Shown: in pieces, positions 1-64,000 of the stretch
How positions within the stretch are numbered: position 1 is the stretch's first letter
Layout of the letters: every line of letters begins with the position of its first letter
Source: Nitratireductor thuwali
GTDB taxonomy: Bacteria; Pseudomonadota; Alphaproteobacteria; Rhizobiales; Rhizobiaceae
NCBI RefSeq assembly: GCF_036621415.1
Contig: NZ_CP030941.1
Location: 868,001 to 932,000 of the forward strand
DNA length: 64,000 bases
Direction: 5' to 3'
Position numbers and translations under genes: made by a program
Notes under the pieces: model-generated
Told to the model about the DNA's origin: nothing
Databases searched by the model: none
The model's input: the letters and a program-made list of their open reading frames with translations, nothing else

Positions 1-66
1 CAGAACTAGTGTCGATCGGGAAAATCTCTCCTACATTAGGATATCACCAAGGACCGTGGAGCCCTC

Positions 67-1182
67 ATGACCTGGTCATTCAGCCTCGGCAGCATCGCCG
101 GCACCGTTATCCGCATACATGTGACCTTTTTCCTGCTTCTGGTATGGATATGGTTCATGCACTACCAGATCGGCGGCACGGCGGCGGCCTGGGAAGGCGT
201 CGCATTCGTCATTGCCATCTTCGCGTGCGTGGTGCTGCATGAATTCGGCCATGCATTCGCCGCAAGGCGCTTCGGCATCAAGACGCCGGACATCACACTG
301 CTGCCCATCGGCGGCCTGGCCCGGCTCGAGCGCATGCCCGAAGAGCCCGGCCAGGAATTCATCATCGCCATTGCCGGTCCGCTCGTGAATGTCGTCATTG
401 CGGGGCTGATCTTCGTGGCGCTCGGCGGCACGGCGGGCATCGAGCAGATGATGCAGGTGGAAAACCCGCGCACCGATTTCCTTGTGCGGCTGGCTGGCGT
501 CAATGTCTTCCTGGTGCTCTTCAACATGATCCCCGCATTCCCGATGGATGGCGGGCGCGTGCTGCGCGCCGCGCTCGCCACCCGCATGAGCTGGCCGCGC
601 GCCACCCAGATCGCCGCCAATATCGGCCAGGGGCTGGCGTTCCTGTTCGGTTTCCTGGGGTTGCTCTACAACCCGCTGCTGATCTTCATCGCCATCTTCG
701 TCTACTTGGCCGCAGCGGCGGAAGCCCAGAACGCGCAGATACGCGACATCTCCAACAGCGTGCTGACAGGCGACGTGATGGTGACTGAATTCGCCGCGCT
801 CGACCGCACGGCTACCATAGGCGATGCCATAGAGCGACTGCTGGCCACGACCCAGAACGAATTCCCCATCATCGACGCCGACGGCCGGATCGAAGGTTTG
901 CTGACCCGCAACGACATGATCCTGGCGCTCAAGGAAAAAGGGCCCGACAGTCCCGTGGTCGCGGTCATGCAGACGGAACTGCCAACCATCCACCGGCGCC
1001 AGAGCCTGACGGAGGGCTTCAGGCTGATGCAATCGACGAGCGCGCCGGCGGTCGCCGTCCTCGACAGCCAGGGGCGGCTCGTCGGCCTGCTGACCCATGA
1101 AACGATCGGCGAGATGATGATGGTGCGCTCGGCCATGCCGGAAGGCTTCCGCCTGAGCCGGTTCCGCCGGCCCGCGCAATGA
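67..1182 (+). CDS. Site-2 protease family protein (M50) with C-terminal CBS pair
   Basis: This is a membrane-embedded zinc metalloprotease of the S2P/M50 family, 371 aa. The zinc motif HEFGH lies at residues 58-62 inside a hydrophobic helix, and the third ligand region AFPMDGGRVL (Asp161) follows a second hydrophobic stretch. Several membrane segments occupy about residues 18-215, and two CBS repeats follow from about 240 to 355. Members of this subfamily cleave substrates within or near the membrane, and CBS pairs usually sense adenine nucleotides. The substrate cannot be told from the sequence. It stands alone: the 269 bases downstream hold no gene I can support. Confidence 0.9.
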   Translation: MTWSFSLGSIAGTVIRIHVTFFLLLVWIWFMHYQIGGTAAAWEGVAFVIAIFACVVLHEFGHAFAARRFGIKTPDITLLPIGGLARLERMPEEPGQEFIIAIAGPLVNVVIAGLIFVALGGTAGIEQMMQVENPRTDFLVRLAGVNVFLVLFNMIPAFPMDGGRVLRAALATRMSWPRATQIAANIGQGLAFLFGFLGLLYNPLLIFIAIFVYLAAAAEAQNAQIRDISNSVLTGDVMVTEFAALDRTATIGDAIERLLATTQNEFPIIDADGRIEGLLTRNDMILALKEKGPDSPVVAVMQTELPTIHRRQSLTEGFRLMQSTSAPAVAVLDSQGRLVGLLTHETIGEMMMVRSAMPEGFRLSRFRRPAQ

Positions 1183-1451
1183 GACGCTGCGCCGGCGCGG
1201 CAACTTGACAACACGTCCGCCGCGCACCACGTTGATGGGATGAGCATGCGCATACGAACCGTTCTTCTCAATTTCAGGGTGTGTCCCATCGCCGGACACT
1301 GACCCCCGGTTCGGTGCCGCGCCTCCGAGCCGAGGGGGCGTGCAGCCGCGAAGCTTGGACATCCCGGGCTGAACGACAGCAATTTACAGGCGCTTCCCAT
1401 CAACCCCCAACTGGCGGACGGCACGCGGTCGCGGTGCCGCGTGGAAAAGCA

Positions 1452-1865
1452 ATGACAAGCAGGACCGGGCGCAAGCCCCCGATAACCATCTCGCAGACGG
1501 ATCACGACAGGCTGCTCGGCCTGGCCGACGCGCTCGAGGACCGCGACCCGACGCTGGCCGAAACGATGGTCGCCGAGCTTGAGCGCGCGCGCGTCGTCGA
1601 GGATTCCGCCCTGCCCAAGACGGTCGTGCGCATGGGCACGACGCTCACCTATACCGCCGATGGCGGCGAGGAGACGACGGTGACGCTGGTCTATCCCGGC
1701 GAAGCCGACATCGAGGCCGGACGCATCTCCGTCACCACGCCCTTCGGCACCGCCCTCATCGGCCTTTCGGTCGGCCAGTCCATCGACTGGGAGGCCCGCA
1801 ACGGCAAGGTGCACCGGCTGACGGTGACCGAAATCCGCCAACCGGTGCCGGACAAGGGGGCCTGA
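1452..1865 (+). CDS. rnk: Rnk-like regulator of nucleoside diphosphate kinase (GreA/GreB C-terminal fold)
   Basis: A 137-aa protein with a helical N-terminus (about residues 14-50) and a C-terminal GreA/GreB-type domain (about 55-132). The family signature VYPGEAD is at 80-86, followed by a beta-rich TTPFGTALIGLSVGQ stretch. Rnk proteins bind RNA polymerase and are linked to nucleotide metabolism and regulation. I start at the ATG at 1452, preceded by GGAAAAG; the reading frame is open further upstream, but that part does not resemble the family. Rnk and short GreA paralogues are hard to separate by eye. Confidence 0.8.
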   Translation: MTSRTGRKPPITISQTDHDRLLGLADALEDRDPTLAETMVAELERARVVEDSALPKTVVRMGTTLTYTADGGEETTVTLVYPGEADIEAGRISVTTPFGTALIGLSVGQSIDWEARNGKVHRLTVTEIRQPVPDKGA

Positions 1866-1959
1866 ACCTGCCAGGCCGTTCTCCCGAGCGGCCCTTGGGC
1901 CGGCCCGTCTCCAGCCGATAGCTTGTCCCGATAGCGCAAATGCCATGGCTCCAACCTGG

Positions 1960-2652
1960 TTAGCGGAGCGCCACGGGGCGCTCGCGTGCGTAGGGCGCGA
2001 GCGGGCTTAGCGGCATCCAGCGCGGGAATTGACGGCGGAGATCGGCGGGACCGTGCAGCGCGATGCGTCCTTCGCCGATCGCCTCCGTAAGCGGCATGTC
2101 GCCGTACCACACCCATGTGATGGTACGGCTGTCGGTCTCGACGAAAAGGTCGACCTCGTAACCCGGATCCTTGATGCAGAAATCGATTTCCGGGCGCTGC
2201 GACACGATCCAGCGGTCCCGCTTTGCGGCGGGCAGGTCCAGAAAGGAGAACTGGACGACGGTGCGCCCGGGCGGCAGGCTTTCCCGGTCGATATGCCGAT
2301 GCATGTCCCACATGATGAGGTCCGGGTCCGCGCGCTCCCGGCTCAGCGTCGCGGGCAGCCAGCGCTTGCCCCAAATGGCAAGGTCCATCAGGAACGGCGC
2401 CAGCTCGCCACCGGCTTTGGTGAGTGCGTATTCGCTGTGCCCGTCGACGACATGCCGCTCCACAATCCCGTGCTCGGTGAGCGTCTTCAGCCGCCGCGAC
2501 AGGAGCGCCGGCGACATGCGCGGCACGCCCCGATGGATGTCGTTGAAGCGGCGCGAGCCCAGCATAACCTCGCGCAAGACGAGCAGCGTCCATCGCTCGC
2601 CGACGATCTCCGAGGCAAGCGCCAGCGGGCAGTACTGTCCGTAGCCCTGCAT
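1960..2652 (-). CDS. HxlR-family winged-helix regulator with extra C-terminal domain
   Basis: 230 aa. The first 100 residues match the HxlR winged-helix pattern: a CPLALASEIVGERWTLLVLRE stretch with the family Cys at residue 8, then a PRMSPALLSRRLKTL recognition region. HxlR proteins are usually about 110 aa. Here another 120 residues follow, mostly beta-rich, resembling the SCP2-like ligand-binding tail found on some family members. The gene is divergent from a methyltransferase at 2790, a layout in which HxlR proteins often control the neighbour. An 11-nt palindrome at 2693-2703 in the shared intergenic region is a possible operator. Confidence 0.88.
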   Translation of the reverse strand: MQGYGQYCPLALASEIVGERWTLLVLREVMLGSRRFNDIHRGVPRMSPALLSRRLKTLTEHGIVERHVVDGHSEYALTKAGGELAPFLMDLAIWGKRWLPATLSRERADPDLIMWDMHRHIDRESLPPGRTVVQFSFLDLPAAKRDRWIVSQRPEIDFCIKDPGYEVDLFVETDSRTITWVWYGDMPLTEAIGEGRIALHGPADLRRQFPRWMPLSPLAPYARERPVALR

Positions 2653-2789
2653 CCGGGCATTCTAACCCGGGCCAGCGCCAATTTCACTACAGAACTTGAA
2701 GTTGCCTGCACCGCCCCTCCTGCGCGATCCTTCACGGTGCTGCGGCCTCCACGGGCGCAGCAACGCAGGGAACGTGAAAGGAGGCCCTC

Positions 2790-3608
2790 ATGAACGACGC
2801 TCACACACTCGACTACAAGGACATCACAGCGCGCCAGAAGGCCACCTGGTCGACCGGCGACTTTCACGTCGTATCGCGCGGCATCGTCGGCATTAGCGAG
2901 GCGCTTTGCGAGACGGTGGACCCGCGCCCCCGCGAACGCGTGCTCGACATCGCCTGCGGCAGCGGCAACACCGCGCTTGCAGCCTCAAGGCGCTATTGCG
3001 AAGTGACCGGCATCGACTACGTGCCGGCGCTCATCGAACGCGCCAGAACGCGCGCGGAAGCCGAGGGCGCCAAGATCGATTTCCAGGTGGCGGACGCGCA
3101 GGACCTGCCGTTCCCCGATGGGCACTTCGATGTCGTGGTCTCCGTCTTCGGCGTCATGTTCGCGCCGGATCAGGAGAAGGCAGCAAGCGAGCTCCTGCGC
3201 GTGACCAGGCCCGGCGGAAGGATCGGGCTTGCCAACTGGATGCCGGAAAGCTTCAGCAAGGATTTCTTCGGGGCTCATGCCAAGCACAACCCGCCTCCGC
3301 CCGGCGCCGCCTCGCCGTTGCGCTGGGGAAGCGACGAAGGGCTCGAGGCGCTGTTGGGAGCCGGCGCGGACGAAATCCGCGGAACGCGGAAAACGCACCG
3401 CGCCTATATGCGCTCAATCGACCATGCGCTGGAGATCTTCAGCACCTATTTCGGGCCGACGCGAAGGGCGCTCGATGCCATCGGGCCGGAGAAGGGCAAG
3501 GAACTGCTCGGCGACCTTCGCGAAGTCTTCGAGAGATACGACGTCTCCGATGACGATACGCTCGTTCTGGAAATGCCCTACCTGGAGGTGACCGCGAGGA
3601 AGCGTTGA
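2790..3608 (+). CDS. Class I SAM-dependent methyltransferase
   Basis: 272 aa with a Rossmann-type methyltransferase domain in the first 200 residues. Motif I is VLDIACGSGNTALAA (51-65), an acidic strand-2 end follows (GIDYVPALI), and a VADAQDLPFPDGHFDVVVSVFG segment corresponds to motifs II-III of the Methyltransf_11/UbiE group. The C-terminal third is a helical cap that may choose the substrate. The ATG at 2790 has an AAAGGAGG ribosome site. Divergent transcription from the HxlR gene suggests co-regulation. The methyl acceptor is not evident. Confidence 0.85.
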   Translation: MNDAHTLDYKDITARQKATWSTGDFHVVSRGIVGISEALCETVDPRPRERVLDIACGSGNTALAASRRYCEVTGIDYVPALIERARTRAEAEGAKIDFQVADAQDLPFPDGHFDVVVSVFGVMFAPDQEKAASELLRVTRPGGRIGLANWMPESFSKDFFGAHAKHNPPPPGAASPLRWGSDEGLEALLGAGADEIRGTRKTHRAYMRSIDHALEIFSTYFGPTRRALDAIGPEKGKELLGDLREVFERYDVSDDDTLVLEMPYLEVTARKR

Positions 3609-3632
3609 CCGTCGAGGAAGGCCGCGGGCAGC

Positions 3633-4406
3633 CTATGTCTGCCGCCGCGCCCACGCCTTCATGGCGGTGGGAAGCCAACTGGAGAAGCCGGGTCGAATCG
3701 CCTCGAACCGGCGGGCGAAATCCGGGTGGGCGCCGTAGATGTCGGCGAGAGTGGCGTAGGCGTCGGCAGGGCAGGCCTTGCCCCACATGGCTGCCACCCA
3801 ATCCCGGTGCCTGCCGATCAGCGGATCGAGGCTGCGCGCCTGGGGTGGCGTGTTCGCCTGCATTGCATCGGCCAGCGCGGTCTCGATCTCCTCGAGCTCC
3901 TCCATATGCCTGCCGGCCGTGCCGGGGTCCGTCGCTTCGAAGCGGCTTCTGCTCGCCGCGATCGGCAGGCGCGCGTCTTCGCCGAAGCGATCCACGAGCC
4001 ACGCCTCGTATTCGGCCTGCTTCTCCTGCGGCACAAAGCCGCTGTAAAGATCCTTGTGTTTCACGATGCCGTCTCCTTCGAGTTCGCCGATCGTGCGGTC
4101 GATCGTCCTGACAAGTTGGCGACAGCGCTCCCCTTCCGCTTCGAGGCGCTCGCGCTGCGTTCTGAGCGTTGCGAGGTAGTCGAAGTGAGGATCGTCGAGG
4201 ATGGCGCCGATCTCGTTCAGCGTCATCCCGAGCTCACGATGCAGCAGGATCTGCTGCAGGCGCAGCAGCTCCGGCTCGCGATAATAGCGGTAGCGGTTGT
4301 CGCCGACATGCGCGGGCTTCAGAAGGCCGATCTCGTCATAATAGTGGAGGGTGCGCACCGAAATCCCGGCAAGCGCGGCAACCTCACTGACGGTATAGAC
4401 CTTCAT
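3633..4406 (-). CDS. MerR-family regulator with TipAS antibiotic-recognition-like domain
   Basis: 257 aa. The N-terminal MerR winged helix (YTVSEVAALAGISVRTLHYYDEIGLLKP, residues 4-31) is followed by a long dimerisation helix (about 75-115). A helical C-terminal half (about 135-250) matches the TipAS fold used by TipAL-type regulators to bind thiopeptides and other ligands. Its start at 4406 is preceded by a MerR-type operator (see 4439-4461), so it probably controls itself. No resistance gene sits beside it, so its other targets are unknown. Confidence 0.87.
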   Translation of the reverse strand: MKVYTVSEVAALAGISVRTLHYYDEIGLLKPAHVGDNRYRYYREPELLRLQQILLHRELGMTLNEIGAILDDPHFDYLATLRTQRERLEAEGERCRQLVRTIDRTIGELEGDGIVKHKDLYSGFVPQEKQAEYEAWLVDRFGEDARLPIAASRSRFEATDPGTAGRHMEELEEIETALADAMQANTPPQARSLDPLIGRHRDWVAAMWGKACPADAYATLADIYGAHPDFARRFEAIRPGFSSWLPTAMKAWARRQT

Positions 4407-4438
4407 CGCTCACGTCTCCGCAGGACGACACCACTACT

Positions 4439-4461
4439 CCCTCACGCGGCGTCAGGGTCAA
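4439..4461 (-). promoter_or_regulatory. MerR-type operator/promoter upstream of the TipAS regulator
   Basis: A 19-nt inverted repeat (CCCTCACGC, one centre base, GCGTCAGGG; 4439-4457, one mismatch between arms) lies about 33 bases before the regulator's start. A TTGACC -35 box on the minus strand (4461-4456) overlaps its outer edge. A dyad inside the promoter spacer is the classic MerR arrangement. The -10 box near 4431-4436 is weak. Confidence 0.6.
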
Positions 4462-4534
4462 GTGTCGCTCCGGAGATTGCAGCCGGCCGCCGGCGATAGG
4501 TCCCTATCGGATCATCCGGAAGCCGCCGGGCAGC

Positions 4535-6214
4535 CTAGAACAGCCCCTCGATATAGCCGGCCTCGTTGAGGAAGATCTTCTCCGCCGAGGGGGCTTTCGG
4601 CAGGCCGGGCATGGTCATGATCTCGCCGCAGATCGCCACGACGAAGCCCGCACCGGCCGAAAGCCGCACCTCGCGCACCGGCACCACGTGATCGGTCGGC
4701 GCGCCGCGCAGATTTGGATCGGTCGAGAAGGAGTACTGGGTCTTGGCCATGCAGACGGGCAGATGGCCGTATCCCTGCTGCTCCCACTGATGGAGCTGCG
4801 CGCGCACCGATTTGTCGGCGATGGCCTCCGAGCCGCGATAGATGCGCCGCACGATGGTGTCGATCTTCTCGAACAGGGGCATGTCGTCGCCGTAGAGCGG
4901 AGCGAATTGCGACGCGCCGCCTTCGGCCAGCGCCACCACCTTGCGGGCCAGTTCCTCGGCGCCGGCGGAGCCTTCGGCCCAATGGCGGCATAGGACGGCC
5001 TCCTCGCCCTGCGCTGCCACATAGGCTTTGACGGCTTCGATCTCGGCCGCGGTGTCGGAATGGAAATGGTTGATGGCGACCACCGCCGGCACGCCGAACT
5101 GCTTCACGTTCTCGATGTGGCGGCCGAGATTGGCGCAGCCCTTCTTGACCGCCTCGACATTCTCGGTGCCCAGATCCTCCTTCTTGACGCCGCCGTTCAT
5201 TTTCAGAGCCCGGACGGTGGCGACGATGACCGCGGCGGCCGGCTTCAGCCCCGCCTTGCGGCACTTGATGTCGAAGAATTTTTCGGCACCCAGGTCGGCG
5301 CCGAAACCGGCCTCGGTCACCACGTAGTCCGCCAGCTTCAATGCCGTTGTCGTGGCCATGACCGAATTGCAGCCATGGGCGATATTGGCGAACGGGCCGC
5401 CATGCACGAAGGCCGGATTGTTCTCCAGCGTCTGTACCAGATTGGGCTGGAGCGCGTCTTTCAGGAGAACCGCCATCGCGCCGTCGGCCTTGAGGTCGCG
5501 GGCATAGACCGGGCTCTTGTCGCGGCGATAGCCGATGATGATTTCGCCCAGCCGCTTTTCGAGATCCTCAAGATCCGTCGCCAGGCACAGGATCGCCATC
5601 ACCTCGGAGGCGACTGTGATGTCGAAACCGCCCTGGCGCGGAAAGCCGTTGGCGACGCCGCCCAGCGAGCAGACGATCTCGCGCAGGGCGCGGTCGTTCA
5701 TGTCCATCACCCGCCGCCACGTGACGCGGCGCGTGTCGATGTCGAGAGCGTTGCCCCAGTAGATGTGGTTGTCGATCAGCGCGGAGAGCAGATTGTGGGC
5801 AGAGGTGATGGCATGGAAATCGCCGGTGAAATGAAGGTTGATGTCCTCCATCGGCACCACCTGCGCATAACCGCCACCCGCCGCGCCGCCCTTCATGCCG
5901 AAGCAGGGGCCAAGCGAGGCTTCGCGGATGCAGATCGCAGTCTTCTTGCCTATCCGGTTGAGCCCGTCGCCGAGGCCGACCGTCGTTGTCGTCTTGCCCT
6001 CGCCGGCCGGCGTCGGGTTGATGGCGGTGACGAGAATGAGCTTGCCGTTCTCCCGTCCCTTCACCGACGCGATGAACTGCGCGGAGACCTTGGCCTTGTC
6101 ATGGCCGAAAGGCAAAAGATGCTCGTCGGGAATGCCGAGCTTCTCGCCGACCTCCCGGACCGGCTTCTTGCTTGCCGCCCGCGCAATCTCGATATCGGAT
6201 TTGACTTCAGCCAT
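4535..6214 (-). CDS. fhs: Formate--tetrahydrofolate ligase
   Basis: 559 aa, the full length of the family. It makes 10-formyl-tetrahydrofolate from formate, ATP and THF in the cytoplasm, feeding purine synthesis and C1 assimilation. The nucleotide loop reads [18 protein letters not shown] near residue 68, and the conserved [21 protein letters not shown] stretch follows. The ATG at 6214 is preceded by GGAGGAAG. It is transcribed alone. A C1 ligase close to a choline importer (16 kb) fits use of C1 units from methyl-group degradation, but that link is inference. Confidence 0.97.
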
Positions 6215-6336
6215 CGTTGTTCTTCCTCCTCGTGCCGGGCTTCACCCCGGATTCTCGACCGGGATTAAACCCCTCGCGCCCGTCAGACCGCAGTTCCGAA
6301 AAAGGCATGGGCTGCGGCGATTGCGACAGCAAGCAC

Positions 6337-7497
6337 CTAACGCGACGGCCAGGCCCAGGGCGGGCGGGGATGTTCTTCCAGAACGACCGTCTCGCCCAGT
6401 TCCTTGGCAAGGGTGAATGCCACGGCGCCTTCCTTTTCCGCGAGAGCATCGGCCAGGACGGCGGAGTGGGTGATGACGATCACCTGGGAACGTTCTGCCG
6501 CCTGCCCGATCAGCCGGCCGAGCGGCCTGATCAAGTCCGGATGGAGGCTCGTTTCCGGCTCATTCAGGACGAGAAGAGAAGACGGCCTCGGCGACAGGAG
6601 CGCGGCGACCAGGAGCAGGTAACGCAAGGTTCCGTCCGAGAACTCCGCCGCCCGCAGCGGACGCAGCAGACCGGGCTGCCGCATGAGCACTTCAAACGGC
6701 CCCTTGTCGATGGAGACTTCGATGCGGCTGCCGGGGAAAGCGTCATCGATCGCTGTTTCCAACTCGTCGCGCGCGCCGATCTCCATGATCGTGCGCAGCG
6801 CCGCCGCCAGATCTGAACCGTCCGACGCCAGGACCGGCGTCCGCGTGCCGATCTGCGGCAGGCGCGAAGCGGCTTCGGGATCGGTCCGGAAATGATCGTA
6901 GAACCGCCACGCCCGCATGCGCTCGCGCAGATAGAGCAGTTCAGGCGCGGCGCGCGGGTCGGCCGCATGGGTCATCATGCTGTCGTAGGAGGCAAGGTCC
7001 GTCAGGACGCTTCTGCGCGCGCCGACCTCGTCCCGGACGGAGACGTGGCCCCTTGTGCGCTCGGCGAACGCGTTGCTGCGCCCCAGGCTCTCACCGACCC
7101 AGACCGCTTCGGCCTTGATCGCGGGGTCCCTCGCGAAGGCGCTGCCCATATCGTCCGCGAGAAGCCCGAGATCGATCGCGTAGCCGTAGTCTTCGTCGGC
7201 AAAACCGAGCTTCAGGCTCACCGGGTTCTTCCGCACCGTACCCTGAACCGGCTGCTCGCCGCGTTTCATGGCGGCCGAAAACTGCTCCGGCCCGGCCCAC
7301 AGCGTGGAGTCCAGCCCGCCCTCCCTGGCGAGCGCGCCGACCACACCGCCCTGGGCGGTCTCGGCCAGAAGCCGGATTGCCCTGTAGAGGCTCGACTTGC
7401 CGCTTCCATTGGCGCCGGAGACCACGTTGAGCCTTCCGAGCGGCAGGACGAGTTCGCGCAAGGAGCGGTAGCCGGAAACGGCCAGGGTAAGAATCAT
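6337..7497 (-). CDS. AAA family ATPase (SMC/RecF-like, AAA_21 type)
   Basis: 386 aa single-domain ABC/SMC-type ATPase. Walker A is GANGSGKSS (28-36), and a late LLVLNEPETSLHPDLI segment carries Walker B and the D-loop, followed by IVITHSAVL (switch His). No TOPRIM nuclease or coiled-coil arm is present, so it is not a full OLD nuclease or RecF. Proteins like this occur alone or with a partner nuclease in defence and repair contexts. Here the neighbours are fhs (minus) and the DUF2333-type gene, with no obvious partner. Function is unknown beyond ATP binding. Confidence 0.85.
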   Translation of the reverse strand: MILTLAVSGYRSLRELVLPLGRLNVVSGANGSGKSSLYRAIRLLAETAQGGVVGALAREGGLDSTLWAGPEQFSAAMKRGEQPVQGTVRKNPVSLKLGFADEDYGYAIDLGLLADDMGSAFARDPAIKAEAVWVGESLGRSNAFAERTRGHVSVRDEVGARRSVLTDLASYDSMMTHAADPRAAPELLYLRERMRAWRFYDHFRTDPEAASRLPQIGTRTPVLASDGSDLAAALRTIMEIGARDELETAIDDAFPGSRIEVSIDKGPFEVLMRQPGLLRPLRAAEFSDGTLRYLLLVAALLSPRPSSLLVLNEPETSLHPDLIRPLGRLIGQAAERSQVIVITHSAVLADALAEKEGAVAFTLAKELGETVVLEEHPRPPWAWPSR

Positions 7498-7559
7498 CTC
7501 GATCTCCCGCGCCCCCGCGTCAAGCGCACTCCTACCCTAAACGATCGCCAGAAAAAGCC

Positions 7560-8681
7560 TCAGCGGTCCAGTACTTGTCGAAGCTCCACAAGATTGGAGC
7601 GCACCCGCAGGATGTAGAAGCCCATGGTGGCGAGGTGCGTCGGCATGATCCAGCCCGCCTCGCGGCCGTTGGAAATGATGAAGGGCGTGATGTTGAGGGC
7701 GGCGCGAAGCTGGCTCTCGGTGGTATCCCACAGCGAGCCCAGCGAGCGCTGGTTTACAACGTCCTCGAAATCGGCCCGCGCGGCGTGCAAAAGACCGTAA
7801 TAGCCGTAGAGCTGGCCATAGGCGAACCAGAAACGGTCGTCGGCGCGTGTGTCGAACCAGCCGCTATTGTAGTTTTCCGACCGCTCGCGCAGGATCGCGG
7901 ATGTGGAGCCGATATCGTTGGCGATGCGGTCCAGGAACTGGATGAGATTGTCGGCGCGGGCGTCGAAGACGGCTTCGCAGCTCTCGAGCCGGTCGTTGAA
8001 GCGGCGCAGGCTTTCGATGGCCGTGCGGTAGAAGCCGGGCGTGGGGATCTTCGGGCCGAACGGGTCGAGGCCGAAATACCACGCGTTTTCCGAAAACTGG
8101 ATACTTTCGCGCGCCTTCTGCAGGTCGCTATCGATCTGCGACGTCCCGCGCACGCGCCCGAGCGCGTCGACCAGCTCCACCGCCGTGCGGCGCACCGTCT
8201 GGTTCACCCCGCGCTGAAAGGAGGCCTTGTTGTCGAAGAACGGCGTGTCGTCCCAATCGATGAAGAAGAAGCCCGTCTTGTAGAGAAGCATGGAGGATAT
8301 CCATGCGTTCTGGTTGACGTTGAAATCCGTCAGATCGGCCGCCACCTCGGCAATGGCCGAGCGCCCGCAGGTGCGGGCCTCGCCGCCTTCGGTGGCCATG
8401 ACCTGCTCGCCGGCCGAAACCGCGCGGCTTTCCAAATCGTAGGCCTGCACATAGTCGGGGTTGAAATTCGTCCACACCTGGGTCTGCCAGAAGAAATAGG
8501 CGTAGAGCCCGACGAAAAGCAGAACCACCGAGCCCACGGCCAACTGCAGCACCCAGCCGCGCCGGCGATACCACCGGGCGGCCGCCATGAACGGCCAGGC
8601 GAGCCAGGCAACGACATAGCCGATGCCGCGGCCGATCCACAGGAAGACGCGGGCGAAGAAATTCACGATCGGCTCAAGCAC
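7560..8681 (-). CDS. DUF2333-type membrane-anchored protein
   Basis: 373 aa. I start at the GTG at 8681, preceded by GAGGGG, rather than an upstream codon, because the protein then begins with VLEPIVNFFARVFLWIG and runs into a strong transmembrane helix (about residues 41-65). The rest (about 70-373) is predicted soluble and periplasmic or cytosolic. Its C-terminus, with an NGREAGWIMPTHLATMGFY region, matches my recollection of DUF2333. It is the last gene of the minus-strand block and overlaps nothing. Neighbouring AAA+ and coiled-coil genes suggest it is the membrane anchor of that assembly (inference). Confidence 0.75.
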   Translation of the reverse strand: MLEPIVNFFARVFLWIGRGIGYVVAWLAWPFMAAARWYRRRGWVLQLAVGSVVLLFVGLYAYFFWQTQVWTNFNPDYVQAYDLESRAVSAGEQVMATEGGEARTCGRSAIAEVAADLTDFNVNQNAWISSMLLYKTGFFFIDWDDTPFFDNKASFQRGVNQTVRRTAVELVDALGRVRGTSQIDSDLQKARESIQFSENAWYFGLDPFGPKIPTPGFYRTAIESLRRFNDRLESCEAVFDARADNLIQFLDRIANDIGSTSAILRERSENYNSGWFDTRADDRFWFAYGQLYGYYGLLHAARADFEDVVNQRSLGSLWDTTESQLRAALNITPFIISNGREAGWIMPTHLATMGFYILRVRSNLVELRQVLDR

Positions 8682-8692
8682 GGCACCACCCC

Positions 8693-9976
8693 TCAATCCA
8701 GCCCGAAAAGAAGCCGGCGCAGCGCCCGCTTGTCCTTGAGATAGGTGGTCTTGAGCGTCTCCACAACATGGGCGCGCCACGGCTCGGGATAGGTTTCGTA
8801 ATCACGGTAAAAACCCTGCTTGTTGAAGACGTAGCGCATGAGGAAATCGAAGGGCGCGTAGTCCGAGAGGAGCCGGTTCACCAGCCATGCGTCCGCATGC
8901 GCGGGGTTGGCCCGCACCACCATCAGCCGCTGCGCCGGCGAAAGCTCGGCCATTTTCAACTGGCCGAGCTGTCGGATTTCGCGCAGCGCCGCATTGAAGA
9001 AGGGATAACGGCCATCGCGGTTCACCCGATCCGCGTGCCGGTGCATCCAGGTTTGCAGCCAGACCTGGTCGGCCTTAGAAAAGTCCCGCTCGGGCTCGGT
9101 TCGCCGGATGAGATCGGCAAGCGCCAGCGTGGCGCGGTGCTCGAGGAAGCCGGAGCGCTCGACCCAGGAAGCGCGGGGCAGCTCGATGCGGCCCGTCTCG
9201 GCCAGGAACCGGTAGATGCGCTCCTTGTCGTCCAGCGACAGATAGCTGACCTGCCAGGGGCGCGAGCGGCGGAAGCCGGGCGCGTTGCGGTCGGCGATCA
9301 CGGTCGTCGTATCGCGGTCGGCAAACACGTAGACCCCGCCGAAATGGCTGGTCCAGTAAGCATCGTGCCGGAAGATCACCTGATCGGGTACCAGCGCATT
9401 GTCGCGGATGTCGCCGGTCTCCTTCGCCAGTTCCACCATGCGCTTCAAGAGCCCATCGTCGCGCCACGCGTCGGGCTCCTGCTTCAGCCGGTCGGACAGA
9501 CGGCCGAGTTCGGCGGCCTTGCCCAAAAGATCCTCCGCCGAAAGAACCTTGAACTCGACCTGCCCGATCGACAGCAGATCCTCGATATCCTCGACCCGGG
9601 CGACATGCTCTTCGATCTCGCCATAGATCACGTCCCTGATGGTGATCGCGTTGATCGACCGCGCATTCTTGCTCATGAACTCGTAGATGAGCTCGGATGT
9701 ATTGGAAAAGGCCGTGTGCACCACCGGCAGGTCGATCTGCGAAGGCGTGAGGATGATGAAGCGGCGGTTGACCTGATTGGGGTCGAGATAATGCTCGTCG
9801 CCCAGTTCCTCGGCGATTTGCGGCGAAAAGCCGGTGCGGTCGATGTCGAAGGATCGAAGCTTGGTCGGCGCGAGGCCGAAGGCGCCGAGCGCCTTGTTGT
9901 ATCGCGCGACCAGATGCGGCTCCTCGACGGTGAGGAGGCGGCCATAGATGAGCTCGTTTTCGTAGAGGCGGTTCAT
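8693..9976 (-). CDS. Conserved protein of unknown function (427 aa) in the AAA+/coiled-coil block
   Basis: I do not recognise a characterised family. The protein is soluble, acidic in its first half, with no signal peptide or membrane helix. The N-terminal 130 residues look like an alpha/beta domain (RRFIILTPSQIDLPVVHTAF). The C-terminal half is helical and rich in Arg, Trp and Tyr (VWLQTWMHRHAD, FLMRYVFNKQGFYRDYE). It ends 11 bases before the GTG of the DUF2333-type gene, so the two are almost certainly co-transcribed. Its ATG sits exactly 8 bases after a GC-rich repeat that also supplies the GAGGGG ribosome site. Confidence 0.8.
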   Translation of the reverse strand: MNRLYENELIYGRLLTVEEPHLVARYNKALGAFGLAPTKLRSFDIDRTGFSPQIAEELGDEHYLDPNQVNRRFIILTPSQIDLPVVHTAFSNTSELIYEFMSKNARSINAITIRDVIYGEIEEHVARVEDIEDLLSIGQVEFKVLSAEDLLGKAAELGRLSDRLKQEPDAWRDDGLLKRMVELAKETGDIRDNALVPDQVIFRHDAYWTSHFGGVYVFADRDTTTVIADRNAPGFRRSRPWQVSYLSLDDKERIYRFLAETGRIELPRASWVERSGFLEHRATLALADLIRRTEPERDFSKADQVWLQTWMHRHADRVNRDGRYPFFNAALREIRQLGQLKMAELSPAQRLMVVRANPAHADAWLVNRLLSDYAPFDFLMRYVFNKQGFYRDYETYPEPWRAHVVETLKTTYLKDKRALRRLLFGLD

Positions 9977-9984
9977 GCCGCCCG

Positions 9985-10017
9985 CCCCTCACCCTTACCC
10001 AGCAAGCGGGGAGAGGA
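9985..10017 (-). repeat. GC-rich repeat copy 1, reaching the ribosome site of the 427-aa gene
   Basis: Copy of a repeat whose core is TCTCCCCGC-TTGC-GGGGAGA followed by GGGTAAGGGTGAGGGG. Here the hairpin is imperfect, but the GTAAGGGTGAGGGG tail is complete and points toward the start codon at 9976, with 8 bases between GAGGGG and ATG. Confidence 0.75.
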
Positions 10018-10087
10018 GGACATAAATGCGGGCACGCTCAGTACATGGCGCAGGCGCAAAAAAATCGGATCGTCAAAGTGGGTGCCC

Positions 10088-10127
10088 CCCTCTCCCCGCT
10101 TGCGGGGAGAGGGTAAGGGTGAGGGGC
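10088..10127 (+). repeat. GC-rich repeat copy 2 (opposite orientation)
   Basis: Perfect core hairpin (CTCCCCGC-TTGC-GGGGAG with flanks) plus the GGGTAAGGGTGAGGGG tail, read on the plus strand. It lies between the DUF559 stop (10155) and the 427-aa gene, so copies 1 and 2 face each other and could pair in a transcript. Confidence 0.75.
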
Positions 10128-10154
10128 GAGCGCCCACTTCCAAGACAAACGCCA

Positions 10155-10574
10155 TCAATATTCGGGCTCTCCAGCAACGGAACTGGCGGGGATAAAACGC
10201 ATGTCCGGCGCATTCACTGCAGCGACCAACCGTTCGTCGAGCGCAGCAAGAATCGTCTCTGTCACCGAATCACGTTCCTTCAGGACATCGCCATTCCAGA
10301 ATCGCAAAATCGACCATCCTTGACTAACCATGAACACGTCCCGTGTCCTGTCATGAGCGCTTTCGACATGCTGGCTGCCATCGACTTCCACCACTAATCG
10401 CCGCTCCCGGCAGGCAAAATCGGCAAAATAGGGACCGATGGGCAATTGCCGCACGAACTTATAGCCATTGAGACGGCGGTTACGTAGCTCCGTCCACAAC
10501 GCTGCTTCTGCACCATTGTCCGCCTGCCGGAGTCCGCGTGCTTTGTCGGTTCTGCGTGAGTTTGCATCACGCAT
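10155..10574 (-). CDS. DUF559 (Vsr/PD-(D/E)XK-like) endonuclease-domain protein
   Basis: 139 aa. It matches the small DUF559 family related to very-short-patch repair endonucleases: an N-terminal ADNGAEAALWTELRNRRLNGYKFVRQ segment, the core IGPYFADFACRERRLVVEVDGSQH with the expected D, E-x-D residues (about 68-86), and a GWSILRFWNGDVL stretch. Biological roles of free-standing members are mostly unknown. It is inserted within the AAA+/coiled-coil block and bracketed by GC-rich repeats, which suggests it entered as a small mobile cassette. Its start has the same repeat-plus-8-base layout as the 427-aa gene. Confidence 0.85.
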   Translation of the reverse strand: MRDANSRRTDKARGLRQADNGAEAALWTELRNRRLNGYKFVRQLPIGPYFADFACRERRLVVEVDGSQHVESAHDRTRDVFMVSQGWSILRFWNGDVLKERDSVTETILAALDERLVAAVNAPDMRFIPASSVAGEPEY

Positions 10575-10582
10575 CGCGCCCG

Positions 10583-10623
10583 CCCCTCACCCTTACCCTC
10601 TCCCCGCAAGCGGGGAGAGGGGG
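10583..10623 (-). repeat. GC-rich repeat copy 3, reaching the ribosome site of the DUF559 gene
   Basis: Same repeat as copies 1 and 2, with a perfect hairpin (CTCCCCGC-AAGC-type loop-GGGGAG) and the GGGTAAGGGTGAGGGG tail toward the start at 10574. The spacing between GAGGGG and ATG is 8 bases, identical to copy 1. Confidence 0.75.
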
Positions 10624-10694
10624 TCGCAAATGCTTGCGACGACCTCGTTCAACGCCGAAAGGGGCGCAGCAAGATATGGGCGCTTATGTCTTCG

Positions 10695-10714
10695 TCTCCC
10701 CGTAAACGGGGAGA
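10695..10714. repeat. GC-rich repeat core, partial copy 4
   Basis: TCTCCCCG-TAAA-CGGGGAGA perfect palindromic hairpin without the long tail, just after the stop of the AAA+ gene (10726). It may serve as a transcript-end hairpin there. Confidence 0.6.
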
Positions 10715-10725
10715 AGGGCAATACA

Positions 10726-12636
10726 TCAGCCATCCCATGCTCCCCTCGCCTTCATCGCCTTGATCTCCCGCACCGCCCTTTCCCTGAGCCGCTGGTCGCG
10801 CACCAGATTGTTCACCGCCGTCTCGTCGGCGCGGTCGGCGTAGCGGAATTCCGAATCCGCATAGCGGTTGATCTCCTGCATCACCATCGCCATGGTGAAG
10901 GGCCGGCGCAGCTCGGCGATCATGGACTTCTTCTCATCGTAGGATTTGCGCATGAAGAGATCGGGCGTTTCGAACCATTCGTCGGGCAGCTCGATGTCCA
11001 TGACGCGCATCTTGATGGCGTCGGTGATGTTGCGGATCGCGCGGCCGGTGAAGCGGGGCTCGGCCTGCTTGATCATGTGCAGATAGGCGCCGATATCGGC
11101 CAGGGTCCTGGGCTCTCCGACATCGTTCAGGAAGCGCTCATAGACGCGCTGCAGCCCCTCCTCCTGCGGCTTCGAATGCGCTTCATAGGCCGTTTCCACC
11201 GCCCGTTTTATCTCTTGCGTGGCGTAGAGGTCGTGATCGCCCAGCGGAATGTTGTGGTTCTTGCCGGCGAGCAGCACGAAGATGTCGATGTAGTCTTCCA
11301 GCGTCTGCGGGCCGTCGACCAGCCACCGGGCGCCGGCTCGCTGGCGCAGCGCATCGTCGACATTCTCGGGATGGTTGGAGAACATGCCGAAGGTGCAATT
11401 GCCGCGCACCACGGTGGTGGCACCGGCGAAGCTTTCCATCAGCACGCCGGAGACTTCCTGCTGGCCGGCCGAGGCTCTGTCGTTAGAGCGCTTGGCGGCC
11501 ACCTGGTCGATGTCGTCGATCGTGCCGAAACCGATGGCGCGCGGGCTGAGCACGTTTTCCACGAACTGCTTGCAGTTCTGGCCGGACTTGCCCTGGTAGG
11601 ACGAGATCTGATCGACGCCGAAATTCTCGTAGTGGAACGGCACGCCCGCCACCTGGCAGTAATCGTTGAGGAGCCCGGCCGTCATCTGGATGAGGATGGT
11701 CTTGCCGGTGCCCGGCGCGCCGTCGCCGATGAAGGTGAAGAGAAAGCCGCCCAACTCCACGAAGGGGTTGAGCTGGCGTTCGAAATCATAGGCCATCAGC
11801 ATCTTGGCGAGCTTCATGGCCTGATATTTGGCGATGTGGTTGCCGATGATCTCGTTCGGCTTCTTGAAGCTCATCGCCAGCGGCTTGCGTTTTTTCCCGG
11901 GCGCCACGTCGAAGCCGTCCAGCGTGAAATCGTCGGCCTCGAGGCGCATATGCGCGTCCTCGAAGGCGCCGAGGCCCGAAAAGCGGCTCTTGCGCTGAAG
12001 AAGCCCTTCGATGGCCACCCGGGCCAGCGCCTTGGCGCGCGCGGTCATCGCCTGTTCGTCCGGCGCGCCGGCAATCGCCGCGTCGAGCCCGGCAACCAGC
12101 GATTTCAGCGCGTCCTGCGGCGTGTCGAACAGGAAATCGGGCTCCTGGCGATCGTTGACGGGCTCGGCGTCCGTCTCCAGCATCTGCGTGAGATAGGCGG
12201 CGAAGGCGAAGGCCGCGACATAGGCCGAGGCCGACAGCAGCGTCTTGTAAGTTTGCGCGGCGTCGCCTTCCAGCGGCGCGCGCGCATTCCTGGCCTGCAG
12301 CGATTCCAGTTCGCTCGCGCGGGCGAAATTGTCGGCGACCGCCAGCGCCACCGCAAGGCCGCGCCGCGCGCGGTAGAGCAGCGTGTGCTGGGCGATGGAC
12401 AGCATCGGATCGTCGGCCCGCACCGCCGCGATGGTGCGGGCAAGCTCGATCTCTCGCGTCCTGCGGACGGAGCCTGTGGAGACGGTCGAGACGAAGCGGC
12501 GGCCGGTGCCGGCAAGCGCCGTCTTGGACCGCCCGCCATCGTCTTCCATCACGACGACGCGCGTCACCAGCGATTGCGCGGTGGCGCGGTGCTTTTCAAC
12601 GTCCTTCTCGTCGATCAGCGTCAGGCCGGTATCCAT
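10726..12636 (-). CDS. AAA+ ATPase, 636 aa, of unknown role
   Basis: A large N-terminal helical region (1-280) precedes one AAA+ domain. Walker A is GDGAPGTGKT near residue 310, a Walker-B-like GFGTIDDIDQVA follows, then a sensor segment FGMFSNHPENVDDALRQRAGAR with a probable Arg finger, and a helical lid to the C-terminus. It lacks protease, helicase or kinase domains. It is the motor gene of the minus-strand block between the 381-aa protein and the DUF559 gene, and the downstream 427-aa and DUF2333-type genes read the same way. Such context fits remodelling of a membrane-linked coiled-coil assembly, which is inference. Confidence 0.85.
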   Translation of the reverse strand: MDTGLTLIDEKDVEKHRATAQSLVTRVVVMEDDGGRSKTALAGTGRRFVSTVSTGSVRRTREIELARTIAAVRADDPMLSIAQHTLLYRARRGLAVALAVADNFARASELESLQARNARAPLEGDAAQTYKTLLSASAYVAAFAFAAYLTQMLETDAEPVNDRQEPDFLFDTPQDALKSLVAGLDAAIAGAPDEQAMTARAKALARVAIEGLLQRKSRFSGLGAFEDAHMRLEADDFTLDGFDVAPGKKRKPLAMSFKKPNEIIGNHIAKYQAMKLAKMLMAYDFERQLNPFVELGGFLFTFIGDGAPGTGKTILIQMTAGLLNDYCQVAGVPFHYENFGVDQISSYQGKSGQNCKQFVENVLSPRAIGFGTIDDIDQVAAKRSNDRASAGQQEVSGVLMESFAGATTVVRGNCTFGMFSNHPENVDDALRQRAGARWLVDGPQTLEDYIDIFVLLAGKNHNIPLGDHDLYATQEIKRAVETAYEAHSKPQEEGLQRVYERFLNDVGEPRTLADIGAYLHMIKQAEPRFTGRAIRNITDAIKMRVMDIELPDEWFETPDLFMRKSYDEKKSMIAELRRPFTMAMVMQEINRYADSEFRYADRADETAVNNLVRDQRLRERAVREIKAMKARGAWDG

Positions 12637-12652
12637 GGGGCGCCTCCGTGCT

Positions 12653-12920
12653 TAGGGTCAGGACCGATTAATATGGCCACAATGGTCGGCCTGATTTGTG
12701 CGGATACGCGGAGTAGGACCGTAGGTAGACTTTACGTCTTTCAAAGTCTTGCGACAAAGTAGCCCGTGCAAATCAGGCCGATCCGAAGGACGTTCGATAG
12801 ACCGGCGAGCTGCCGCGTCAAAGCCCTTGACCGGGGGGAAGACCCCGCTCTGCGGGCTTTTCCTTGCATCTCTTGGTCTATCGAACGCCATTGTGGTCAT
12901 ATTAATAGGTCCTGACCCTA
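12653..12920. mobile_element. 268-bp miniature inverted-repeat element (MITE-like) with nested inverted repeats
   Basis: Outer 33-bp inverted repeats (12653-12685 and 12888-12920) match at 31 of 33 positions and begin TAGGGTCAGGACC. The outermost bases are TA on both sides, as expected for the TA target duplication of IS630/Tc1-type elements. Inside are two further perfect 13-bp pairs: 12686-12698 with 12769-12781, and 12791-12803 with 12875-12887. Each directly abuts an outer repeat or the other pair, so the single strand can fold into a three-stem cruciform. There is no transposase gene. It separates the AAA+ gene from the 381-aa gene. Confidence 0.8.
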
Positions 12921-14063
12921 AACATCCGTAATCACCCCGCCGGCCGAAACGACATGGACCTTGTAGCCGTCGAATATCCTGCCCGCTTCGCCGCTGGCGT
13001 AGAGCGCCTGGTAGGCTTCGTGCGGCACCAGCGCGTGCTTTTCATAGGCGCTGACACCCATGCGGGCAGCTTCCAGATCGTCGGTCTCCAGATGGAACTC
13101 CTCGCGCGGCGGCTGACTGGACCAGAGCCCCTTCCTGCCCGGCTGCTCGGCCTTCGAATAGACCTCCTGCACGGTCCAGGTCAAAAGCCAGGCATTGTCC
13201 TGCCGGCGCACCTTCGCCAGCACCTCGGAGACGGTCGAATTGTGCGCGGTGATGCCGGCCGTATAGAACGGCCCAAGCACGACGCGGCGCAGCTGCTTTG
13301 GGTGCAGCGTGTCGAAATCGCGGTCGAGATTGGTGGCGATGGTGGCGGGCGAGAGCGAATAGGAGGAGTTCCTTTCCGCGAAATCGTCGAAACGGTGGGC
13401 AAGGTCCGGATTGAGCAGGCCGCCAACCGGCAGCGGGATCTCGACATCCTCGTTGAGCCGGCCCTCGCCGGTGACCAGCGAGGCCGTCATGTTTTCCGAC
13501 GAATCCTCGACCGCGGCCATATAGACCAGCGGCAGATTGGCCGCCCCGTCGAACGCGCCCCAGTGGACGATGTAGTAGGGTCTTTTCGTTCTTGGATTTA
13601 CCGAAACGCGCACGGTTTCCGGCAGGACGAGCGGCGAGAACACGCGGCCTTCGCGCACATCCTCGAGATAGAGCCGCTCGGCCATGGCGCGCTGCAATTC
13701 GCCCGGAAAGGCGCGGTGGCGCAGGATGAAGTCCACCATCTCCTCGCGCAGCGTCTGGGGCTCGGCGATCGATGCCAGACGCTTGTCAGCCTCACGCCGG
13801 TCGTTCTCCAGTTCGAGCACGTTTTGAAACAGCGGATAGCCGCTTTCGGCACGCTGGATGCGGAAGCTTTCGAGAAAACCCAGCCGGTTCTTCCACGCCC
13901 GGAAGGAATGTTCCAGCCGCGCGATATAGGGCATGACGGTTTCGGCCACGAGGTCGTTACGCCGATAGGGCGAGGCCCGGCTGTCGGCGAGATAGGCGCC
14001 AAGACCGTCGAGCGCCGCGGCAATGGCATCAAAATAGCGGTTGGCAGCTTCGTTGGTGCTCAT
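12918..14063 (-). CDS. Conserved protein of unknown function (381 aa), second gene of the AAA+/coiled-coil block
   Basis: I do not recognise its family. The first 130 residues are helical and charged. A beta-rich middle (about 150-260: PYYIVHWGAFDGAANLPLVYMAAVE) and a mixed C-terminal part follow. There is no signal peptide or membrane helix. It lies 37 bases after the coiled-coil gene. Its TAG stop (12918-12920) is formed by the TA boundary and first G of the miniature element, so the natural C-terminus may have been longer or different. Cytosolic partner of the AAA+ ATPase is a guess from context. Confidence 0.8.
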   Translation of the reverse strand: MSTNEAANRYFDAIAAALDGLGAYLADSRASPYRRNDLVAETVMPYIARLEHSFRAWKNRLGFLESFRIQRAESGYPLFQNVLELENDRREADKRLASIAEPQTLREEMVDFILRHRAFPGELQRAMAERLYLEDVREGRVFSPLVLPETVRVSVNPRTKRPYYIVHWGAFDGAANLPLVYMAAVEDSSENMTASLVTGEGRLNEDVEIPLPVGGLLNPDLAHRFDDFAERNSSYSLSPATIATNLDRDFDTLHPKQLRRVVLGPFYTAGITAHNSTVSEVLAKVRRQDNAWLLTWTVQEVYSKAEQPGRKGLWSSQPPREEFHLETDDLEAARMGVSAYEKHALVPHEAYQALYASGEAGRIFDGYKVHVVSAGGVITDV

Positions 14064-14100
14064 GGAGCTATTCCCATGCCCCCGTGCGTTCCCGTCACCA

Positions 14101-15189
14101 TCACTGCCTGACGTAGTTCGCCGCGTCGTGCTTCTTCATCACGTCGTCGAACCGGCGCGCGAAAGCATCGTCGGCCAGCTTCTTGCGGCGCTGGATGTCG
14201 GCGGTCGTCACCATGTTCTTCTCGTGCAGTTCCAGAAGATCGCCGATATGGCGCTGGGCCGCCGCGCCGATGCCGGCCATCGTTTCCTCGGCGGTGTTGT
14301 CGACCTGACTGCCCAGCGTGTTGATGCGGTGGGCGACGTCCTGCTGGGCCGCCGTCTTCAGCGAATCCTCCAGCGCCTTGTAGAGCACGATGCGCTGCTC
14401 GGTATCGATGGTCAGCTTGTTGATGAGGGTCGATTGCGCGGCGATCTGATTGTTGAGCGAATCCACGAAGGTCTGGAACATCGAGGTGTAGCGCTCCAGC
14501 GTCTGGCTCTCGGCCAGAAGCTCCTGCTCCTTCGCCTGCGCTTCATTGTATTCGGTGGCCAGTCTGGAGCGTTCGCCTTCGAGCTGGGTACGGTCCTTTT
14601 GGCTGGTCGAGGCTGAAATCCTGTTCTCGATGTCGAGAAGCATGGGGTTGAGCTCCTCGATGCGCTTTTGCGTCGCCTCAAGCCTGTCCATGGCCGTCTT
14701 GCGCCGCTCGATCACCTTGGCAAGGCTCGCCTCGGATGTGGCATAGCGGCTTTCCAGTACCTGCTTCTGCTCCTTGAGGATGCCGGTGATCGTGTCGGAC
14801 TTCGCCAGCAGCTCCTGCAGATTGCCTGCCAGCGACATGTTGCGCACGCGCTCGGTGCGCATGCGCTGCTTGCGCTGCCTGGAAAAGATGCCGATGAAGT
14901 TTTCCCAGCCCGAATAGCTCTTCATGCTCTCGAACTCGGCGCCGAAGACGTTGGTGGCGTCCTCGAGGCCGATGATGAGGTCGGCGATATTGGCCTCCAT
15001 CACCTTCTGCTGCTTGAGCACGTCCTGGATGCGGGCATTCTCGATGTCGAAGTCGGCCTGGCCGACGGTCTGGTCGCTCTGCGCCAGCTTTTCCAGCACC
15101 GTCGTCGACTGCTCCATCCGGGAGCGCATTTCCTTGACGACCGATTCCGTCTTCGCGATCTCGGCGTCGAAATTCTGCAGCGTGGCCAT
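14101..15189 (-). CDS. Cytosolic coiled-coil protein (362 aa), first gene of the AAA+/coiled-coil block
   Basis: Almost entirely alpha-helical with long heptad stretches (about residues 1-90, 120-225 and 235-345), and a basic patch between (FIGIFSRQRKQRMRTERVRN, about 107-126). The layout recalls PspA-like and TelA-like (toxic anion resistance) proteins, but I see no diagnostic motif of either. The ATG at 15189 follows AGGAG by 7 bases. It heads the minus-strand block and is separated from thymidine kinase (also minus) by 83 bases. A filament or scaffold acted on by the downstream AAA+ protein is plausible. Confidence 0.85.
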   Translation of the reverse strand: MATLQNFDAEIAKTESVVKEMRSRMEQSTTVLEKLAQSDQTVGQADFDIENARIQDVLKQQKVMEANIADLIIGLEDATNVFGAEFESMKSYSGWENFIGIFSRQRKQRMRTERVRNMSLAGNLQELLAKSDTITGILKEQKQVLESRYATSEASLAKVIERRKTAMDRLEATQKRIEELNPMLLDIENRISASTSQKDRTQLEGERSRLATEYNEAQAKEQELLAESQTLERYTSMFQTFVDSLNNQIAAQSTLINKLTIDTEQRIVLYKALEDSLKTAAQQDVAHRINTLGSQVDNTAEETMAGIGAAAQRHIGDLLELHEKNMVTTADIQRRKKLADDAFARRFDDVMKKHDAANYVRQ

Positions 15190-15272
15190 GCGGTTCTCCT
15201 GGAGGGGCGGCAAGTTCGGCGAATATAGGTTGGAGCCGTGACGAATGGAAGTTGCAGCACGCCTCCCCGGCA

Positions 15273-15890
15273 TTACCCGGCCGGCCTTGCAAAACCGATC
15301 ATGTCCTCCGGCCGCCAGCGGCCCATCTCTTCCTCCCAGTGCCGGCGGCAGAGCGAGACATAGACGTCCTTGCCGATGGCCACCTGCGCGCCCTGCCTGG
15401 CGACCTTGCCGTCCGGCCCGAGGCGGACTACCATGGTGGCCTTGCGCCCGCAGCGGCAGATGGTGCGCACCTCCCGCAGCTCGTCGGCAATGGCCAGAAG
15501 CGCCTGGGAGCCGGGGAACAGCTTGCCCTGGAAATCCGTCCGCAGGCCATAGCACATGACCGGAATGCCCAGGCGGTCCGCCACCCTTGCAAGCTGCCAG
15601 ACCTGCTCTTCCTCGAGAAATTGGGCTTCGTCCACAAAGACGCAATGGGTGGCGGTGTGGGCGTGATGGTCGGCGATCCGGGCGTAAAGGTCGTCGCCGG
15701 CGGCGAACATCTCCGCGCCCGCTTCCAGGCCGATGCGCGAGGAGATGTAGCCCTCGCCGTCCTTGCGGTAGTGCCCGGCCACGAACAGCATCGTGTTCAT
15801 ACCGCGCTCGCGGTAATTGTACGAGGCCTGCAAAAGCAGCGTCGACTTGCCGGCATTCATCGTTGCGTAGTGGAAGTAAAGCTTTGCCAT
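15273..15890 (-). CDS. tdk: Thymidine kinase
   Basis: 205 aa, type II thymidine kinase of the deoxyribonucleotide salvage pathway: thymidine plus ATP gives dTMP. The P-loop is MNAGKST (11-17), the Walker-B-like segment VFVDEAQFLEEEQVWQLARVA holds the catalytic Glu, and the lasso domain has zinc-binding Cys residues (ICRCGRKA and the later LCRRHW). The length is standard. The ATG at 15890 lies just before a run of non-coding DNA that separates it from choX on the other strand. Confidence 0.96.
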   Translation of the reverse strand: MAKLYFHYATMNAGKSTLLLQASYNYRERGMNTMLFVAGHYRKDGEGYISSRIGLEAGAEMFAAGDDLYARIADHHAHTATHCVFVDEAQFLEEEQVWQLARVADRLGIPVMCYGLRTDFQGKLFPGSQALLAIADELREVRTICRCGRKATMVVRLGPDGKVARQGAQVAIGKDVYVSLCRRHWEEEMGRWRPEDMIGFARPAG

Positions 15891-16088
15891 GGTTCGCTCG
15901 CCCGCAAGGTTCGGATGCTGATAGCAACCGGCCGTACATTCTGGAAGCGCCCGCCCCGGCCATCCACGGGATTGAAGCCCATTCCTTTGCGCTTGCGGAA
16001 AGAAGAAAATGATGCTTGCCTTTTATTCAATGACTTATGCGTCTAAAAGCCCATTTCCAACGATAGACGCAACCAGGGGAGAACCAGA

Positions 16089-17036
16089 ATGACAAGCACC
16101 CGTGTTTTTGCAATCGCACTTGGCGCGGCGGTGAGCCTCGGCGCCGGCGCAGCCTTCGCGGCCGAGCCGGAAGCCTGCAAATCAGTCACCTTCTCCGATG
16201 TCGGCTGGACCGACATCACAGCCACCACGGCAACCGCCTCCGTCGTGCTGGAAGGGCTGGGATACGAGCCCGAAACACAGGTGCTCTCGGTGCCGGTGAC
16301 TTATGCATCGCTGAAGAACGAGGATGTCGACGTCTTCCTCGGCAACTGGATGCCGACCATGGAGGCCGACATCGCGCCCTATCGCGAAGAGGGCTCGGTG
16401 GACACGCTCGTCACCAACCTAGAAGGCGCGAAATATACGCTGGCCGTGCCGCAATACACCTATGATGCGGGCCTCAAAAGCTTCCAGGACATCGCCAAGT
16501 TCAAGGACGAGCTGGACGCCAAGATCTACGGCATCGAGCCCGGCAATGACGGCAACCGCTTGATCATCGACATGATCGAGAGCAGCAAGTTCGGCCTTGA
16601 GGGGTTTGAGGTGGTGGAAAGCTCCGAAGCCGGCATGCTTTCGCAGGTCCGCCGCGCCGTGCAGAAGAAGGAGCATATCGTCTTCCTCGGCTGGGAACCC
16701 CATCCCATGAACGCCAATATCGACATGGCCTATCTTGAAGGTGGCGACGATGTGTTCGGCCCCAACTACGGCGGCGCCACCGTGCATACCAATGTCCGCG
16801 CCGGCCTTGCGGACGAATGTCCCAATCTCGGCAAGCTGCTTTCCAACATGGTCTTCTCGCTCGAGATGGAGAACGAGATCATGGGCGCGATCCTCGACGA
16901 TGGAAAAGCACCGGAAGAAGCCGCCACCGCCTGGCTGAAGGAAAATCCGGAAGTGCTGGGGCCATGGCTCGACGGCGTGACCACCTTTGGCGGAGAGCCC
17001 GGCGAAGCCGCCGTCAAGGAGCATCTGGGACTGTAA
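16089..17036 (+). CDS. choX: Choline ABC transporter substrate-binding protein
   Basis: 315 aa periplasmic protein with a Sec signal peptide (about residues 1-24, cleavage after AAFAA). The mature part follows the glycine-betaine/choline-binding fold, with aromatic residues typical of the quaternary-amine box (GNWMPTM, PQYTYDAG, LGWEPHPMN). Rhizobial ChoX binds choline with high affinity. The permease and ATPase follow at 17158 and 18009, forming choXWV. GGGGAGAA precedes the ATG. Substrate choice of choline over betaine is inferred from resemblance to rhizobial ChoX. Confidence 0.93.
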   Translation: MTSTRVFAIALGAAVSLGAGAAFAAEPEACKSVTFSDVGWTDITATTATASVVLEGLGYEPETQVLSVPVTYASLKNEDVDVFLGNWMPTMEADIAPYREEGSVDTLVTNLEGAKYTLAVPQYTYDAGLKSFQDIAKFKDELDAKIYGIEPGNDGNRLIIDMIESSKFGLEGFEVVESSEAGMLSQVRRAVQKKEHIVFLGWEPHPMNANIDMAYLEGGDDVFGPNYGGATVHTNVRAGLADECPNLGKLLSNMVFSLEMENEIMGAILDDGKAPEEAATAWLKENPEVLGPWLDGVTTFGGEPGEAAVKEHLGL

Positions 17037-17157
17037 CAGACTACCCGCCGCTGTCTCCAGCCACCTTCCCGGCTCATGAGGCGGGAAGGCGGACAGGAGA
17101 CGGCGGCACTAAACATCCACCCTTTAAAGGCAGACAGCACAGGGAACCGCCACGCCC

Positions 17158-18012
17158 ATGGACCCGCTATCGGAATGGATCGCCGCCTGGAAAATCCCCA
17201 TCGGCCGATGGGGGCGCGAGTTCTTCGACTTCCTGACGACCAATTTCGCCTGGATCTTCGATGGCATCGCCGACGGGCTGGCGTCCGTTCTGGACGGAAT
17301 GGTGGACCTGCTGCTGTGGATGCCGGCCAGCATCGTGGTGCTGCTGGTGGCCGCGGTCGCCTACGTGTTGCAGCGCTCGTGGAAGCTCTCCATCGGCGTC
17401 GCGATCGGCTTGGCCTTCATCATCAATCAGGGCCTTTGGGAGGAAACGGTCGAGACGCTGGTGCTGGTGGTCGCGGCGGCGACCGTCTCCATGGCGATCG
17501 GCGTTCCCGTGGGCATATGGGCGGCGCATAACGACCGCGTCTACCAGTTCCTGCGCCCGGTTCTGGACCTCATGCAGACCCTTCCCACATTCGTCTATCT
17601 GATTCCCGTGCTTATCCTTTTCGGCCTCGGCGCCGCGCCCGGCGTCATCGTCACGGTGATCTTCGCCTCGCCTGCTCCCATACGGCTGACCTATCTGGGC
17701 ATCACCTCGGTTCCCAAGCCGATGATCGAGGCGGGACAGGCCTTCGGCGCCACCAGGCGCCAGCTCCTGTGGAAGGTGGAACTGCCGGCCGCCCTGCCCT
17801 CGATCATGGCCGGGCTCACCCAGTGCATCATGCTGTCCCTGTCGATGGTGGTGATCGCCGCGCTGATCGGCGCCGACGGCCTCGGCAAGCCGGTGGTGCG
17901 CGCGCTCAACTCGGTCAACATTCCGCTCGGCCTTGAGGCCGGACTTGCCATCGTGGTGCTTGCCATCATCCTCGACAGGATGGCGCGCATCGGGCGGGAG
18001 CAGGACCGATGA
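17158..18012 (+). CDS. choW: Choline ABC transporter permease
   Basis: 284 aa inner-membrane permease of the ProW/ChoW group with about six transmembrane helices. The cytoplasmic EAA loop reads EAGQAFGATRRQLLWKVELPAALPSIMAGL (about residues 190-220), where it docks the ATPase. The gene follows choX by 121 bases and overlaps choV by four bases (ATGA), indicating translational coupling. Confidence 0.93.
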   Translation: MDPLSEWIAAWKIPIGRWGREFFDFLTTNFAWIFDGIADGLASVLDGMVDLLLWMPASIVVLLVAAVAYVLQRSWKLSIGVAIGLAFIINQGLWEETVETLVLVVAAATVSMAIGVPVGIWAAHNDRVYQFLRPVLDLMQTLPTFVYLIPVLILFGLGAAPGVIVTVIFASPAPIRLTYLGITSVPKPMIEAGQAFGATRRQLLWKVELPAALPSIMAGLTQCIMLSLSMVVIAALIGADGLGKPVVRALNSVNIPLGLEAGLAIVVLAIILDRMARIGREQDR

Positions 18013-19196
18013 GCTCTGCAATCGATTTCCGCGCGGTCGACATCATCTTCGGGACCGACAAGGAGCGCGCCGCTGCCCTGCCCCTGCTCGACGCCGGTCG
18101 GACCCGGGGCGAGATCCTGGAGCAGACGGGGGCGGTGCTCGGCTGCGCCGGCTGCGACCTGACGGTGGAACGGGGCGAGATCTCCGTGCTGATGGGCCTT
18201 TCGGGCTCCGGTAAATCGACGCTCCTGCGCGCCGTCAACCGGCTGAACAAGGTCGCGCGCGGCGACGTGCTCGTCCACGACGGCGACTGGCAGGCCAATG
18301 TCGTGACCTGCTCGGAAGGAGAGCTGCGCAAGATTCGCCGCGAATGCGTCGCCATGGTCTTCCAGCAATTCGCGCTGCTGCCATGGCGCACGGTGGCCGA
18401 GAATGTCGGCTTCGGGCTGGAGCTTTCCGGCTTCCCGGCGAAACAGCGCGCCGAGCGCGTGATGGCCCAGCTCGAACTGGTGCATCTGGAGGATTGGGCC
18501 GGCAAATATGCCCATGAGCTTTCCGGCGGCATGCAGCAGCGCGTGGGCCTGGCCCGCGCCTTCGCGACCGAAGCGCCCATTCTCCTGATGGACGAGCCCT
18601 TTTCCGCGCTCGACCCGCTGATCCGCACGAAGCTACAGGACGAGCTTCTCGAACTCCAGGAGCGCTTGAAAAAGACGATCCTGTTCGTCAGCCACGATCT
18701 GGAGGAGGCGCTGAAGATCGGCAACCGCATCTCGATCATGGACGGCGGCCGCATCGTGCAGACCGGCGCGCCCGAGGACATCGTGCTGAAGCCTGGAACC
18801 GACTATGTGCGCGAGTTCATCTCCAACGTGAACCCGCTCTCGGTCCTGACCGCCTGGAACGTGATGCGCGACGCCCGCGACCTGGAGGCTGCCGGCGAAG
18901 GCTGGCTGTGGCTCGACCGGCGCAGGACGACGCGCTTCAAGCTCGACGACAAGATGCTGGTGGTCGCTGCGGAGCGCGACGAGAAGCCGGCGATCTGGGT
19001 TTCCTGCGACAAGATCGAGACGCTGCCGGAGGACCGCCCCAAGGTCTATTGGGCGCATGCAGGAACGCCGCTCAAGACGGTCATGCACGCCATGCACCAG
19101 TCGCATACGGCCCCGGTCGCCGTTTTCGACGACGCCTCGCGCTTTCTGGGCGCGATCGGCATCAGGGATGTTTTGAAGTCGGTGTTGAGAAGGTAG
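18009..19196 (+). CDS. choV: Choline ABC transporter ATP-binding protein
   Basis: 395 aa. It has an ATPase domain with Walker [10 protein letters not shown], signature [10 protein letters not shown] and Walker [14 protein letters not shown], preceded by the N-terminal extension typical of the ProV/ChoV group. A C-terminal CBS-like region (about 275-395) may regulate transport by ionic strength or nucleotides. The ATG overlaps the choW stop. It powers choline uptake with ChoX and ChoW. Confidence 0.93.
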
Positions 19197-19278
19197 GCGC
19201 ACTCAGCGTGCCGCCCTTCCCCCGATGCCGTTCCGCCGTTACTGTGCGCCTTCCATTTCACCAGAGGAGGCGCATTTC

Positions 19279-20040
19279 ATGAATCCATCCGGCATTGTTG
19301 CGATCGTCACGGGCGGCGGCTCGGGCCTTGGCGAAGCCACGGCGCGCGCCCTTGCCGCCAAAGGCGCAAAGGTGGCGATTGCTGATGTAGGCATGGACCG
19401 GGCGGAAAAAGTGGCCGGCGAGATCGGCGGCATCGCCGTCAAATGCGACGTGACGAGCGCCGAGGACGGCGAGGCGGCCGTCGCCGCCGTCAGCGGGAAG
19501 CTGGGCGGACCCCGCATTCTCGTCAATTGCGCGGGCATCGCCGTCGCCATGAAGACGGTCGGCAAGGATGGTCCCCATCCGCTCGATCTTTACCGCAAGG
19601 TCATCGAGATCAACCTGATCGGCTCGTTCAACATGATCCGCCTCTTCGCCGCGCAGGCCCAGGAACTGGAACCGCTGGAGGGCGGTGAGCGCGGCGTGAT
19701 CGTGAACACGGCTTCCGTGGCGGCCTTTGACGGGCAGATCGGCCAGGCGGCCTATTCCTCGTCCAAGGGCGGCATCGTCGGCATGACCCTGCCCGTCGCG
19801 CGCGACCTTTCGCGCGCCGGCATAAGGGTGTGCACGATCGCGCCCGGCATCTTCAAGACGCCGATGATGGCCGGGCTGCCCGAAGACGCCCAGGCTTCGC
19901 TCGGCCAGCAGGTTCCCTTCCCGCCCCGCCTGGGCGATCCGTCGGAATATGCGAGCCTGGCCTGCCACATCGTCGAGAACCAGATGCTCAACGGCGAGAC
20001 CATCCGCCTCGACGGCGCCATACGCATGGCGCCGCGCTGA
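19279..20040 (+). CDS. SDR oxidoreductase, 3-hydroxyacyl-CoA dehydrogenase type-2-like
   Basis: 253 aa classical short-chain dehydrogenase. The cofactor motif is TGGGSGLG near the N-terminus, NCAG follows, and the catalytic Ser and YSSSK are in place ([23 protein letters not shown]). The overall pattern resembles the HSD10 / type-2 3-hydroxyacyl-CoA dehydrogenase group, which oxidises short or branched 3-hydroxyacyl-CoA with NAD. I start at the ATG at 19279, which follows AGGAGG by 8 bases. A CoA-transferase gene begins five bases after its stop, supporting a role in acyl-CoA catabolism. Confidence 0.88.
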
Positions 20041-20044
20041 AGAC

Positions 20045-21202
20045 ATGCCAGCCGAGCGCCATGGTCCGCTTTCCGGCCTCCTCGTCATCGAGATGGCGGG
20101 GCTGGGGCCAGTGCCGCTGGCCGGGCTGATGCTGGCGGAGATGGGAGCGTCGGTGCTGCGCATCGAGCGCAAGGACGCCGCCCGCCCCTTCCTGAACCTG
20201 CCTCCGGAAATGGATCTTGAAAGGCACGGCCGCCGGATATTGAAGCTCGACCTGAAGCAGGAAGCCGGGCGCACGCTCCTCCTGCGCCTGGTCGGCCGGG
20301 CCGACCTATTGATGGAAGGATTCCGGCCGGGCGTGATGGAGCGTCTCGGCGTCGGGCCGGACGAGGCCCGCGCCCGCAACCCGAAGCTCATTTACGCGCG
20401 GATGACCGGCTATGGCCAGGAAGGGCCGCTGGCCCGGCAGGCCGGCCACGACCTCACCTATCTTGCCTATTCGGGCGTATTGTCGATGATGGGGCCGGCC
20501 GAGGGCAAGCCCGTGCCGCCGCTCAATCTCGTCGGCGACTATGGCGGCGGCACCATGTTTCTCCTGACGGGCATACTGGCAGCACTCGTGGAACGCGGGC
20601 GCTCCGGGCTTGGCCAAGTGGTGGACGCGGCAATGACCGACGGGGCCTCGATGCTGGCGGCGCCCTTCTTCAGCTTCGTGGCGGCCGGCATCTGGAGCGC
20701 CGCGCGCGGCCGCAACCTTCTGGACGGCGGCGCGCCCTTTTACGATACCTACGAGACCGCGGATGCCCGTTTCATGGCGGTCGCCTGCCTGGAGCCGCAG
20801 TTCTTCGCCGAGTTCGCGCGGCTGCTGCCCCTCGGCGAGGCGCTTGCCGGCAACCAGTACGACCGCGCCGTCTGGCCGCAGATGCGCGACGCCATCGCAC
20901 GGCGCATCGCCGAGCGCACGCAGGCGGAGTGGACCGTTCTTTTCGAAGGAACCGACGCCTGCGTTGCGCCCGTCCTGACGCTTGAGGAGGCCGCCGCCCA
21001 TCCGCACAACCGCGCCCGCGCCGTGCATGCCACCAAGGCCGGCTTCACCCGCCCCGCCCCCGCGCCGCGGCTCGACCGAACGCCCCTTCGCCTTGCCGGC
21101 GAGGCAGGTGCCGCAGGCTCGCTGAAGGAGTTCGGAGTTGGGCCTGAAGAGTTCGACAGCCTTGCCGCCGCCGGCATTATCGGCCAGAGCGAACCGGAAT
21201 AG
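20045..21202 (+). CDS. Family III CoA-transferase / alpha-methylacyl-CoA racemase-like (CaiB/BaiF)
   Basis: 385 aa. The CaiB/BaiF fold is shown by GLLVIEMAGLGPVPLAGLMLAEMGA at the N-terminus, DLLMEGFRPGVMERLG, and the NLVGDYGGG segment with the catalytic Asp near residue 160. The length and the AGLGP motif favour alpha-methylacyl-CoA racemase over a transferase, but reading alone does not settle it. Start at 20045, five bases after the SDR stop, so the two are an operon for branched acyl-CoA metabolism. Confidence 0.88.
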   Translation: MPAERHGPLSGLLVIEMAGLGPVPLAGLMLAEMGASVLRIERKDAARPFLNLPPEMDLERHGRRILKLDLKQEAGRTLLLRLVGRADLLMEGFRPGVMERLGVGPDEARARNPKLIYARMTGYGQEGPLARQAGHDLTYLAYSGVLSMMGPAEGKPVPPLNLVGDYGGGTMFLLTGILAALVERGRSGLGQVVDAAMTDGASMLAAPFFSFVAAGIWSAARGRNLLDGGAPFYDTYETADARFMAVACLEPQFFAEFARLLPLGEALAGNQYDRAVWPQMRDAIARRIAERTQAEWTVLFEGTDACVAPVLTLEEAAAHPHNRARAVHATKAGFTRPAPAPRLDRTPLRLAGEAGAAGSLKEFGVGPEEFDSLAAAGIIGQSEPE

Positions 21203-21217
21203 CCAGCGGAGCCCGAT

Positions 21218-21976
21218 ATGCCGGACGAGAAGAAGGACGTGATACTGGAGACGGACGCCGACGCAATCCGTCTTGCCAAAACGCTGATGCGGCAGGCGCG
21301 TTTCGCCGCCCTCGCCACGCTCGACCCCGAGGACGGGGGGCCGCTGGCCACCCGCGTGGCGGTGGCGACCGACATGGACGGCGCGCCGCTGATCCTCGTC
21401 TCGGCGCTTTCCGCCCACACCAGGGCGATTGAAGCGGATGCGCGCTGCTCGCTCCTTCTCGGGGAGCCCGGCAAGGGCGACCCGCTCGCCCATCCCCGCC
21501 TGACGCTCAAGGCGCAGGCGGTGCAGCTTTCCGCGGGCACGCCAGCGCAGGAACAGGCTAGGCGGCGCTACCTCAACCGCCACCCCAAGGCCGGCCTTTA
21601 TGCCGGATTTGCCGACTTCGCCTTCTACCGGCTGGAGCCGGGCGCCGGGCTTCTCAACGGGGGTTTCGCCCGGGCCTACAAGCTTATGCCGGACGAGTTG
21701 CTGACGGCGGGCCCGGCACTCGATGCGCTTGCCCGCGCCGAGCAGGCGGCGATCGATCACATGAACGAGGACCATGCCGACGCCGTGGCCAACTACGCCC
21801 GCCACTTCTGCAAGGCGAAACCGGGAAAGTGGCGGCTGACGGGCATCGATCCGGAAGGCATCGATCTGTCGCTTGGCGACGCGCAGCAACGCATCTTCTT
21901 CGACACGGCGCTGAACGATGCAGGCGAGATGAGGCCTGTCCTCGTCGCCATGGCCAAGGCGGCGCGCGGGACGTGA
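21218..21976 (+). CDS. HugZ-like pyridoxamine-5'-phosphate-oxidase-fold protein with DUF2470
   Basis: 252 aa. The N-terminal FMN-binding split-barrel domain covers about residues 12-150, and the C-terminal DUF2470 domain begins at DHMNEDHADAVANYARHF. This architecture is shared with HugZ/HutZ haem-degrading proteins and with many uncharacterised flavoproteins. It is the third gene of the plus-strand run and overlaps the TrmH-like gene by four bases. Haem use is not otherwise hinted at here. Confidence 0.85.
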   Translation: MPDEKKDVILETDADAIRLAKTLMRQARFAALATLDPEDGGPLATRVAVATDMDGAPLILVSALSAHTRAIEADARCSLLLGEPGKGDPLAHPRLTLKAQAVQLSAGTPAQEQARRRYLNRHPKAGLYAGFADFAFYRLEPGAGLLNGGFARAYKLMPDELLTAGPALDALARAEQAAIDHMNEDHADAVANYARHFCKAKPGKWRLTGIDPEGIDLSLGDAQQRIFFDTALNDAGEMRPVLVAMAKAARGT

Positions 21977-22785
21977 GCAAGGCCAACATCATCCGCATCG
22001 ACAGCGTCGACGACGAGCGCATCGCCGCCTACCGCGATGTGCGCGAACGCGATCTCGTGGGCCGGCAGGGCCGGTTCATCGCTGAGGGCCGCGTCGTCCT
22101 CAACGTGCTCTTCGCCAGCAGCCGCTTTGCCGCCGAATCCGTATTCCTGCGCGAGAACCGGCTCGCCGGGCTGGAGGACCTTCTGGAGCGGATAGACGAC
22201 GACATTCCGGTCTATGTGGCGTCAGGCGACGTCATGGACGGCATCGCCGGCTTTCACATGCATCGCGGCATATTGGCGATCGGCAGGCGCACGCAAGAGG
22301 AAGATGCCGCCGCGCTCCTGGCGAAAATGCCGCCGGCGGCGCTCGTCGTGGCTCTTTGCGGCATAGCGAATCACGACAATATGGGCGCGATCTTCCGCAA
22401 CGCGGCCGCTTTCGGGGCCGATGCGGTGCTCTTCGACCAGACCTGCTGCGATCCGCTCTACCGCAAGGCCATTCGGGTTTCGGTGGGCGCCGCGCTGAAA
22501 GTGCCGTTCGCGAAGATCGAAAACGGGACGGCGATGGTCGAGGCGCTGGAAAGCGAGGGCTTCGACATCGTCGCCCTCAGCCCGGCCGGCCGCATCGACA
22601 TATGCGCCGTGAAAAGAGGCAGGCGCTGCGCGCTCCTTCTGGGGGCGGAAGGTCCGGGATTGCCCGGAGACCTGCTGGAAAGGCTGCCATCCGTACGGAT
22701 TTCCATGCGCGAGGATTTCGACAGCCTCAACGTGGCGGCCGCCTCCGCGATTGCCCTGCATCGGCTGTGGCAGGCGCCGGAGTGA
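21973..22785 (+). CDS. TrmH/SpoU-family RNA methyltransferase
   Basis: 270 aa. The GTG at 21973 overlaps the previous stop (GTGA), which is why I prefer it to upstream in-frame codons. A substrate-binding N-domain is followed by the SPOUT knot: NHDNMGAIFRNAAAFGADAV (motif 1), LLLGAEGPGLPGDL (motif 2) and FDSLNVAAASAIALH (motif 3). These enzymes 2'-O-methylate tRNA or rRNA. Which site is modified cannot be read from the sequence. Its stop lies four bases from that of the convergent coiled-coil gene. Confidence 0.9.
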   Translation: MSKANIIRIDSVDDERIAAYRDVRERDLVGRQGRFIAEGRVVLNVLFASSRFAAESVFLRENRLAGLEDLLERIDDDIPVYVASGDVMDGIAGFHMHRGILAIGRRTQEEDAAALLAKMPPAALVVALCGIANHDNMGAIFRNAAAFGADAVLFDQTCCDPLYRKAIRVSVGAALKVPFAKIENGTAMVEALESEGFDIVALSPAGRIDICAVKRGRRCALLLGAEGPGLPGDLLERLPSVRISMREDFDSLNVAAASAIALHRLWQAPE

Positions 22786-22789
22786 TTGC

Positions 22790-24001
22790 CTACTGCGCCG
22801 GCGCGCCCTCGCGCAGGGCGCGCACGCGCTCGGCAAGGCTGGGCGGATGCTGTCCGGCGGCACCGGCCGGATGGTCTTCCGCCGAACCGAGCACCTTTTC
22901 GATGGGCGAGCCAGGACCTTCGAGCTGGGCGGCCATGTTGACGACTTCCGCCGCCAGACTGGCGATCTGCTCGCGCAGGGCCGCGTCTCCCGGAGCCGGC
23001 CCCTCGCCCGCATCGGCGCTGGCCGATAGCCTTTCGCGAAGCTTCCTGTTCTCGCGCATCAATGTCGCCAGGCGCGACTGCATGCGCTGCCTTACGGCGT
23101 CGCCCTCGCCCTCGCCGCCCGAAGCAAGCAGCGACGAGAGCTGCAGGGAAAGGTCGGCGACCTGCGTCTCCAACCGCTCCCTCTGCCGTTCCGCGTCCTC
23201 GAGCCTGCTCGACGCACCGGCGTCGGCCTGGGCGGTTTCGCGAATCTTCGTCTTCAAGCGCTCTATCTCCCTCTCGCGCCGCTCCAGCGCCTCGTCGCGC
23301 GTGGAAAGCGTCGTGATCATGCGCTCGAGCTTCCGGTCGAGAACCGCCGCGCGCTGCTGCGCGACCTTGAGCGCCTCCTCGACCTCCTTGCGCTCGGCCA
23401 CCGCCTGGCGCGTTTCGTCGATGGCCTCGCGGCGCTGGTTTCGCAACTGGCCGATCGTGTCCTTGAGTTGCTCTATATCGGATTCGCGGGAGACGATTTC
23501 GATCTGGCGGCTGCTGGCCGTCAGGCTGGCTTCCTCGTAGAGCCTGGACAGTTCTTCCACTTGCGAAAGCTGCTCCTTGAGCTGCGCCTCGGCTTTTTCC
23601 AGACGGGCGGTCAGCGACTTGACGTCGCTTTCCCGCATGGAAAGCCTGGTCGTGAGTTCCTTGTGCTCACTTTCCATTTCCTCGATGCGCGCCCGGTGGA
23701 CGTCAAGTTCTCCGGTGAGCGCCGCGATGTGCTCGCGCTGCGTGTTCAGCACCACGAGATCCTCGACCGTGCGCTTGTGCAGAGCCTCCGCCTTCATCTC
23801 CAGCTTGCGCACGGTCATGGCGTTCTCCGCCCGCAAAACGTCGAACTCGGCCTCCAGCTCCGCTCTGGAAAGCGGCATGGTTGCTTCCATGCGCTTGCGG
23901 GCGAGCTGCCCTGCCCGCCGCCACAGCACGGGCGCCGCCAGGAGCGCGAGGAGGCCGGCGACGAGGAAGCCGAGTATGAAGGAAAGCAGGGTCTGAATCA
24001 C
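22790..24001 (-). CDS. Membrane-anchored long coiled-coil protein
   Basis: About 403 aa from the GTG at 24001; an ATG at 24043 is the alternative start. A single transmembrane helix (IQTLLSFILGFLVAGLLALLAAPVLW) occupies residues 2-27. A nearly unbroken coiled coil runs to about residue 320, then a Pro/Gly-rich tail. Similar proteins are common in Hyphomicrobiales but uncharacterised. Topology places the coil in the cytoplasm if the positive-inside rule holds (RRAGQLARKRM after the helix). It is convergent with the TrmH-like gene. Confidence 0.8.
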   Translation of the reverse strand: MIQTLLSFILGFLVAGLLALLAAPVLWRRAGQLARKRMEATMPLSRAELEAEFDVLRAENAMTVRKLEMKAEALHKRTVEDLVVLNTQREHIAALTGELDVHRARIEEMESEHKELTTRLSMRESDVKSLTARLEKAEAQLKEQLSQVEELSRLYEEASLTASSRQIEIVSRESDIEQLKDTIGQLRNQRREAIDETRQAVAERKEVEEALKVAQQRAAVLDRKLERMITTLSTRDEALERREREIERLKTKIRETAQADAGASSRLEDAERQRERLETQVADLSLQLSSLLASGGEGEGDAVRQRMQSRLATLMRENRKLRERLSASADAGEGPAPGDAALREQIASLAAEVVNMAAQLEGPGSPIEKVLGSAEDHPAGAAGQHPPSLAERVRALREGAPAQ

Positions 24002-24147
24002 AAGGTCAGGTCCATGGGCGTGCACATGCGGCCGAAGCGCCATGCACCCGAAACTGCACGGCAAGGCACTCTGCCATGGCTGCTCGCCATAAATCTAGAC
24101 TCGCTTACCGTTTAATAGCCGCCGAGCGACATGGCCCCCGCCGCCGA

Positions 24148-24735
24148 TCAGAAGGGATTCCAGGTGGGCCTGGGCGTCATTTTCAAATAGCCGAGATTGA
24201 CGCCGAGCCGCGCCCCCACGCCGGTACGGATGGGCACGATGAGCACCTGGCCGTTTTTCAGCACGTTGAAGCCCAGCCCCGCCACGAAATAGGCCGACCC
24301 GGCGACGCCGCCGTAGCGCCGGTAGAGGCTTGCGACCTGATCGAGATTGTAGACGAGCACCATGACGCGCGAGCCCTGCGCGCCGAAGTCCCAGCCGACG
24401 GAAGGTCCCTGCCAGAAGACGGAATGATCTCCCGCATTCTTGGTATAGAGAGTGCCCTCGCCATAGGTCAGGCCGCCGACAATGGCGCCGGAACCTTCCT
24501 GGCCCAGCACGTAGCCATTGGGCAGGCCATAGGTGGAGAAAACCTTCTCGACGAGGGTTGCAAGACCTCCGGTGGTGGCGCCGAAGAACTGTTCGCCGGC
24601 CGTCACGATCTCGTCCACCGTGTAGCCGTTGTCTTGCGCCGAAGCACGCGCCGGCGCCAGGGCGGCAAGCACGGCCATGGCAAGAACGACTGCAAACTTT
24701 CGCGCGCCGATGCGCTCGAAGAGACCTTGAACCAT
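24148..24735 (-). CDS. DUF1134 family exported protein
   Basis: 195 aa with a signal peptide (MVQGLFERIGARKFAVVLAM..., cleavage after ARASAQ near residue 33). The mature part matches DUF1134/EipB-neighbour-type beta-rich proteins: GATTGGLATLVEKVFSTYGLPNGYV, and a GPSVGWDFGAQGSRVMVLVYNL core. The role is unknown, but homologues are conserved in alphaproteobacteria. I start at the ATG at 24735, which follows GGAGAAG; the frame is open further upstream. It is divergent from chpT. Confidence 0.88.
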   Translation of the reverse strand: MVQGLFERIGARKFAVVLAMAVLAALAPARASAQDNGYTVDEIVTAGEQFFGATTGGLATLVEKVFSTYGLPNGYVLGQEGSGAIVGGLTYGEGTLYTKNAGDHSVFWQGPSVGWDFGAQGSRVMVLVYNLDQVASLYRRYGGVAGSAYFVAGLGFNVLKNGQVLIVPIRTGVGARLGVNLGYLKMTPRPTWNPF

Positions 24736-25080
24736 TACATTCTTCTCCGTTGTAAAGCGTCGAAACGCCTTTGCTCCTGCGGCTCCGCTACCCCTCACCC
24801 CGCCAACGGGCTTATCTAAGATTCGATTCTATGCCGTAATCCTTTTTCAACCATTAAGCCCCCACTTCTTCCATCAGGGCCTGCATGCGGTCCAGGCGTT
24901 GGGGACCAGTCGGACGCCGGTGCGCGTGCGCCCGTTATGCACGTTCGGGTTGAGGGGCCATTTATTGCCGGTCGGCCCGGTGGTGTGTACGAAGAAACCG
25001 GCTATAGCTATAGCGATTCGCCGGCATGGCTCGCGCCATGCCAGTTCGGCTTGGAAAGCGATCCAGGGGACGGCTCGGAT
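24736..25080. promoter_or_regulatory. Intergenic region between DUF1134 and chpT with GANTC sites
   Basis: 345 bases without a supported gene. Tandem GATTC sites at 24820-24824 and 24825-24829, and another at 25015-25019, are targets of the CcrM methylase known in this class. A 12-nt palindrome CTATAGCTATAG lies near 25001-25012. Promoters for both divergent genes must be here, but I see no clear -35/-10 pair. Confidence 0.45.
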
Positions 25081-25710
25081 ATGACCGACATTTTCTCGCT
25101 CAGCGCGACAGACCTCGCAGCCCTTTTGTGCAGCCGCGTCTGCCATGACATCATCTCTCCGGTGGGCGCGATCAACAACGGATTGGAACTGCTGGACGAG
25201 GGCGGCGCCGACGAGGACGCCATGCAGCTCATCCGTGCCAGCGCGGTCAACGCCTCGGCCCGTCTTCAGTTCGCGCGCCTTGCCTTCGGTGCAGCCGGCT
25301 CCGCGGGCATGCAGATCGACACGGGCGATGCCCAGAACGTCGCAACGGCCTTTATCCGCAACGAAAAGCCCGAACTGGAATGGATCGGCAACCGGGCCCT
25401 TCTGCCGAAGAACAAGGTCAAGCTGCTGCTCAACCTGATCCTGATCTCCAACACGGCGATACCGCGCGGCGGCAAGCTGACCGTGCGCCTGGACGATCTG
25501 GAAACGGCGCCTCGCTTCACCATCAACGCCAATGGACCGATGGTGCGCGTGCCGGCGAAATTCCTCGAGCTTCACGCCGGGCGCCAGCCCGAAGAAGCCA
25601 TCGATGCCCACAGCGTCCAGTTCTATTACACGATGCTTCTGGCGCGGGAGACGGGAATGACCATCTCGATCCGGGCAGGTGCCGAGGAAATCATCCTGTC
25701 GGCCGCTTAG
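25081..25710 (+). CDS. chpT: Histidine phosphotransferase ChpT
   Basis: 209 aa. It is the phosphotransfer hub between the CckA kinase and the regulators CtrA and CpdR. The N-terminal four-helix dimerisation domain has the phosphoacceptor His in CSRVCHDIISPVGAINNGLEL (about residue 24). The C-terminal half is a degenerate histidine-kinase-like domain without the ATP-binding N/G boxes. I start at the ATG at 25081 because the upstream in-frame part has no family resemblance. A response regulator and ctrA follow within 2 kb, supporting the assignment. Confidence 0.9.
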   Translation: MTDIFSLSATDLAALLCSRVCHDIISPVGAINNGLELLDEGGADEDAMQLIRASAVNASARLQFARLAFGAAGSAGMQIDTGDAQNVATAFIRNEKPELEWIGNRALLPKNKVKLLLNLILISNTAIPRGGKLTVRLDDLETAPRFTINANGPMVRVPAKFLELHAGRQPEEAIDAHSVQFYYTMLLARETGMTISIRAGAEEIILSAA

Positions 25711-25717
25711 CTGAAAA

Positions 25718-25725
25718 TTAACCAT
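25718..25725 (+). promoter_or_regulatory. Candidate CtrA half-site upstream of the response regulator
   Basis: TTAACCAT, 84 bases before the response-regulator start, resembles the CtrA-binding half-site described for rhizobia. It is short, so chance occurrence is possible. Confidence 0.35.
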
Positions 25726-25808
25726 GCCTGTTTGCGACGGCTTTACCAACCCATGCGAGTATAATGGGACATGCGGGACCGCCCGCAAGGCAACAGGAAA
25801 CGGAAACC

Positions 25809-26177
25809 ATGAAACGCTGCCTGATCGTCGACGATTCGAGCGTCATTCGCAAAGTCGCGAAGCGGATCCTGGCCGGTCCTGATATGCTTGTGGCAGAGGC
25901 TGGCTCGGCCTATGAAGCCATCGAGATCTGCACCCATGAAATGCCGGAAGCCATCGTCGTGGACGCGACCCTGCCCGACATGGACGCGGCGGAACTGATC
26001 TCACGCCTGGTGGCGCTGGACCCGGACGCCAAGCCGCACATCCTGCTGTGCACCTACGCGATGGACATTGGGCCGATCATGCGGGCCAAGCGCGCCGGCG
26101 CCGCCGGCTATATGCTCAAGCCGTTCACCCGGGCACAGCTTCTGAACAATTTCCGCCAGCTCCAGGCGGCCGCCTAG
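25809..26177 (+). CDS. Single-domain response regulator
   Basis: 122 aa receiver domain alone. Acidic pocket residues are in IVDDSS, the phosphoacceptor Asp in VVDATLPDMD (about residue 53), the switch Thr in LLCTYAMD, and the conserved Lys in LKPF. No output domain is present. Placement between chpT and ctrA suggests it receives or buffers phosphoryl groups in the CckA-ChpT-CtrA circuit, as CpdR or DivK do, but it is not clearly either one. The start at 25809 follows GGAAAC. Confidence 0.88.
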   Translation: MKRCLIVDDSSVIRKVAKRILAGPDMLVAEAGSAYEAIEICTHEMPEAIVVDATLPDMDAAELISRLVALDPDAKPHILLCTYAMDIGPIMRAKRAGAAGYMLKPFTRAQLLNNFRQLQAAA

Positions 26178-26243
26178 AGCAAATCCAGGAAAAGTGGAAG
26201 CCGGCTTTCCGTCCGGAATTGCGTGAAATCAAACAGTTGGATC
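26178..26243. repeat. Rhizobial-type intergenic palindromic repeat
   Basis: Sequence with the form AGCAAATCCAGGAAAAGTGGAAGCCGGCTTTCCGTCCGGAATTGCGTG, a degenerate inverted repeat of a kind scattered through rhizobial intergenic regions; an AAAGATCATGCC tail element is nearby at about 26318. Recognised by pattern only. Confidence 0.4.
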
Positions 26244-26370
26244 AGTTCGGCGCTTCTGTGAAACGGTGAACTGATCTGAAGCGTGATCCCCAACTCCGGA
26301 CAACAGATTCTGGCAAAAGATCATGCCCCGGCAATCGGCCGGCAACGGCAGTTCACGCGAGCCATCACAC

Positions 26371-26398
26371 AAACGAAAAACCCGGCGCTGGCCGGGTT
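26371..26398 (-). terminator. Rho-independent terminator of ctrA
   Basis: Read on the minus strand: an 8-bp perfect stem (AACCCGGC/GCCGGGTT), a four-base loop and a run of T, 25 bases after the ctrA stop. Confidence 0.8.
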
Positions 26399-26422
26399 CA
26401 TCGAAGAGCAGTTTCGGCCGTC

Positions 26423-27118
26423 TCAGGCGCTTTCGCGGATTTCCTCGGGCTCGCGCAGCACATAGCCGCGGCCCCATACCGTCTCGATATAGTTCTGCCC
26501 GCCGGAAGCGGTATCGAGCTTCTTGCGCAGCTTGCAGATGAAGACGTCGATGATCTTCAGTTCCGGCTCGTCCATGCCGCCGTAAAGGTGGTTGAGGAAC
26601 ATTTCCTTGGTCAGCGTCGTGCCCTTGCGCAGCGAGAGCAGCTCCAGCATCTGGTATTCCTTGCCCGTCAGATGCACGCGCTGGCCGGCGACTTCCACCG
26701 TCTTGGCGTCGAGATTGACCACCAGGTCGCCGGTCGTGATGATCGACTGGGCGTGACCTTTCGAGCGGCGGACGATCGCGTGGATGCGGGCGACGAGCTC
26801 GTCCTTGTGGAACGGCTTGGTCATGTAGTCGTCGGCGCCGAAACCCAGCCCCCTGACCTTGTCCTCGATGCCGGCCATGCCCGAAAGGATCAGGATCGGC
26901 GTCTTGACCTTGGAAAGGCGAAGCGTCCGCAACACTTCGTAGCCCGACATGTCGGGCAGGTTCAGGTCCAGAAGGATTATGTCGTAGTCGTACAGTTTAC
27001 CGAGATCGACACCTTCTTCGCCGAGATCCGTCGTATAGACGTTAAAGCTCTCCGACTTCAGCATCAGCTCGATGCTCTGTGCGGTTGCACTGTCGTCTTC
27101 AATCAGCAAAACGCGCAT
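26423..27118 (-). CDS. ctrA: Cell-cycle master regulator CtrA
   Basis: 231 aa OmpR-type response regulator. The receiver domain (1-120) has the phosphoacceptor Asp in [21 protein letters not shown] (residue 51) and Lys in [11 protein letters not shown]. The C-terminal winged helix (about 130-225) includes [14 protein letters not shown] and [22 protein letters not shown], a nearly invariant CtrA stretch. It controls cell division, flagellar and replication genes in alphaproteobacteria. The ATG at 27118 is chosen because MRVLLIEDD is the usual CtrA start. GANTC sites and a TTAACCAT-like box upstream fit methylation-linked and autoregulated transcription. Confidence 0.97.
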
Positions 27119-27620
27119 GTTATTCCCCTTTTCCGCCGCCGAACCGGGTTGAGCAGACATCCGGCACCGGAGCAGTGATCGCCTGAATCGGAGGCTGCCA
27201 GTTAATGGTTAACAAAATCTGATTCAGCATGGCAAGAGCTAACAGCGCTTTTTAGCTTTTTCAGACACGTTGTTGAATCCAAATACTGAATCACCCTCAC
27301 CGAATTTTCCTTATCGCCGGCCAAAACGCCGTTCCATCCTGCCGTTCGGCAGGCGCGAGCGTCCCGATCGTAAATACCGCGGCCGTCCCTGACCTGTACC
27401 CGAAGGCATTCATCGTCCCCGGCCGAAGGCTGCGACCGCTCAAAACCCCCTGGGGATTTTTACCGGGCCTTAAGCCATGGCCCTTATGATTAACAATGCC
27501 CGTAAACGAATGGTTACCAGGCAGGCTGAATCTTAGGATTTTGTTTTCCAAGCCAGCTTCACCCATTCACTGCCGGCCCTGTAGCTATGTGTATTTACGC
27601 AGCGTTTTCTGGGAGTTCTG
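27119..27620. promoter_or_regulatory. ctrA / fliJ-like intergenic regulatory region
   Basis: 502 bases between divergent genes. Five GANTC sites occur (27185-27189, 27221-27225, 27275-27279, 27288-27292, 27528-27532). TTAACCAT is present on the minus strand at 27205-27212, about 90 bases before the ctrA start, and a weaker AATGGTTACC at about 27510. These match the known logic of ctrA promoters: CcrM methylation and CtrA self-binding. Confidence 0.55.
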
Positions 27621-27998
27621 ATGATGAAATCACGAGAGAATCTTGTTCGGCTAAAGCAGTTTCAGGTGAACGAGAAGCGCCGTCGGATAGACCAGCTCGA
27701 CGCGATGATCGCCGAGTTCGAACGCATGGCTTCCGAGCTCGAGGCTCAGATCGTCAGCGAGGAGACGAAAGCCGGCATTACCGACCAGAACCATTTCGCC
27801 TACCCGACCTTTGCCAAGGCGGCGCGGCTGCGCCGGGACAATCTACGCACCTCCCAAGCCGAACTCCTGCAGCAGAAGGAACAGGCGCAGGACGATCTGT
27901 CGGAAGTGGAAGTGGAGTTGAGAAAGGCCGAAGCGCTGGAAATGCGGGACGGAAAGCGCGGCAGTGACGCCGAGGCGTCCCGCGCCATGACCGGCTGA
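27621..27998 (+). CDS. FliJ-like flagellar export chaperone-type coiled-coil protein
   Basis: 125 aa, helical throughout, with two coiled-coil stretches (about 5-45 and 65-115) separated by a Pro-containing turn (HFAYPTF). The first 110 residues resemble the short rhizobial FliJ-type proteins found beside ctrA. FliJ binds the flagellar export ATPase. No other flagellar gene is in this window, so the assignment rests on sequence pattern and position. GGGAG precedes the ATG. Confidence 0.75.
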   Translation: MMKSRENLVRLKQFQVNEKRRRIDQLDAMIAEFERMASELEAQIVSEETKAGITDQNHFAYPTFAKAARLRRDNLRTSQAELLQQKEQAQDDLSEVEVELRKAEALEMRDGKRGSDAEASRAMTG

Positions 27999-28025
27999 CG
28001 AAAGCTCGCCAGAAAACGCATGAAA

Positions 28026-28057
28026 GGCCCGGCGGGCACGTTCCGCCGGGCTTTTCC
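28026..28057 (+). terminator. Rho-independent terminator after the fliJ-like gene
   Basis: A perfect 9-bp stem (GCCCGGCGG-type arms around GCACGTT) followed by CTTTTCC, 28 bases after the stop. Confidence 0.8.
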
Positions 28058-28220
28058 GTTTGCGGCTTCCGTCGCTTCGCCATTTCCCGGGAAAGGTGAA
28101 ATCGTCCGGCTGCTCGAGTAGCGCAGCTCTGGACCTAGACCGGCATCCGCAGATGCAATCGCCGGCGCGGAATCATCCTTGCGCCGGCGGAAGATGCAAT
28201 CGGTTGTCGGACGGTTTCTG

Positions 28221-28496
28221 TCAGTGGCGGTATTGCTGAATACGGGTCGTGCGCAATCCCTGCAGGCCATGGTCGTCGATCGACGCCTGCCACGACAGGA
28301 ATTCCTCCACGGTCAGCCGATAGCGCTGACACGCTTCCTCAAGGCTCAGGAGCCCCCCGCGCACGGCGGCCACTACTTCCGCCTTGCGGCGAATAACCCA
28401 CCTGCGCGTGTTGGTGGGCGGCAAATCGGCAATCGTCAGCGGACTGCCGTCAGGCCCGATAACATATTTCACGCGCGGTCGCACCAGATCGGTCAT
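28221..28496 (-). CDS. sciP: SciP, DUF1153-family CtrA inhibitor
   Basis: 91 aa, all of it DUF1153. A short N-terminal YVIGPDGSPLTIADLPP strand region is followed by a helix-turn-helix (TRRWVIRRKAEVVAAVRGGLLSLEEACQRY). In Caulobacter SciP binds CtrA and blocks its activation of promoters. Its placement 1.1 kb from ctrA fits. I start at the inner ATG (28496), giving the usual family length, rather than 11 codons upstream. Confidence 0.92.
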   Translation of the reverse strand: MTDLVRPRVKYVIGPDGSPLTIADLPPTNTRRWVIRRKAEVVAAVRGGLLSLEEACQRYRLTVEEFLSWQASIDDHGLQGLRTTRIQQYRH

Positions 28497-28781
28497 CGTA
28501 CTCTCTACACTGAACCAAGACCCAATCATCGCGACGTTACCGCCGCAGCTTTAAGAATTGCCTAAACGCAGGGTAAGAGTAAGGTAAGACTTATGAATCC
28601 GGCGTTAGGGAATTGCCTCGCCTTTGATTAAAATGCGCGCGCAGGCGCGCCGATTGGAAGGGGTGCATCGGCGCGCGCGGCCTCCTTGTCCCGCGCGCCC
28701 TTGCAGCAATGCGCCAAGATCGCCACCTTGACCTCGGCCCATACGGTTGGCATGTAGCGGCGGACGAACGGAAGAACAAAG

Positions 28782-29960
28782 ATGAACAGCCTCGATCTGC
28801 CAGGCCGCCCGCAGGACACACGCGTCGTCGTCGCCATGTCGGGCGGCGTCGACTCGTCGGTCGTTGCCGGCATTCTCGCCCGCGAAGGCTACGAGGTCGT
28901 GGGCGTTACGCTACAGCTTTACGACCATGGTGCCGCCGCCCATCGGCCGGGTTCCTGCTGCGCGGGCCAGGACATAGACGATGCCCGCCGCGTTGCCGAG
29001 ACGCTGGGCATCGCCCACTATGTTCTCGACTACGAGGAGCGTTTCCGCAAGGCGGTGATCGACCCCTTCGCCGAAAGCTACGTCGCCGGCGAGACGCCGA
29101 TCCCTTGCGTGTCGTGCAACCAGACGGTCAAGTTCTCCGACCTTCTACAGACCGCCCGCGACCTGGGCGCCGACGCGCTTGCCACCGGGCACTATATCCG
29201 CAGCAAGGCCAATGGGGCCCATCGGGCGCTGCACCGGCCGGTCGACGCGGACCGCGACCAGAGCTATTTCCTTTTCGCCACGACGCAGGAGCAGATCGAT
29301 TACCTGCGCTTCCCCCTGGGCGGCATGCCGAAGCCCGAGGTGCGGGCGATCGCGCAGGAGATGGGTCTTTCGGTGGCCGGCAAGCAGGACAGCCAGGACA
29401 TCTGCTTCGTGCCCAAAGGCAAATATTCCGACATCATCTCGAAGCTGAAGCCCGGCGCGGCCAATGGCGGCGACATCGTGCATATCGACGGCCGGGTGCT
29501 CGGCCGGCACGAAGGCATCATGCACTACACGATCGGCCAGCGTCGCGGCATCGGCGTGGCGGCCGGCGAGCCGCTTTACGTCGTCCATCTGGATGCGGAG
29601 GCAGCGCGCGTCGTCGTCGGCCCGCGCGAGGCGCTGGAGACGCGCCGCCTGTTCCTGCGGCAGGTGAACTGGCTGGGCGACGGCCCGCTGTCGGCCATCC
29701 CCGCCGAAGGCCTGGAGGTGCACGCCAAGGTGCGCTCGACCCGTCCTCCCGCGCCGGCCACGCTCTATCACCGGGCCGGAACGACCTTCGTCGACCTGCA
29801 CGAAGGCGAGGCCGGCGTCGCGCCGGGCCAGGCCTGCGTTCTTTATTCCAGCGACGGTGACGACGCCCGCGTCTATGGCGGCGGCTTCATCGAGCGTTCC
29901 GAACGCAGCACTGCGGCCGAAGCGCAGCTTGCCAGGCTGGACGGATTGTCGGCCCTATAG
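28782..29960 (+). CDS. mnmA: tRNA 2-thiouridine(34) synthase MnmA
   Basis: 392 aa. It thiolates the wobble uridine of tRNA-Lys, -Glu and -Gln using sulfur relayed from IscS. The PP-loop is [10 protein letters not shown] (18-27). The catalytic Cys pair lies in [12 protein letters not shown] and [10 protein letters not shown]. The C-terminal beta-barrel domain (about 290-375) is present and the length is normal. An alphaproteobacterial insert ([20 protein letters not shown]) follows the first strand pair. Confidence 0.96.
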
Positions 29961-30029
29961 AGCGCCGTGCCTCCATCCGGACGCTGCACAAGGATGCTCC
30001 AACACTTTGGAACCACGCATCCTGTGTTC

Positions 30030-30052
30030 CGAAAAATCGGTCCCGATTTTCA
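30030..30052. repeat. Short rhizobial intergenic palindrome after mnmA
   Basis: GAAAAATCGG-TCC-CGATTTTC imperfect palindrome inside a GTTCCGAAAAATCGGTCCCG context that recurs in rhizobial intergenic DNA. It has no T tract, so it is not a clear terminator. Confidence 0.4.
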
Positions 30053-30089
30053 GGCCGATGCGTAGCGCTCCAAGGCTTTCGCCCGTCCC

Positions 30090-31169
30090 TCAACTCATCC
30101 TGTAGGCGTTAAGGCGGGTCATCTTTTTCTGCTTTCCGCGCGGCTGCGGCATTTCCGCCAGCGAGGCGAGATCGAGGAGGCGCTGCAGGTCGGCGGCGTG
30201 CCGGAAGCCGGGCTCGGTCGGGATATTGAGCCTCACCGCATTGACGAAACGCTCGTAATTGGTTGCCACCGGCGCCGCCGCCACATCGCGCCATGTCGCC
30301 GTCTCGGCATCGCCGTCGAGGCAGACCCTGAGATGCGAGGCCTGATGCCCGTGCTGGACCTCGATGCCGCCCTTGTCGCCATAGATGCGCAGGCGCAACT
30401 CGTTGAGATGGCCGGTGGCCCAGCGGGTGGCGTGGATCACGCCCAGCGCGCCGTTGTCGAAGCCGGCGGTCATGACGAAACTGTCGTTGGCGTCGAGCAC
30501 ATAGTCGCCGATCTGGTCGCCCTCGATCTTGTTGAAGGTCTTCAGGCGGCAGGAGACATCGCTGATCTGGCTGGCCGAGCCGAAGGCGACGAAATCCAGG
30601 ATATGGATGCCGATGTCGCCCAGCGTGCCGTTCGACCCGTGCCCCTTCGACAGCCGCCACAGCCATTGCGGGCCGGTGCGCCAGTCGCCCCACGCGCTGG
30701 AGACGAGCCAGCTTTGCAGATAGGAGGCCTCCAGATGCTTGACCGTTCCGATGCGCCCGGCCAGCACCATCTCGCGCGCCGCATGCAACTCGGCCACGTC
30801 CCGGTAGCTGAGATTGACCATGGCGACCACGCCGGCCCGATCGGCCGCGTCGGCCATCTCGACGGCGTGCGCGTGGTTCGTGGCAAGCGGCTTTTCACAC
30901 AGCACATGCTTGCCGGCGGCAATGCAGGCCATGGAAGTGGCATAATGCGCGGCATCCGGCGTCACATTGGCCACGGCATCGAACTCGCCCCACGCCAACG
31001 CGCTTTCGACGGTCGCAAAACGCCTTTCTATGCCGTGCTTGTCGCAGAAGCTCTGCAGCTTTTCGGCGTCCGTGTCGACGGCGCCGGCCAGGTGCACGCC
31101 TGGGATCGCCGCGAAGGAGGTGGCATGGCGGTTGGCCATCTTGCCGGTGCCCAGAATGAGTAGGCGCAT
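30090..31169 (-). CDS. Gfo/Idh/MocA oxidoreductase, ThuB-like
   Basis: 359 aa NAD(P)-dependent sugar dehydrogenase. The Rossmann motif is LILGTGKMANRH at the N-terminus, the EKPLAT motif is in place (CEKPLATN near residue 96), and the substrate-domain HILDF motif (GDIGIHILDF) holds the catalytic His. It lies 11 bases after a ThuA-family gene on the same strand. In rhizobia thuA and thuB, a dehydrogenase of this family, act in catabolism of trehalose and related disaccharides via keto-sugars. No thuEFGK transporter is nearby, so the substrate may differ. Confidence 0.85.
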   Translation of the reverse strand: MRLLILGTGKMANRHATSFAAIPGVHLAGAVDTDAEKLQSFCDKHGIERRFATVESALAWGEFDAVANVTPDAAHYATSMACIAAGKHVLCEKPLATNHAHAVEMADAADRAGVVAMVNLSYRDVAELHAAREMVLAGRIGTVKHLEASYLQSWLVSSAWGDWRTGPQWLWRLSKGHGSNGTLGDIGIHILDFVAFGSASQISDVSCRLKTFNKIEGDQIGDYVLDANDSFVMTAGFDNGALGVIHATRWATGHLNELRLRIYGDKGGIEVQHGHQASHLRVCLDGDAETATWRDVAAAPVATNYERFVNAVRLNIPTEPGFRHAADLQRLLDLASLAEMPQPRGKQKKMTRLNAYRMS

Positions 31170-31180
31170 GTGTATTCTTC

Positions 31181-31966
31181 CTATTTGTAGCCTTCTTCGC
31201 CGGGCTTGTGCAGCTTCGGGCCGCGCTCGACGATGGGTTCGGGGGCAGCGTCGGCCGGCACGTTCGGCGCCTTGTGGATGGCGGCAAGGGCCGGCCCTGG
31301 CGTATGGGCCCATCGCGCCGCATTGCGCAGCACCTGGCCGACGGTCGCATCGTGATAGGTGGGATAGGTCTCGTGGCCGGGCCTGAAATAGAAGATGTTT
31401 CCGGCTCCGCGCCTGTATGTCAGGCCGGAGCGGAACACTTCGCCGCCCTGGAACCAGGAGATGAACACGGTTTCCAAAGGCTCCGGGACAGAGAACGGCT
31501 CGCCATACATCTCCTCGTGCTCAAGCTCGAAATATGCGGGCAGGCCGCGGGCGATCGGATGGCGCGGATTGACCACCCACAGCCGCTCGCGCTCGCCCGC
31601 CTCACGCCAACTCAGCGCGCAGGGCGTTCCCATCAGCCGCTTGAATATTTTCGAGAAATGCGCCGAGTGCAGCAGGATCAGGCCCATCCCCTCCCACACG
31701 CGCCGCGCCACGCGCTCGACGATCTCGTCCTCGACCGCGTCATGGGCCTTGTGTCCCCACCAGACCAGCACGTCGGTCCGGGCCAGCACCTCTTCGGAAA
31801 GCCCGTGCTCGGGGTCCTGCAGGACCGCGGTTTCGGTCGCGATGTCGCCGTCGGCCGCGAGCGCACGGGCGATCGTCCCATGCATTCCATCGGGATAGAT
31901 GGAGCGCACCACCTCGTTTTGGCGCTCATGCACATTTTCGCCCCACACCAGGACCTTGATGCTCAT
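31181..31966 (-). CDS. ThuA-family protein (trehalose-utilisation type, glutamine-amidotransferase-like fold)
   Basis: 261 aa. It opens with IKVLVWGENVHERQNE, followed by YPDGMHGTIA and a VLVWWGHKAHDAV strand, all typical of ThuA. The fold resembles class I glutamine amidotransferases, but the nucleophile region reads LILLHSAHFSKIFKRLMG, as expected for ThuA. I start at the ATG at 31966; in-frame ATGs 18 and 24 bases upstream are possible. It forms a two-gene unit with the following dehydrogenase. Confidence 0.87.
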   Translation of the reverse strand: MSIKVLVWGENVHERQNEVVRSIYPDGMHGTIARALAADGDIATETAVLQDPEHGLSEEVLARTDVLVWWGHKAHDAVEDEIVERVARRVWEGMGLILLHSAHFSKIFKRLMGTPCALSWREAGERERLWVVNPRHPIARGLPAYFELEHEEMYGEPFSVPEPLETVFISWFQGGEVFRSGLTYRRGAGNIFYFRPGHETYPTYHDATVGQVLRNAARWAHTPGPALAAIHKAPNVPADAAPEPIVERGPKLHKPGEEGYK

Positions 31967-32285
31967 TGCCAGCTGCTCTTCCATATCCATTCTCGCAGAG
32001 TGACCCGCCACGATGCCCGTTCGCCGCAAACCAAAATGCGCGCCGCTTCCTACACGGCAGCCAAGCTGCAGCAGGACAGACGCACAACCGATGGGACTGA
32101 GCGGAAACCTGAACCGGATTCTCTACCGTTTGACACCCGTGCCCCTGACGCCGCGCACTCCGGCCAAGGGCTGCTGAAACCTTGAAGATGCGCGACGGGA
32201 AGTCAAGACGCTACTGCGCCCCGGATTCGCGTGGCGCGCGAGGAAGTTGTGGACATCGGCCGGCGGATGCGGCGCTCGGAAAGGG
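31967..32285. other. Intergenic stretch with no supported gene
   Basis: 319 bases between the ThuA-family gene and the second Gfo/Idh/MocA gene (both minus strand). I see no conserved ORF, repeat or convincing terminator. The ThuA promoter should lie in it. Confidence 0.5.
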
Positions 32286-33239
32286 TCAGTCGTGCCATAC
32301 GGTCCCGGCGGTGAGGATGCGCAGCACGTCGATGGCTTCCTCGCCCGAGGTTCTGGGCTGCCCGCGCGTGGCAATACAATCGATGAAATGCTCGAGTTCC
32401 CGGGTCAGCGGCATGCCCTCCTTGACGTCCACATAGGACGGCTCGTTGGTGGTGAAGGCCCACTGGCCGCTGTCCTGCCAAACGGCGTGGCGGTAGACGG
32501 CGAGCTTGCGCCCCCACGGCTCGACATCGTCGAACACGGCCATGGCCCTGGTGCCGACGACGGTCAGCCGGCGCTCGCGGTAAGGATTGAGCCGCGAGGT
32601 GAAAAGATGGCTGCGCAGACCGTTGGCAAAGCGCATGTGCAGATGCGCGAAATCGCTCAGATGGTCGAGCAGGGCCGCCCCTTCGCCGCGCACTTCCACC
32701 GGCGCCGAGCCTGTTATGGCCAGGATCATCGATAGATCGTGCGGCGCCAGATCCCAAAGGGCGTCGTTCTCGGTATGGAACTTGCCGAGGCCGAGCCGAT
32801 GCGAGTGGATATAGCGGACCGTGCCGAGCTCGCCATCGTCGATCAGCGATTTCAGTTTCTCGAAGGCCGGATGGAAACGCAGCACATGCCCGACCATCAG
32901 GACGCGGCCCGTCTCATGGGCGGCGTCCACCGCCCGCTGCGCATCCGGCACGGTGAGCGCGATCGGCTTTTCGACGAGCACATCCTTGCCTGCCCGCACG
33001 ATCTTGATCGCGTATTCGGCATGAAACTGCGGCGGCAGCGCCATGACCACGGCATCGATGCCATCGTCGCCGAAAAGATCTTCAGGCGCGATTGCGCGGC
33101 AGTCCTGCTCGCTGGCAAAGCCTTCCGCCCGCGCCGGGTTGGCGTCGGAAACGGCGGCGAGAACGCCAAGCGATTTCAAGGTACGGATGTGGTTCGACCC
33201 CCAATACCCACATCCCAGGACTGCAATTCGCGGCTTCAT
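32286..33239 (-). CDS. Gfo/Idh/MocA oxidoreductase, WbpB/WlbA-like
   Basis: 317 aa. Rossmann motif VLGCGYWGSNHIRTL at the N-terminus, VEKPIALT near residue 93, and a DLAPHDLSMIL segment with the catalytic His. The GCGYWGSNHIR start is typical of the branch that includes UDP-N-acetyl-2-amino-2-deoxyglucuronate dehydrogenases. No glycosyltransferase or nucleotide-sugar gene is nearby. It may instead act on a free sugar with the ThuA/ThuB-like pair. Confidence 0.85.
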   Translation of the reverse strand: MKPRIAVLGCGYWGSNHIRTLKSLGVLAAVSDANPARAEGFASEQDCRAIAPEDLFGDDGIDAVVMALPPQFHAEYAIKIVRAGKDVLVEKPIALTVPDAQRAVDAAHETGRVLMVGHVLRFHPAFEKLKSLIDDGELGTVRYIHSHRLGLGKFHTENDALWDLAPHDLSMILAITGSAPVEVRGEGAALLDHLSDFAHLHMRFANGLRSHLFTSRLNPYRERRLTVVGTRAMAVFDDVEPWGRKLAVYRHAVWQDSGQWAFTTNEPSYVDVKEGMPLTRELEHFIDCIATRGQPRTSGEEAIDVLRILTAGTVWHD

Positions 33240-33372
33240 AAACTCTTCACATGCATTGGTGTTGGTGACACATATCGGCGCACGCGGCGCAACTCAAGCC
33301 CGCCGCGGCCCAATCACCAGAACGTCAACCCGGCGCCCTGAAAAATGTGCTGCTGCCGAAGATATTGGCCGC

Positions 33373-33402
33373 TTGACACCGGCAAGCTCCCAACCTTATA
33401 TC
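33373..33402 (+). promoter_or_regulatory. Sigma70-type promoter of tRNA-Met
   Basis: TTGACA (33373-33378) and TTATAT (33396-33401) separated by 17 bases, 59 bases before the mature tRNA. Both boxes are close to consensus. Confidence 0.7.
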
Positions 33403-33460
33403 CGCCCGACTTCAAAAAGCGCCAGGGACCATCCCGCCGGCCCCGCGCCACGCTTTTCGG

Positions 33461-33537
33461 GGCGGAGTAGCTCAGTCGGTTAGAGCAGAGGAATCATAAT
33501 CCTTGTGTCGGGGGTTCGAGTCCCTCCTCCGCTACCA
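33461..33537 (+). tRNA. tRNA-Met (CAU), elongator type
   Basis: 77 nt including the encoded CCA. The acceptor stem GGCGGAG pairs with CTCCGCT (G-U at 1-72), the D arm GCTC/GAGC, an anticodon stem GAGGA/TCCTT with loop ATCATAA (anticodon CAT after T33), variable region GTGTC, and T arm GGGGG-TTCGAGT-CCCTC are all in order. The G1-U72 pair and body match rhizobial elongator tRNA-Met rather than initiator. A lysidine tRNA-Ile cannot be fully excluded. The 3' half overlaps the C-terminal codons of a serine recombinase on the other strand. Confidence 0.93.
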
Positions 33538-33540
33538 TCA
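33494..33540. other. Probable attachment site of the integrative element within the tRNA-Met 3' half
   Basis: The recombinase gene on the minus strand terminates inside the tRNA, and the tRNA is intact. Insertion at a tRNA 3' end with regeneration of the gene is standard for such elements. I did not find a second copy of the tRNA 3' end by eye in the rest of the window, so the far end is not located. Confidence 0.5.
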
Positions 33541-35119
33541 ATACAGTCCTAGGCGCCTCACCCGATTTGCGATTTGGCAGGTTGATAAGCTCTGCGAGCG
33601 CGCCATGCACTCTTACCTCCACCTGTCCCCTGCCTTCCTTTGGCACGATCTCAATACGGGTGACCAGCGAGCGGATGATATTCGCCGCTTCACGGCGCTC
33701 GCTATCGTCGGAACGTAATGCATCCTGAAGCTCCGAAACCCTCCGTCGATAGGCTTCGACCGTGGCCGGGTGGAATTCCACGACGTTCTCTGCGGAGGCC
33801 ATGGCCTTGAGCTCCTCAGCCAAGTTCTCCTTCTCACGCTCCAGTTCAAGCAACCTCGACTTCATGCCGGCCGTCGCAACGCCGTCGGCGATAGCATCAA
33901 CAATATTGCGGATTTGCCTCCCTATATTGGCAATCCGCTTTTCACTGTGCCGACGGTGCTGCCGATGAATGGTGTTCAGGCGTTTCTGTTCAGCATGATA
34001 TTCGGCAAGAAAACCGGCGATGGCATCGGGCGCCAGCAAGCATTTCTTGATGCCCTCAAGGACGCGTCGCGCAAGCTCGGCAACACGAATGGTTCTGCCG
34101 TTGTCGCAGGTTCCTTTTTCGCGATGGGCCGAACAAGTGAGCTGATCCTTGCTCTTCACCGTGTAGGACGCGCCGCAGCAGCCGCACCGGACAAGGCCTG
34201 AGAACAAGTGCTTCGGCCGTCGGCGATGATGGAGCCTTGCTCCACCGTAGAGCTTCTTGCGCGCGTGCACTGCATCCCACAGCTCATCATCGATGATGCG
34301 CAAATGCGATGCTTCTACGACCTGCCACTTCTCTGGCGGATTCGGCCGCGAGATGCGCCTGCCGGTCTCGGGATCCTTGACCATCTTGACGCGGTTGAAA
34401 ACGAGCAAGCCGATATAGGCCTCGTTATAGAGAAAGCCGCTGCGCCGCTTGAGATTGCCATTGATGGTCGAAGCGTTCCATTCCCCGCCAAAGGGGGAAG
34501 GTATGCCGTCTCGATTCAGCCCTGCAGCAATCGCCCGCGCAGACTGCCCGGACGCAAACTCCCGGAAAATCCTCCGAACGATCTCGGCTTGGTCCTCATC
34601 GACTTCCCTAAGCCCACGGATCGGCTCACCACGCTCATCAAGCTTCTTGACCACGCGATAGCCATAGGACAGGCCGCCAGCGGAATAGCCATTCAGGACA
34701 CGTCCGCTTTGACCACGCCTGATTTTGGCGGCCAAATCTCGCAGGAACAGCGCGTTCATGGTGCCTTTCAAGCCGACGTGGAGTTCATCCACCGTACCCT
34801 CGGACAAGGTCACGATCTTGACGCCGGCAAAGCGCAGCCGTTTGTAAAGTCCGGCAACGTCCTCTTGATCCCGCGACAGGCGGTCGAGCGCCTCCGCCAA
34901 CACGATGTCGAACAGACCGCGCTGGGCATCGGTGAGCAATTGCTGGATGCCGGGACGCAGGATCATGCTGGAACCGGAGATCGCCGCATCCGAATGACGC
35001 TGGACGACTTTCCAGCCTTCGCGTGCCGCATGCTCCTCGCAAAGCCGGAACTGGTCCTCGATGGAGGCTTCCCGCTGGTTGTCGGACGAATAACGGGCGT
35101 AGAGCGCGGCGCGATGCAT
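33494..35119 (-). CDS. Large serine recombinase (integrase) of a tRNA-targeted element
   Basis: 541 aa. The resolvase domain has the catalytic Ser in YARYSSDNQ (residue 11 or 12), with the Arg residues in EALDRLSRDQED. The recombinase domain (about 150-270, YGYRVVKKLDERGEPIRGLREVDEDQ) is followed by a zinc-ribbon (VRCGCCGASYTVKSKDQLTCSAHREKGTC). A coiled coil (about 380-450) and a DUF4368-like tail complete it. The last 14 codons (MVAEEGLEPPTQGL) are the antisense of the tRNA-Met 3' half, so the tail is determined by the integration site. It is preceded at 12 bases by a small gene of the same unit. Confidence 0.93.
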   Translation of the reverse strand: MHRAALYARYSSDNQREASIEDQFRLCEEHAAREGWKVVQRHSDAAISGSSMILRPGIQQLLTDAQRGLFDIVLAEALDRLSRDQEDVAGLYKRLRFAGVKIVTLSEGTVDELHVGLKGTMNALFLRDLAAKIRRGQSGRVLNGYSAGGLSYGYRVVKKLDERGEPIRGLREVDEDQAEIVRRIFREFASGQSARAIAAGLNRDGIPSPFGGEWNASTINGNLKRRSGFLYNEAYIGLLVFNRVKMVKDPETGRRISRPNPPEKWQVVEASHLRIIDDELWDAVHARKKLYGGARLHHRRRPKHLFSGLVRCGCCGASYTVKSKDQLTCSAHREKGTCDNGRTIRVAELARRVLEGIKKCLLAPDAIAGFLAEYHAEQKRLNTIHRQHRRHSEKRIANIGRQIRNIVDAIADGVATAGMKSRLLELEREKENLAEELKAMASAENVVEFHPATVEAYRRRVSELQDALRSDDSERREAANIIRSLVTRIEIVPKEGRGQVEVRVHGALAELINLPNRKSGEAPRTVLMVAEEGLEPPTQGL

Positions 35120-35131
35120 GGAGCTTTCTCC

Positions 35132-35389
35132 CTATCCTTCTTCCCTGCCCTTCGGACCGTGGCCCTCTGCCTCTTCTGCCGGGCGCCTATTGTCGTTGGC
35201 CGCCTGCAAGGCCTCGAAGTGCTCACGGGCGATCTGGCGGCCGATTAGTCGGGCAATGCTCAGAACCACCCGGTCCACCCGCTGCCAGGGTGCGATGTCG
35301 GTGTCCTCGACATTGGCATGTTCCGGCCCGCAATTGTCGTTGGTCGGCTGATCGTTGTTTTCCCGTTCGCGGTCTGATTCGTCTTCCAT
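35132..35389 (-). CDS. Small protein co-transcribed with the serine recombinase
   Basis: 85 aa, unknown. The N-terminal 30 residues are acidic and Asn-rich (MEDESDRERENNDQPTNDN). A helix (VDRVVLSIARLIGRQIAREHFEAL) follows, then a basic/Pro-rich tail. Its stop is 12 bases before the recombinase start. I start at the ATG at 35389, with GGAGAG in front, rather than an upstream in-frame codon. A recombination directionality or accessory factor is possible, though there is no winged-helix signature. Confidence 0.7.
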   Translation of the reverse strand: MEDESDRERENNDQPTNDNCGPEHANVEDTDIAPWQRVDRVVLSIARLIGRQIAREHFEALQAANDNRRPAEEAEGHGPKGREEG

Positions 35390-35580
35390 GCCGCTCTCCA
35401 ACACGCTGTGCGTGGCAGGAAACACCGGCAATTGGCGGCTTCAAAGCAGAATCTTCATCATGTCGTTCTGGCGGGTACATAAAGGTGCGTAGGGCGTTGT
35501 ATGTTCTGGGATGCTCTCATCGCCAATGCCGCCTCCCGTCGTCATCGCGGGCGAATCGGTTACCGCTGGCCGTCACGCTT

Positions 35581-35730
35581 GGAGCGCCAGCGCTCCCACC
35601 GATCCCTGGCTTCCCTGCGAAAGGCCGGACCGGAAAGCCGGTCGGTCAAGCCCCGAAGCCCGAAGGGGCGCGCGGTAAGCGCGCGGGCTTGAGCGAGCGG
35701 CGCGGTCCGGCAGCCTGCCCGGAAGCAGGC
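35581..35730 (+). other. GC-rich segment of nested inverted repeats (candidate structured RNA)
   Basis: Between the recombinase unit and IS21 there is no supported gene for about 550 bases, but this part holds many perfect inverted repeats. They are GGAGCG/CGCTCC (35581-35596), GCCGGACCG/CGGTCCGGC (35624-35632 with 35703-35711), CAAGCCC/GGGCTTG (35647-35653 with 35685-35691), CGCGC/GCGCG (35669-35673 with 35679-35683) and GCCTGC/GCAGGC (35713-35718 with 35725-35730). They nest without crossing, as expected for an RNA fold. Alternative local hairpins also exist (35628-35643, 35650-35669). High GC makes chance stems more likely. Confidence 0.35.
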
Positions 35731-35790
35731 GAGGCTTCTTCCTACGCCCAAGAGCATGTTGACGGGCAGGCGGCTCGGCTGAGGCTCACC

Positions 35791-35949
35791 CTAGTCCTCC
35801 GGCAAGGCTTCGAGCCGGATCAACACGGCACGCCAAAAGCGCAGGTCTGCCGCCCGGTGCGCACGACGTGCTGACAGCGCACACCATGCGATCGCCTCTG
35901 CAGCGTCAGCGCCGAACAGGTCGCGTGCTGCGCTGGCTGTCAATGATCG
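35791..35949 (-). pseudogene. Fragment of a small unknown gene, 5' end lost to IS21
   Basis: The minus-strand frame ending at 35791 reads SLTASAARDLFGADAAEAIAWCALSARRAHRAADL and ends EALPED. It is coherent and rich in Ala/Arg like small rhizobial accessory proteins. It runs into the IS21 end at about 35950, and I do not see its missing start on the far side of the element. It may be a real small gene truncated by the insertion, or chance. Confidence 0.35.
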
Positions 35950-36076
35950 CGGAAACGGGACCCCGTTTTTTCGTCCAAAAGGGACCCCTTTGACGGGCAC
36001 GATGTGAGCGCTCGACCGGGTGGAGCTGGTCGAGTTTGCGCAGCCCGGTCGAGTGCGCCTGATTGGCCTTTCGGCT

Positions 36077-36814
36077 TTAGCTTTGAGAGCGGTTCTTGAA
36101 GCGCCAGCTGTCGTTGCCGGTCTCGATGATGTCGCAGTGATGGGTGAGCCGATCGAGCAGTGCCGTGGTCATCTTGGCGTCGCCGAAGACAGTCGGCCAT
36201 TCGCCAAAGGTGAGATTGGTGGTGACGATCACCGATGTCTGCTCATAGAGCCGGCTGATGAGGTGGAACAGGAGCTGCCCGCCGGCCTGAGCGAAAGGCA
36301 GATAGCCAAGTTCATCGAGAATGACGAAGTCCAGGCGACACAGCCGATCGTTGAGCCGCCCCTGGCGCCCGGCCCGGGCCTCGGCCTCGAGCTGGTTGAC
36401 GAGGTCGACGACGTTGAAGAAGCGGCCGCGCGCGCCGTCACGGATGCAGGCGCGGGCGATGGCGACGGCGAGATGGGTCTTGCCGGTTCCGGTGCCGCCG
36501 ACGAGGACGGCGTTGCGCTGATGGGCGAGGAAGTTGCCGCCGGCCAGATCACGCACCAGCGTCTCGTTGATCGGTGTGCCGTCGAAGACGAAGTCCTCGA
36601 TCTCCTTGGCCAGCGGCAGCTTGGCGATCGTCATCTGGTATTTGATCGAGCGCGCCTTCTTCTCGGATATCTCTGCATTGAGCAGGTCGGCGATGATGCG
36701 CTGCGGCTCGTGTTGGCGCTTCACGGCGGTTCGAATGATCTCGTCATAGGCCGCCTTCATGCCGAAGAGCTTCAGCGATCCCATGGTGGCGAGAATGTCG
36801 GTGCGGTCCATCAT
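36077..36814 (-). CDS. istB: IS21 helper ATPase IstB
   Basis: 245 aa AAA+ ATPase that assists IstA in target choice and transposition. Walker A is [18 protein letters not shown], Walker [13 protein letters not shown], and an N-terminal helical region carries [12 protein letters not shown]. The ATG at 36814 overlaps the istA stop. Its C-terminus is complete. Confidence 0.95.
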
Positions 36815-38310
36815 ACGGCTCTCCTCAATTGATCGTATCGGCTGCAATCTGCCGTGGGTTCATGGTGAAGCTTGAGGCCGGCCGGCGTGGCCATAGTCGG
36901 TGGCCGCGCCGTCTCGCGTCGACGCGCCAGGATGTTGAGGATGACATCGGCCGAGCAGGCACCCTCACGCAACGCTTCTGCGCAGGCGGCTTCCACCGCC
37001 GGCATGCCGTCGCTCAGCACGGCCGACAGAATGCTCACCATCTGCCGGTCTCCGTCGTCAGAACGGGCAAGCTTGCGGCGTATCCGCTCCAGGCTGCTGG
37101 GCAGCATCCAGTCCTTGAAGGGCGCGCCGTTGCGCAGCGCGCCCGGCTTGCGGGCCAGAACCGGCACATAGTGCCAAGGGTCGTAGACGGTCTTGCCGCG
37201 GCCAAAGGCGCGGCGATGCTCGCCGACGATCACCCCATCCTGGCGGATCACGATCCGGTCGGCATAGGCCTGGATCTCCACCGGCCGGCCGAGCGCGCTG
37301 GCCATGACGGAGTATTTGTTGTTGTCGAAGCGCACCAGGCAGGTCTTCGACACCGAGGCCGGCACGGCGTGGAATCCATCGAAGTGGCCGGCATAGGGCA
37401 CCAGGCTTGCCCGTTCAGCCTCGAAGGCTTCCCAGACCGTCTGCTCGGGCCGCTCGGAATGGCGATGCGCCTTGGCAAAGACGACGCACTGGTCGAGCAG
37501 CCAGGCGTTCAACTCCTCATAGTTCCTGAAGCGCAACCGCGGTGTGAAGAAGCGCCGGCGCACCAGCCCGACCTGGTTCTCAACCTGGCCCTTCTCCCAG
37601 CCCGAGGCCGGCGTGCAGGCGACCGGCTCGACAAGATAGTGGCTGCACATCTGCAGGAAGCGGCGGTTGAACTGGCGGTCCTTGCCGACGAAGACGGTCT
37701 CCACCGCCGTCTTCATGTTATCGTAGATGCCGCGCGTGCAGGTGCCCCGGAAGAAGGCAAACGCCCGGTCATGGGCATCGAACACCATCTCCTGCGTCTC
37801 GCGCGGATAGGCCCGCACGAACAGCATCCGACTGTGGCACAGCCGCACATGCGCAACCTTCACCGTGGTCGTCGCACCGCCCAGCACCACGATCTCGTGG
37901 CTCCAGTCGAACTGGTAGGCCTCGCCCGGTGCAAAGCTCAGCGGCACATAGGCGGCGACGGAGGTGCTGCCGCGCTTCTCTTTCCAGGCCTGCGCATGCC
38001 GCCAGACCGAACTGTAGCTGCCCTCATAGCCGAGGCCCCGAAGCTCTTCAAAAACCCGCATCAGGGTCAGCTGCTCACGCGATGGCTTCGCCGCATTGGC
38101 CGACAACAGCCGCTCCAGCTCATCCCGCCAGGCACCCATGCTTGGCATCGGCTGATGTTTGCGCTCGTAGCGAAACTCCGTCGCCTCCGAGCGCACTACC
38201 TTGCGCACCACTTTGCGCGAGACATTCAACTCGCGGCAAATCGCCTTGATGGGCTTCCCATGGACAAAATAGGCACGGCGTATCTTCGCGATCGTTTCCA
38301 CAACCAACAT
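36811..38310 (-). CDS. istA: IS21 transposase IstA
   Basis: 499 aa. An N-terminal helix-turn-helix ([25 protein letters not shown]) binds the ends. The DDE catalytic core follows (first Asp in [14 protein letters not shown], later Asp in [14 protein letters not shown], Glu in [21 protein letters not shown]), and a C-terminal beta-barrel ([25 protein letters not shown]) completes it. Full length for the family. Confidence 0.96.
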
Positions 38311-38528
38311 CCAAAAACAAATGCCTCCGATGACAATCGGAGGCAGTCTGATGCCCCTGTGTCTCAGGGGTCCCTTTTGGATAAAAATTACCCCTCAAAC
38401 GGGGTCCCTATTCCATGAAAAATCACAGTGCTGTGGCGGCACCCGTCCACGGCGCCGCGCAGCCAGTGCGCTATTCCCGCGCATCGGGCTGTGCACCCGA
38501 TAGCCCGTAGAAGGGAGGAATCACACTG

Positions 38529-38804
38529 ATGTTTCGCTTTCCCCTAAAGGAAGAAGATGGCTGGGGCGGGTTCAGCCGGCTGGAGCCGCGTTCTGCCGCG
38601 GGAGGTGCGTCGCGGGACAATGCCAGGTTCGTTGCGATCCTCGCTCCAGACGAAAGCTGGTCGGCGTTCGACTGCATCGCGGAATGTCCCGCCGAATTGA
38701 ACGGGCAGTGCCTCATCGGCCTGTCGCGCGAGGGAGCCACCGCCACGGCGAAGCGGCTGAACGATCGCCTGCGACGGTTCGGTGGTTGGGAGACGGCGAG
38801 ATGA
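38529..38804 (+). CDS. Small protein of unknown function, coupled to the HELVHH protein
   Basis: 91 aa, unrecognised. It is globular with no signal peptide: MFRFPLKEEDGWGGFSRLEPR, then a FVAILAPDESWSAFDCIAECP central part and a basic helical end. The ATG at 38529 follows GGGAGGA. Its stop overlaps the start of the next gene (ATGA), so the two proteins are translationally coupled and may work together. Confidence 0.65.
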   Translation: MFRFPLKEEDGWGGFSRLEPRSAAGGASRDNARFVAILAPDESWSAFDCIAECPAELNGQCLIGLSREGATATAKRLNDRLRRFGGWETAR

Positions 38805-39220
38805 ACGAGCTGGTCGTCGCCGTCTCCCTCTGGCTCTCGGCTCTTTATGGGCTGCCTGAGATGGAGGCGCCTCCGCGCGTGCGTTTCCTGGAGCCGCGCC
38901 AGGTTGCGGCGGTGCGCTACGGCCGTGCCGACATCGTCCATGCCGACGAAGTGGTTGCCGTCTACGAGCCGCTGACGCGTACCATTGTCCTTTCGGACAG
39001 ATGGCGCGCCGATGATGTCGCCGATCTGTCGGTGTTGGTCCACGAGCTGGTGCACCATCTCCAACGCCAGGTGGGTGCCGAGCATCGCTGCCCGGAGGAG
39101 GGCGAGGCGCTTGCCTACGAGGCGCAAGAGCGCTGGCTCGGCCAGTTCGGCACGTCGCTGGAAGCCGCCTTCGGAATCGACGCCTTCACACTCGCGATGC
39201 GGACCAAGTGCCTGTGGTGA
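38801..39220 (+). CDS. DUF6647-like putative zinc-metallopeptidase (HELVHH)
   Basis: 139 aa. The hydrophobic N-terminus (NELVVAVSLWLSALYGL) may be a signal or anchor. The core holds DVADLSVLVHELVHHLQRQVG (HExxH near residue 80) followed by a Cys (HRCPEEGEALAYEAQERWL) with a downstream Glu suited as third zinc ligand, and a second Cys at the C-terminus (MRTKCLW) that may form a disulfide. From memory this corresponds to DUF6647; its function is unknown. It is coupled to the 91-aa gene upstream. Confidence 0.75.
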   Translation: MNELVVAVSLWLSALYGLPEMEAPPRVRFLEPRQVAAVRYGRADIVHADEVVAVYEPLTRTIVLSDRWRADDVADLSVLVHELVHHLQRQVGAEHRCPEEGEALAYEAQERWLGQFGTSLEAAFGIDAFTLAMRTKCLW

Positions 39221-39429
39221 GTGGATTGTTTTGGGCGATGATCTACTGCACGGACCAACGGCATGCCTTACCCGAATGTCCAGTCTGGAAGCTCCACCGC
39301 CAGAAGCTGCCGGTCGGCAAAACGGCCCCTGTTACCTCTCGAACATTCTTTCTTTGGCCAATTCTGGCTGAAGGAGAATAGAAATGGAGTGGGCTGGCCA
39401 GCCTGGAATGCCGGTCGCAAGGTCGGGGT

Positions 39430-39590
39430 GAAGATGCCCCTGAAACAGCGGCAGATATGGACGATCCGTTTTCTCCTCGACAGGGAAAGAGATCGGGCCG
39501 CTGGTCACTGGTCCGGAAACCTCGCCGCGATTCAGATCTTGTGGGGCACACCAAGATCGAGAACACGGACAGGTAGCCGGGTCGGACTAA
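39430..39590 (+). pseudogene. Remnant of a phage-type tyrosine integrase
   Basis: A short frame starting KMPLKQRQIWTIRFLLDRERD matches the beginning of a widespread tyrosine-recombinase family. Only about 20 residues later LAAIQIL appears, and in a shifted frame GHTKIENT follows, which is the C-terminal box of the same family. Most of the middle is missing and a frameshift is present, so it is dead. Confidence 0.6.
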
Positions 39591-40474
39591 TTCGCCCAGC
39601 AGTGCTTCAGGAAGGTGGTTTGATCCCGGACCAGACGTTGTCGAATTGCCTCTTCATAGAAGTCAAAGTGAGTGCAAGGGTATATGAGGACTTCGGCATG
39701 CGGCGCGGCGTCGGCGATCTGTTGCCCGAGATGTGGCGGCGTGTGCTCGTCACGCTCAGCCAGGCAGACCAGGATCGGCATCCTCAGACGATGGGCGCTC
39801 TTGGAAGGCCGATACCAGATCGCCATGTCGAGGATGACGCGCGGAGCGACCTTGTTCTGCCAGTGCGTGCCCTGGAGCGAGGCGATGATCGCCTCCGCCC
39901 GGTCCGTCGCGATGACGGCGAGGTCATCTGAGCGCCCGACGACCGTTACATAGAGCGGCTGCAGGCCGAGCCATCCGCGAACACGATCCTTCACCGCAGC
40001 CCACAGGAGCGACAGGTTGTCTCGGGCCGATCGCCCCTCGACTTTGTCGGGAAATCCGTTGAAGGGCACCTGTGCCACCACGGCCGAGATTTCTTCGTCC
40101 TGTGCCGCCACTTCGACCACGTGCGCTCCGCTCAGTGAACTTCCCCAGATGGCTATGCGGTGGCGATCGATGGCCTCAAGGCCTCTCACAAACTCGATCG
40201 CGGCTCTCCAGTCTGCCTGCTGCTTGTGAATGTCGACGACCTGCCGCACCGCCCCGCCACTTTCGCCGAAGCCGCGATAGTCGAACGTGAAGGCTGCGAT
40301 CCCATTGCCGGCGAAATTGCGTGCTGTGCGGGCGAGCGAGCCCTGCTGGGTGCCGCTGAACCCGTGCGCCATGATCACAACTGGATATGGCGCAGCGGTA
40401 TTGGCCGGCTCATAGAGATGGCCGACGCATTCGGTTCCTTCGACGACGAACCTTATTGCTCTGGGTGCTAGCAT
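39587..40474 (-). CDS. Alpha/beta hydrolase (dienelactone-hydrolase-like)
   Basis: 295 aa. Oxyanion region VIMAHGFSGTQQG, nucleophile elbow IWGSSLSGAHVVEVA (Ser near residue 113), acid after VCLAERDEHTPP, and catalytic His in YPCTHFDFYEEA. No signal peptide. It follows the FAD monooxygenase on the same strand by 30 bases, so the two form a unit divergent from a TetR regulator. Joint hydroxylation and hydrolysis of an aromatic or ester compound is plausible. Confidence 0.87.
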   Translation of the reverse strand: MLAPRAIRFVVEGTECVGHLYEPANTAAPYPVVIMAHGFSGTQQGSLARTARNFAGNGIAAFTFDYRGFGESGGAVRQVVDIHKQQADWRAAIEFVRGLEAIDRHRIAIWGSSLSGAHVVEVAAQDEEISAVVAQVPFNGFPDKVEGRSARDNLSLLWAAVKDRVRGWLGLQPLYVTVVGRSDDLAVIATDRAEAIIASLQGTHWQNKVAPRVILDMAIWYRPSKSAHRLRMPILVCLAERDEHTPPHLGQQIADAAPHAEVLIYPCTHFDFYEEAIRQRLVRDQTTFLKHCWAN

Positions 40475-40504
40475 GACTGTCTCCTTCGAGGCCCCGCGCC
40501 GGAT

Positions 40505-41650
40505 TCAGTTGAACCCGGCCAGTGTCCTCGCCGCATAGCGGCGAACCTGGGGAAGCGAAGCTGCCGTCGCGATCAGCCTGTTGCGGGCCCATCTCGCCGT
40601 GGGATTGGCCATGGTGGCGACGCGGGTGAGGCGGTCGGTCATCTCCAGGACCTCGGCCGCGGCCGCTCGCCGCTCCGTTGCGTAGGCGTCGAGTGCAGAG
40701 CTGGATCCGGCGCGCAGAGCCTCGGCCAGGGCCTCGCTCAAAACCGCCGCATCGCGGAGCCCCAGATTCATCCCCTGACCGCCAGCCGGACTGTGGACAT
40801 GAGCTGCGTCGCCGACGAGCAGCACCGGTCCCTTGCGAAGCCGCTCGGCAAGCTTGTGGTGAACCTGGAAGCGGGAGCCCCAGAGAACTTCGCCCACGCG
40901 CGGACCAGATCGCGGCCCGCGGGAATCGATCACCTTCTGGACATCTGCGATGGTCGGCACGGAGGGCGCGCCGGGCAGCTGCGCGACGACGCGGTAACGA
41001 TCCCGCGACATAGGCGCGACGACGAGTGTTCCCGCTTCCGAGAAGAACAAGGTCACCTCGTCCTTGGCGATCGGCCACTCCATCCTGACGTCGGCCAGCA
41101 GGAAGGAGCCGTAGGAGTCCCCCGGAAACGCTATGCCGGCCTGGCCACGCACGCTGCTCTTCTCGCCATCGGCCCCCACGACGTAGCGTGCTTCGATCAC
41201 CTTCTCGCCGGATCCGGTCGCGCACTTGGCCCGTACGCCGTCGTTGATAGCTTCGAAACCCGTGAGTCGCACAGGTCTTTGGATCGCATGACCCTGTGCG
41301 GACAAACGATCGATCAGGATCCGCTCGCTCTCATCCTGTGGAATCATGAGTGCATAGGGGGTGGGAGATGGAAGTCCCGCGAAATCAACATGGAGCAGAA
41401 CTGAGTCCCGATCGCGGATCCTGAAGTTCGGTACCTTGATGCCCTGCTCGATGAGCAGATCCGCGACTCCGAGTTCTCTCAGGCTCTCCAGCGTCGCAGA
41501 ATGGATTACAGCTGCGCGGGAGGTGTTCTGCGCCTCCGGCAGGGCGTCGACGATCAGGAAATCGACGCCGCGCTGCGCAAGCCCGATGGCCGTGGCCAGT
41601 CCCGCCGGACCGGCGCCGACGATGAGGACGTCCGTGGAGGTGACAGTCAT
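40505..41650 (-). CDS. FAD-dependent aromatic-ring-type monooxygenase
   Basis: 381 aa, group A flavoprotein monooxygenase (UbiH/PHBH-like). The dinucleotide motif is VLIVGAGPAGLATAIGLAQRGVDFLIVD (8-35), the DG motif YVVGADGEKSSVRGQAG is near residue 157, and the GD motif VLLVGDAAHVHSPAGGQGMNLGLRDA near 280. These enzymes hydroxylate aromatic substrates with NAD(P)H and oxygen. Its start is 89 bases from the TetR gene, with a perfect 16-bp palindrome between, so it is probably under TetR control. Confidence 0.88.
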   Translation of the reverse strand: MTVTSTDVLIVGAGPAGLATAIGLAQRGVDFLIVDALPEAQNTSRAAVIHSATLESLRELGVADLLIEQGIKVPNFRIRDRDSVLLHVDFAGLPSPTPYALMIPQDESERILIDRLSAQGHAIQRPVRLTGFEAINDGVRAKCATGSGEKVIEARYVVGADGEKSSVRGQAGIAFPGDSYGSFLLADVRMEWPIAKDEVTLFFSEAGTLVVAPMSRDRYRVVAQLPGAPSVPTIADVQKVIDSRGPRSGPRVGEVLWGSRFQVHHKLAERLRKGPVLLVGDAAHVHSPAGGQGMNLGLRDAAVLSEALAEALRAGSSSALDAYATERRAAAAEVLEMTDRLTRVATMANPTARWARNRLIATAASLPQVRRYAARTLAGFN

Positions 41651-41671
41651 TGCAAGAATCCTTCAGTTACT

Positions 41672-41687
41672 GTAAACACGTGTTTAC
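41672..41687. promoter_or_regulatory. Perfect 16-bp palindrome, candidate TetR operator
   Basis: GTAAACACGTGTTTAC lies 21 bases upstream of the monooxygenase start, in the divergent region shared with the TetR gene. A related copy, GTCAACACGCATTTAC (three mismatches), is at 41709-41724, 37 bases away centre to centre. Both sit where promoters of the two genes must be. Confidence 0.75.
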
Positions 41688-41708
41688 TTAGCGATTGTGA
41701 GGCCGTAA

Positions 41709-41724
41709 GTCAACACGCATTTAC
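41709..41724. promoter_or_regulatory. Second, degenerate copy of the TetR operator
   Basis: GTCAACACGCATTTAC, 14 bases before the TetR start, differs from the perfect palindrome at three positions. It probably mediates autoregulation. Confidence 0.55.
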
Positions 41725-41738
41725 ATAGGAGCTTGCAT

Positions 41739-42296
41739 ATGGCGCGAGATGCTCAGGCGACGCGGGAGCGGCTTGTCATGGCCGCACGTAAAGCGTTCTC
41801 GATCCACGGCTTCGAGCGCACGACGGTCCGCGAGATAGCGGCCGACGCCGGTGTGAATCCGGCGCTGATCAACCGCTACTTCGGTGGTAAGGAGCAGTTG
41901 TTAGCTGAAGCCGTGTCGATCGACCTCGCGCTGCCGGACCTGTCGCAGGCGGATAGAAGCGAACTCGGAAAGACCCTTGTGGCCCATTTCTTTCAGCGCT
42001 GGGAGGGGCGGCAGGATGGCGATCTTCTGAGGGTTCTGATACGGACCGCGGCGACGAACCAGGACGCTGCCAGCCGCATCCGTACCATATTGGCGGACCA
42101 GGTCGGCACCATGGTTGCACGCGTGGCAGGCCCAGAACGCGCTCGCGAACGCGCCTGTCTGATCGCAACGCAGATTCTCGGCCTCGCCTATGCACGCTAT
42201 GTCCTCGGCCTTTCGAGCGATGATCTGCCGCACGCCACAGCTCTGGTCATGATCGGCGGCACGCTCCAGCGCTACCTCGTCGAAGAACTGCCGTAG
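41739..42296 (+). CDS. TetR-family regulator
   Basis: 185 aa. The N-terminal helix-turn-helix (TRERLVMAARKAFSIHGFERTTVREIAADAGVNPALINRYFGGKE, about 10-52) is followed by a ligand-binding helical domain like TetR_C. The ATG at 41739 follows AGGAG. It is divergent from the monooxygenase/hydrolase unit and the shared region holds two operator-like palindromes, so it very likely represses that unit and itself. Confidence 0.9.
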   Translation: MARDAQATRERLVMAARKAFSIHGFERTTVREIAADAGVNPALINRYFGGKEQLLAEAVSIDLALPDLSQADRSELGKTLVAHFFQRWEGRQDGDLLRVLIRTAATNQDAASRIRTILADQVGTMVARVAGPERARERACLIATQILGLAYARYVLGLSSDDLPHATALVMIGGTLQRYLVEELP

Positions 42297-42836
42297 CGCC
42301 AGGACGCACCCCATCGCCTATTGGTTCGCAGAACGACATCTCGCGGTTTCTTGCGGTTGCCAGACCGTTTCGTCACGTCAAGAGGGCCGGCGGAAATGTC
42401 TGCCATCGTGGATGGTTATTCGATGCGGGCTGCAGCACATGTTTGCCGCTGGCATTGGCGGCCCGCATCGAAAACCTCCACGTATGGCGAACGGCAGCTA
42501 TCCCATGATCATTTTCCAAAACCAGTCGGTCTGGAATCGTGAAGAGTTTCGGGCGCCGGCAGGCGTACGAAAGTCCCCGAGGAAGGAACCCGCGGGCCAC
42601 AGTCAATGACCATGGGGATTTCGATTTTCAGCCGGTGTCGGCGGTGGCGCGACCGCCGTCGGGAATCACCGGGATGGATACGGACAGGCCGCTTCGTTGC
42701 GCCGCCGCGCGGTGTTGTCGGACCTGTGCGCGGAAAGGCGCGGCTCTGTCGGGCTCGCTGATCACGATAGACGCGCGTGGGTCTGCTGCCGGAGGCTGAA
42801 TGCCTGCGGTGGTAGGTTGGATCATGGCATGCCGGG
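42297..42836. other. Gene-free stretch with one inverted repeat and probable IS91-end DNA
   Basis: 540 bases without a supported gene. A perfect 10-bp inverted repeat CGATGCGGGC/GCCCGCATCG (42421-42430 and 42461-42470, 30-base loop) is present. The right part, next to the IS91 transposase remnant, is probably the downstream end of that element; no complete end was identified. Confidence 0.4.
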
Positions 42837-43148
42837 TCATGGAGCGTTTTCCCGGTTCGTCGCCGATGTGTCCGGCGGTCCGCGCGGCTGCCTCCATCGT
42901 TCGAATACCTCGATGACGACCATGCGTCCGCCACAGCAGGCGCATGGCGGCCGGAAGTCCTCCGGCTCGGCAGGGTTGTCGTCATCGGGCGGCGCGGCGA
43001 CGTTCAGCAGTTCGCGCGCCAGCGCGAGGCTGGCCTTGCGGGCGGAGCCGGCGAGCAGGCCGTAGTGCCTGATGCGATGGAAGCCGCGCGGCAGGACATG
43101 CAGCAGGAAGCGGCGGATGAACTCGTCGGTGGCGAGCGTCATCACTTG
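42837..43148 (-). pseudogene. IS91-family transposase, C-terminal remnant
   Basis: The minus-strand frame reads VMTLATDEFIRRFLLHVLPRGFHRIRHYGLLAG, then a linker and a PPCACCGGRMVVIEVF zinc-binding end, the typical C-terminus of IS91 Y2 transposases. The N-terminal catalytic part (HUH and Tyr) is missing: upstream in the same frame the sequence changes to unrelated DNA that is antisense to the SIR2-like remnant. The two broken genes therefore meet at about 43150. Confidence 0.8.
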
Positions 43149-43218
43149 CCGCCGCTCCGCACCGTCGACGTTACAAAACCCATAGTCCGCAACATCAGTA
43201 AATTCGAGCGTTTGAGTA

Positions 43219-43665
43219 TTGACCGCTAGCGTTCTCAAACTCGTTGGGCGATTTGGTTCTTCACCGTGTTTTGGGTCTATGGCCATCAACGAGGGATCGA
43301 GGCCGTTTCCTTCGGTCGCCCAGCGGGATGGCACCTGCCGTCTAATCACCGCCAACTTTGACAGGCTGTTCATAAAGGCGGCGAAGAAGCTGGTGCCGGT
43401 CAACGTTGACAGCGCGCCAAAGCTCCCCGTTCCGAAGGCAGATCGCTGGGACAGTATTTTGCACTTGCACGGGCTTTTGCCGGCCAAGCCCAACAACCTA
43501 GAATAGGGCAACTTGGCCCTCACCTCTGCTGACTTTGGTGAAGCCTATGTAACCGATAGCTACTGCAGTCGCTTCATTGTGGAACTGCTGAGAAATTTTA
43601 CGGTTGTTTTCATTGGATACAGCCTATCGCCGCCGTGGCAGCGGCCCTTCAAAAGTGCGAGCCGC
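43219..43665 (+). pseudogene. SIR2-like protein remnant (defence-type)
   Basis: The plus-strand frame reads CRLITANFDRLFIKAAKKL, VPKADRWDSILHLHGLLPAKP, then after one in-frame TAG (43504-43506) continues ALTSADFGEAYVTDSYCSRF and FTVVFIGYSLS. The blocks TxNFDRLF, LHG and the VFIGYS strand are the NAD-binding core of SIR2-family proteins found in anti-phage systems. The start, a nonsense codon and the rest of the protein after about residue 140 are missing, so it is a pseudogene. Confidence 0.7.
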
Positions 43666-43806
43666 CGGCGCCGGAGCCTCTTGTGAACGTTCGCTTTCGC
43701 AGGTTGGCCCCTGAACGCGGATGAGAACTGAACACCAGGGTCGGCCTTTACTGCTTCTGCCTTCGCGACCGCCCGAGCAGAGTGCCAACCCGGCAACACC
43801 TCGGCA

Positions 43807-46800
43807 TCAAACCGAACCAGCTGCGTGCTGCTCGTCCGGCGCCTTGGGCAGGAAGCGGGCGAGGCGCTGGGTAATGCTGTCGATATAGGACAGGATCACC
43901 GGCACGATGACGAGCGTGAGGATGGTGGAACTGATCAGGCCGCCGATGACGGCATGGGCCATTGGCGCGCGCTGTGCGCCGCCGCCGCCCACGGCAAGCG
44001 CGAGGGGAAGCATGCCGAAGATCATGGCGAGCGTCGTCATGATGATCGGCCGGAAGCGGATGGCGCCGGCGTTGATCAGGGCCTCGCTGAGCGGCAAGCC
44101 GCGCTTGCGCTCCTGATTGGCGAAGTCCACCAGCAGGATGCCGTTCTTGGTGACGAGGCCCATCAGCATGATGAAGCCGATCAGTGAGAACATGTTGACC
44201 GTGCTGCCGGCGACGAGCAGCCCGAGAACCACGCCGATGAGCGACAACGGCAGGGCCGTCATGATGGCGATGGGCTGTGCAAAGCTCCCGAACTGCGAGG
44301 CGAGCACGATATAGATGAAGATAACCGCCATGGCGAGCGCGGTCGCCATGTGCCCCATCGTCTCCTGCATGTCCTCCGACTGGCCGCCGAACTGGATGCG
44401 GTACCCGGCAGGCAGGTCCTTCCCGGCGATGAGCGCCTGAAGGTCCGTGGTCACCTCGCCCAGCGTCCGGCCGTAGACATCGGCGCTCACCTTGACCTGG
44501 CGCGTCAGATCGAGGCGCTGGATCTCGGACGCCGTCGTCGCCGTATCGAAATCGGCAACCTGATCGAGACGGACCATGGTCGGCGCACCGCGCTCGTCGG
44601 TGCGGCCGGTCGCGATCATCAGTTCGCCGAGGGCGGCGGCGTCGGCGCGTTGCTCCTGCGGCAGGCGCACGACCACGTCGTAGGTCTTGCCGGTGCTGTC
44701 CGTCCAGCTCGTCACCTCCTCACCGCCGACCAGCGCATTGAGCATCGTGCCCAGCTGCTGGATATTGATGCCGAGATCGCTTGCCGCCTCCTGTTTTAGC
44801 CGCACGGAAAGCACCGTGCTCGGTTCTTCGGCCGTCGTCGTGACATCGACGGTGCCGGGCACCTGGCGCATCTCCGCGGCGAGTTCCTTGGCAATGCGCT
44901 CCAGCACGGCCCGGTCATCGCCCATCACGCTGATCTGGATGGGGCTCTGGCCGCCGCCGAGGCCTTCCTGCACCACTGCGATGTCGATGCCTGCAATCGC
45001 CGACAGCCTTTCGCGGACGGGTTGGGCCAATGTGACCGGAGTGCGCTGCCGCTCCTCATGCGGCACGAGCTCGGCCAGGACGGTCGCCTTGTGCTTGCCC
45101 GCACCCGTGCCGGTATTGATTGTGGAATAGATGGATTCGACCTCCGGAAACTCCTTCAGCGCACGCTCGACCTGGCTGAGTTTGGCCGTAGTATAATCGA
45201 GCGACGAGCCAACCGGGGCGGTGATATTGACCTGCATGCGTCCCTGATCCGCCGGCGGAACGAACTCCACGCCGACGAGCGGGACCATGAACACGCTTCC
45301 GACGAAAATCCCGATTGTTGTGATCAGGGTAATCAGGCGGTGCCGAAGGGTCCAGGAAATCACATGGCGATAAACGCCGCCTAGCTTCTCGAAGCCACGG
45401 TCGAACTGCGCGACAAGGCGGCCGGCCAGGCCCCTCCTGGCATTCGGCTGCGCGTCTGGATCGTACCAGACGCTGGAGAGCATCGGATCGAGCGTGAAGC
45501 TGACGAAGAGCGAGATGAGTACCGCCGCCGAGACCGTGACTCCGAACTCGTAGAAGAAGCGGCCGACGATGCCTTCCATGAAGGCGACCGGCAGGAAGAC
45601 CGCTACGATGGTGGCCGTGGTTGCCATCACGGCGAGACCGATCTCGCCGGTGCCGTCGAGGGCCGCCCGGATGTGCGACTTGCCCATGTGCAGGTGGCGC
45701 GTGATGTTCTCGCGCACGACGATGGCGTCGTCGATGAGGATGCCGATGGAGAGCGTGAGCGCGAGCAGGCTCATCGTGTTGAGCGTGAAGCCGAGGAAGC
45801 TGATGACGGCGAGCGTGCCGATCATCGAGATCGGCAGCGTCAGCGCAGTGATCACGGTGCTGCGCCAGGAATTAAGGAACAGGAAGACGATGGCGACGGC
45901 CAGCGCCGCGCCTTCGATCAGGGTGGACTGCACCTGCTCAACCGACTCCTCGATGGCGATGGATGAATCGCTGACCACGCGCAGCTGCACGTCCTGCGGT
46001 GCCAGCTCCGCCTCAAGTGCCGCGATGCGCGCCTTGACGCCGTCTGCGACCTCTACCGTGTTGGCGTCCTGCACCTTGACCACATTGACCGCCAGCGCCG
46101 TCTCGCCATTGTAGATCGCGCGGCTGGTCGCGTCGGCAGCACCTTCGACGATGGTCGCGACATCGCGCAAATAAACCGGGCCTCCGCCTCGGCGGGCGAC
46201 GATCATGTCGAGAAAATCTGCGGGCTCGGAAATCCGGCCCTGGACCTGGATGGTCCTGTCCGAAAGCGCGGTGACCAGATTGCCGGCAGGCAGGTTCTGG
46301 TTGCCGCTGCGCAGGGCGCTGACAACCTCGTCCACGCCGACGCCGATGGCGCGCAACCTGGTCTCGTCGATCCGGATATCCACCTGCCGGCTCTGCCCGC
46401 CGACGAGCATGGCCTCGCCGACGCCGGAGATCGTGCTGAGCTCCTTCACGACCTGCCTCTCGGCAATCGTCGTCAGCTCCGGCAGGCCTACGGTCGGCGA
46501 ACTCAGGGCGATCGAGATAATCGGCTGATCGGACGGGTTGAAGCGCTGGACGAGAGGCTTATCGACGCCGCTGGGAAACGAGGCTTCCAAAGGAGCGACG
46601 CTGTCGCGCACGTCCTGGGCGGCTGCGGCGGCCGGCACTTCGAGCTTGAACTCGGCAACGACAAGCGACCGGCCTTCATAAGAGCTGGACGTCACCCGGT
46701 CGATGCCGCTGATGGTGTTCAACGCCTCCTCGACCGGTCGCGACACTTCCGTCTCCACCGTCTCAGGCGTGGCGCCGGGATAAGTCGTCATCACGACGAC

Positions 46801-46932
46801 CACCGGCACGTCGACATCGGGATATTGGTCGACTCCGAGCCGCTGGTAGGAGAAAAGACCGAACACCACCAGCGCCACCATCATCATGGTAGCGAAGACG
46901 GGATAGCCTACGGAAATGCGCGTAAGAAACAT
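43807..46932 (-). CDS. RND-family multidrug efflux transporter, inner-membrane pump
   Basis: 1041 aa AcrB-type proton-driven exporter. It opens with SVGYPVFATMMMVALVVFGLFSYQRL (TM1), has a large periplasmic loop after TM1 and again after TM7, and the proton-relay Asp pair in LSIGILIDDAIVVREN on TM4. The second half repeats the pattern (IMLMGLVTKNGILLVDFANQE). It ends in a short cytoplasmic tail. The membrane-fusion gene lies 5 bases upstream in the same unit. No outer-membrane channel gene is present, so it must share one encoded elsewhere. Substrate unknown. Confidence 0.95.
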   Translation of the reverse strand: MFLTRISVGYPVFATMMMVALVVFGLFSYQRLGVDQYPDVDVPVVVVMTTYPGATPETVETEVSRPVEEALNTISGIDRVTSSSYEGRSLVVAEFKLEVPAAAAAQDVRDSVAPLEASFPSGVDKPLVQRFNPSDQPIISIALSSPTVGLPELTTIAERQVVKELSTISGVGEAMLVGGQSRQVDIRIDETRLRAIGVGVDEVVSALRSGNQNLPAGNLVTALSDRTIQVQGRISEPADFLDMIVARRGGGPVYLRDVATIVEGAADATSRAIYNGETALAVNVVKVQDANTVEVADGVKARIAALEAELAPQDVQLRVVSDSSIAIEESVEQVQSTLIEGAALAVAIVFLFLNSWRSTVITALTLPISMIGTLAVISFLGFTLNTMSLLALTLSIGILIDDAIVVRENITRHLHMGKSHIRAALDGTGEIGLAVMATTATIVAVFLPVAFMEGIVGRFFYEFGVTVSAAVLISLFVSFTLDPMLSSVWYDPDAQPNARRGLAGRLVAQFDRGFEKLGGVYRHVISWTLRHRLITLITTIGIFVGSVFMVPLVGVEFVPPADQGRMQVNITAPVGSSLDYTTAKLSQVERALKEFPEVESIYSTINTGTGAGKHKATVLAELVPHEERQRTPVTLAQPVRERLSAIAGIDIAVVQEGLGGGQSPIQISVMGDDRAVLERIAKELAAEMRQVPGTVDVTTTAEEPSTVLSVRLKQEAASDLGINIQQLGTMLNALVGGEEVTSWTDSTGKTYDVVVRLPQEQRADAAALGELMIATGRTDERGAPTMVRLDQVADFDTATTASEIQRLDLTRQVKVSADVYGRTLGEVTTDLQALIAGKDLPAGYRIQFGGQSEDMQETMGHMATALAMAVIFIYIVLASQFGSFAQPIAIMTALPLSLIGVVLGLLVAGSTVNMFSLIGFIMLMGLVTKNGILLVDFANQERKRGLPLSEALINAGAIRFRPIIMTTLAMIFGMLPLALAVGGGGAQRAPMAHAVIGGLISSTILTLVIVPVILSYIDSITQRLARFLPKAPDEQHAAGSV

Positions 46933-46937
46933 GATCT

Positions 46938-48065
46938 TTATCCGGCAGTCGAAATGGTGACAGGCATGTCGGCCTGAAGCTCCGGCAGGGGCGCGCTGAC
47001 AATGATGTCTCCGGCCACGATGCCGCTGGTGATCTCTACGAAGCGCCCGCCGCTCCAGATCGGGCCTAGCTCGACCGGTTGGCGGACCAGCTTGCCGTTC
47101 GTGATCTTCAGCACGTGCTGACCCTCCTCATCGTTGCGCAGTGCCGCTTGCGGGATGGCGAGCACATTCTCCTCCTGGCGGACAAGGATGGAGCCGGTCG
47201 CGAACATGCCGCCCCAAAGGCGGCCTTCGGTATTCTCCAGCCGGATGAACACGGGGACGAAGCGCGTTCCTGCATTGGCGACCGGGTTGATGCGGTCCAC
47301 CGTGCCGAGGATGGTGGTATCCTCCAGCCCGTCAACCTGCAGCTTGGCCATCTGGTCGACCTCGAGACGCGTGATGTCGCGCGTCGAGACCAGCACTTCG
47401 GCTTCGAGCACCGAGGCGTCCACCACCGTCATGAGCTCCGTATTGGCGGCGACGGTCTCGCCGGGCTCGATCGACCGGCTCGCGACGACGCCGTTGAAAG
47501 GCGCCACGAGCACGGCGTCGCGCAACGCGGTGCGCGCCGTTTCGGACTGGGCCGAAAGGCCCTGCACATTGGCGCGGGCGGCGGCCACGTCGCTCTGCGC
47601 CTTCTCGAGCGCTGCCGTGGTGGCATAGCCACGCTCGGCCAGGCGCTTCGTCTTCTTAAGGGTCTGCTCGGCAAGAGTGAGCTGAGCTCGGGCGGCTTCA
47701 AGGTTGCTCTCCTGCTGCACCAGGGCCGACTGGAGGTCTTCCGTCTCCAAGCGGGCGAGAACGTCACCGCTCTTGATGGCCTGGCCCGGCCGCGCATTGA
47801 CCTCGAGCACGGTTCCCGAGACTTTCGCCGTGACGACCGCCCTGTTCACTGGGCGCAGCTCGCCGCTGACGCGAACCCGCTCGCTCATGGCGCGCGGCTC
47901 CACCGTGGCGACTTCGATCTGTGCGAGTTCGCGATACTGGGGCGCCAGAGTTCCCGCCTCGACCGGCTCAGGGGTCCGCCCTCCTGCCCCGTAAATGACG
48001 GTGCCGACAGCCGCTGTGGCAAGCACGGCGGCTATTCCAAGTCGTTTCGGCCATTTTGGCCCCAT
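46938..48065 (-). CDS. RND efflux periplasmic adaptor (membrane-fusion protein)
   Basis: 375 aa HlyD-family adaptor. An N-terminal membrane anchor (LGIAAVLATAAVGTVIYGAG) precedes the lipoyl halves (VSGTVLEVNARPGQAIKSGDVLARLE and VVASRSIEPGETVAAN), an alpha-hairpin coiled coil (about 110-190), then beta-barrel and membrane-proximal domains. It bridges the pump at 43807-46932 to an outer-membrane channel. A GTTCA-n8-TGAAC dyad lies 15 bases upstream of its start. Confidence 0.93.
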   Translation of the reverse strand: MGPKWPKRLGIAAVLATAAVGTVIYGAGGRTPEPVEAGTLAPQYRELAQIEVATVEPRAMSERVRVSGELRPVNRAVVTAKVSGTVLEVNARPGQAIKSGDVLARLETEDLQSALVQQESNLEAARAQLTLAEQTLKKTKRLAERGYATTAALEKAQSDVAAARANVQGLSAQSETARTALRDAVLVAPFNGVVASRSIEPGETVAANTELMTVVDASVLEAEVLVSTRDITRLEVDQMAKLQVDGLEDTTILGTVDRINPVANAGTRFVPVFIRLENTEGRLWGGMFATGSILVRQEENVLAIPQAALRNDEEGQHVLKITNGKLVRQPVELGPIWSGGRFVEITSGIVAGDIIVSAPLPELQADMPVTISTAG

Positions 48066-48079
48066 CTTTTATCTCCTTC

Positions 48080-48097
48080 GTTCAGTACAAAATGAAC
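48080..48097. promoter_or_regulatory. Inverted repeat upstream of the efflux operon
   Basis: GTTCA-GTACAAAA-TGAAC, 15 bases before the adaptor gene start. The same half-sites GTTCA (48636-48640) and TGAAC (48662-48666) recur with wider spacing upstream of the GbsR-type gene, so they may be its operators. Confidence 0.5.
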
Positions 48098-48146
48098 TTC
48101 GCTGCATGCGGATTTGACCCCTCAGGGTCATTTCGATCTCGTCAGG

Positions 48147-48632
48147 TCAGGCTACGTTCTGCTCTTCCAGTATTGCCTCAGCCTCGGCCAGGCCGCGCTC
48201 CAGGCCCTCAGCGGCCTTGTGCGCACAAGTTGCGGCCACAGTCAGGCGACGCTTGGCGTGGCCCATGTGATCGGGAAGCTGTTCTGCGGTGCTTCGGTAA
48301 TACTCGCCGGACCACCTCAATTTCGCGACTTGCTTGCGGAAGAGGCTGACCAGCCCCTCCGGCGCGATGCGGTAATAGTCTTGCCGGTCGCCCGGCTTTG
48401 CCACCCGCTCGATCAATCCGAGATCGTCGAGCAGGCGCGCATTTGTGCTGATGCTGCCCCGGCTGACCTGGAGACGATCGGCCAATTCGCCGAAGCTGAA
48501 GGGACCACCCTCGATAAGCAGAAGCCCGAACAGACGACCGGCAATGCGCGGCATTTGCTGGTCCTGGAACCTTAGGCCCATTGTCTCGATAAAGTCTTGC
48601 ACAGGGTGCTCGCGCTCAGTCATGCCTATCAT
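48147..48632 (-). CDS. GbsR/MarR-type transcriptional regulator
   Basis: 161 aa. An N-terminal helix precedes a winged helix-turn-helix (GPFSFGELADRLQVSRGSISTNARLLDDLGLIERV, about 45-80) and a basic wing (GDRQDYYRIAPEG), followed by long helices for dimerisation. The pattern is that of GbsR-like MarR proteins, often placed ahead of the pump they control. Start at 48632; an in-frame ATG nine bases downstream is equally possible. Same strand as the adaptor and pump, 81 bases ahead of them. Confidence 0.88.
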   Translation of the reverse strand: MIGMTEREHPVQDFIETMGLRFQDQQMPRIAGRLFGLLLIEGGPFSFGELADRLQVSRGSISTNARLLDDLGLIERVAKPGDRQDYYRIAPEGLVSLFRKQVAKLRWSGEYYRSTAEQLPDHMGHAKRRLTVAATCAHKAAEGLERGLAEAEAILEEQNVA

Positions 48633-48739
48633 ATAGTTCAGTCAGATTGTTTTGTCAAAAATGAACACAACGATTGCCGCGGTTTCTTTGACGATATTCG
48701 TTTCGGCGCCGGCTGCCTCCAGTATTTGTCGATTGCCTT

Positions 48740-49621
48740 TCAGGCACCGATCTCATGCGCCGCCATCGATTCAAGCGCCCGGATCAGCGCCGAATGATCC
48801 AGCTCGCCATGGCCCTGCGCCGCGCAGGCGTTGAAGATCTCCTGGGCAAGCGCGGTCGAGGGCAACGACATCTTGAGGCTGCGGGCGGCCTTGAGCGCGT
48901 TGTTGATATCCTTCTGATGCAGCGAAATGCGGAATCCCGGCTCGAAGGTCCGGTCGATCATGCGCTGGCCGTGCATCTCCAGGATCTTCGACGAGGCGAG
49001 ACCGCCCATCAGCGCCGCACGCACCTTTGCCGGGTCGGCCCCCGCCTTCGATGCGAAGAGCAGGCCTTCCGACACCGCGCCGATGGTCAATGCGACGATG
49101 ATCTGGTTGGCAACCTTTGCCGTCTGCCCGTCACCGACGCCGCCGACGAGATTGATGTTCTTGCCCATCACTTCGAGAATCGGCAACACCCTGTCGAAAT
49201 CCTTCTGCCCTCCGCCGACCATGATGGAAAGCGACGCCGCCTTGGCACCGGCCTCACCGCCGGAGACGGGGGCGTCGAGATAGGCGCAATCCAGCGCGGC
49301 GATGCGGCTGGCGAACCCCCGGGTGGCCACCGGTGAGATGGAGCTCATGTCGATCACCGTCTTGCCCGCGCTCAAGCCCTGGGCCACGCCCTGCTCACCA
49401 AACAGCACGGCCTCAACATCCGGCGTATCCGGCACCATGAGGATGACAATGTCAGCCGCTTCGGCGACCGCTTTAGGGGATCCCGCTGCGTGCCCCCCCA
49501 ACTCTACCAGATGACGGGACCTTTCCTTCACGCGATAGAGATGAACGCTGTGGTCTGCCGTGATCAGATGCTCCGCCATAGGCTGTCCCATGACCCCCAG
49601 GCCGATAAAGCCGATATTCAT
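48740..49621 (-). CDS. 3-hydroxyisobutyrate / tartronate-semialdehyde reductase-family dehydrogenase
   Basis: 293 aa beta-hydroxyacid dehydrogenase. The Rossmann motif is IGFIGLGVMGQPMAEHL at the N-terminus, the substrate motif DAPVSGGEAGAKAASLSIMVGG near residue 117, and the catalytic Lys in KVANQIIVALTIG near 165. Family members include GarR (tartronate semialdehyde to D-glycerate) and 3-hydroxyisobutyrate dehydrogenase. In the context of the sugar-acid genes a GarR-like role is likely, but unproven. It follows the D-2-hydroxyacid dehydrogenase on the same strand. Confidence 0.88.
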   Translation of the reverse strand: MNIGFIGLGVMGQPMAEHLITADHSVHLYRVKERSRHLVELGGHAAGSPKAVAEAADIVILMVPDTPDVEAVLFGEQGVAQGLSAGKTVIDMSSISPVATRGFASRIAALDCAYLDAPVSGGEAGAKAASLSIMVGGGQKDFDRVLPILEVMGKNINLVGGVGDGQTAKVANQIIVALTIGAVSEGLLFASKAGADPAKVRAALMGGLASSKILEMHGQRMIDRTFEPGFRISLHQKDINNALKAARSLKMSLPSTALAQEIFNACAAQGHGELDHSALIRALESMAAHEIGA

Positions 49622-49679
49622 GCCGATCCTATCCTTTCATGGTGAGTACTTGCCGACCGCAGCCGGATGGCACACCGCG

Positions 49680-50672
49680 TCAGCCTTTCGACCACAGATC
49701 CTCTTCGCTGATCCGGTTGAGCATCTCCTGCCCGGCACGGTAGCGGTGCAAATTGTCGATGATCATGTTCAGCGAGCGCTCGGAGCGGTCCGGCAGAGCA
49801 GCGGTGAAATGCGGTGTGATGAGAAGGTTGGGCGTGTCCCACAACGGATGATCCGCAGGCAGCGGCTCCGGTGTCGTCACGTCGAGCCCCGCGCCCGCAA
49901 TGCTGCCCTCCGTCAAGGCCGCGATTAGCGCGTCCTGATCGATCACCGCACCGCGCGACAGGTTAATGAGAACGGCGGAGCGCTTCATCCGGGCCAGTTG
50001 CTCGGCCCCGATCAGGTGATGCGTGGCATCAGACAGATTTATCACCAGAGCGACGATGTCGGACTGTTCCAGGAGATCGTCGATCCCTTCGCCCAGATCG
50101 CTGCAATACATCCGGTCCACGCCTTCGGGCGCCGGCACATTGCGGCGCCGGTAGCCCAGGACCCTCATGTTGAATGCCTTGGCCCGCACGGCCAGTGCCT
50201 GGCCGGTGTGGCCCATGCCGATGACGCCCATGGTGCGTCCGTACAGCGCGCGCAAGTCCGCCATCTCCGGAACGCGCCGCCATTCGTGCCGCTTTTGTGC
50301 CTCGTAGAAATCCGGGTAGCGCGAGCACAGCAGGAGCGAGAACATCATCACGTGTTCGGCCAGGGCCGGGCCGGAGCGCCCTGCGGAGCCGGTGACGATC
50401 AGACCCTTCTCGAAAACCTCCGGCCGGGCCGACTTTGTCAGCCCGGCATGGTCGCAGTGGACCCATCTGAGCCGGGGCGCATTGACGAACCGCTCATCAA
50501 GGTCCCCCTTCAGAATGGCGACCTCCGCCTCCTCAAGGGCCGCTGCAACCGCAACATCATCACCGGTATCGACCTTGATGATCCGGCCGGGCGCCAAGGC
50601 CGCCTCCAGACGCGCCCACTGATCGCCATCGAAGGGAAGGTCGCTGGAAACAAGGGCTGCCGTGTCTGTCAT
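49680..50672 (-). CDS. D-2-hydroxyacid dehydrogenase family protein
   Basis: 330 aa, NAD(P)-dependent. The cofactor domain has GVIGMGHTGQALAVRAKAF, then NLSRGAVIDQDALIAAL with the catalytic Arg and TPHFTAALPDRSERSL with the catalytic His. Members act on glyoxylate, hydroxypyruvate and related 2-keto acids. Its start at 50672 is chosen because upstream in-frame sequence lacks family resemblance. Part of the sugar-acid cluster, where it may reduce a keto acid product. Confidence 0.87.
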   Translation of the reverse strand: MTDTAALVSSDLPFDGDQWARLEAALAPGRIIKVDTGDDVAVAAALEEAEVAILKGDLDERFVNAPRLRWVHCDHAGLTKSARPEVFEKGLIVTGSAGRSGPALAEHVMMFSLLLCSRYPDFYEAQKRHEWRRVPEMADLRALYGRTMGVIGMGHTGQALAVRAKAFNMRVLGYRRRNVPAPEGVDRMYCSDLGEGIDDLLEQSDIVALVINLSDATHHLIGAEQLARMKRSAVLINLSRGAVIDQDALIAALTEGSIAGAGLDVTTPEPLPADHPLWDTPNLLITPHFTAALPDRSERSLNMIIDNLHRYRAGQEMLNRISEEDLWSKG

Positions 50673-51032
50673 ATGCTGCGCTGTCCTGTCTTGTTCCGCG
50701 TCACATCGGGCACGGCCATTTTCGCCCGAACTGTCGTTGAAGGCCTCGAAGCCGCTGGACGCAAAATCCGGCGCCGACCGTCCAGATTGCACGGCCTTCG
50801 CGGCTCGCAACGGCTGTTAATTTCGCACACAATCAATATTACATTAATGTGTGATTCTCAAGCAGAAACGAATAGTCGGCCCGGTTATTGCAGCAGTAAC
50901 ACCTTGAAAAAATTGGCAAATCCGGACTCCGCAATACCGCCCGTGCCTACCGCGCTCAGAGCATTGCCGATGGCCCCGGTTCTGGAGCTTTTCGAAAGAG
51001 ATTTGCCCCCGGAGGGGCAGTGCCGGATGGCC
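50673..51032. promoter_or_regulatory. Intergenic region with AT-rich dyad upstream of the dehydrogenase genes
   Basis: 360 bases between the GntR stop and the D-2-hydroxyacid dehydrogenase. The dyad CACACA (50826-50831) / TGTGTG (50848-50853) encloses ATATTACATTAA (50836-50847), which resembles motifs upstream of the GntR gene and of the transporter. No further gene seen. Confidence 0.45.
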
Positions 51033-51752
51033 CTAGTCCGCCTTCTTGAGACGCTTCCTGCGCAGACGATCCTGAAAGGCCGTCTGGGTGTTCATGAGGT
51101 GCTCCTCGATGGCGCGCGCGGCCTCTTCCGTTTCTCCGTTTTCCACCGCCTCGACTATGCGCCAATGCTCCGCGATGGATCGGCGCATCTGGGCAAGGTT
51201 CAGCGGATCGGACTTCGACAATGCCTGCAGCCATCTGTCATGTTTCCGGATGATCGCCACGGCTTCGCTGTTGAAATGATGGTCCACAATGAAATCATGA
51301 AACGCGACGTTGGCTTTGTGGTAGGCGGCATAGTCGCCCTTATGAACCGCCTCTTCGCACTGCTCCTGATGGCGCCGCAGTTCGGCGATCTCGTCGGGCG
51401 TTGCAGACTCGACGAAGGATTTGACGATATAGGCCCAAAGAATGATCTTCAGGTCGAAGACATTCTGAAGCATGTCCTCGTTGATCTCGCGCACACTGGC
51501 ACCGCGATTGGGCATGATCGTGACCAGGCCCTCGCCTTCGAGCACCTGAAGCGCTTCCCGCGCGGGGTTCGTACTGGTTCCATACCGCTTGGCGATGTCG
51601 GACACCTTCAGCCGGTCCCCGGCCTTCACGCGCCCACCGAAGATCTCTTCGCGGATCAGGTGCGCGATGCGGCTGTAGCCCGGCTCACGAACCTTCTTGG
51701 CTTTCGGCCGGGGTTTCAACGTCGCCTGAGAATTCTTGGCTATTTGATCCAT
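51033..51752 (-). CDS. GntR-family regulator (FCD type)
   Basis: 239 aa. The winged helix at about 28-90 (SRIAHLIREEIFGGRVKAGDRLKVSDIAKRYGTSTNPAREALQVLEGEGLV) is followed by an all-helical FCD ligand domain (about 105-225) with the metal-binding His residues in the HDFIVDHH and EHWRIVEAV segments. FCD regulators usually sense a sugar acid or organic acid and repress a linked catabolic operon. It sits in the middle of the cluster and is the obvious controller. Confidence 0.9.
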   Translation of the reverse strand: MDQIAKNSQATLKPRPKAKKVREPGYSRIAHLIREEIFGGRVKAGDRLKVSDIAKRYGTSTNPAREALQVLEGEGLVTIMPNRGASVREINEDMLQNVFDLKIILWAYIVKSFVESATPDEIAELRRHQEQCEEAVHKGDYAAYHKANVAFHDFIVDHHFNSEAVAIIRKHDRWLQALSKSDPLNLAQMRRSIAEHWRIVEAVENGETEEAARAIEEHLMNTQTAFQDRLRRKRLKKAD

Positions 51753-51817
51753 CTTGTTCCTCTTGCTGGCCGAGATCCTCTCACAGCCAGAGCCGCATCG
51801 GGCCGCACGTCACGAAT

Positions 51818-51829
51818 ATAGTACATCAT
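51818..51829 (+). promoter_or_regulatory. Candidate GntR-site upstream of the GntR gene
   Basis: ATAGTACATCAT, about 66 bases before the GntR start. It shares the TACAT core and flanks with 50836-50847 and 61156-61167. Confidence 0.3.
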
Positions 51830-51921
51830 CCTGCGCATCCAGTGGTCGTTCTTTCCTTGTCGAGAAGAAACTGGAGCCAACCATCATGGGAAGCGCACCG
51901 CCAAAGGCCTGCCGGGCGATC

Positions 51922-52668
51922 TCAACGCTCATCTTGCCTGATCCGGTGGTAGAAATACGAACTGTCCTTGGCCCTAAGCCACGCCTCATATGCCGCGCGA
52001 TTGTCCTCCTTGGTGCAAGGGTAGAGGCCAATGATCGTGGCGCCCTCCGCCACCCGCTCGGCCACAAATTCCTCAAAGGCGGTCATCTCGATGCATTCGT
52101 CGGCGATGTCGTCGGCAATTTCCGCAGGAACAACGATGACACAGTCCGCATCGCCGACGATGATGTCGCCGGGGAAGACCGGCGCGTCGCCGCAGCCGAC
52201 CGGTTCGTTGATGGCGATGGCCTCGTTATTGGTCAGGTTCGTCGGGCTCGAGGGACGCGTGTGATAGGCCGGGATGGCAAGACCTGCGATCGCCGCGGCG
52301 TCGCGAAAACCGCCATCGGTCACCACGCCGGCCCCGCCACGTTTCATCAGCCGGGTGACGAGAATATCACCGGCAGACGCCGCATTCGCCTGCTTCCGGC
52401 TGTCCATGACGAGCACATGGCCCTCCGGGCAGGTCTCAATCGCAACACGCTGCAGGTGCTCTGGATTGCGAAAGACCTCGATGTTGTTGCGGTCTTCGCG
52501 GGCGGGCATGTAGCGCAGGGTAAAGGCGGGGCCGACCATATTGCGGCCCTTCCACCCAATGGGGTGAACGCCCTGGATCACCTGGTGGCGCAGGCCACGC
52601 TTGAAGAGGGCTGTGGCAATCGTCGCAACGGATATGTGCATGAGCTTTTCGCGGGTGCTTTCATTCAT
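51922..52668 (-). CDS. RraA-like protein, 4-hydroxy-4-methyl-2-oxoglutarate aldolase family
   Basis: 248 aa. It matches the RraA/HMG-aldolase fold: ISVATIATALFKRGL, then GVVTDGGFRDAAAI (conserved D-G-G-x-R-D pocket) and a GDIIVGDADCVIVVPAEIADDI stretch. Family members cleave or decarboxylate 2-keto acids with a divalent metal. In this cluster it could split the keto-deoxy product made by the dehydratase. The ATG at 52668 follows AAGGAA; the longer upstream frame overlaps the lactonase gene and is not used. Confidence 0.85.
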   Translation of the reverse strand: MNESTREKLMHISVATIATALFKRGLRHQVIQGVHPIGWKGRNMVGPAFTLRYMPAREDRNNIEVFRNPEHLQRVAIETCPEGHVLVMDSRKQANAASAGDILVTRLMKRGGAGVVTDGGFRDAAAIAGLAIPAYHTRPSSPTNLTNNEAIAINEPVGCGDAPVFPGDIIVGDADCVIVVPAEIADDIADECIEMTAFEEFVAERVAEGATIIGLYPCTKEDNRAAYEAWLRAKDSSYFYHRIRQDER

Positions 52669-52696
52669 TGTCGATTCCTTGATGCTTCCGGGAGTG

Positions 52697-53725
52697 TCAA
52701 AGCGCGGCCGCCAGAACCCAACTCGGCGAGGGGCCAACCTGCAGCTGCGCCACAGGGTCGAGCGCACCGTCCTGTCCGACCCGATAGGTCCGGGCTTCGC
52801 CGCTTTTTTCACCCAATGCGATAAGGTGGCGGCCCGAAGCGTCGAACCCGAAGGCGCGGGGGCATTCCGGCGCAGGTTCTGCACAAACCAACTGCATCTC
52901 CCGGCTCCCGCCGAGGCGATAGCCGAAGACCTGCGATGTCTTTCGCTCCGATGCGTAGAGGAAGCGCTCCCCTGGGCTGAGGCGCAGTTCGGCGGCCCAG
53001 GCCTTCTCGCCTTCCGGCAGAAGATCGACGCTCTGCCTCGGCGTGAGCAAGCCCGTCTCCGGCCCCACATCGAAGAGGGTCAACGTGCCCGAGAATTCGG
53101 ACAAAAGGTATCCCGACTTCCCGTCCGCAGAAAAAACGATATGCCGCGGACCGGAGCCTGCCGGCACCGCTCGGCGGGCGATCGGCCGCAAGCTGCTTCG
53201 CGCTTCGTCGAATGCGTAGATCTGGATGAAGTCACCGCGGAGACTGGTAGCGTAGACCAGCCCGTTCGGCGCCTCGACCAGACAATGCGCATGCATCGCT
53301 TCCTCGACCATGAGCGGCTCGCCGGCCCTGCCTTCGCCATCCACCGGGCTGATGGCAATCGTGCTGCCCGTATAGGAGGAGGTCAGTAGGCGTCGCCCGC
53401 AAGAAGACAGCATCGCGTAGCACATGCTGGCGGGCAAGCTGGCTTCTGATAGAAATTTCAGCCGGAGGGCATGGCTGTCGAGTTCGAAGCTGAACAGCCT
53501 CGGTTCCTCGCCACGCCAGGCCGCGTAGAACCTGTCGCCCTTTCGGTTGGTCGCCAAAGGCATGCCGCCGCAGCCACCCTCGGCACCAGGCAGGCACACC
53601 TTCTCAAGCAGTGCGAGCGCGCCCGTCGCCGTGTCGAGTTCGCAGAGCGCCAGAGCCCCCTCCCCTGCGAGCGCGAGAACGAGAAGATTCTTCCCATGGG
53701 GGCGTGTGCTATCGGTCGGGTGCAC
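52697..53725 (-). CDS. Lactonase-family beta-propeller protein
   Basis: 342 aa from a GTG at 53725, with AAGGGG in front and 8 bases after the previous stop; a longer start would overlap that gene. It reads as a seven-bladed propeller of the 6-phosphogluconolactonase (YbhE) type: repeated strands with HCLVEAPNGLVYATSLRGD, PRHIVFSADGKSGYLLSEFSGTLTLF and RLSPGERFLYASERKTSQV. It would open the sugar lactone made by the dehydrogenase at 61423, giving the acid used by the dehydratase. Confidence 0.85.
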   Translation of the reverse strand: MHPTDSTRPHGKNLLVLALAGEGALALCELDTATGALALLEKVCLPGAEGGCGGMPLATNRKGDRFYAAWRGEEPRLFSFELDSHALRLKFLSEASLPASMCYAMLSSCGRRLLTSSYTGSTIAISPVDGEGRAGEPLMVEEAMHAHCLVEAPNGLVYATSLRGDFIQIYAFDEARSSLRPIARRAVPAGSGPRHIVFSADGKSGYLLSEFSGTLTLFDVGPETGLLTPRQSVDLLPEGEKAWAAELRLSPGERFLYASERKTSQVFGYRLGGSREMQLVCAEPAPECPRAFGFDASGRHLIALGEKSGEARTYRVGQDGALDPVAQLQVGPSPSWVLAAAL

Positions 53726-53733
53726 GGCTGTAC

Positions 53734-54942
53734 CTAATCCCCTTCCGTCCGCTTCAACCTCAGGCGGGCACGGCGACGAAGGCGCGTCTGGAAATATACG
53801 CATTCTCCAAAGGTACCGGGCTCATAGGCGTTCTCGTTCGTCGGCATGTCGGCCACGTTGCGGTCGCTGGGATACTTCCCAATCTCTTCCTCGATCAGCT
53901 CTACGCCCAGGCCGGGCGCCTCAGGTACGCGCAGGGTGCCGTTCTCCGATTTCAAGACCGGCGACACGACCTCGTAGCGCCCAGGCCAATCGAACTCGAC
54001 ACGCTCTAGCATCAGCACGTTCGGGATGGTGGCCAGAATATGGAGCGCAGCGAATTCCGCCACCGGACCGAGCGAGCCGGAATGCGGCGCCATGGTGATG
54101 TAGTGGGACTCGGCCATCGCCGCCATCTTGCGCATCTGGGTGATCCCTCCGGCACGGCCGGTGTCGGGCTGGATCACGTCGACCAGGTCGCGCTCGACAT
54201 AAGGGCGAATTCCCCAGATCGTGCTGACCCGCTCGCCCGCCGCAAGCGGAATGTCCACCGCATCGCGCACCCGCTGCAAGGCATCCAGGTTCTCCGGCGC
54301 GACCGGATCTTCGTAGAAAAGCAGGTCCAGCTTCTCCAGCTCGCGCCCGACCAGGATCGCGTCGCCGGCGGTCATCCAGGACGGCCCATGGGCGTCCACC
54401 ATCAGGTCGACGTCCGACCCAACTGCATCGCGGATCGACGAAACCAAATCGAGATCGACGCCACCGGTAAAGCCGACCTTCACCGCGCTGTAGCCCCGGT
54501 CCATCAGTTCCCGCGCGCGCTGGGGCGTCTTGGCATGTCCGTATACGGGAATCATGTCGCGGAACTTGCCTCCGAGCAGGTTCCAGATCGGTTGGCCGAG
54601 CACCTTGCCCTTGATGTCCCAAAGCGCCATCTCGATGCCGGTCAGGGCGCCGCCGCCGACCGTGCCAGTCATGCCATGGCCCATCGTGCCTACATAGAGG
54701 CGGTGCCACAGCCGATCGATGTCGCGCGGGTCTTCACCGACCAAAATGGTGGCAAGGTCCTGTACCGCTCGCTCGATCACACGCGGCCAGCCGGAACACT
54801 CACCGACACCGCATATTCCTTCATCCGTTTCGATCTTCACGAACAGCCAGTTGCGCGAGCCGCGAAACGATCCGTCGCCGGCGGGCATGCCCGGACGCGC
54901 TCCGACCTGCATCAGATAGGTCTTGATTTCGGTTATCTTCAT
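53734..54942 (-). CDS. Enolase-superfamily sugar-acid dehydratase (mandelate-racemase subgroup)
   Basis: 402 aa. A capping domain (1-125) precedes a barrel with the general base region YSAVKVGFTGG, metal ligands in LMVDAHG, FYEDPVAPENL and AAGERVS, and a QPDTGRAGGITQ / MAPHSGSLGP end typical of the galactonate/mannonate dehydratase-like branch. It should dehydrate an aldonate or aldarate to a 2-keto-3-deoxy acid. The C-terminus carries a basic tail (TRLRRRARLRLKR). It lies between lactonase and the transporter ATPase, all minus strand. Confidence 0.87.
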   Translation of the reverse strand: MKITEIKTYLMQVGARPGMPAGDGSFRGSRNWLFVKIETDEGICGVGECSGWPRVIERAVQDLATILVGEDPRDIDRLWHRLYVGTMGHGMTGTVGGGALTGIEMALWDIKGKVLGQPIWNLLGGKFRDMIPVYGHAKTPQRARELMDRGYSAVKVGFTGGVDLDLVSSIRDAVGSDVDLMVDAHGPSWMTAGDAILVGRELEKLDLLFYEDPVAPENLDALQRVRDAVDIPLAAGERVSTIWGIRPYVERDLVDVIQPDTGRAGGITQMRKMAAMAESHYITMAPHSGSLGPVAEFAALHILATIPNVLMLERVEFDWPGRYEVVSPVLKSENGTLRVPEAPGLGVELIEEEIGKYPSDRNVADMPTNENAYEPGTFGECVYFQTRLRRRARLRLKRTEGD

Positions 54943-54952
54943 GGGACGTCCC

Positions 54953-56710
54953 TCAGGCGCTTTCGCGGTAGCGAACGCGTTGTTTTTGTCCCCGCACCCG
55001 CGGGTCGGCCACCGGTACGGCGGAAAGCAAAGACTGGGTGTATTCGTGCCGTGGCGCGGTACAGACCGCCTCGGTCTCCCCGGTTTCGACGATACGGCCT
55101 CGATACATCACGGCGATGCGATCGCAGAAGTATCGGATAACCGCGATGTCGTGGCTGATCAGGATGAAACTCAGGTGGAGTCGTTCCTGAAGATCGAGGA
55201 GCAAGTCGAGGATCTGCGTCCGCAGACTCACATCGAGGGCCGAGGTCGCTTCGTCGGCGATGATGATGCGCGGATTCGGCGCAATCGCCCGTGCGATGGA
55301 CACGCGTTGCCGCTGCCCGCCCGAGAACGCATGCGGATATCGCATATAGGCCGACACGGGAAGCCCAACCAGTTCAAGCAATTCATGGACGCGTTCGCGG
55401 ATCTCGCGCCCCGAAAGCCTACCTTCGACGACGAGAGGCTCGGCGATGATCTGGCCAATCGTCATGCGCGGATTGAGCGAGGAAAACGGATCCTGGAACA
55501 CGGTTCGGATGTCGCGCCAGGGCTGCGCCAGCTGATCCTCCGTCATGGGGGCCAGGTCGCGCACGCGCCCGGCATCATCGGTGTAGAGGATCCTGCCCTC
55601 GGTGACATCGTGCACGCGCTGCAAGCACCGGCCGAGTGTCGTCTTGCCCGAACCGCTTTCGCCGACGATGCCGAGATTCTCGCCGGTTCGAAGCTCCAGA
55701 TCGGCCTCGTTGACGGCAATGAGACCCTTCCTTTCGCCGAAGAACCAACTCTTCTTGCTCGCGCCGAAGACCTTGCTCACACCTTCCGACACCAGACAGG
55801 GCGCGCCCACCGGCCGGGTCTGGCGCATGGCCAGCCGCCGTCCGGACGGGTGGTCAAGCTCCCGGACGGAGCGGAGCAGTCGTTGCGTGTAATGGTGCTT
55901 GGGATCCTCGAATATCTCGTAGACATCTCCCGTCTCAACCACCTTGCCGAATCTCATCACGGCTATTTCGTCCGCGATTTCGGCCACCACGCCCATGTCG
56001 TGGGTGATGAACATGACCGCCATATCGCTCTCGTCCTGGATCGATCGGATCAGATCCAGGATCTCCGCCTGTATCGTGACATCGAGCGCCGTGGTCGGCT
56101 CATCGGCGATCAGCACCGTCGGATTGCAGGCCAGCGCCATGGCGATCATCGCGCGTTGCCGCATGCCGCCGGAGAACTCGAAGGGGAATTGATCGATGGC
56201 CCTTTCCGGGCGCGGGATCTCCACCTTGCGAAGCAGTTCGAGGGTCCGCTCACGCGCGTCTTTCTTCGAGACGTTCTCATGCAGGCGGATCGCCTCGCCG
56301 ACCTGATCGCCGATCCGGTGAACCGGCGACAGCGAGCTCATCGGCTCTTGAAAGATCATGGCGATGTCACGTCCGCGCAGGCTGCGGATGGCCGATGACT
56401 TGGGATTGAGCTGCAGCAGGTCGACGGTCTCTTCCCCGGCACCGGCACGCGCCGTGCGATGCCGGTGCAGCAGCGCTTGCCCGCCCGTCACACGGCCGGG
56501 CGGATCGACGATCTGCAGGATCGAGCGCGACATCACGCTCTTGCCCGACCCGCTTTCACCAACCACGCAAAGCGTTTTCCCGGCGTGCAGTGCGAGCGAG
56601 ACGTCGTCCACCGCGCGAAAGGCGCCTCGTTTGGTCACGAACTCCGTGGTCAGGTTCTTGAGTTCCAGAACAGGTGCGTTGCCTTTGATTTTCATGGCTT
56701 TGTTGCTCAT
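54953..56710 (-). CDS. Dipeptide/oligopeptide-type ABC transporter, fused double ATPase (DppD-DppF)
   Basis: 585 aa with two ATPase halves joined. Half one has Walker [17 protein letters not shown], signature [15 protein letters not shown] and [14 protein letters not shown]. Half two has [30 protein letters not shown] and [13 protein letters not shown]. Each half ends with the oligopeptide_HPY motif region. The ATG at 56710 overlaps the upstream stop by one base (TAATG). It drives import with the two permeases and the binding protein; although peptide-type, such systems often carry oligosaccharides. Confidence 0.93.
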
Positions 56711-57855
56711 TAGTGACTGTCCTGCGCATAGGGATCGGCCGCGTCGCGCAGGCCATCGCCCAGGAAATTCAGGGCGAGTACGGCAAGGCATACCGCCGCG
56801 CCAGGGACGAAGAGCCATGGCGCCTGGGCAATGGACCGGACGTTCTGCGCTTCCTTCAGAAGCACGCCCCATGAGATGATCGGCGGCGTCAGGCCGAGCC
56901 CCAGGAAGGACAGCGATGTCTCCGCGATGATCATCACCGGGATCGCCAGAGTCACGGAGGCGATGATGTGGCTTACCATGGACGGCATCATGTGCCGGAA
57001 GATCACCCGTCGCCGCGAGCAACCGTCCAGGCGGGCCGCTGTGACGAAATCTTCGGTGCGCAGGGCCAGGAACCGGCCCCTGACCACACGCGCGAGTTCC
57101 GTCCACGCAACCAGTGAAAGGATGACGGTGATTGCGAAATACCGCGACAGCGGTGACCAGTCCTGAGGCAGCGCGGCGCTCAAGCCCAGCCAGATCGGAA
57201 TCGTCGGCAGAGAGATCACCAGTTCAACGATCCGCTGGATCAACATGTCGACGCCACCGCCGAAGTAACCGGAAATGCCGCCCAGGATCAGGCCCAGCAG
57301 GAGACTGAGACTCACGCCGATAAGACCGATGGACATGGATATCCGCGTTCCGTAGATCGTCCGGCTCAGCATGTCGCGCCCCAGACGGTCTGCCCCAAAC
57401 AGGTAGAAGCGCTCATCGGGGTCTTCCGTCGTCAAGAAATGGCGCTCCATGGGGATAATGCCCCAGAGCTCGTAGGGAACGCCCTTGCCGAAGAAATCCA
57501 GATAGATCTTGTGATCGGGGTTTTCGGTGTAGGTGGTCTGAAGCGTGAATGGATCACGCTCCATCGTCATCCCGATAACGTGGGGGCTGAAGGACCACCC
57601 CCCTTCGGCGCCCCGGTCGATCAGGCGAACCATCTGTGGCGGATGATAGATGTTTTCCGATGAGCTCGCATTCGGGTCGAATGGAGCGAGGAACTCGGCA
57701 AATGCGCCCACGAGGTAGAACAGAAGGACGATGATCGCACCGGTCATGGCCAGGCGATGCCGGCGGAATGCGATCCAGATCAGACGCCATTGAGAAGCGA
57801 AGTCTTCCGGCGATTGCGTCAAGGCACGGGGGTCGATTTCAGTTTCAGCAGTCAT
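56710..57855 (-). CDS. Dipeptide/oligopeptide-type ABC transporter permease (DppC-like)
   Basis: 381 aa. It has an N-terminal OppC_N segment with TM1 (AMTGAIIVLLFYLVGAFAEFLAPF), then an unusually long periplasmic insert (about residues 62-150), then five TM helices with the EAA loop (TAARLDGCSRRRVIFRHMMPSMVSHI). The inserted segment, absent from short DppC proteins, is typical of the branch that handles large or sugar-containing substrates. Start at 57855 rather than an in-frame GTG upstream. Confidence 0.92.
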   Translation of the reverse strand: MTAETEIDPRALTQSPEDFASQWRLIWIAFRRHRLAMTGAIIVLLFYLVGAFAEFLAPFDPNASSSENIYHPPQMVRLIDRGAEGGWSFSPHVIGMTMERDPFTLQTTYTENPDHKIYLDFFGKGVPYELWGIIPMERHFLTTEDPDERFYLFGADRLGRDMLSRTIYGTRISMSIGLIGVSLSLLLGLILGGISGYFGGGVDMLIQRIVELVISLPTIPIWLGLSAALPQDWSPLSRYFAITVILSLVAWTELARVVRGRFLALRTEDFVTAARLDGCSRRRVIFRHMMPSMVSHIIASVTLAIPVMIIAETSLSFLGLGLTPPIISWGVLLKEAQNVRSIAQAPWLFVPGAAVCLAVLALNFLGDGLRDAADPYAQDSH

Positions 57856-57860
57856 TTGGG

Positions 57861-58847
57861 TCACCGAAAACGAATGCGCGGGTCGATCACCGCAAGCAGG
57901 ATGTCAGACACGAGCATCCCCACGATTGACAGACAGCAGAGCAGAAGGATGAAAGCGCCCGCCAGATACATGTCCTGCGCCAGGAGCGCCTGGAGCATCA
58001 GCGGTCCCGAGGTCGGCAGCGACAGCACGAAGGCTGTAATGACGGCGCCCGATATCAGCTGCGGAAAGGCCCAGCCGATGGTCGAGATGAAGGGATTTAT
58101 CGCGATCCGCACCGGATATTTCATGATCAGCCGAAACTCGGACAGGCCCTTTGCACGGGCCGTTGTCACATAGGGCCGGTACAACTCATCCAGCAGGTTG
58201 GCGCGCATGATGCGGACGAGACTTGCCGTCGCGCTGGTGCCGAGGATGATGACCGGGATCCAGATATGTGCCGCAAGGTCGCCGATCTTCGCCAGAGACC
58301 AGGGTGCATCCTGGTATTGCTCCGAGAAAAGCCCTGAAACATCTGCGCCGAAGTAGACCACGGCAACATACATCAGCACGAGCGCGAAGAGGAAGTTCGG
58401 CGTGGCAAGCCCGATGAAACCGACCGCGGTAAAGAAATAATCGCCGATCGAGTACTTCCGGACGGCCGAGTAGATCCCGATGGGAAGTGCCACCGCCCAG
58501 GTGAACATCAACGTCGCCAGTGCCAGGGTGACGGACAGCGCCATGCGCTCCCAGATCAGCTGGCCCACCGGCTGCTGCCATTCGAAGGAAATCCCGAAGT
58601 CGCCCTGAAGGACACCACCGATCCAATGGAAGTACTGGACGAGGAAGGGCCGATCGAACCCATAGCGTTCGCGAAGCGCATCCAGCCTGGCTTCATCCAC
58701 AATATCACCGGATTGGGCAAGGGTCGCAGCGAAGGACGTAAGGTAATCGCCAGGAGGCGCGGTGATCAGCGCGAATGCAATGAGCGAGACCGCGAACATG
58801 AACGGGATCGTCCAGAGTATCCGGCGCGCGATGTAGGCAAGTAGCAT
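57861..58847 (-). CDS. Dipeptide/oligopeptide-type ABC transporter permease (DppB-like)
   Basis: 328 aa. The N-terminal AYIARRILWTIPFMFAVSLIAFALI is TM1; a periplasmic loop follows, then five TM helices with an EAA-type loop (VTTARAKGLSEFRLIMKYPVRIAINPFIS). The start ATG at 58847 follows GGGAG. Transcribed ahead of the DppC-like gene with 5 bases between, after the solute-binding gene. Confidence 0.93.
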   Translation of the reverse strand: MLLAYIARRILWTIPFMFAVSLIAFALITAPPGDYLTSFAATLAQSGDIVDEARLDALRERYGFDRPFLVQYFHWIGGVLQGDFGISFEWQQPVGQLIWERMALSVTLALATLMFTWAVALPIGIYSAVRKYSIGDYFFTAVGFIGLATPNFLFALVLMYVAVVYFGADVSGLFSEQYQDAPWSLAKIGDLAAHIWIPVIILGTSATASLVRIMRANLLDELYRPYVTTARAKGLSEFRLIMKYPVRIAINPFISTIGWAFPQLISGAVITAFVLSLPTSGPLMLQALLAQDMYLAGAFILLLCCLSIVGMLVSDILLAVIDPRIRFR

Positions 58848-59091
58848 CAAGACACTCCCGCAAGGATATTTCTTCGGTCGCCCCGGGACCGCGCAGGTCG
58901 ACTATTTGCGACACATCGCGGGGCTTGGCGAGTGGTGATCAGCATAGGGCAACCGCCGGATGCGCAAGTCTTCCGCTCATCCCGGAGGGCTATGTCCTCC
59001 TCGGTCCCGAAAGTGACGGGTCGCACCATTGCCGGGCCGGGTTGGTGGAAGGGCGCGGCGCCACCGCTCCGGTGACGCCGCAGAAGTTGAC

Positions 59092-61044
59092 CTAGCCGTC
59101 TTTCCAGAACCAAGTCTGTGGCAGGGTCGGCGAGGGTGTCGCGTAGTACCAGGAACTCGGCATCTTCTCCGGCACGTTCATCAGGTCGTTCTTTACGATG
59201 CCATAGGTCGGAATGGCCTTGGCCACGCCGATCACCTCGAACTCGTCGGCCGCAATCTGAGCGATCTCAAGCATGGTCTGGCGCCGCTCTTCCGGATCGG
59301 TCAGGCCGCGCGCCTTGTCATAGAGCCGCAGACGTTCCTTGACCGACTCCGGCGGCTCTTCGCCATTCTCGCCACCGCTCAGGTACCAGTCACGCCAGGC
59401 GATGCCGTAGCGGCTGTCGTGGTGCACCGGGACCAGCATCTGCGGAATCTGACCCGCAACCCAGCTCTGCTTGGCGTTCCACACCGCGGCATCGTGGTCG
59501 TTGCTGTTGGAGGTCCGCTCGTAAAAGAACGTTCGCTCCATCGGGTTAATTTCCATATCCACGCCCAACTCGGCCCATTGCTGCTCGATCTGTTGCAGAG
59601 CATCCACCCAGACCGGATCGAAGGTCGGGATGACGTCGACCTGGAAGCGCACCGGCTCGCCATTCGGCATCTGGCGCACGCCGTCAGGCTCGCGTTCGAG
59701 GCCCAGGCCGTCCAGCAGCGCATTCGCCTTCTCGGGATCATGTTCGAGGAACTGCTTCGCAGTCTGCTCGTGGTAGTACGGGTGATCCTCGAACGGCCCG
59801 TGCTGCCACGGCTCACCCTCGCCCAGCATCACCGTGTCGATGATCTCCTGGCGATCCATGCCGACGGAGAGCGCGACCCGGAAGTCCTTCTTGTTGAACA
59901 GCTCCCGCAGATCGGGGTCCTTGTGGGTGAGGTTCAGGGTGATGACCATGTTGCTGCCGCCCGGCGGCTCCGCCGCGAAAAAGCGGTAATCACCCTTCTC
60001 ACGGTTTTCTGCCAGAACAGGCCGGTTTGCCGGCGGATCAATGTGCCGGAGGCCGAAATCGATCCGCCCGCCGATCACGGCGAGGATGAGGCTCTCCACG
60101 TCCTGATCGATCGGCGCAACGATCCGGTCGATATAGGGCAACTGGTTGCCCTCGGTGTCGATCTGCCAGAAATAGGGATTGCGCTCCATCACCACGCGCG
60201 TGGCGCCGCCGACATAAGGCTCCTTCACGACCCAGGGATCCAGCGTCGGGCGCTCCGGATTGCCCCAGCGGGCCGGGATTTCGAGGTCACCGCATTTCTG
60301 CAGGAACAGGTTCTGCCAGTCGGTGGCGCCATTCGCCTCGATCAGTTCCTGCACATCGTCGTTGAAGCTCGGGTGAAACTGCGAACAGTAATGCTTGGCG
60401 TAAAGCACCGGATGCTGCCCCAGCGGGCTGGCAAGTTCCGCCAGGAAGTCGCCATAAGGCTCCTTGAAGGTGAAGCGTACGGTATAGTCATCCACCTTCT
60501 CGACCTGCAACGGCTCACCACCCGACGTGTAGCGTGGCGGCGTAGGCGCGAACTCCTCATTCAGCACAAGGTCGTTGATGTTGAACAGCACATCGTCCGC
60601 CGTGAACGGCTTGCCATCCGACCACTTCATCCCGTCGCGGAGATAGAAAGTGAACACGCGACCGTCGTCTTCAACCTCGAAACGCTCGGCCACGTTGGGC
60701 ACGATCTCGGTGTACTCGGGATCCCAGCGCACGAGGCCCTGAGGACCGATGACGCGCAGAATGTGGTTGTGGTCGGAACTTCCCCGCAGGCCAATCCGAA
60801 GGTCGCCACCATAGGTTCCGATCGCGTTCAGCGGCTCCACCACCTCAGGCTCGTCGCCAACGCGCTCCGCCACGGGAGGCAGGCTGCCCGCCTCCACCAT
60901 TTCCGCAAGCGCCGGAGCCTGGCCGGTCGCCTCCTGTGCGCCCGCTGACAGCGCAAGCAACGGCAAAATCGCGGCGCCCAGCATAAGTCCGGCAGTCGGG
61001 CGCCTCACCGGTCGGGGCGCGACTCCTTCAATATCTCGTATCAT
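59092..61044 (-). CDS. Family 5 extracellular solute-binding protein of the sugar-cluster ABC transporter
   Basis: 650 aa, longer than most family 5 binding proteins (about 530). A twin-Arg-free signal sequence (PTAGLMLGAAILPLLALSAGAQ) occupies the first 40 residues. The mature part has the family pattern: DGRVFTFYLRDGMKWSDGKPFTADDV and VEFKVLS-type lobes (VEKVDDYTVRFTFKEPYGDFL). I start at the ATG at 61044, six bases after GGGAGG; an ATG at 61050 has no spacing to it. First gene of the transporter operon, divergent from the epimerase-type gene at 61423. Confidence 0.92.
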   Translation of the reverse strand: MIRDIEGVAPRPVRRPTAGLMLGAAILPLLALSAGAQEATGQAPALAEMVEAGSLPPVAERVGDEPEVVEPLNAIGTYGGDLRIGLRGSSDHNHILRVIGPQGLVRWDPEYTEIVPNVAERFEVEDDGRVFTFYLRDGMKWSDGKPFTADDVLFNINDLVLNEEFAPTPPRYTSGGEPLQVEKVDDYTVRFTFKEPYGDFLAELASPLGQHPVLYAKHYCSQFHPSFNDDVQELIEANGATDWQNLFLQKCGDLEIPARWGNPERPTLDPWVVKEPYVGGATRVVMERNPYFWQIDTEGNQLPYIDRIVAPIDQDVESLILAVIGGRIDFGLRHIDPPANRPVLAENREKGDYRFFAAEPPGGSNMVITLNLTHKDPDLRELFNKKDFRVALSVGMDRQEIIDTVMLGEGEPWQHGPFEDHPYYHEQTAKQFLEHDPEKANALLDGLGLEREPDGVRQMPNGEPVRFQVDVIPTFDPVWVDALQQIEQQWAELGVDMEINPMERTFFYERTSNSNDHDAAVWNAKQSWVAGQIPQMLVPVHHDSRYGIAWRDWYLSGGENGEEPPESVKERLRLYDKARGLTDPEERRQTMLEIAQIAADEFEVIGVAKAIPTYGIVKNDLMNVPEKMPSSWYYATPSPTLPQTWFWKDG

Positions 61045-61422
61045 GTCCATCCTCCCATTGTTCGTACACCTCCCACCGGCCACGGGCTCCACCCCTTCGG
61101 CCGTTCACAGCGCACATCAAAGGGGTAGTACAACAATTTACACATATCAATAGATATCGTACATTATTTTCTATGGAAAATCGAACCCTACGGTGCTAGA
61201 CGGGATATGCCTTCCAGGCAGCAATATCCACAAATCGCGGATTTAATTGCGTAAATTGAAAATCATGCCACACGAAACCAAGGGGGCTTTTTATTGATTC
61301 GCACATTATCTTCACAAACTTGGCGCCTTGGGTGGGGCGAGAGCGGTGCTGGGTGGGCGAGAGCGATGATGCTCGACCACGTCAACAATGCGCGACAGCG
61401 AGTGTTCGAAGGCTTCTGATTA
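61045..61422. promoter_or_regulatory. Divergent promoter region of the sugar cluster
   Basis: 378 bases, AT-rich for this genome around 61125-61180 (TTTACACATATCAATAGATATCGTACATTATTTTC). It contains TATC-AATA-GATA and the candidate GntR motif ATCGTACATTAT (61156-61167). It must hold promoters for both the transporter operon and the epimerase/mutarotase pair. Confidence 0.5.
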
Positions 61423-62304
61423 ATGGCAAATCTCGACGAACTTACCGAAAACCCGGAGGCGGATACGGCGTATCCGCCCATTCTCCGTTCCGACAAACGG
61501 ATCGCCATAACGGGCGGTTCGGGTAGGATCGGCACGGCGCTCCGAAACGCCCTCGCCGGAAAAGTGGCTAACATCAAGATCGTGGATAAAGCCCGCCCCG
61601 ACAGGCTGGGACCAGGGGAAACCTGGGAACAGGTCGAAATATCTGATCACGCAGAGCTCTCCAGGAGCCTGGTCGACGTCGATGCCGTCGTGCACCTTGC
61701 CGCCCACCCGAACGAACGCAACATAGAAGATATCCTTCGGGTCAATGTATTGGGCACCCACAATGTGCTCGAGGCGGCGCGGCGCAATGGAATCGAGCGT
61801 GTCGTCTTCGGCTCATCGAGCCACGTGGTCGGCTTTTATCCCCGCCAGACACGGATTGCCGACACGGACCCGATGCGGCCCGACAGCCTCTATGGGCTGA
61901 GCAAATGCTGGGGAGAGCTGGAGGCCGGCCTTTACTACGACAAGTTCGGCATCCGCACATTGAACATCCGCATCGGCAATGCCGGAGAGCGGCCCGCCGA
62001 CGCGCGAGCATTGAATATCTGGGTCAGCGCCCGCGACCTAGCGCAACTTGTCCTGATCGGACTTGAGCATCCCGACATCACCTGTACAACGGTCTTTGGC
62101 GTGTCCCGCGTGCCATCCAACTGGTGGAACAACAGCACCGCAACGGAGCTGGGCTACAGACCCGCCGACACCGCCGAAGCGATCGCCGGGCCTGAATCCG
62201 AGCAAGAACTCCCTTCGCCGCTGCCGCAGATCGCTGAGTACTTCCAGGGCGGTCGTTTCTGTGTGATCGACCATGACGGCAAGATGCGGCAGCGCCGGCC
62301 ATGA
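61423..62304 (+). CDS. Uronate-dehydrogenase-like NAD-dependent epimerase/dehydratase-family protein
   Basis: 293 aa extended SDR. Cofactor motif ITGGSGRIGTALR (about 29-41), VHLAAHPNE, GSSSHVVGFYP and the catalytic Tyr-Lys in YGLSKCWGELEAGLYYDKFG. This last motif, the WW-containing region (SNWWNNS) and the YFQGG near the end recall Agrobacterium uronate dehydrogenase, which oxidises galacturonate or glucuronate to the aldarolactone. An N-terminal extension of about 25 residues is extra. It overlaps the mutarotase gene by four bases. Confidence 0.85.
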   Translation: MANLDELTENPEADTAYPPILRSDKRIAITGGSGRIGTALRNALAGKVANIKIVDKARPDRLGPGETWEQVEISDHAELSRSLVDVDAVVHLAAHPNERNIEDILRVNVLGTHNVLEAARRNGIERVVFGSSSHVVGFYPRQTRIADTDPMRPDSLYGLSKCWGELEAGLYYDKFGIRTLNIRIGNAGERPADARALNIWVSARDLAQLVLIGLEHPDITCTTVFGVSRVPSNWWNNSTATELGYRPADTAEAIAGPESEQELPSPLPQIAEYFQGGRFCVIDHDGKMRQRRP

Positions 62305-63212
62305 CGATCTCCGAAGGCTCGTCCTCAGACACACTTGCGCACCCGATCTCCGATCGTCACACCATCCGCAACGATTGCTTCGAGGCAACATTCCAGCCCT
62401 TGGCGGGCGGGCGCATGCTGCGTCTGCGCCATGTCGGTCACGGCGATCTTCTCGTACCGCTGCACGACACCTCTTTCGACCCGGTCAAATGGCCCAAGGC
62501 GGGGGCTTTCCCCCTATTTCCGTTTCACAACCGGCTGCGAGGTGCCGCGTTCAAGCATGATGGACGCCTGATCCGACTGAAGCCCAACGCGGCGAACGGG
62601 GCGGACGTCATGCACGGACCGGCGCACCGCCGCGCGTGGATCGTCACCGAGAAGGGCGCCGATTTCATCGAGATGGCTCTGGCCTATCGCGCCGACGATG
62701 AATGGCCGTTCGACTTCACCGCCACTCAAAGGTTCGAACTTCATGCAGAGCACCTTTCCATTGGCCTGAGCCTCACGAATACGAGCGGCGCGCCCATGCC
62801 TGGCGGTATTGGCTGGCATCCATATTTCAAGCCGCCGCGTGACGGAGTGGTCATGACCGACGCAGCAAGCCGGTGGGAACCAGCCGGTCCGAAAGGCCTT
62901 CCCGAACGAACGGCTCGCTACGGCAGCACAGGGGGCAACTCGATCGAGATCGATTCCACCCGGCATTTTTCCGACTGGACGGAAGCGAGCGCATGGATCG
63001 GCGATGGCGCCAGGATCACCCTTTCCGGCAGCCCCCGCCTCTCCTGTCTCGTCGTGCACTGGAGGACCGAGTACCTTTGCCTCGAACCTGCATCCCATGT
63101 CTCGGGCGCCTTCGCAGCCCTTCCGGAACCCTCTCCTGAGACCGGCCTGTGTTTGCTGGCCCCTGGTGAAACGCTCGCTGGTATTGCAAGGCTGTCCGTT
63201 GACCGTCCATGA
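62301..63212 (+). CDS. Aldose 1-epimerase (mutarotase)-family protein
   Basis: 303 aa of the GalM-like beta-sandwich family: AGGRMLRLRHVGHGDLLVP, PHNRLRGAAFKHDG-like stretch (FPFHNRLRGAAF), the catalytic His in MHGPAHRRAWIV and in GGIGWHPYFKPP. It interconverts anomers of aldoses, supplying the form needed by the dehydrogenase it is coupled to (ATGA overlap). Sugar specificity is not determinable from the sequence. Confidence 0.87.
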   Translation: MTISEGSSSDTLAHPISDRHTIRNDCFEATFQPLAGGRMLRLRHVGHGDLLVPLHDTSFDPVKWPKAGAFPLFPFHNRLRGAAFKHDGRLIRLKPNAANGADVMHGPAHRRAWIVTEKGADFIEMALAYRADDEWPFDFTATQRFELHAEHLSIGLSLTNTSGAPMPGGIGWHPYFKPPRDGVVMTDAASRWEPAGPKGLPERTARYGSTGGNSIEIDSTRHFSDWTEASAWIGDGARITLSGSPRLSCLVVHWRTEYLCLEPASHVSGAFAALPEPSPETGLCLLAPGETLAGIARLSVDRP

Positions 63213-63279
63213 TGCAGCCGGCGTGCCAGCAAAGCGCAGCGGGAAGCCTTGCTTGGCTGCCCTAGCCGGCCAACGACCG

Positions 63280-63594
63280 TCATGAGAAGCGTGACGGTTT
63301 TGTCGAATACGCCCATGGCGTGCGGCTGGCGCTAGGACAACGACTCTCTCTCTCGTCCTGTTCGACCACACCATCAGCACCGATCAGTCGCTGCAGTGTC
63401 CTGGCGAACGCGTTCCAACGCTGCTGCGGGCGCATGACGAGATCCGGCAGCCAGAGGCTGATCTGCGGGAAGGCTGCGAAGAGGATGAGGACGATCGTCA
63501 GCGGCAGGAAATACGGGATCACCCTGAGCATCAGCAAGCCCGTTGGCAGCGCGTTGTCCATCCAATCCTCTGACGGCTTCCGCCGAAAGGGCAT
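63280..63594 (-). pseudogene. TRAP transporter large-permease (DctM) C-terminal fragment
   Basis: On the minus strand, LMLRVIPYFLPLTIVLILFAAFPQISLWLPDLVM matches the last transmembrane helix and end of TRAP-type large permeases. It is followed by unrelated residues with no family match, and nothing upstream in the same frame encodes the rest. It is a decayed leftover at the end of the sugar cluster. Confidence 0.55.
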
Positions 63595-63756
63595 CTCGGA
63601 ACCTTCCCGCCGAGTGGCGGTTCCTGCACAATGACCGCTACACTTCCGCTCCGGCGCTCAAGCCGCATTGGCCATGCCTGGCGCCGAAAGCCGCCGGAAA
63701 GGGCCGATTGCCTTTACGCGACACGTACAAGGCAGCGGGTTCGAACAGGACAGCTT

Positions 63757-64000
63757 GTGAGACGGTCGGGCAGATCTCTTGCGGTTATTGCCGTAGCCAT
63801 GCTGGCCGCCTGCAGCGACTTCCCGAAAGATCCGCAAGCGACGACGCAGAGAGCCGTTGGCGGCGTCGTTCGCGTCGGCCTTTCCGAAAACCCGCCCTGG
63901 ACGGATGTCGATCCGGAACCTGGCGGTGTCGAGGTGGAACTCATCAGACGCTATGCCGAAGCGATAGGGGCACGGGCGGAATGGCAGTACGGAGCGGCAA
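63757..64000 (+). CDS. Solute-binding lipoprotein, family 3-like (N-terminal part, cut by window end)
   Basis: A frame open to the window end from a GTG at 63757. It encodes RRSGRSLAVIAVAMLAACSDF, a lipoprotein signal peptide with lipobox LAAC, then GGVVRVGLSENPPWTD and GVEVELIRRYAEAIGARAEWQYG, the usual opening of family 3 amino-acid-type binding proteins. The ribosome site is weak (CAGGACAG), so the start is provisional. The rest lies beyond the window. Confidence 0.7.
   Translation, partial: MRRSGRSLAVIAVAMLAACSDFPKDPQATTQRAVGGVVRVGLSENPPWTDVDPEPGGVEVELIRRYAEAIGARAEWQYGAA

Follow-up and report, generated by a model that had tools for sequence, protein, structure and literature searches.

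The question raised by this locus is whether a run of six co-oriented genes in Nitratireductor thuwali encodes a single machine at the inner membrane, as had been proposed from the sequence of the window (the whole 64,000-nucleotide stretch analyzed). All six minus-strand genes of the original prediction were confirmed in position and orientation, and a further co-oriented gene follows the last of them. The features of the locus are as follows.

15222..15251, minus strand: candidate promoter of the operon, CTTCCA-N18-TATATT
14101-15189, minus strand: CC, first gene of the operon, a soluble coiled-coil protein of 362 aa
12918-14063, minus strand: P381, 381 aa, no Pfam match
10726-12636, minus strand: AAA, a classical-clade AAA ATPase of 636 aa (Pfam AAA, 3.1e-11)
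10155-10574, minus strand: DUF559 endonuclease-like gene, 139 aa (Pfam, 5.1e-37)
8693-9976, minus strand: DUF6638 (PF20343), 427 aa (Pfam, 2.4e-72)
7560-8681, with a long ORF up to 8780, minus strand: DUF2333 (PF10095; Pfam, 2.7e-22)
6337-7497, co-oriented: RecF/OLD-like ATPase, the seventh gene, after DUF2333

The 427-aa protein of the original prediction was identified as DUF6638 (244.6 bits against a curated cut-off of 27), and the protein described there as DUF2333-type with one transmembrane (TM) helix scored 79.6 bits against PF10095 (curated cut-off, 22) and contains one TM stretch. The long DUF2333 ORF, starting at 8780, overlaps DUF6638 by 88 bp; a codon usage script favored a start at 8681, giving 373 aa, and the genome searches were run with a start at 8690. 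Inspection by eye showed a pattern like that of the candidate promoter ahead of CC in several relatives.

Two features within the operon are recent insertions, since both are absent from the near-identical locus of Nitratireductor luteus, where AAA and DUF6638 are separated by 52 bp. The first is the repeat-flanked DUF559; the second is a MITE-like element, one end of which lies at the P381 stop codon.

10086-10133, plus strand: left arm, with palindrome, of the inverted repeat flanking DUF559, 48 nt
10576-10623, minus strand: right arm of this repeat, 48 nt, 98% complementary to the left arm
12653..12921, strand not applicable: MITE-like element with 37-nt TIRs at 12649-12685 and 12888-12924 (92%)

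The palindromic core of the arms, allowing at most one mismatch, was found in the 64 kb only at the two arms (2 matches against 0.01 expected). DUF559 was present in 32 of 114 loci. These findings bear out the suggestion that the repeat-flanked nuclease gene was a later arrival, and DUF559 is placed outside the machine.

Comparison of gene order across genomes, the check that had been suggested for the unit, revealed one strand and one order in 114/114 loci; 93 contained all five genes, 15 lacked DUF2333, and 6 had fewer genes called by a simple gene caller that overlooks genes (the DUF559 of the window, and the DUF6638 of one locus, L136, later found by another search). CC, P381, AAA, and DUF6638 were all present together in 21 of the 121 genomes searched within the order. 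CC was present in 22, and the exceptions were one genome with CC alone of the four (G023) and one with DUF6638 alone, on a contig of 3170 bases (G094). Two Hyphomicrobiales genomes (G041 and G014) nested within Rhodobacteraceae in all four gene trees, a pattern of block transfer. In one further genome (G578), all five genes were kept but split by rearrangement about 17 kb apart, so a single transcript is not strictly needed. Within the stretch read around 80 named loci, choline-transport or thymidine kinase genes flanked 78, a formate-THF ligase gene flanked 67, and both flanked 65; the recurrence of these flanks indicates a stable site. Open-access literature searches found no mention of DUF6638 and nothing for the combined operon terms, while one paper mentions DUF2333, as a neighbor of a P. 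fluorescens T6SS, and four mention DUF1523. Thus, CC, P381, AAA, and DUF6638 are the core of a conserved and apparently undescribed operon.

The strongest evidence for this unit came from a natural experiment, the regions for which were chosen rather than drawn at random. P381, AAA, and DUF6638 were jointly missing from the site in nine loci, and the presence or absence of this block changed at least three times on the DUF2333 tree and at least four times on the choX tree. No region read that had enough DNA lacked just one or two of the three genes, G578 being counted as keeping all. In all nine block-less loci, CC and DUF2333 remained side by side, and CC was only 22.3 to 35.3% identical to that of the window, compared with 76.7 to 85.6% in 19 block-bearing loci. 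The identity of DUF2333 to that of the window was 62.6 to 68.6% in the nine block-less loci and 51.2 to 69.3% in 18 block-bearing loci. Since CC diverged and DUF2333 was unaffected, the AAA block constrains CC and not DUF2333; the comparison shows the CC sequence to be conserved only at loci that have P381, AAA, and DUF6638. Because all three are missing together, P381 or DUF6638, rather than AAA, could be the source of the constraint. A docking site at CC residues 281-300, which were gapped in 60% of cells in block-less rows, was considered and rejected; residues 1-20 were gapped likewise (57%, partly owing to the choice of starts by the script), and the whole protein had diverged.

DUF2333 behaved differently from the core. 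A TM stretch was found in 27/27 DUF2333 rows, in the window as an N-terminal hydrophobic stretch at roughly residues 44-66 (counting from 8690), and the remainder of the protein is presumably periplasmic. By the same crude threshold, TM stretches were found in 0/38 CC, 0/37 DUF6638, 1/36 P381, and 4/37 AAA rows. DUF2333 was absent from 16 core-bearing loci of Rhodobacteraceae, Vibrio, and others; DUF1523 stood in its place in 13 of these and is its replacement in Rhodobacteraceae (G041 also carries DUF1523, at 9.4e-61). Neither family was found in the Vibrio region read or on R. leguminosarum pRlX5, which speaks against a general link of the core to the membrane. The idea that DUF1523 is related to DUF2333 was rejected (hhalign, 0.9%). 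A small TM protein often accompanies DUF1523. DUF2333 also occurred without the other four genes in 7 of the 121 genomes, one of them (G008) by a weak partial match. Because it is kept when the block is missing, occurs alone, and is replaced by DUF1523, DUF2333 is a loosely tied, swappable membrane module and not an equal member. Thus, the proposal that the genes form one unit holds for the four core genes, by co-occurrence, fixed order, joint absence, and congruent trees, with DUF2333 as a looser associate.

Tentatively, we favor a reading in which CC, P381, AAA, and DUF6638 would form one ATP-driven machine, in which AAA would remodel an assembly of CC anchored to the inner membrane. CC, presumed to be a substrate or scaffold, would be the substrate or polymer; AAA, as a hexameric remodeler without a protease domain, would grip CC assemblies and take them apart or rearrange them; and P381 and DUF6638 would serve it in an adaptor or regulatory role. 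The membrane module, DUF2333 or DUF1523, would tie CC to the inner membrane and extend into the periplasm. By analogy, the working mode may resemble that of the Vps4/ESCRT-III pair, in which an AAA motor recycles a helical polymer at a membrane. The inner-membrane location and the suggested part in envelope stress are inferred; the cellular role may be envelope maintenance, membrane remodeling, or another. RpoH-like and EcfG-like promoter patterns were each found upstream of CC in 0/107 cases, an absence that says little given means of 0.63 and 0.26 in shuffled sequences.

The alternative that survives best is that the block of AAA, P381, and DUF6638 serves as an assembly chaperone, which builds or inserts a CC-DUF2333 envelope complex rather than disassembling it, CC adapting to self-assemble where the block is missing. 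The joint retention of CC and DUF2333 in every block-less locus, where the pair is therefore useful without the motor, speaks for this account, as does the finding that CC changes and DUF2333 does not. However, DUF2333 is not a constant product of such a chaperone, because it is absent from 16 core-bearing loci and DUF1523 occupies 13 of them. We consider this account rather unlikely.

The properties of AAA agree with a remodeling motor of the favored kind. The predicted intact Walker A was found (GAPGTGKT, residues 306-313) and was kept in 111/111 relatives scored; with this motif and a PF00004 domain, AAA passes as a classical AAA ATPase. Walker B (residues 370-377) reads DD rather than the usual catalytic DE in the window, in 111/111 relatives scored, and in a Vibrio AAA outside that census. 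DD is compatible with function in other AAA+ proteins, for example DnaA; in AAA, it may slow hydrolysis, a point against the motor. The domain, matched over about residues 289-448 only, lies closest to the i-AAA, VCP-like, and Rpt ATPases. Like FtsH/i-AAA, Cdc48/VCP, and proteasomal Rpt proteins, it has an AAA module, Walker A, and an arginine-rich second region of homology (LRQRAGAR, residues 430-437); unlike them, it has a single AAA domain and no protease motif, and the HExxH zinc protease motif was found in 0/114 AAA rows. The N-terminal region of about 290 aa belongs to no known family and had no Pfam match, including to the MIT domain.

That CC is a diverged ESCRT-III/PspA protein, making the operon a true bacterial Snf7-Vps4 system, is improbable. 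Like ESCRT-III/Snf7 or PspA with a Vps4-type AAA, the operon combines a soluble helical protein, a classical AAA ATPase, and membrane parts, and bacterial PspA-AAA operons exist (PMC11237479). It differs from PspA/Vps4 systems in the N-terminal region and DD of AAA and in a CC without detected PspA kinship. CC had only coiled-coil matches below cut-off in Pfam (best E, 0.13) and no TM segment (maximum KD19, 0.91). No Pfam match linked it to PspA_IM30 (PF04012; hhalign probability, 6.7%) or, among the Pfam matches listed, to TelA (PF05816), which is likewise a soluble helical protein of about 360 aa (hhalign probability, 0.3%, with a TelA set of 4 sequences). A kinship of CC with PspA or TelA is thus not supported by sequence, although CC may still share a fold with either, and the genome of the window itself had no match to either family. 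PspA occurred in 7/21 core-bearing genomes and 26/121 overall, neither a clear exclusion nor a clear link, and was linked to the locus in 1/122 loci.

A protein search at E 0.001 yielded 2912 CC relatives, and a wider profile yielded 4523; both are counts of clustered genomic and metagenomic sequences. The AF2 model of CC was all-helical but poor (pLDDT 63). Its VIA rows were helical bundles (syntaxin/Sso1, STAT, pore-forming helical proteins, SMC, and PspA), Foldseek gave no match at E 0.001, and neither a kinship nor a verdict on the N-terminal alpha1-alpha2 hairpin of ESCRT-III/PspA proteins was drawn from these generic rows. P381 is helical in its N-terminal half and shows a weak resemblance to T-fold (tunneling fold) proteins, a group that includes dihydroneopterin aldolase and urate oxidase, sharing their bb-aa-bb order at residues 161-303 in its C-terminal half. 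T-fold proteins made up most of its top VIA rows, and Foldseek gave no match at E 0.001. Solved-structure profile searches gave nothing useful for CC, P381, or DUF6638. We know of no counterpart of P381 or DUF6638 in PspA/ESCRT-III-Vps4 systems.

It is very improbable that the operon is a defense or toxin-related island to which the nuclease and the RecF-like protein would belong. Operon junctions do carry insertions of DUF559, PIN/antitoxin, and Fic genes, and the RecF-like neighbor matched the PADLOC HEC-01A (1.8e-49) and AriA (4.2e-30) models; but at E 1 the 2023 PADLOC database had nothing matching P381, AAA, DUF6638, or DUF2333, and the best E for CC was 0.02, the site is stable, phage records held no AAA match at E 1e-5, and most loci lack DUF559. 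Least credible is a historical neighborhood of genes with separate jobs, which DUF2333 found alone and the split set of G578 would fit, but which, as far as the four core genes are concerned, the data already contradict: the block is repeatedly absent as a whole, in the regions read with enough DNA never by one or two of its members, and CC diverges with it. DUF2333 may still be such a neighbor.

It is possible, although doubtful, that the favored machine is a further bacterial membrane-remodeling motor, in which an AAA+ hexamer with dedicated adaptors (P381 and DUF6638) would recycle a coiled-coil polymer that has no kinship with PspA/ESCRT-III or TelA, with an interchangeable membrane anchor. 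Spread in Hyphomicrobiales, Rhodobacteraceae, and some Vibrio, it would have been overlooked since its parts are annotated as hypothetical or DUF proteins. The repeated joint absence of the block with divergence of CC alone is a direct genetic prediction of contact partners, for which CC proteins of the R. leguminosarum type offer a motor-free comparison set. If the favored reading is true, DUF6638, DUF2333, and DUF1523 would gain a function, and many alphaproteobacteria and some vibrios would carry an unstudied AAA+ machine.

The six minus-strand genes that the original prediction placed at 7560-15189 were borne out by the gene list of the window. In order of transcription, they encode a 362-aa coiled-coil protein (CC), a 381-aa protein (P381), a 636-aa AAA ATPase (AAA), a 139-aa DUF559 nuclease, a 427-aa DUF6638 protein and a DUF2333 protein of 373 aa, counted from its likelier start. 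Pfam named AAA, DUF559, DUF6638 and DUF2333 and had nothing above its cut-offs for CC and P381; NCBIfam, at its own cut-offs, added no name for CC, P381, AAA, DUF6638 or DUF2333. The window CC and P381 were 99% identical to proteins that are probably those of N. luteus. A co-oriented RecF/OLD-like ATPase gene starts 62 bp beyond DUF2333, occupies the same position in N. luteus and N. soli, and had HEC-01A as its best PADLOC match (1.8e-49).

Features of the operon region
6337-7497, minus strand, RecF/OLD-like ATPase gene
7560-15189, minus strand, six co-oriented genes
10086-10623, minus-strand DUF559 gene with REP-like CTCCCC...GGGGAG palindromes; also in 32 of 114 loci, and at L200 and L202
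12653-12921, MITE-like element (terminal inverted repeats of 37 nt), ending at the P381 stop codon
12918-14063, minus strand, P381 gene

Among 121 genomes of the order, AAA was found in 21, CC in 22, P381 in 21, DUF6638 in 22 and DUF2333 in 28, and an identical set of 21 held all four core genes (CC, P381, AAA and DUF6638). The additional CC genome, G023, carries a diverged CC; the additional DUF6638 genome, G094, has both DUF6638 and DUF2333 on a contig of 3170 bases and is listed with 7% contamination. Two core-bearing genomes lacked DUF2333: G041, and G014, where the contig cuts at that point. DUF2333 occurred without the other four genes in seven genomes (G007, G008, G022, G031, G071, G074 and G109), in G008 as a weak partial match.

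The comparison of gene order across genomes proposed with the original prediction found one strand and one order in 114 of 114 loci with at least three core genes; these comprised 80 named loci and others from further families and were chosen for AAA, DUF6638 or a relative, so that the count measures order, not co-occurrence. The named loci were the top 80 among at least 579, mostly from Mesorhizobium, Nitratireductor, Aminobacter and Phyllobacterium, and the 114 include at least one duplicate pair, since L031 and L143 are probably one record. All five genes were present in 93 loci, DUF2333 was missing from 15, and six had fewer genes called: five short or cut stretches (L075, L082, L086, L189 and L190) and L136, in which DUF6638 was missed by the simple gene caller. 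Median gaps between the operon genes were 40, 24, 219 and 33 bp. The one exception to this order was G578, with CC-P381-AAA in one place and DUF6638-DUF2333 about 17 kb off in the opposite direction; G655, of the same genus, has the usual order.

Across the phylum, 26 of 398 genomes had DUF6638 (PF20343): 11 in the family of the window's organism, 13 in f60 (identified as Rhodobacteraceae by a G179 CC with 100% identity to Shimia isoporae P0241) and one each in families f41 and f94. Regions were read in all three outside families (n=11 for f60). The f60 regions carry a small intervening protein, called at 71-100 aa; the three examples measured each had one TM stretch or two. All 16 core-bearing loci without DUF2333 had DUF6638, and 13 had DUF1523, which Pfam confirmed in one f60 locus, f41 and f94. 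Neither membrane gene was present in L108 (a cut contig), a Vibrio region or the R. leguminosarum plasmid pRlX5. AAA matched 10 plasmid-collection records, four of them from Vibrio, and the one Vibrio region read was CC-P381-AAA-DUF6638. The core thus comprises four genes, with an interchangeable membrane part. The pRlX5 operon (L182:5674-13443) is of a diverged type (CC 55% and AAA 65% identical); next after it lies a sigma-70 gene with six Pfam sigma-70 regions.

In trees of the four core proteins from 32 loci, 15-18 of 29 splits were common and distances correlated at 0.85-0.94, an agreement expected in part from shared ancestry alone. More informative are two loci from the order of the window, L102 (G041) and L108 (G014), which in each of the four trees fell inside Rhodobacteraceae; L102 also carries DUF1523. 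We read this placement as the operon having been transferred in one piece, membrane module included. Close downstream of the G041 operon lie a YiaAB gene (1.4e-15) and a PspA/IM30 gene (L102:3099-4058; 1.7e-22), the only PspA gene found among 122 loci.

The proposal that DUF559 is a later arrival was upheld in N. luteus (L013), whose AAA-DUF6638 gap is 52 bp and holds no DUF559. The P381-AAA gap there is 15 bp and the MITE-like element is absent; these short gaps at both junctions indicate that the element and DUF559 are both recent in the window. The element had eight matches in its own genome, self-pairs included, with one full-length relative at 67%. Relatives of DUF559 occurred at the AAA-DUF6638 junction in 31 of the 32 loci bearing them and between CC and P381 in one. 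Palindromes lay within 350 bp on both sides of DUF559 in 22 of the 32, on one side in 10 and on neither in none (raw counts), and each such locus had only 1-7 of them. In the window's genome they were near three of three DUF559 genes, at L202 on one side only. The nuclease gene and its palindromes thus look like a small mobile unit. RAYT/REP elements have a comparable plan. A literature search on DUF559 and palindromes gave no paper judged to be related. In S. meliloti Ak57 (L180:10100-11845), DUF559 and ISRm16 transposase genes are found together at the AAA-DUF6638 junction, a site where insertions accumulate. A PIN gene or Phd/YefM-type antitoxin was found in six to seven AAA-DUF6638 gaps, and a Fic-family gene in six P381-AAA gaps (one Pfam-checked in each case).

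The atypical R. leguminosarum CC, used as query, detected CC in 125 of 199 genomes of the window's family, and 40 surrounding regions were read, a non-random sample that took in every clearly atypical score and a range of typical ones. P381-AAA-DUF6638 (the block) was in order in 29, with the AAA frame broken in two in L228; seven kept CC and DUF2333 and lacked the block, in three the contig broke off after CC or P381, and one was the split G578. Adding G023 (L093) and R. leguminosarum BIHB 1148 (L181) gave nine block-less loci, all with choX upstream. CC identity to the window was 22.3-35.3% in block-less loci (median 29.5, n=9) and 76.7-85.6% in block-bearing loci (median 77.9, n=19), whereas DUF2333 identity was 62.6-68.6% (median 65.7) and 51.2-69.3% (median 60.9, n=18), respectively. 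Thus, CC depends on the block, whereas DUF2333 is independent of it. Block state changed at least three times on the DUF2333 tree (48 loci, two identical pairs) and at least four times on the choX tree (38 loci), changes that we read as losses; G592 (L237), a sister of block-less G664 (L211), bears the block. The lost genes were absent genome-wide from G023, as was DUF6638 from G216, G360 and G371; in the remaining cases absence was read at the site only.

The simplest machine that fits is an AAA motor for which CC would be the target and P381 and DUF6638 the adaptors, at an exchangeable membrane anchor. We infer the membrane site, and likewise the step from a CC constrained by the block to a CC that is the substrate. 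The likeness of the core operon to Vps4/ESCRT-III lies in its working plan; the original prediction had drawn a parallel with PspA-type systems, and sequence comparison did not place CC in ESCRT-III/PspA, while fold searches with a CC model of pLDDT 63 matched generic helical bundles. AAA partners of PspA and Snf7 have been described, and no arrangement like this operon was seen in the parts consulted (PMC11237479). Modelling gives a weak prediction that the C-terminal half of P381 is T-fold-like. If this fold is real, P381 would be a ring-forming partner of an AAA hexamer, which would be unusual.
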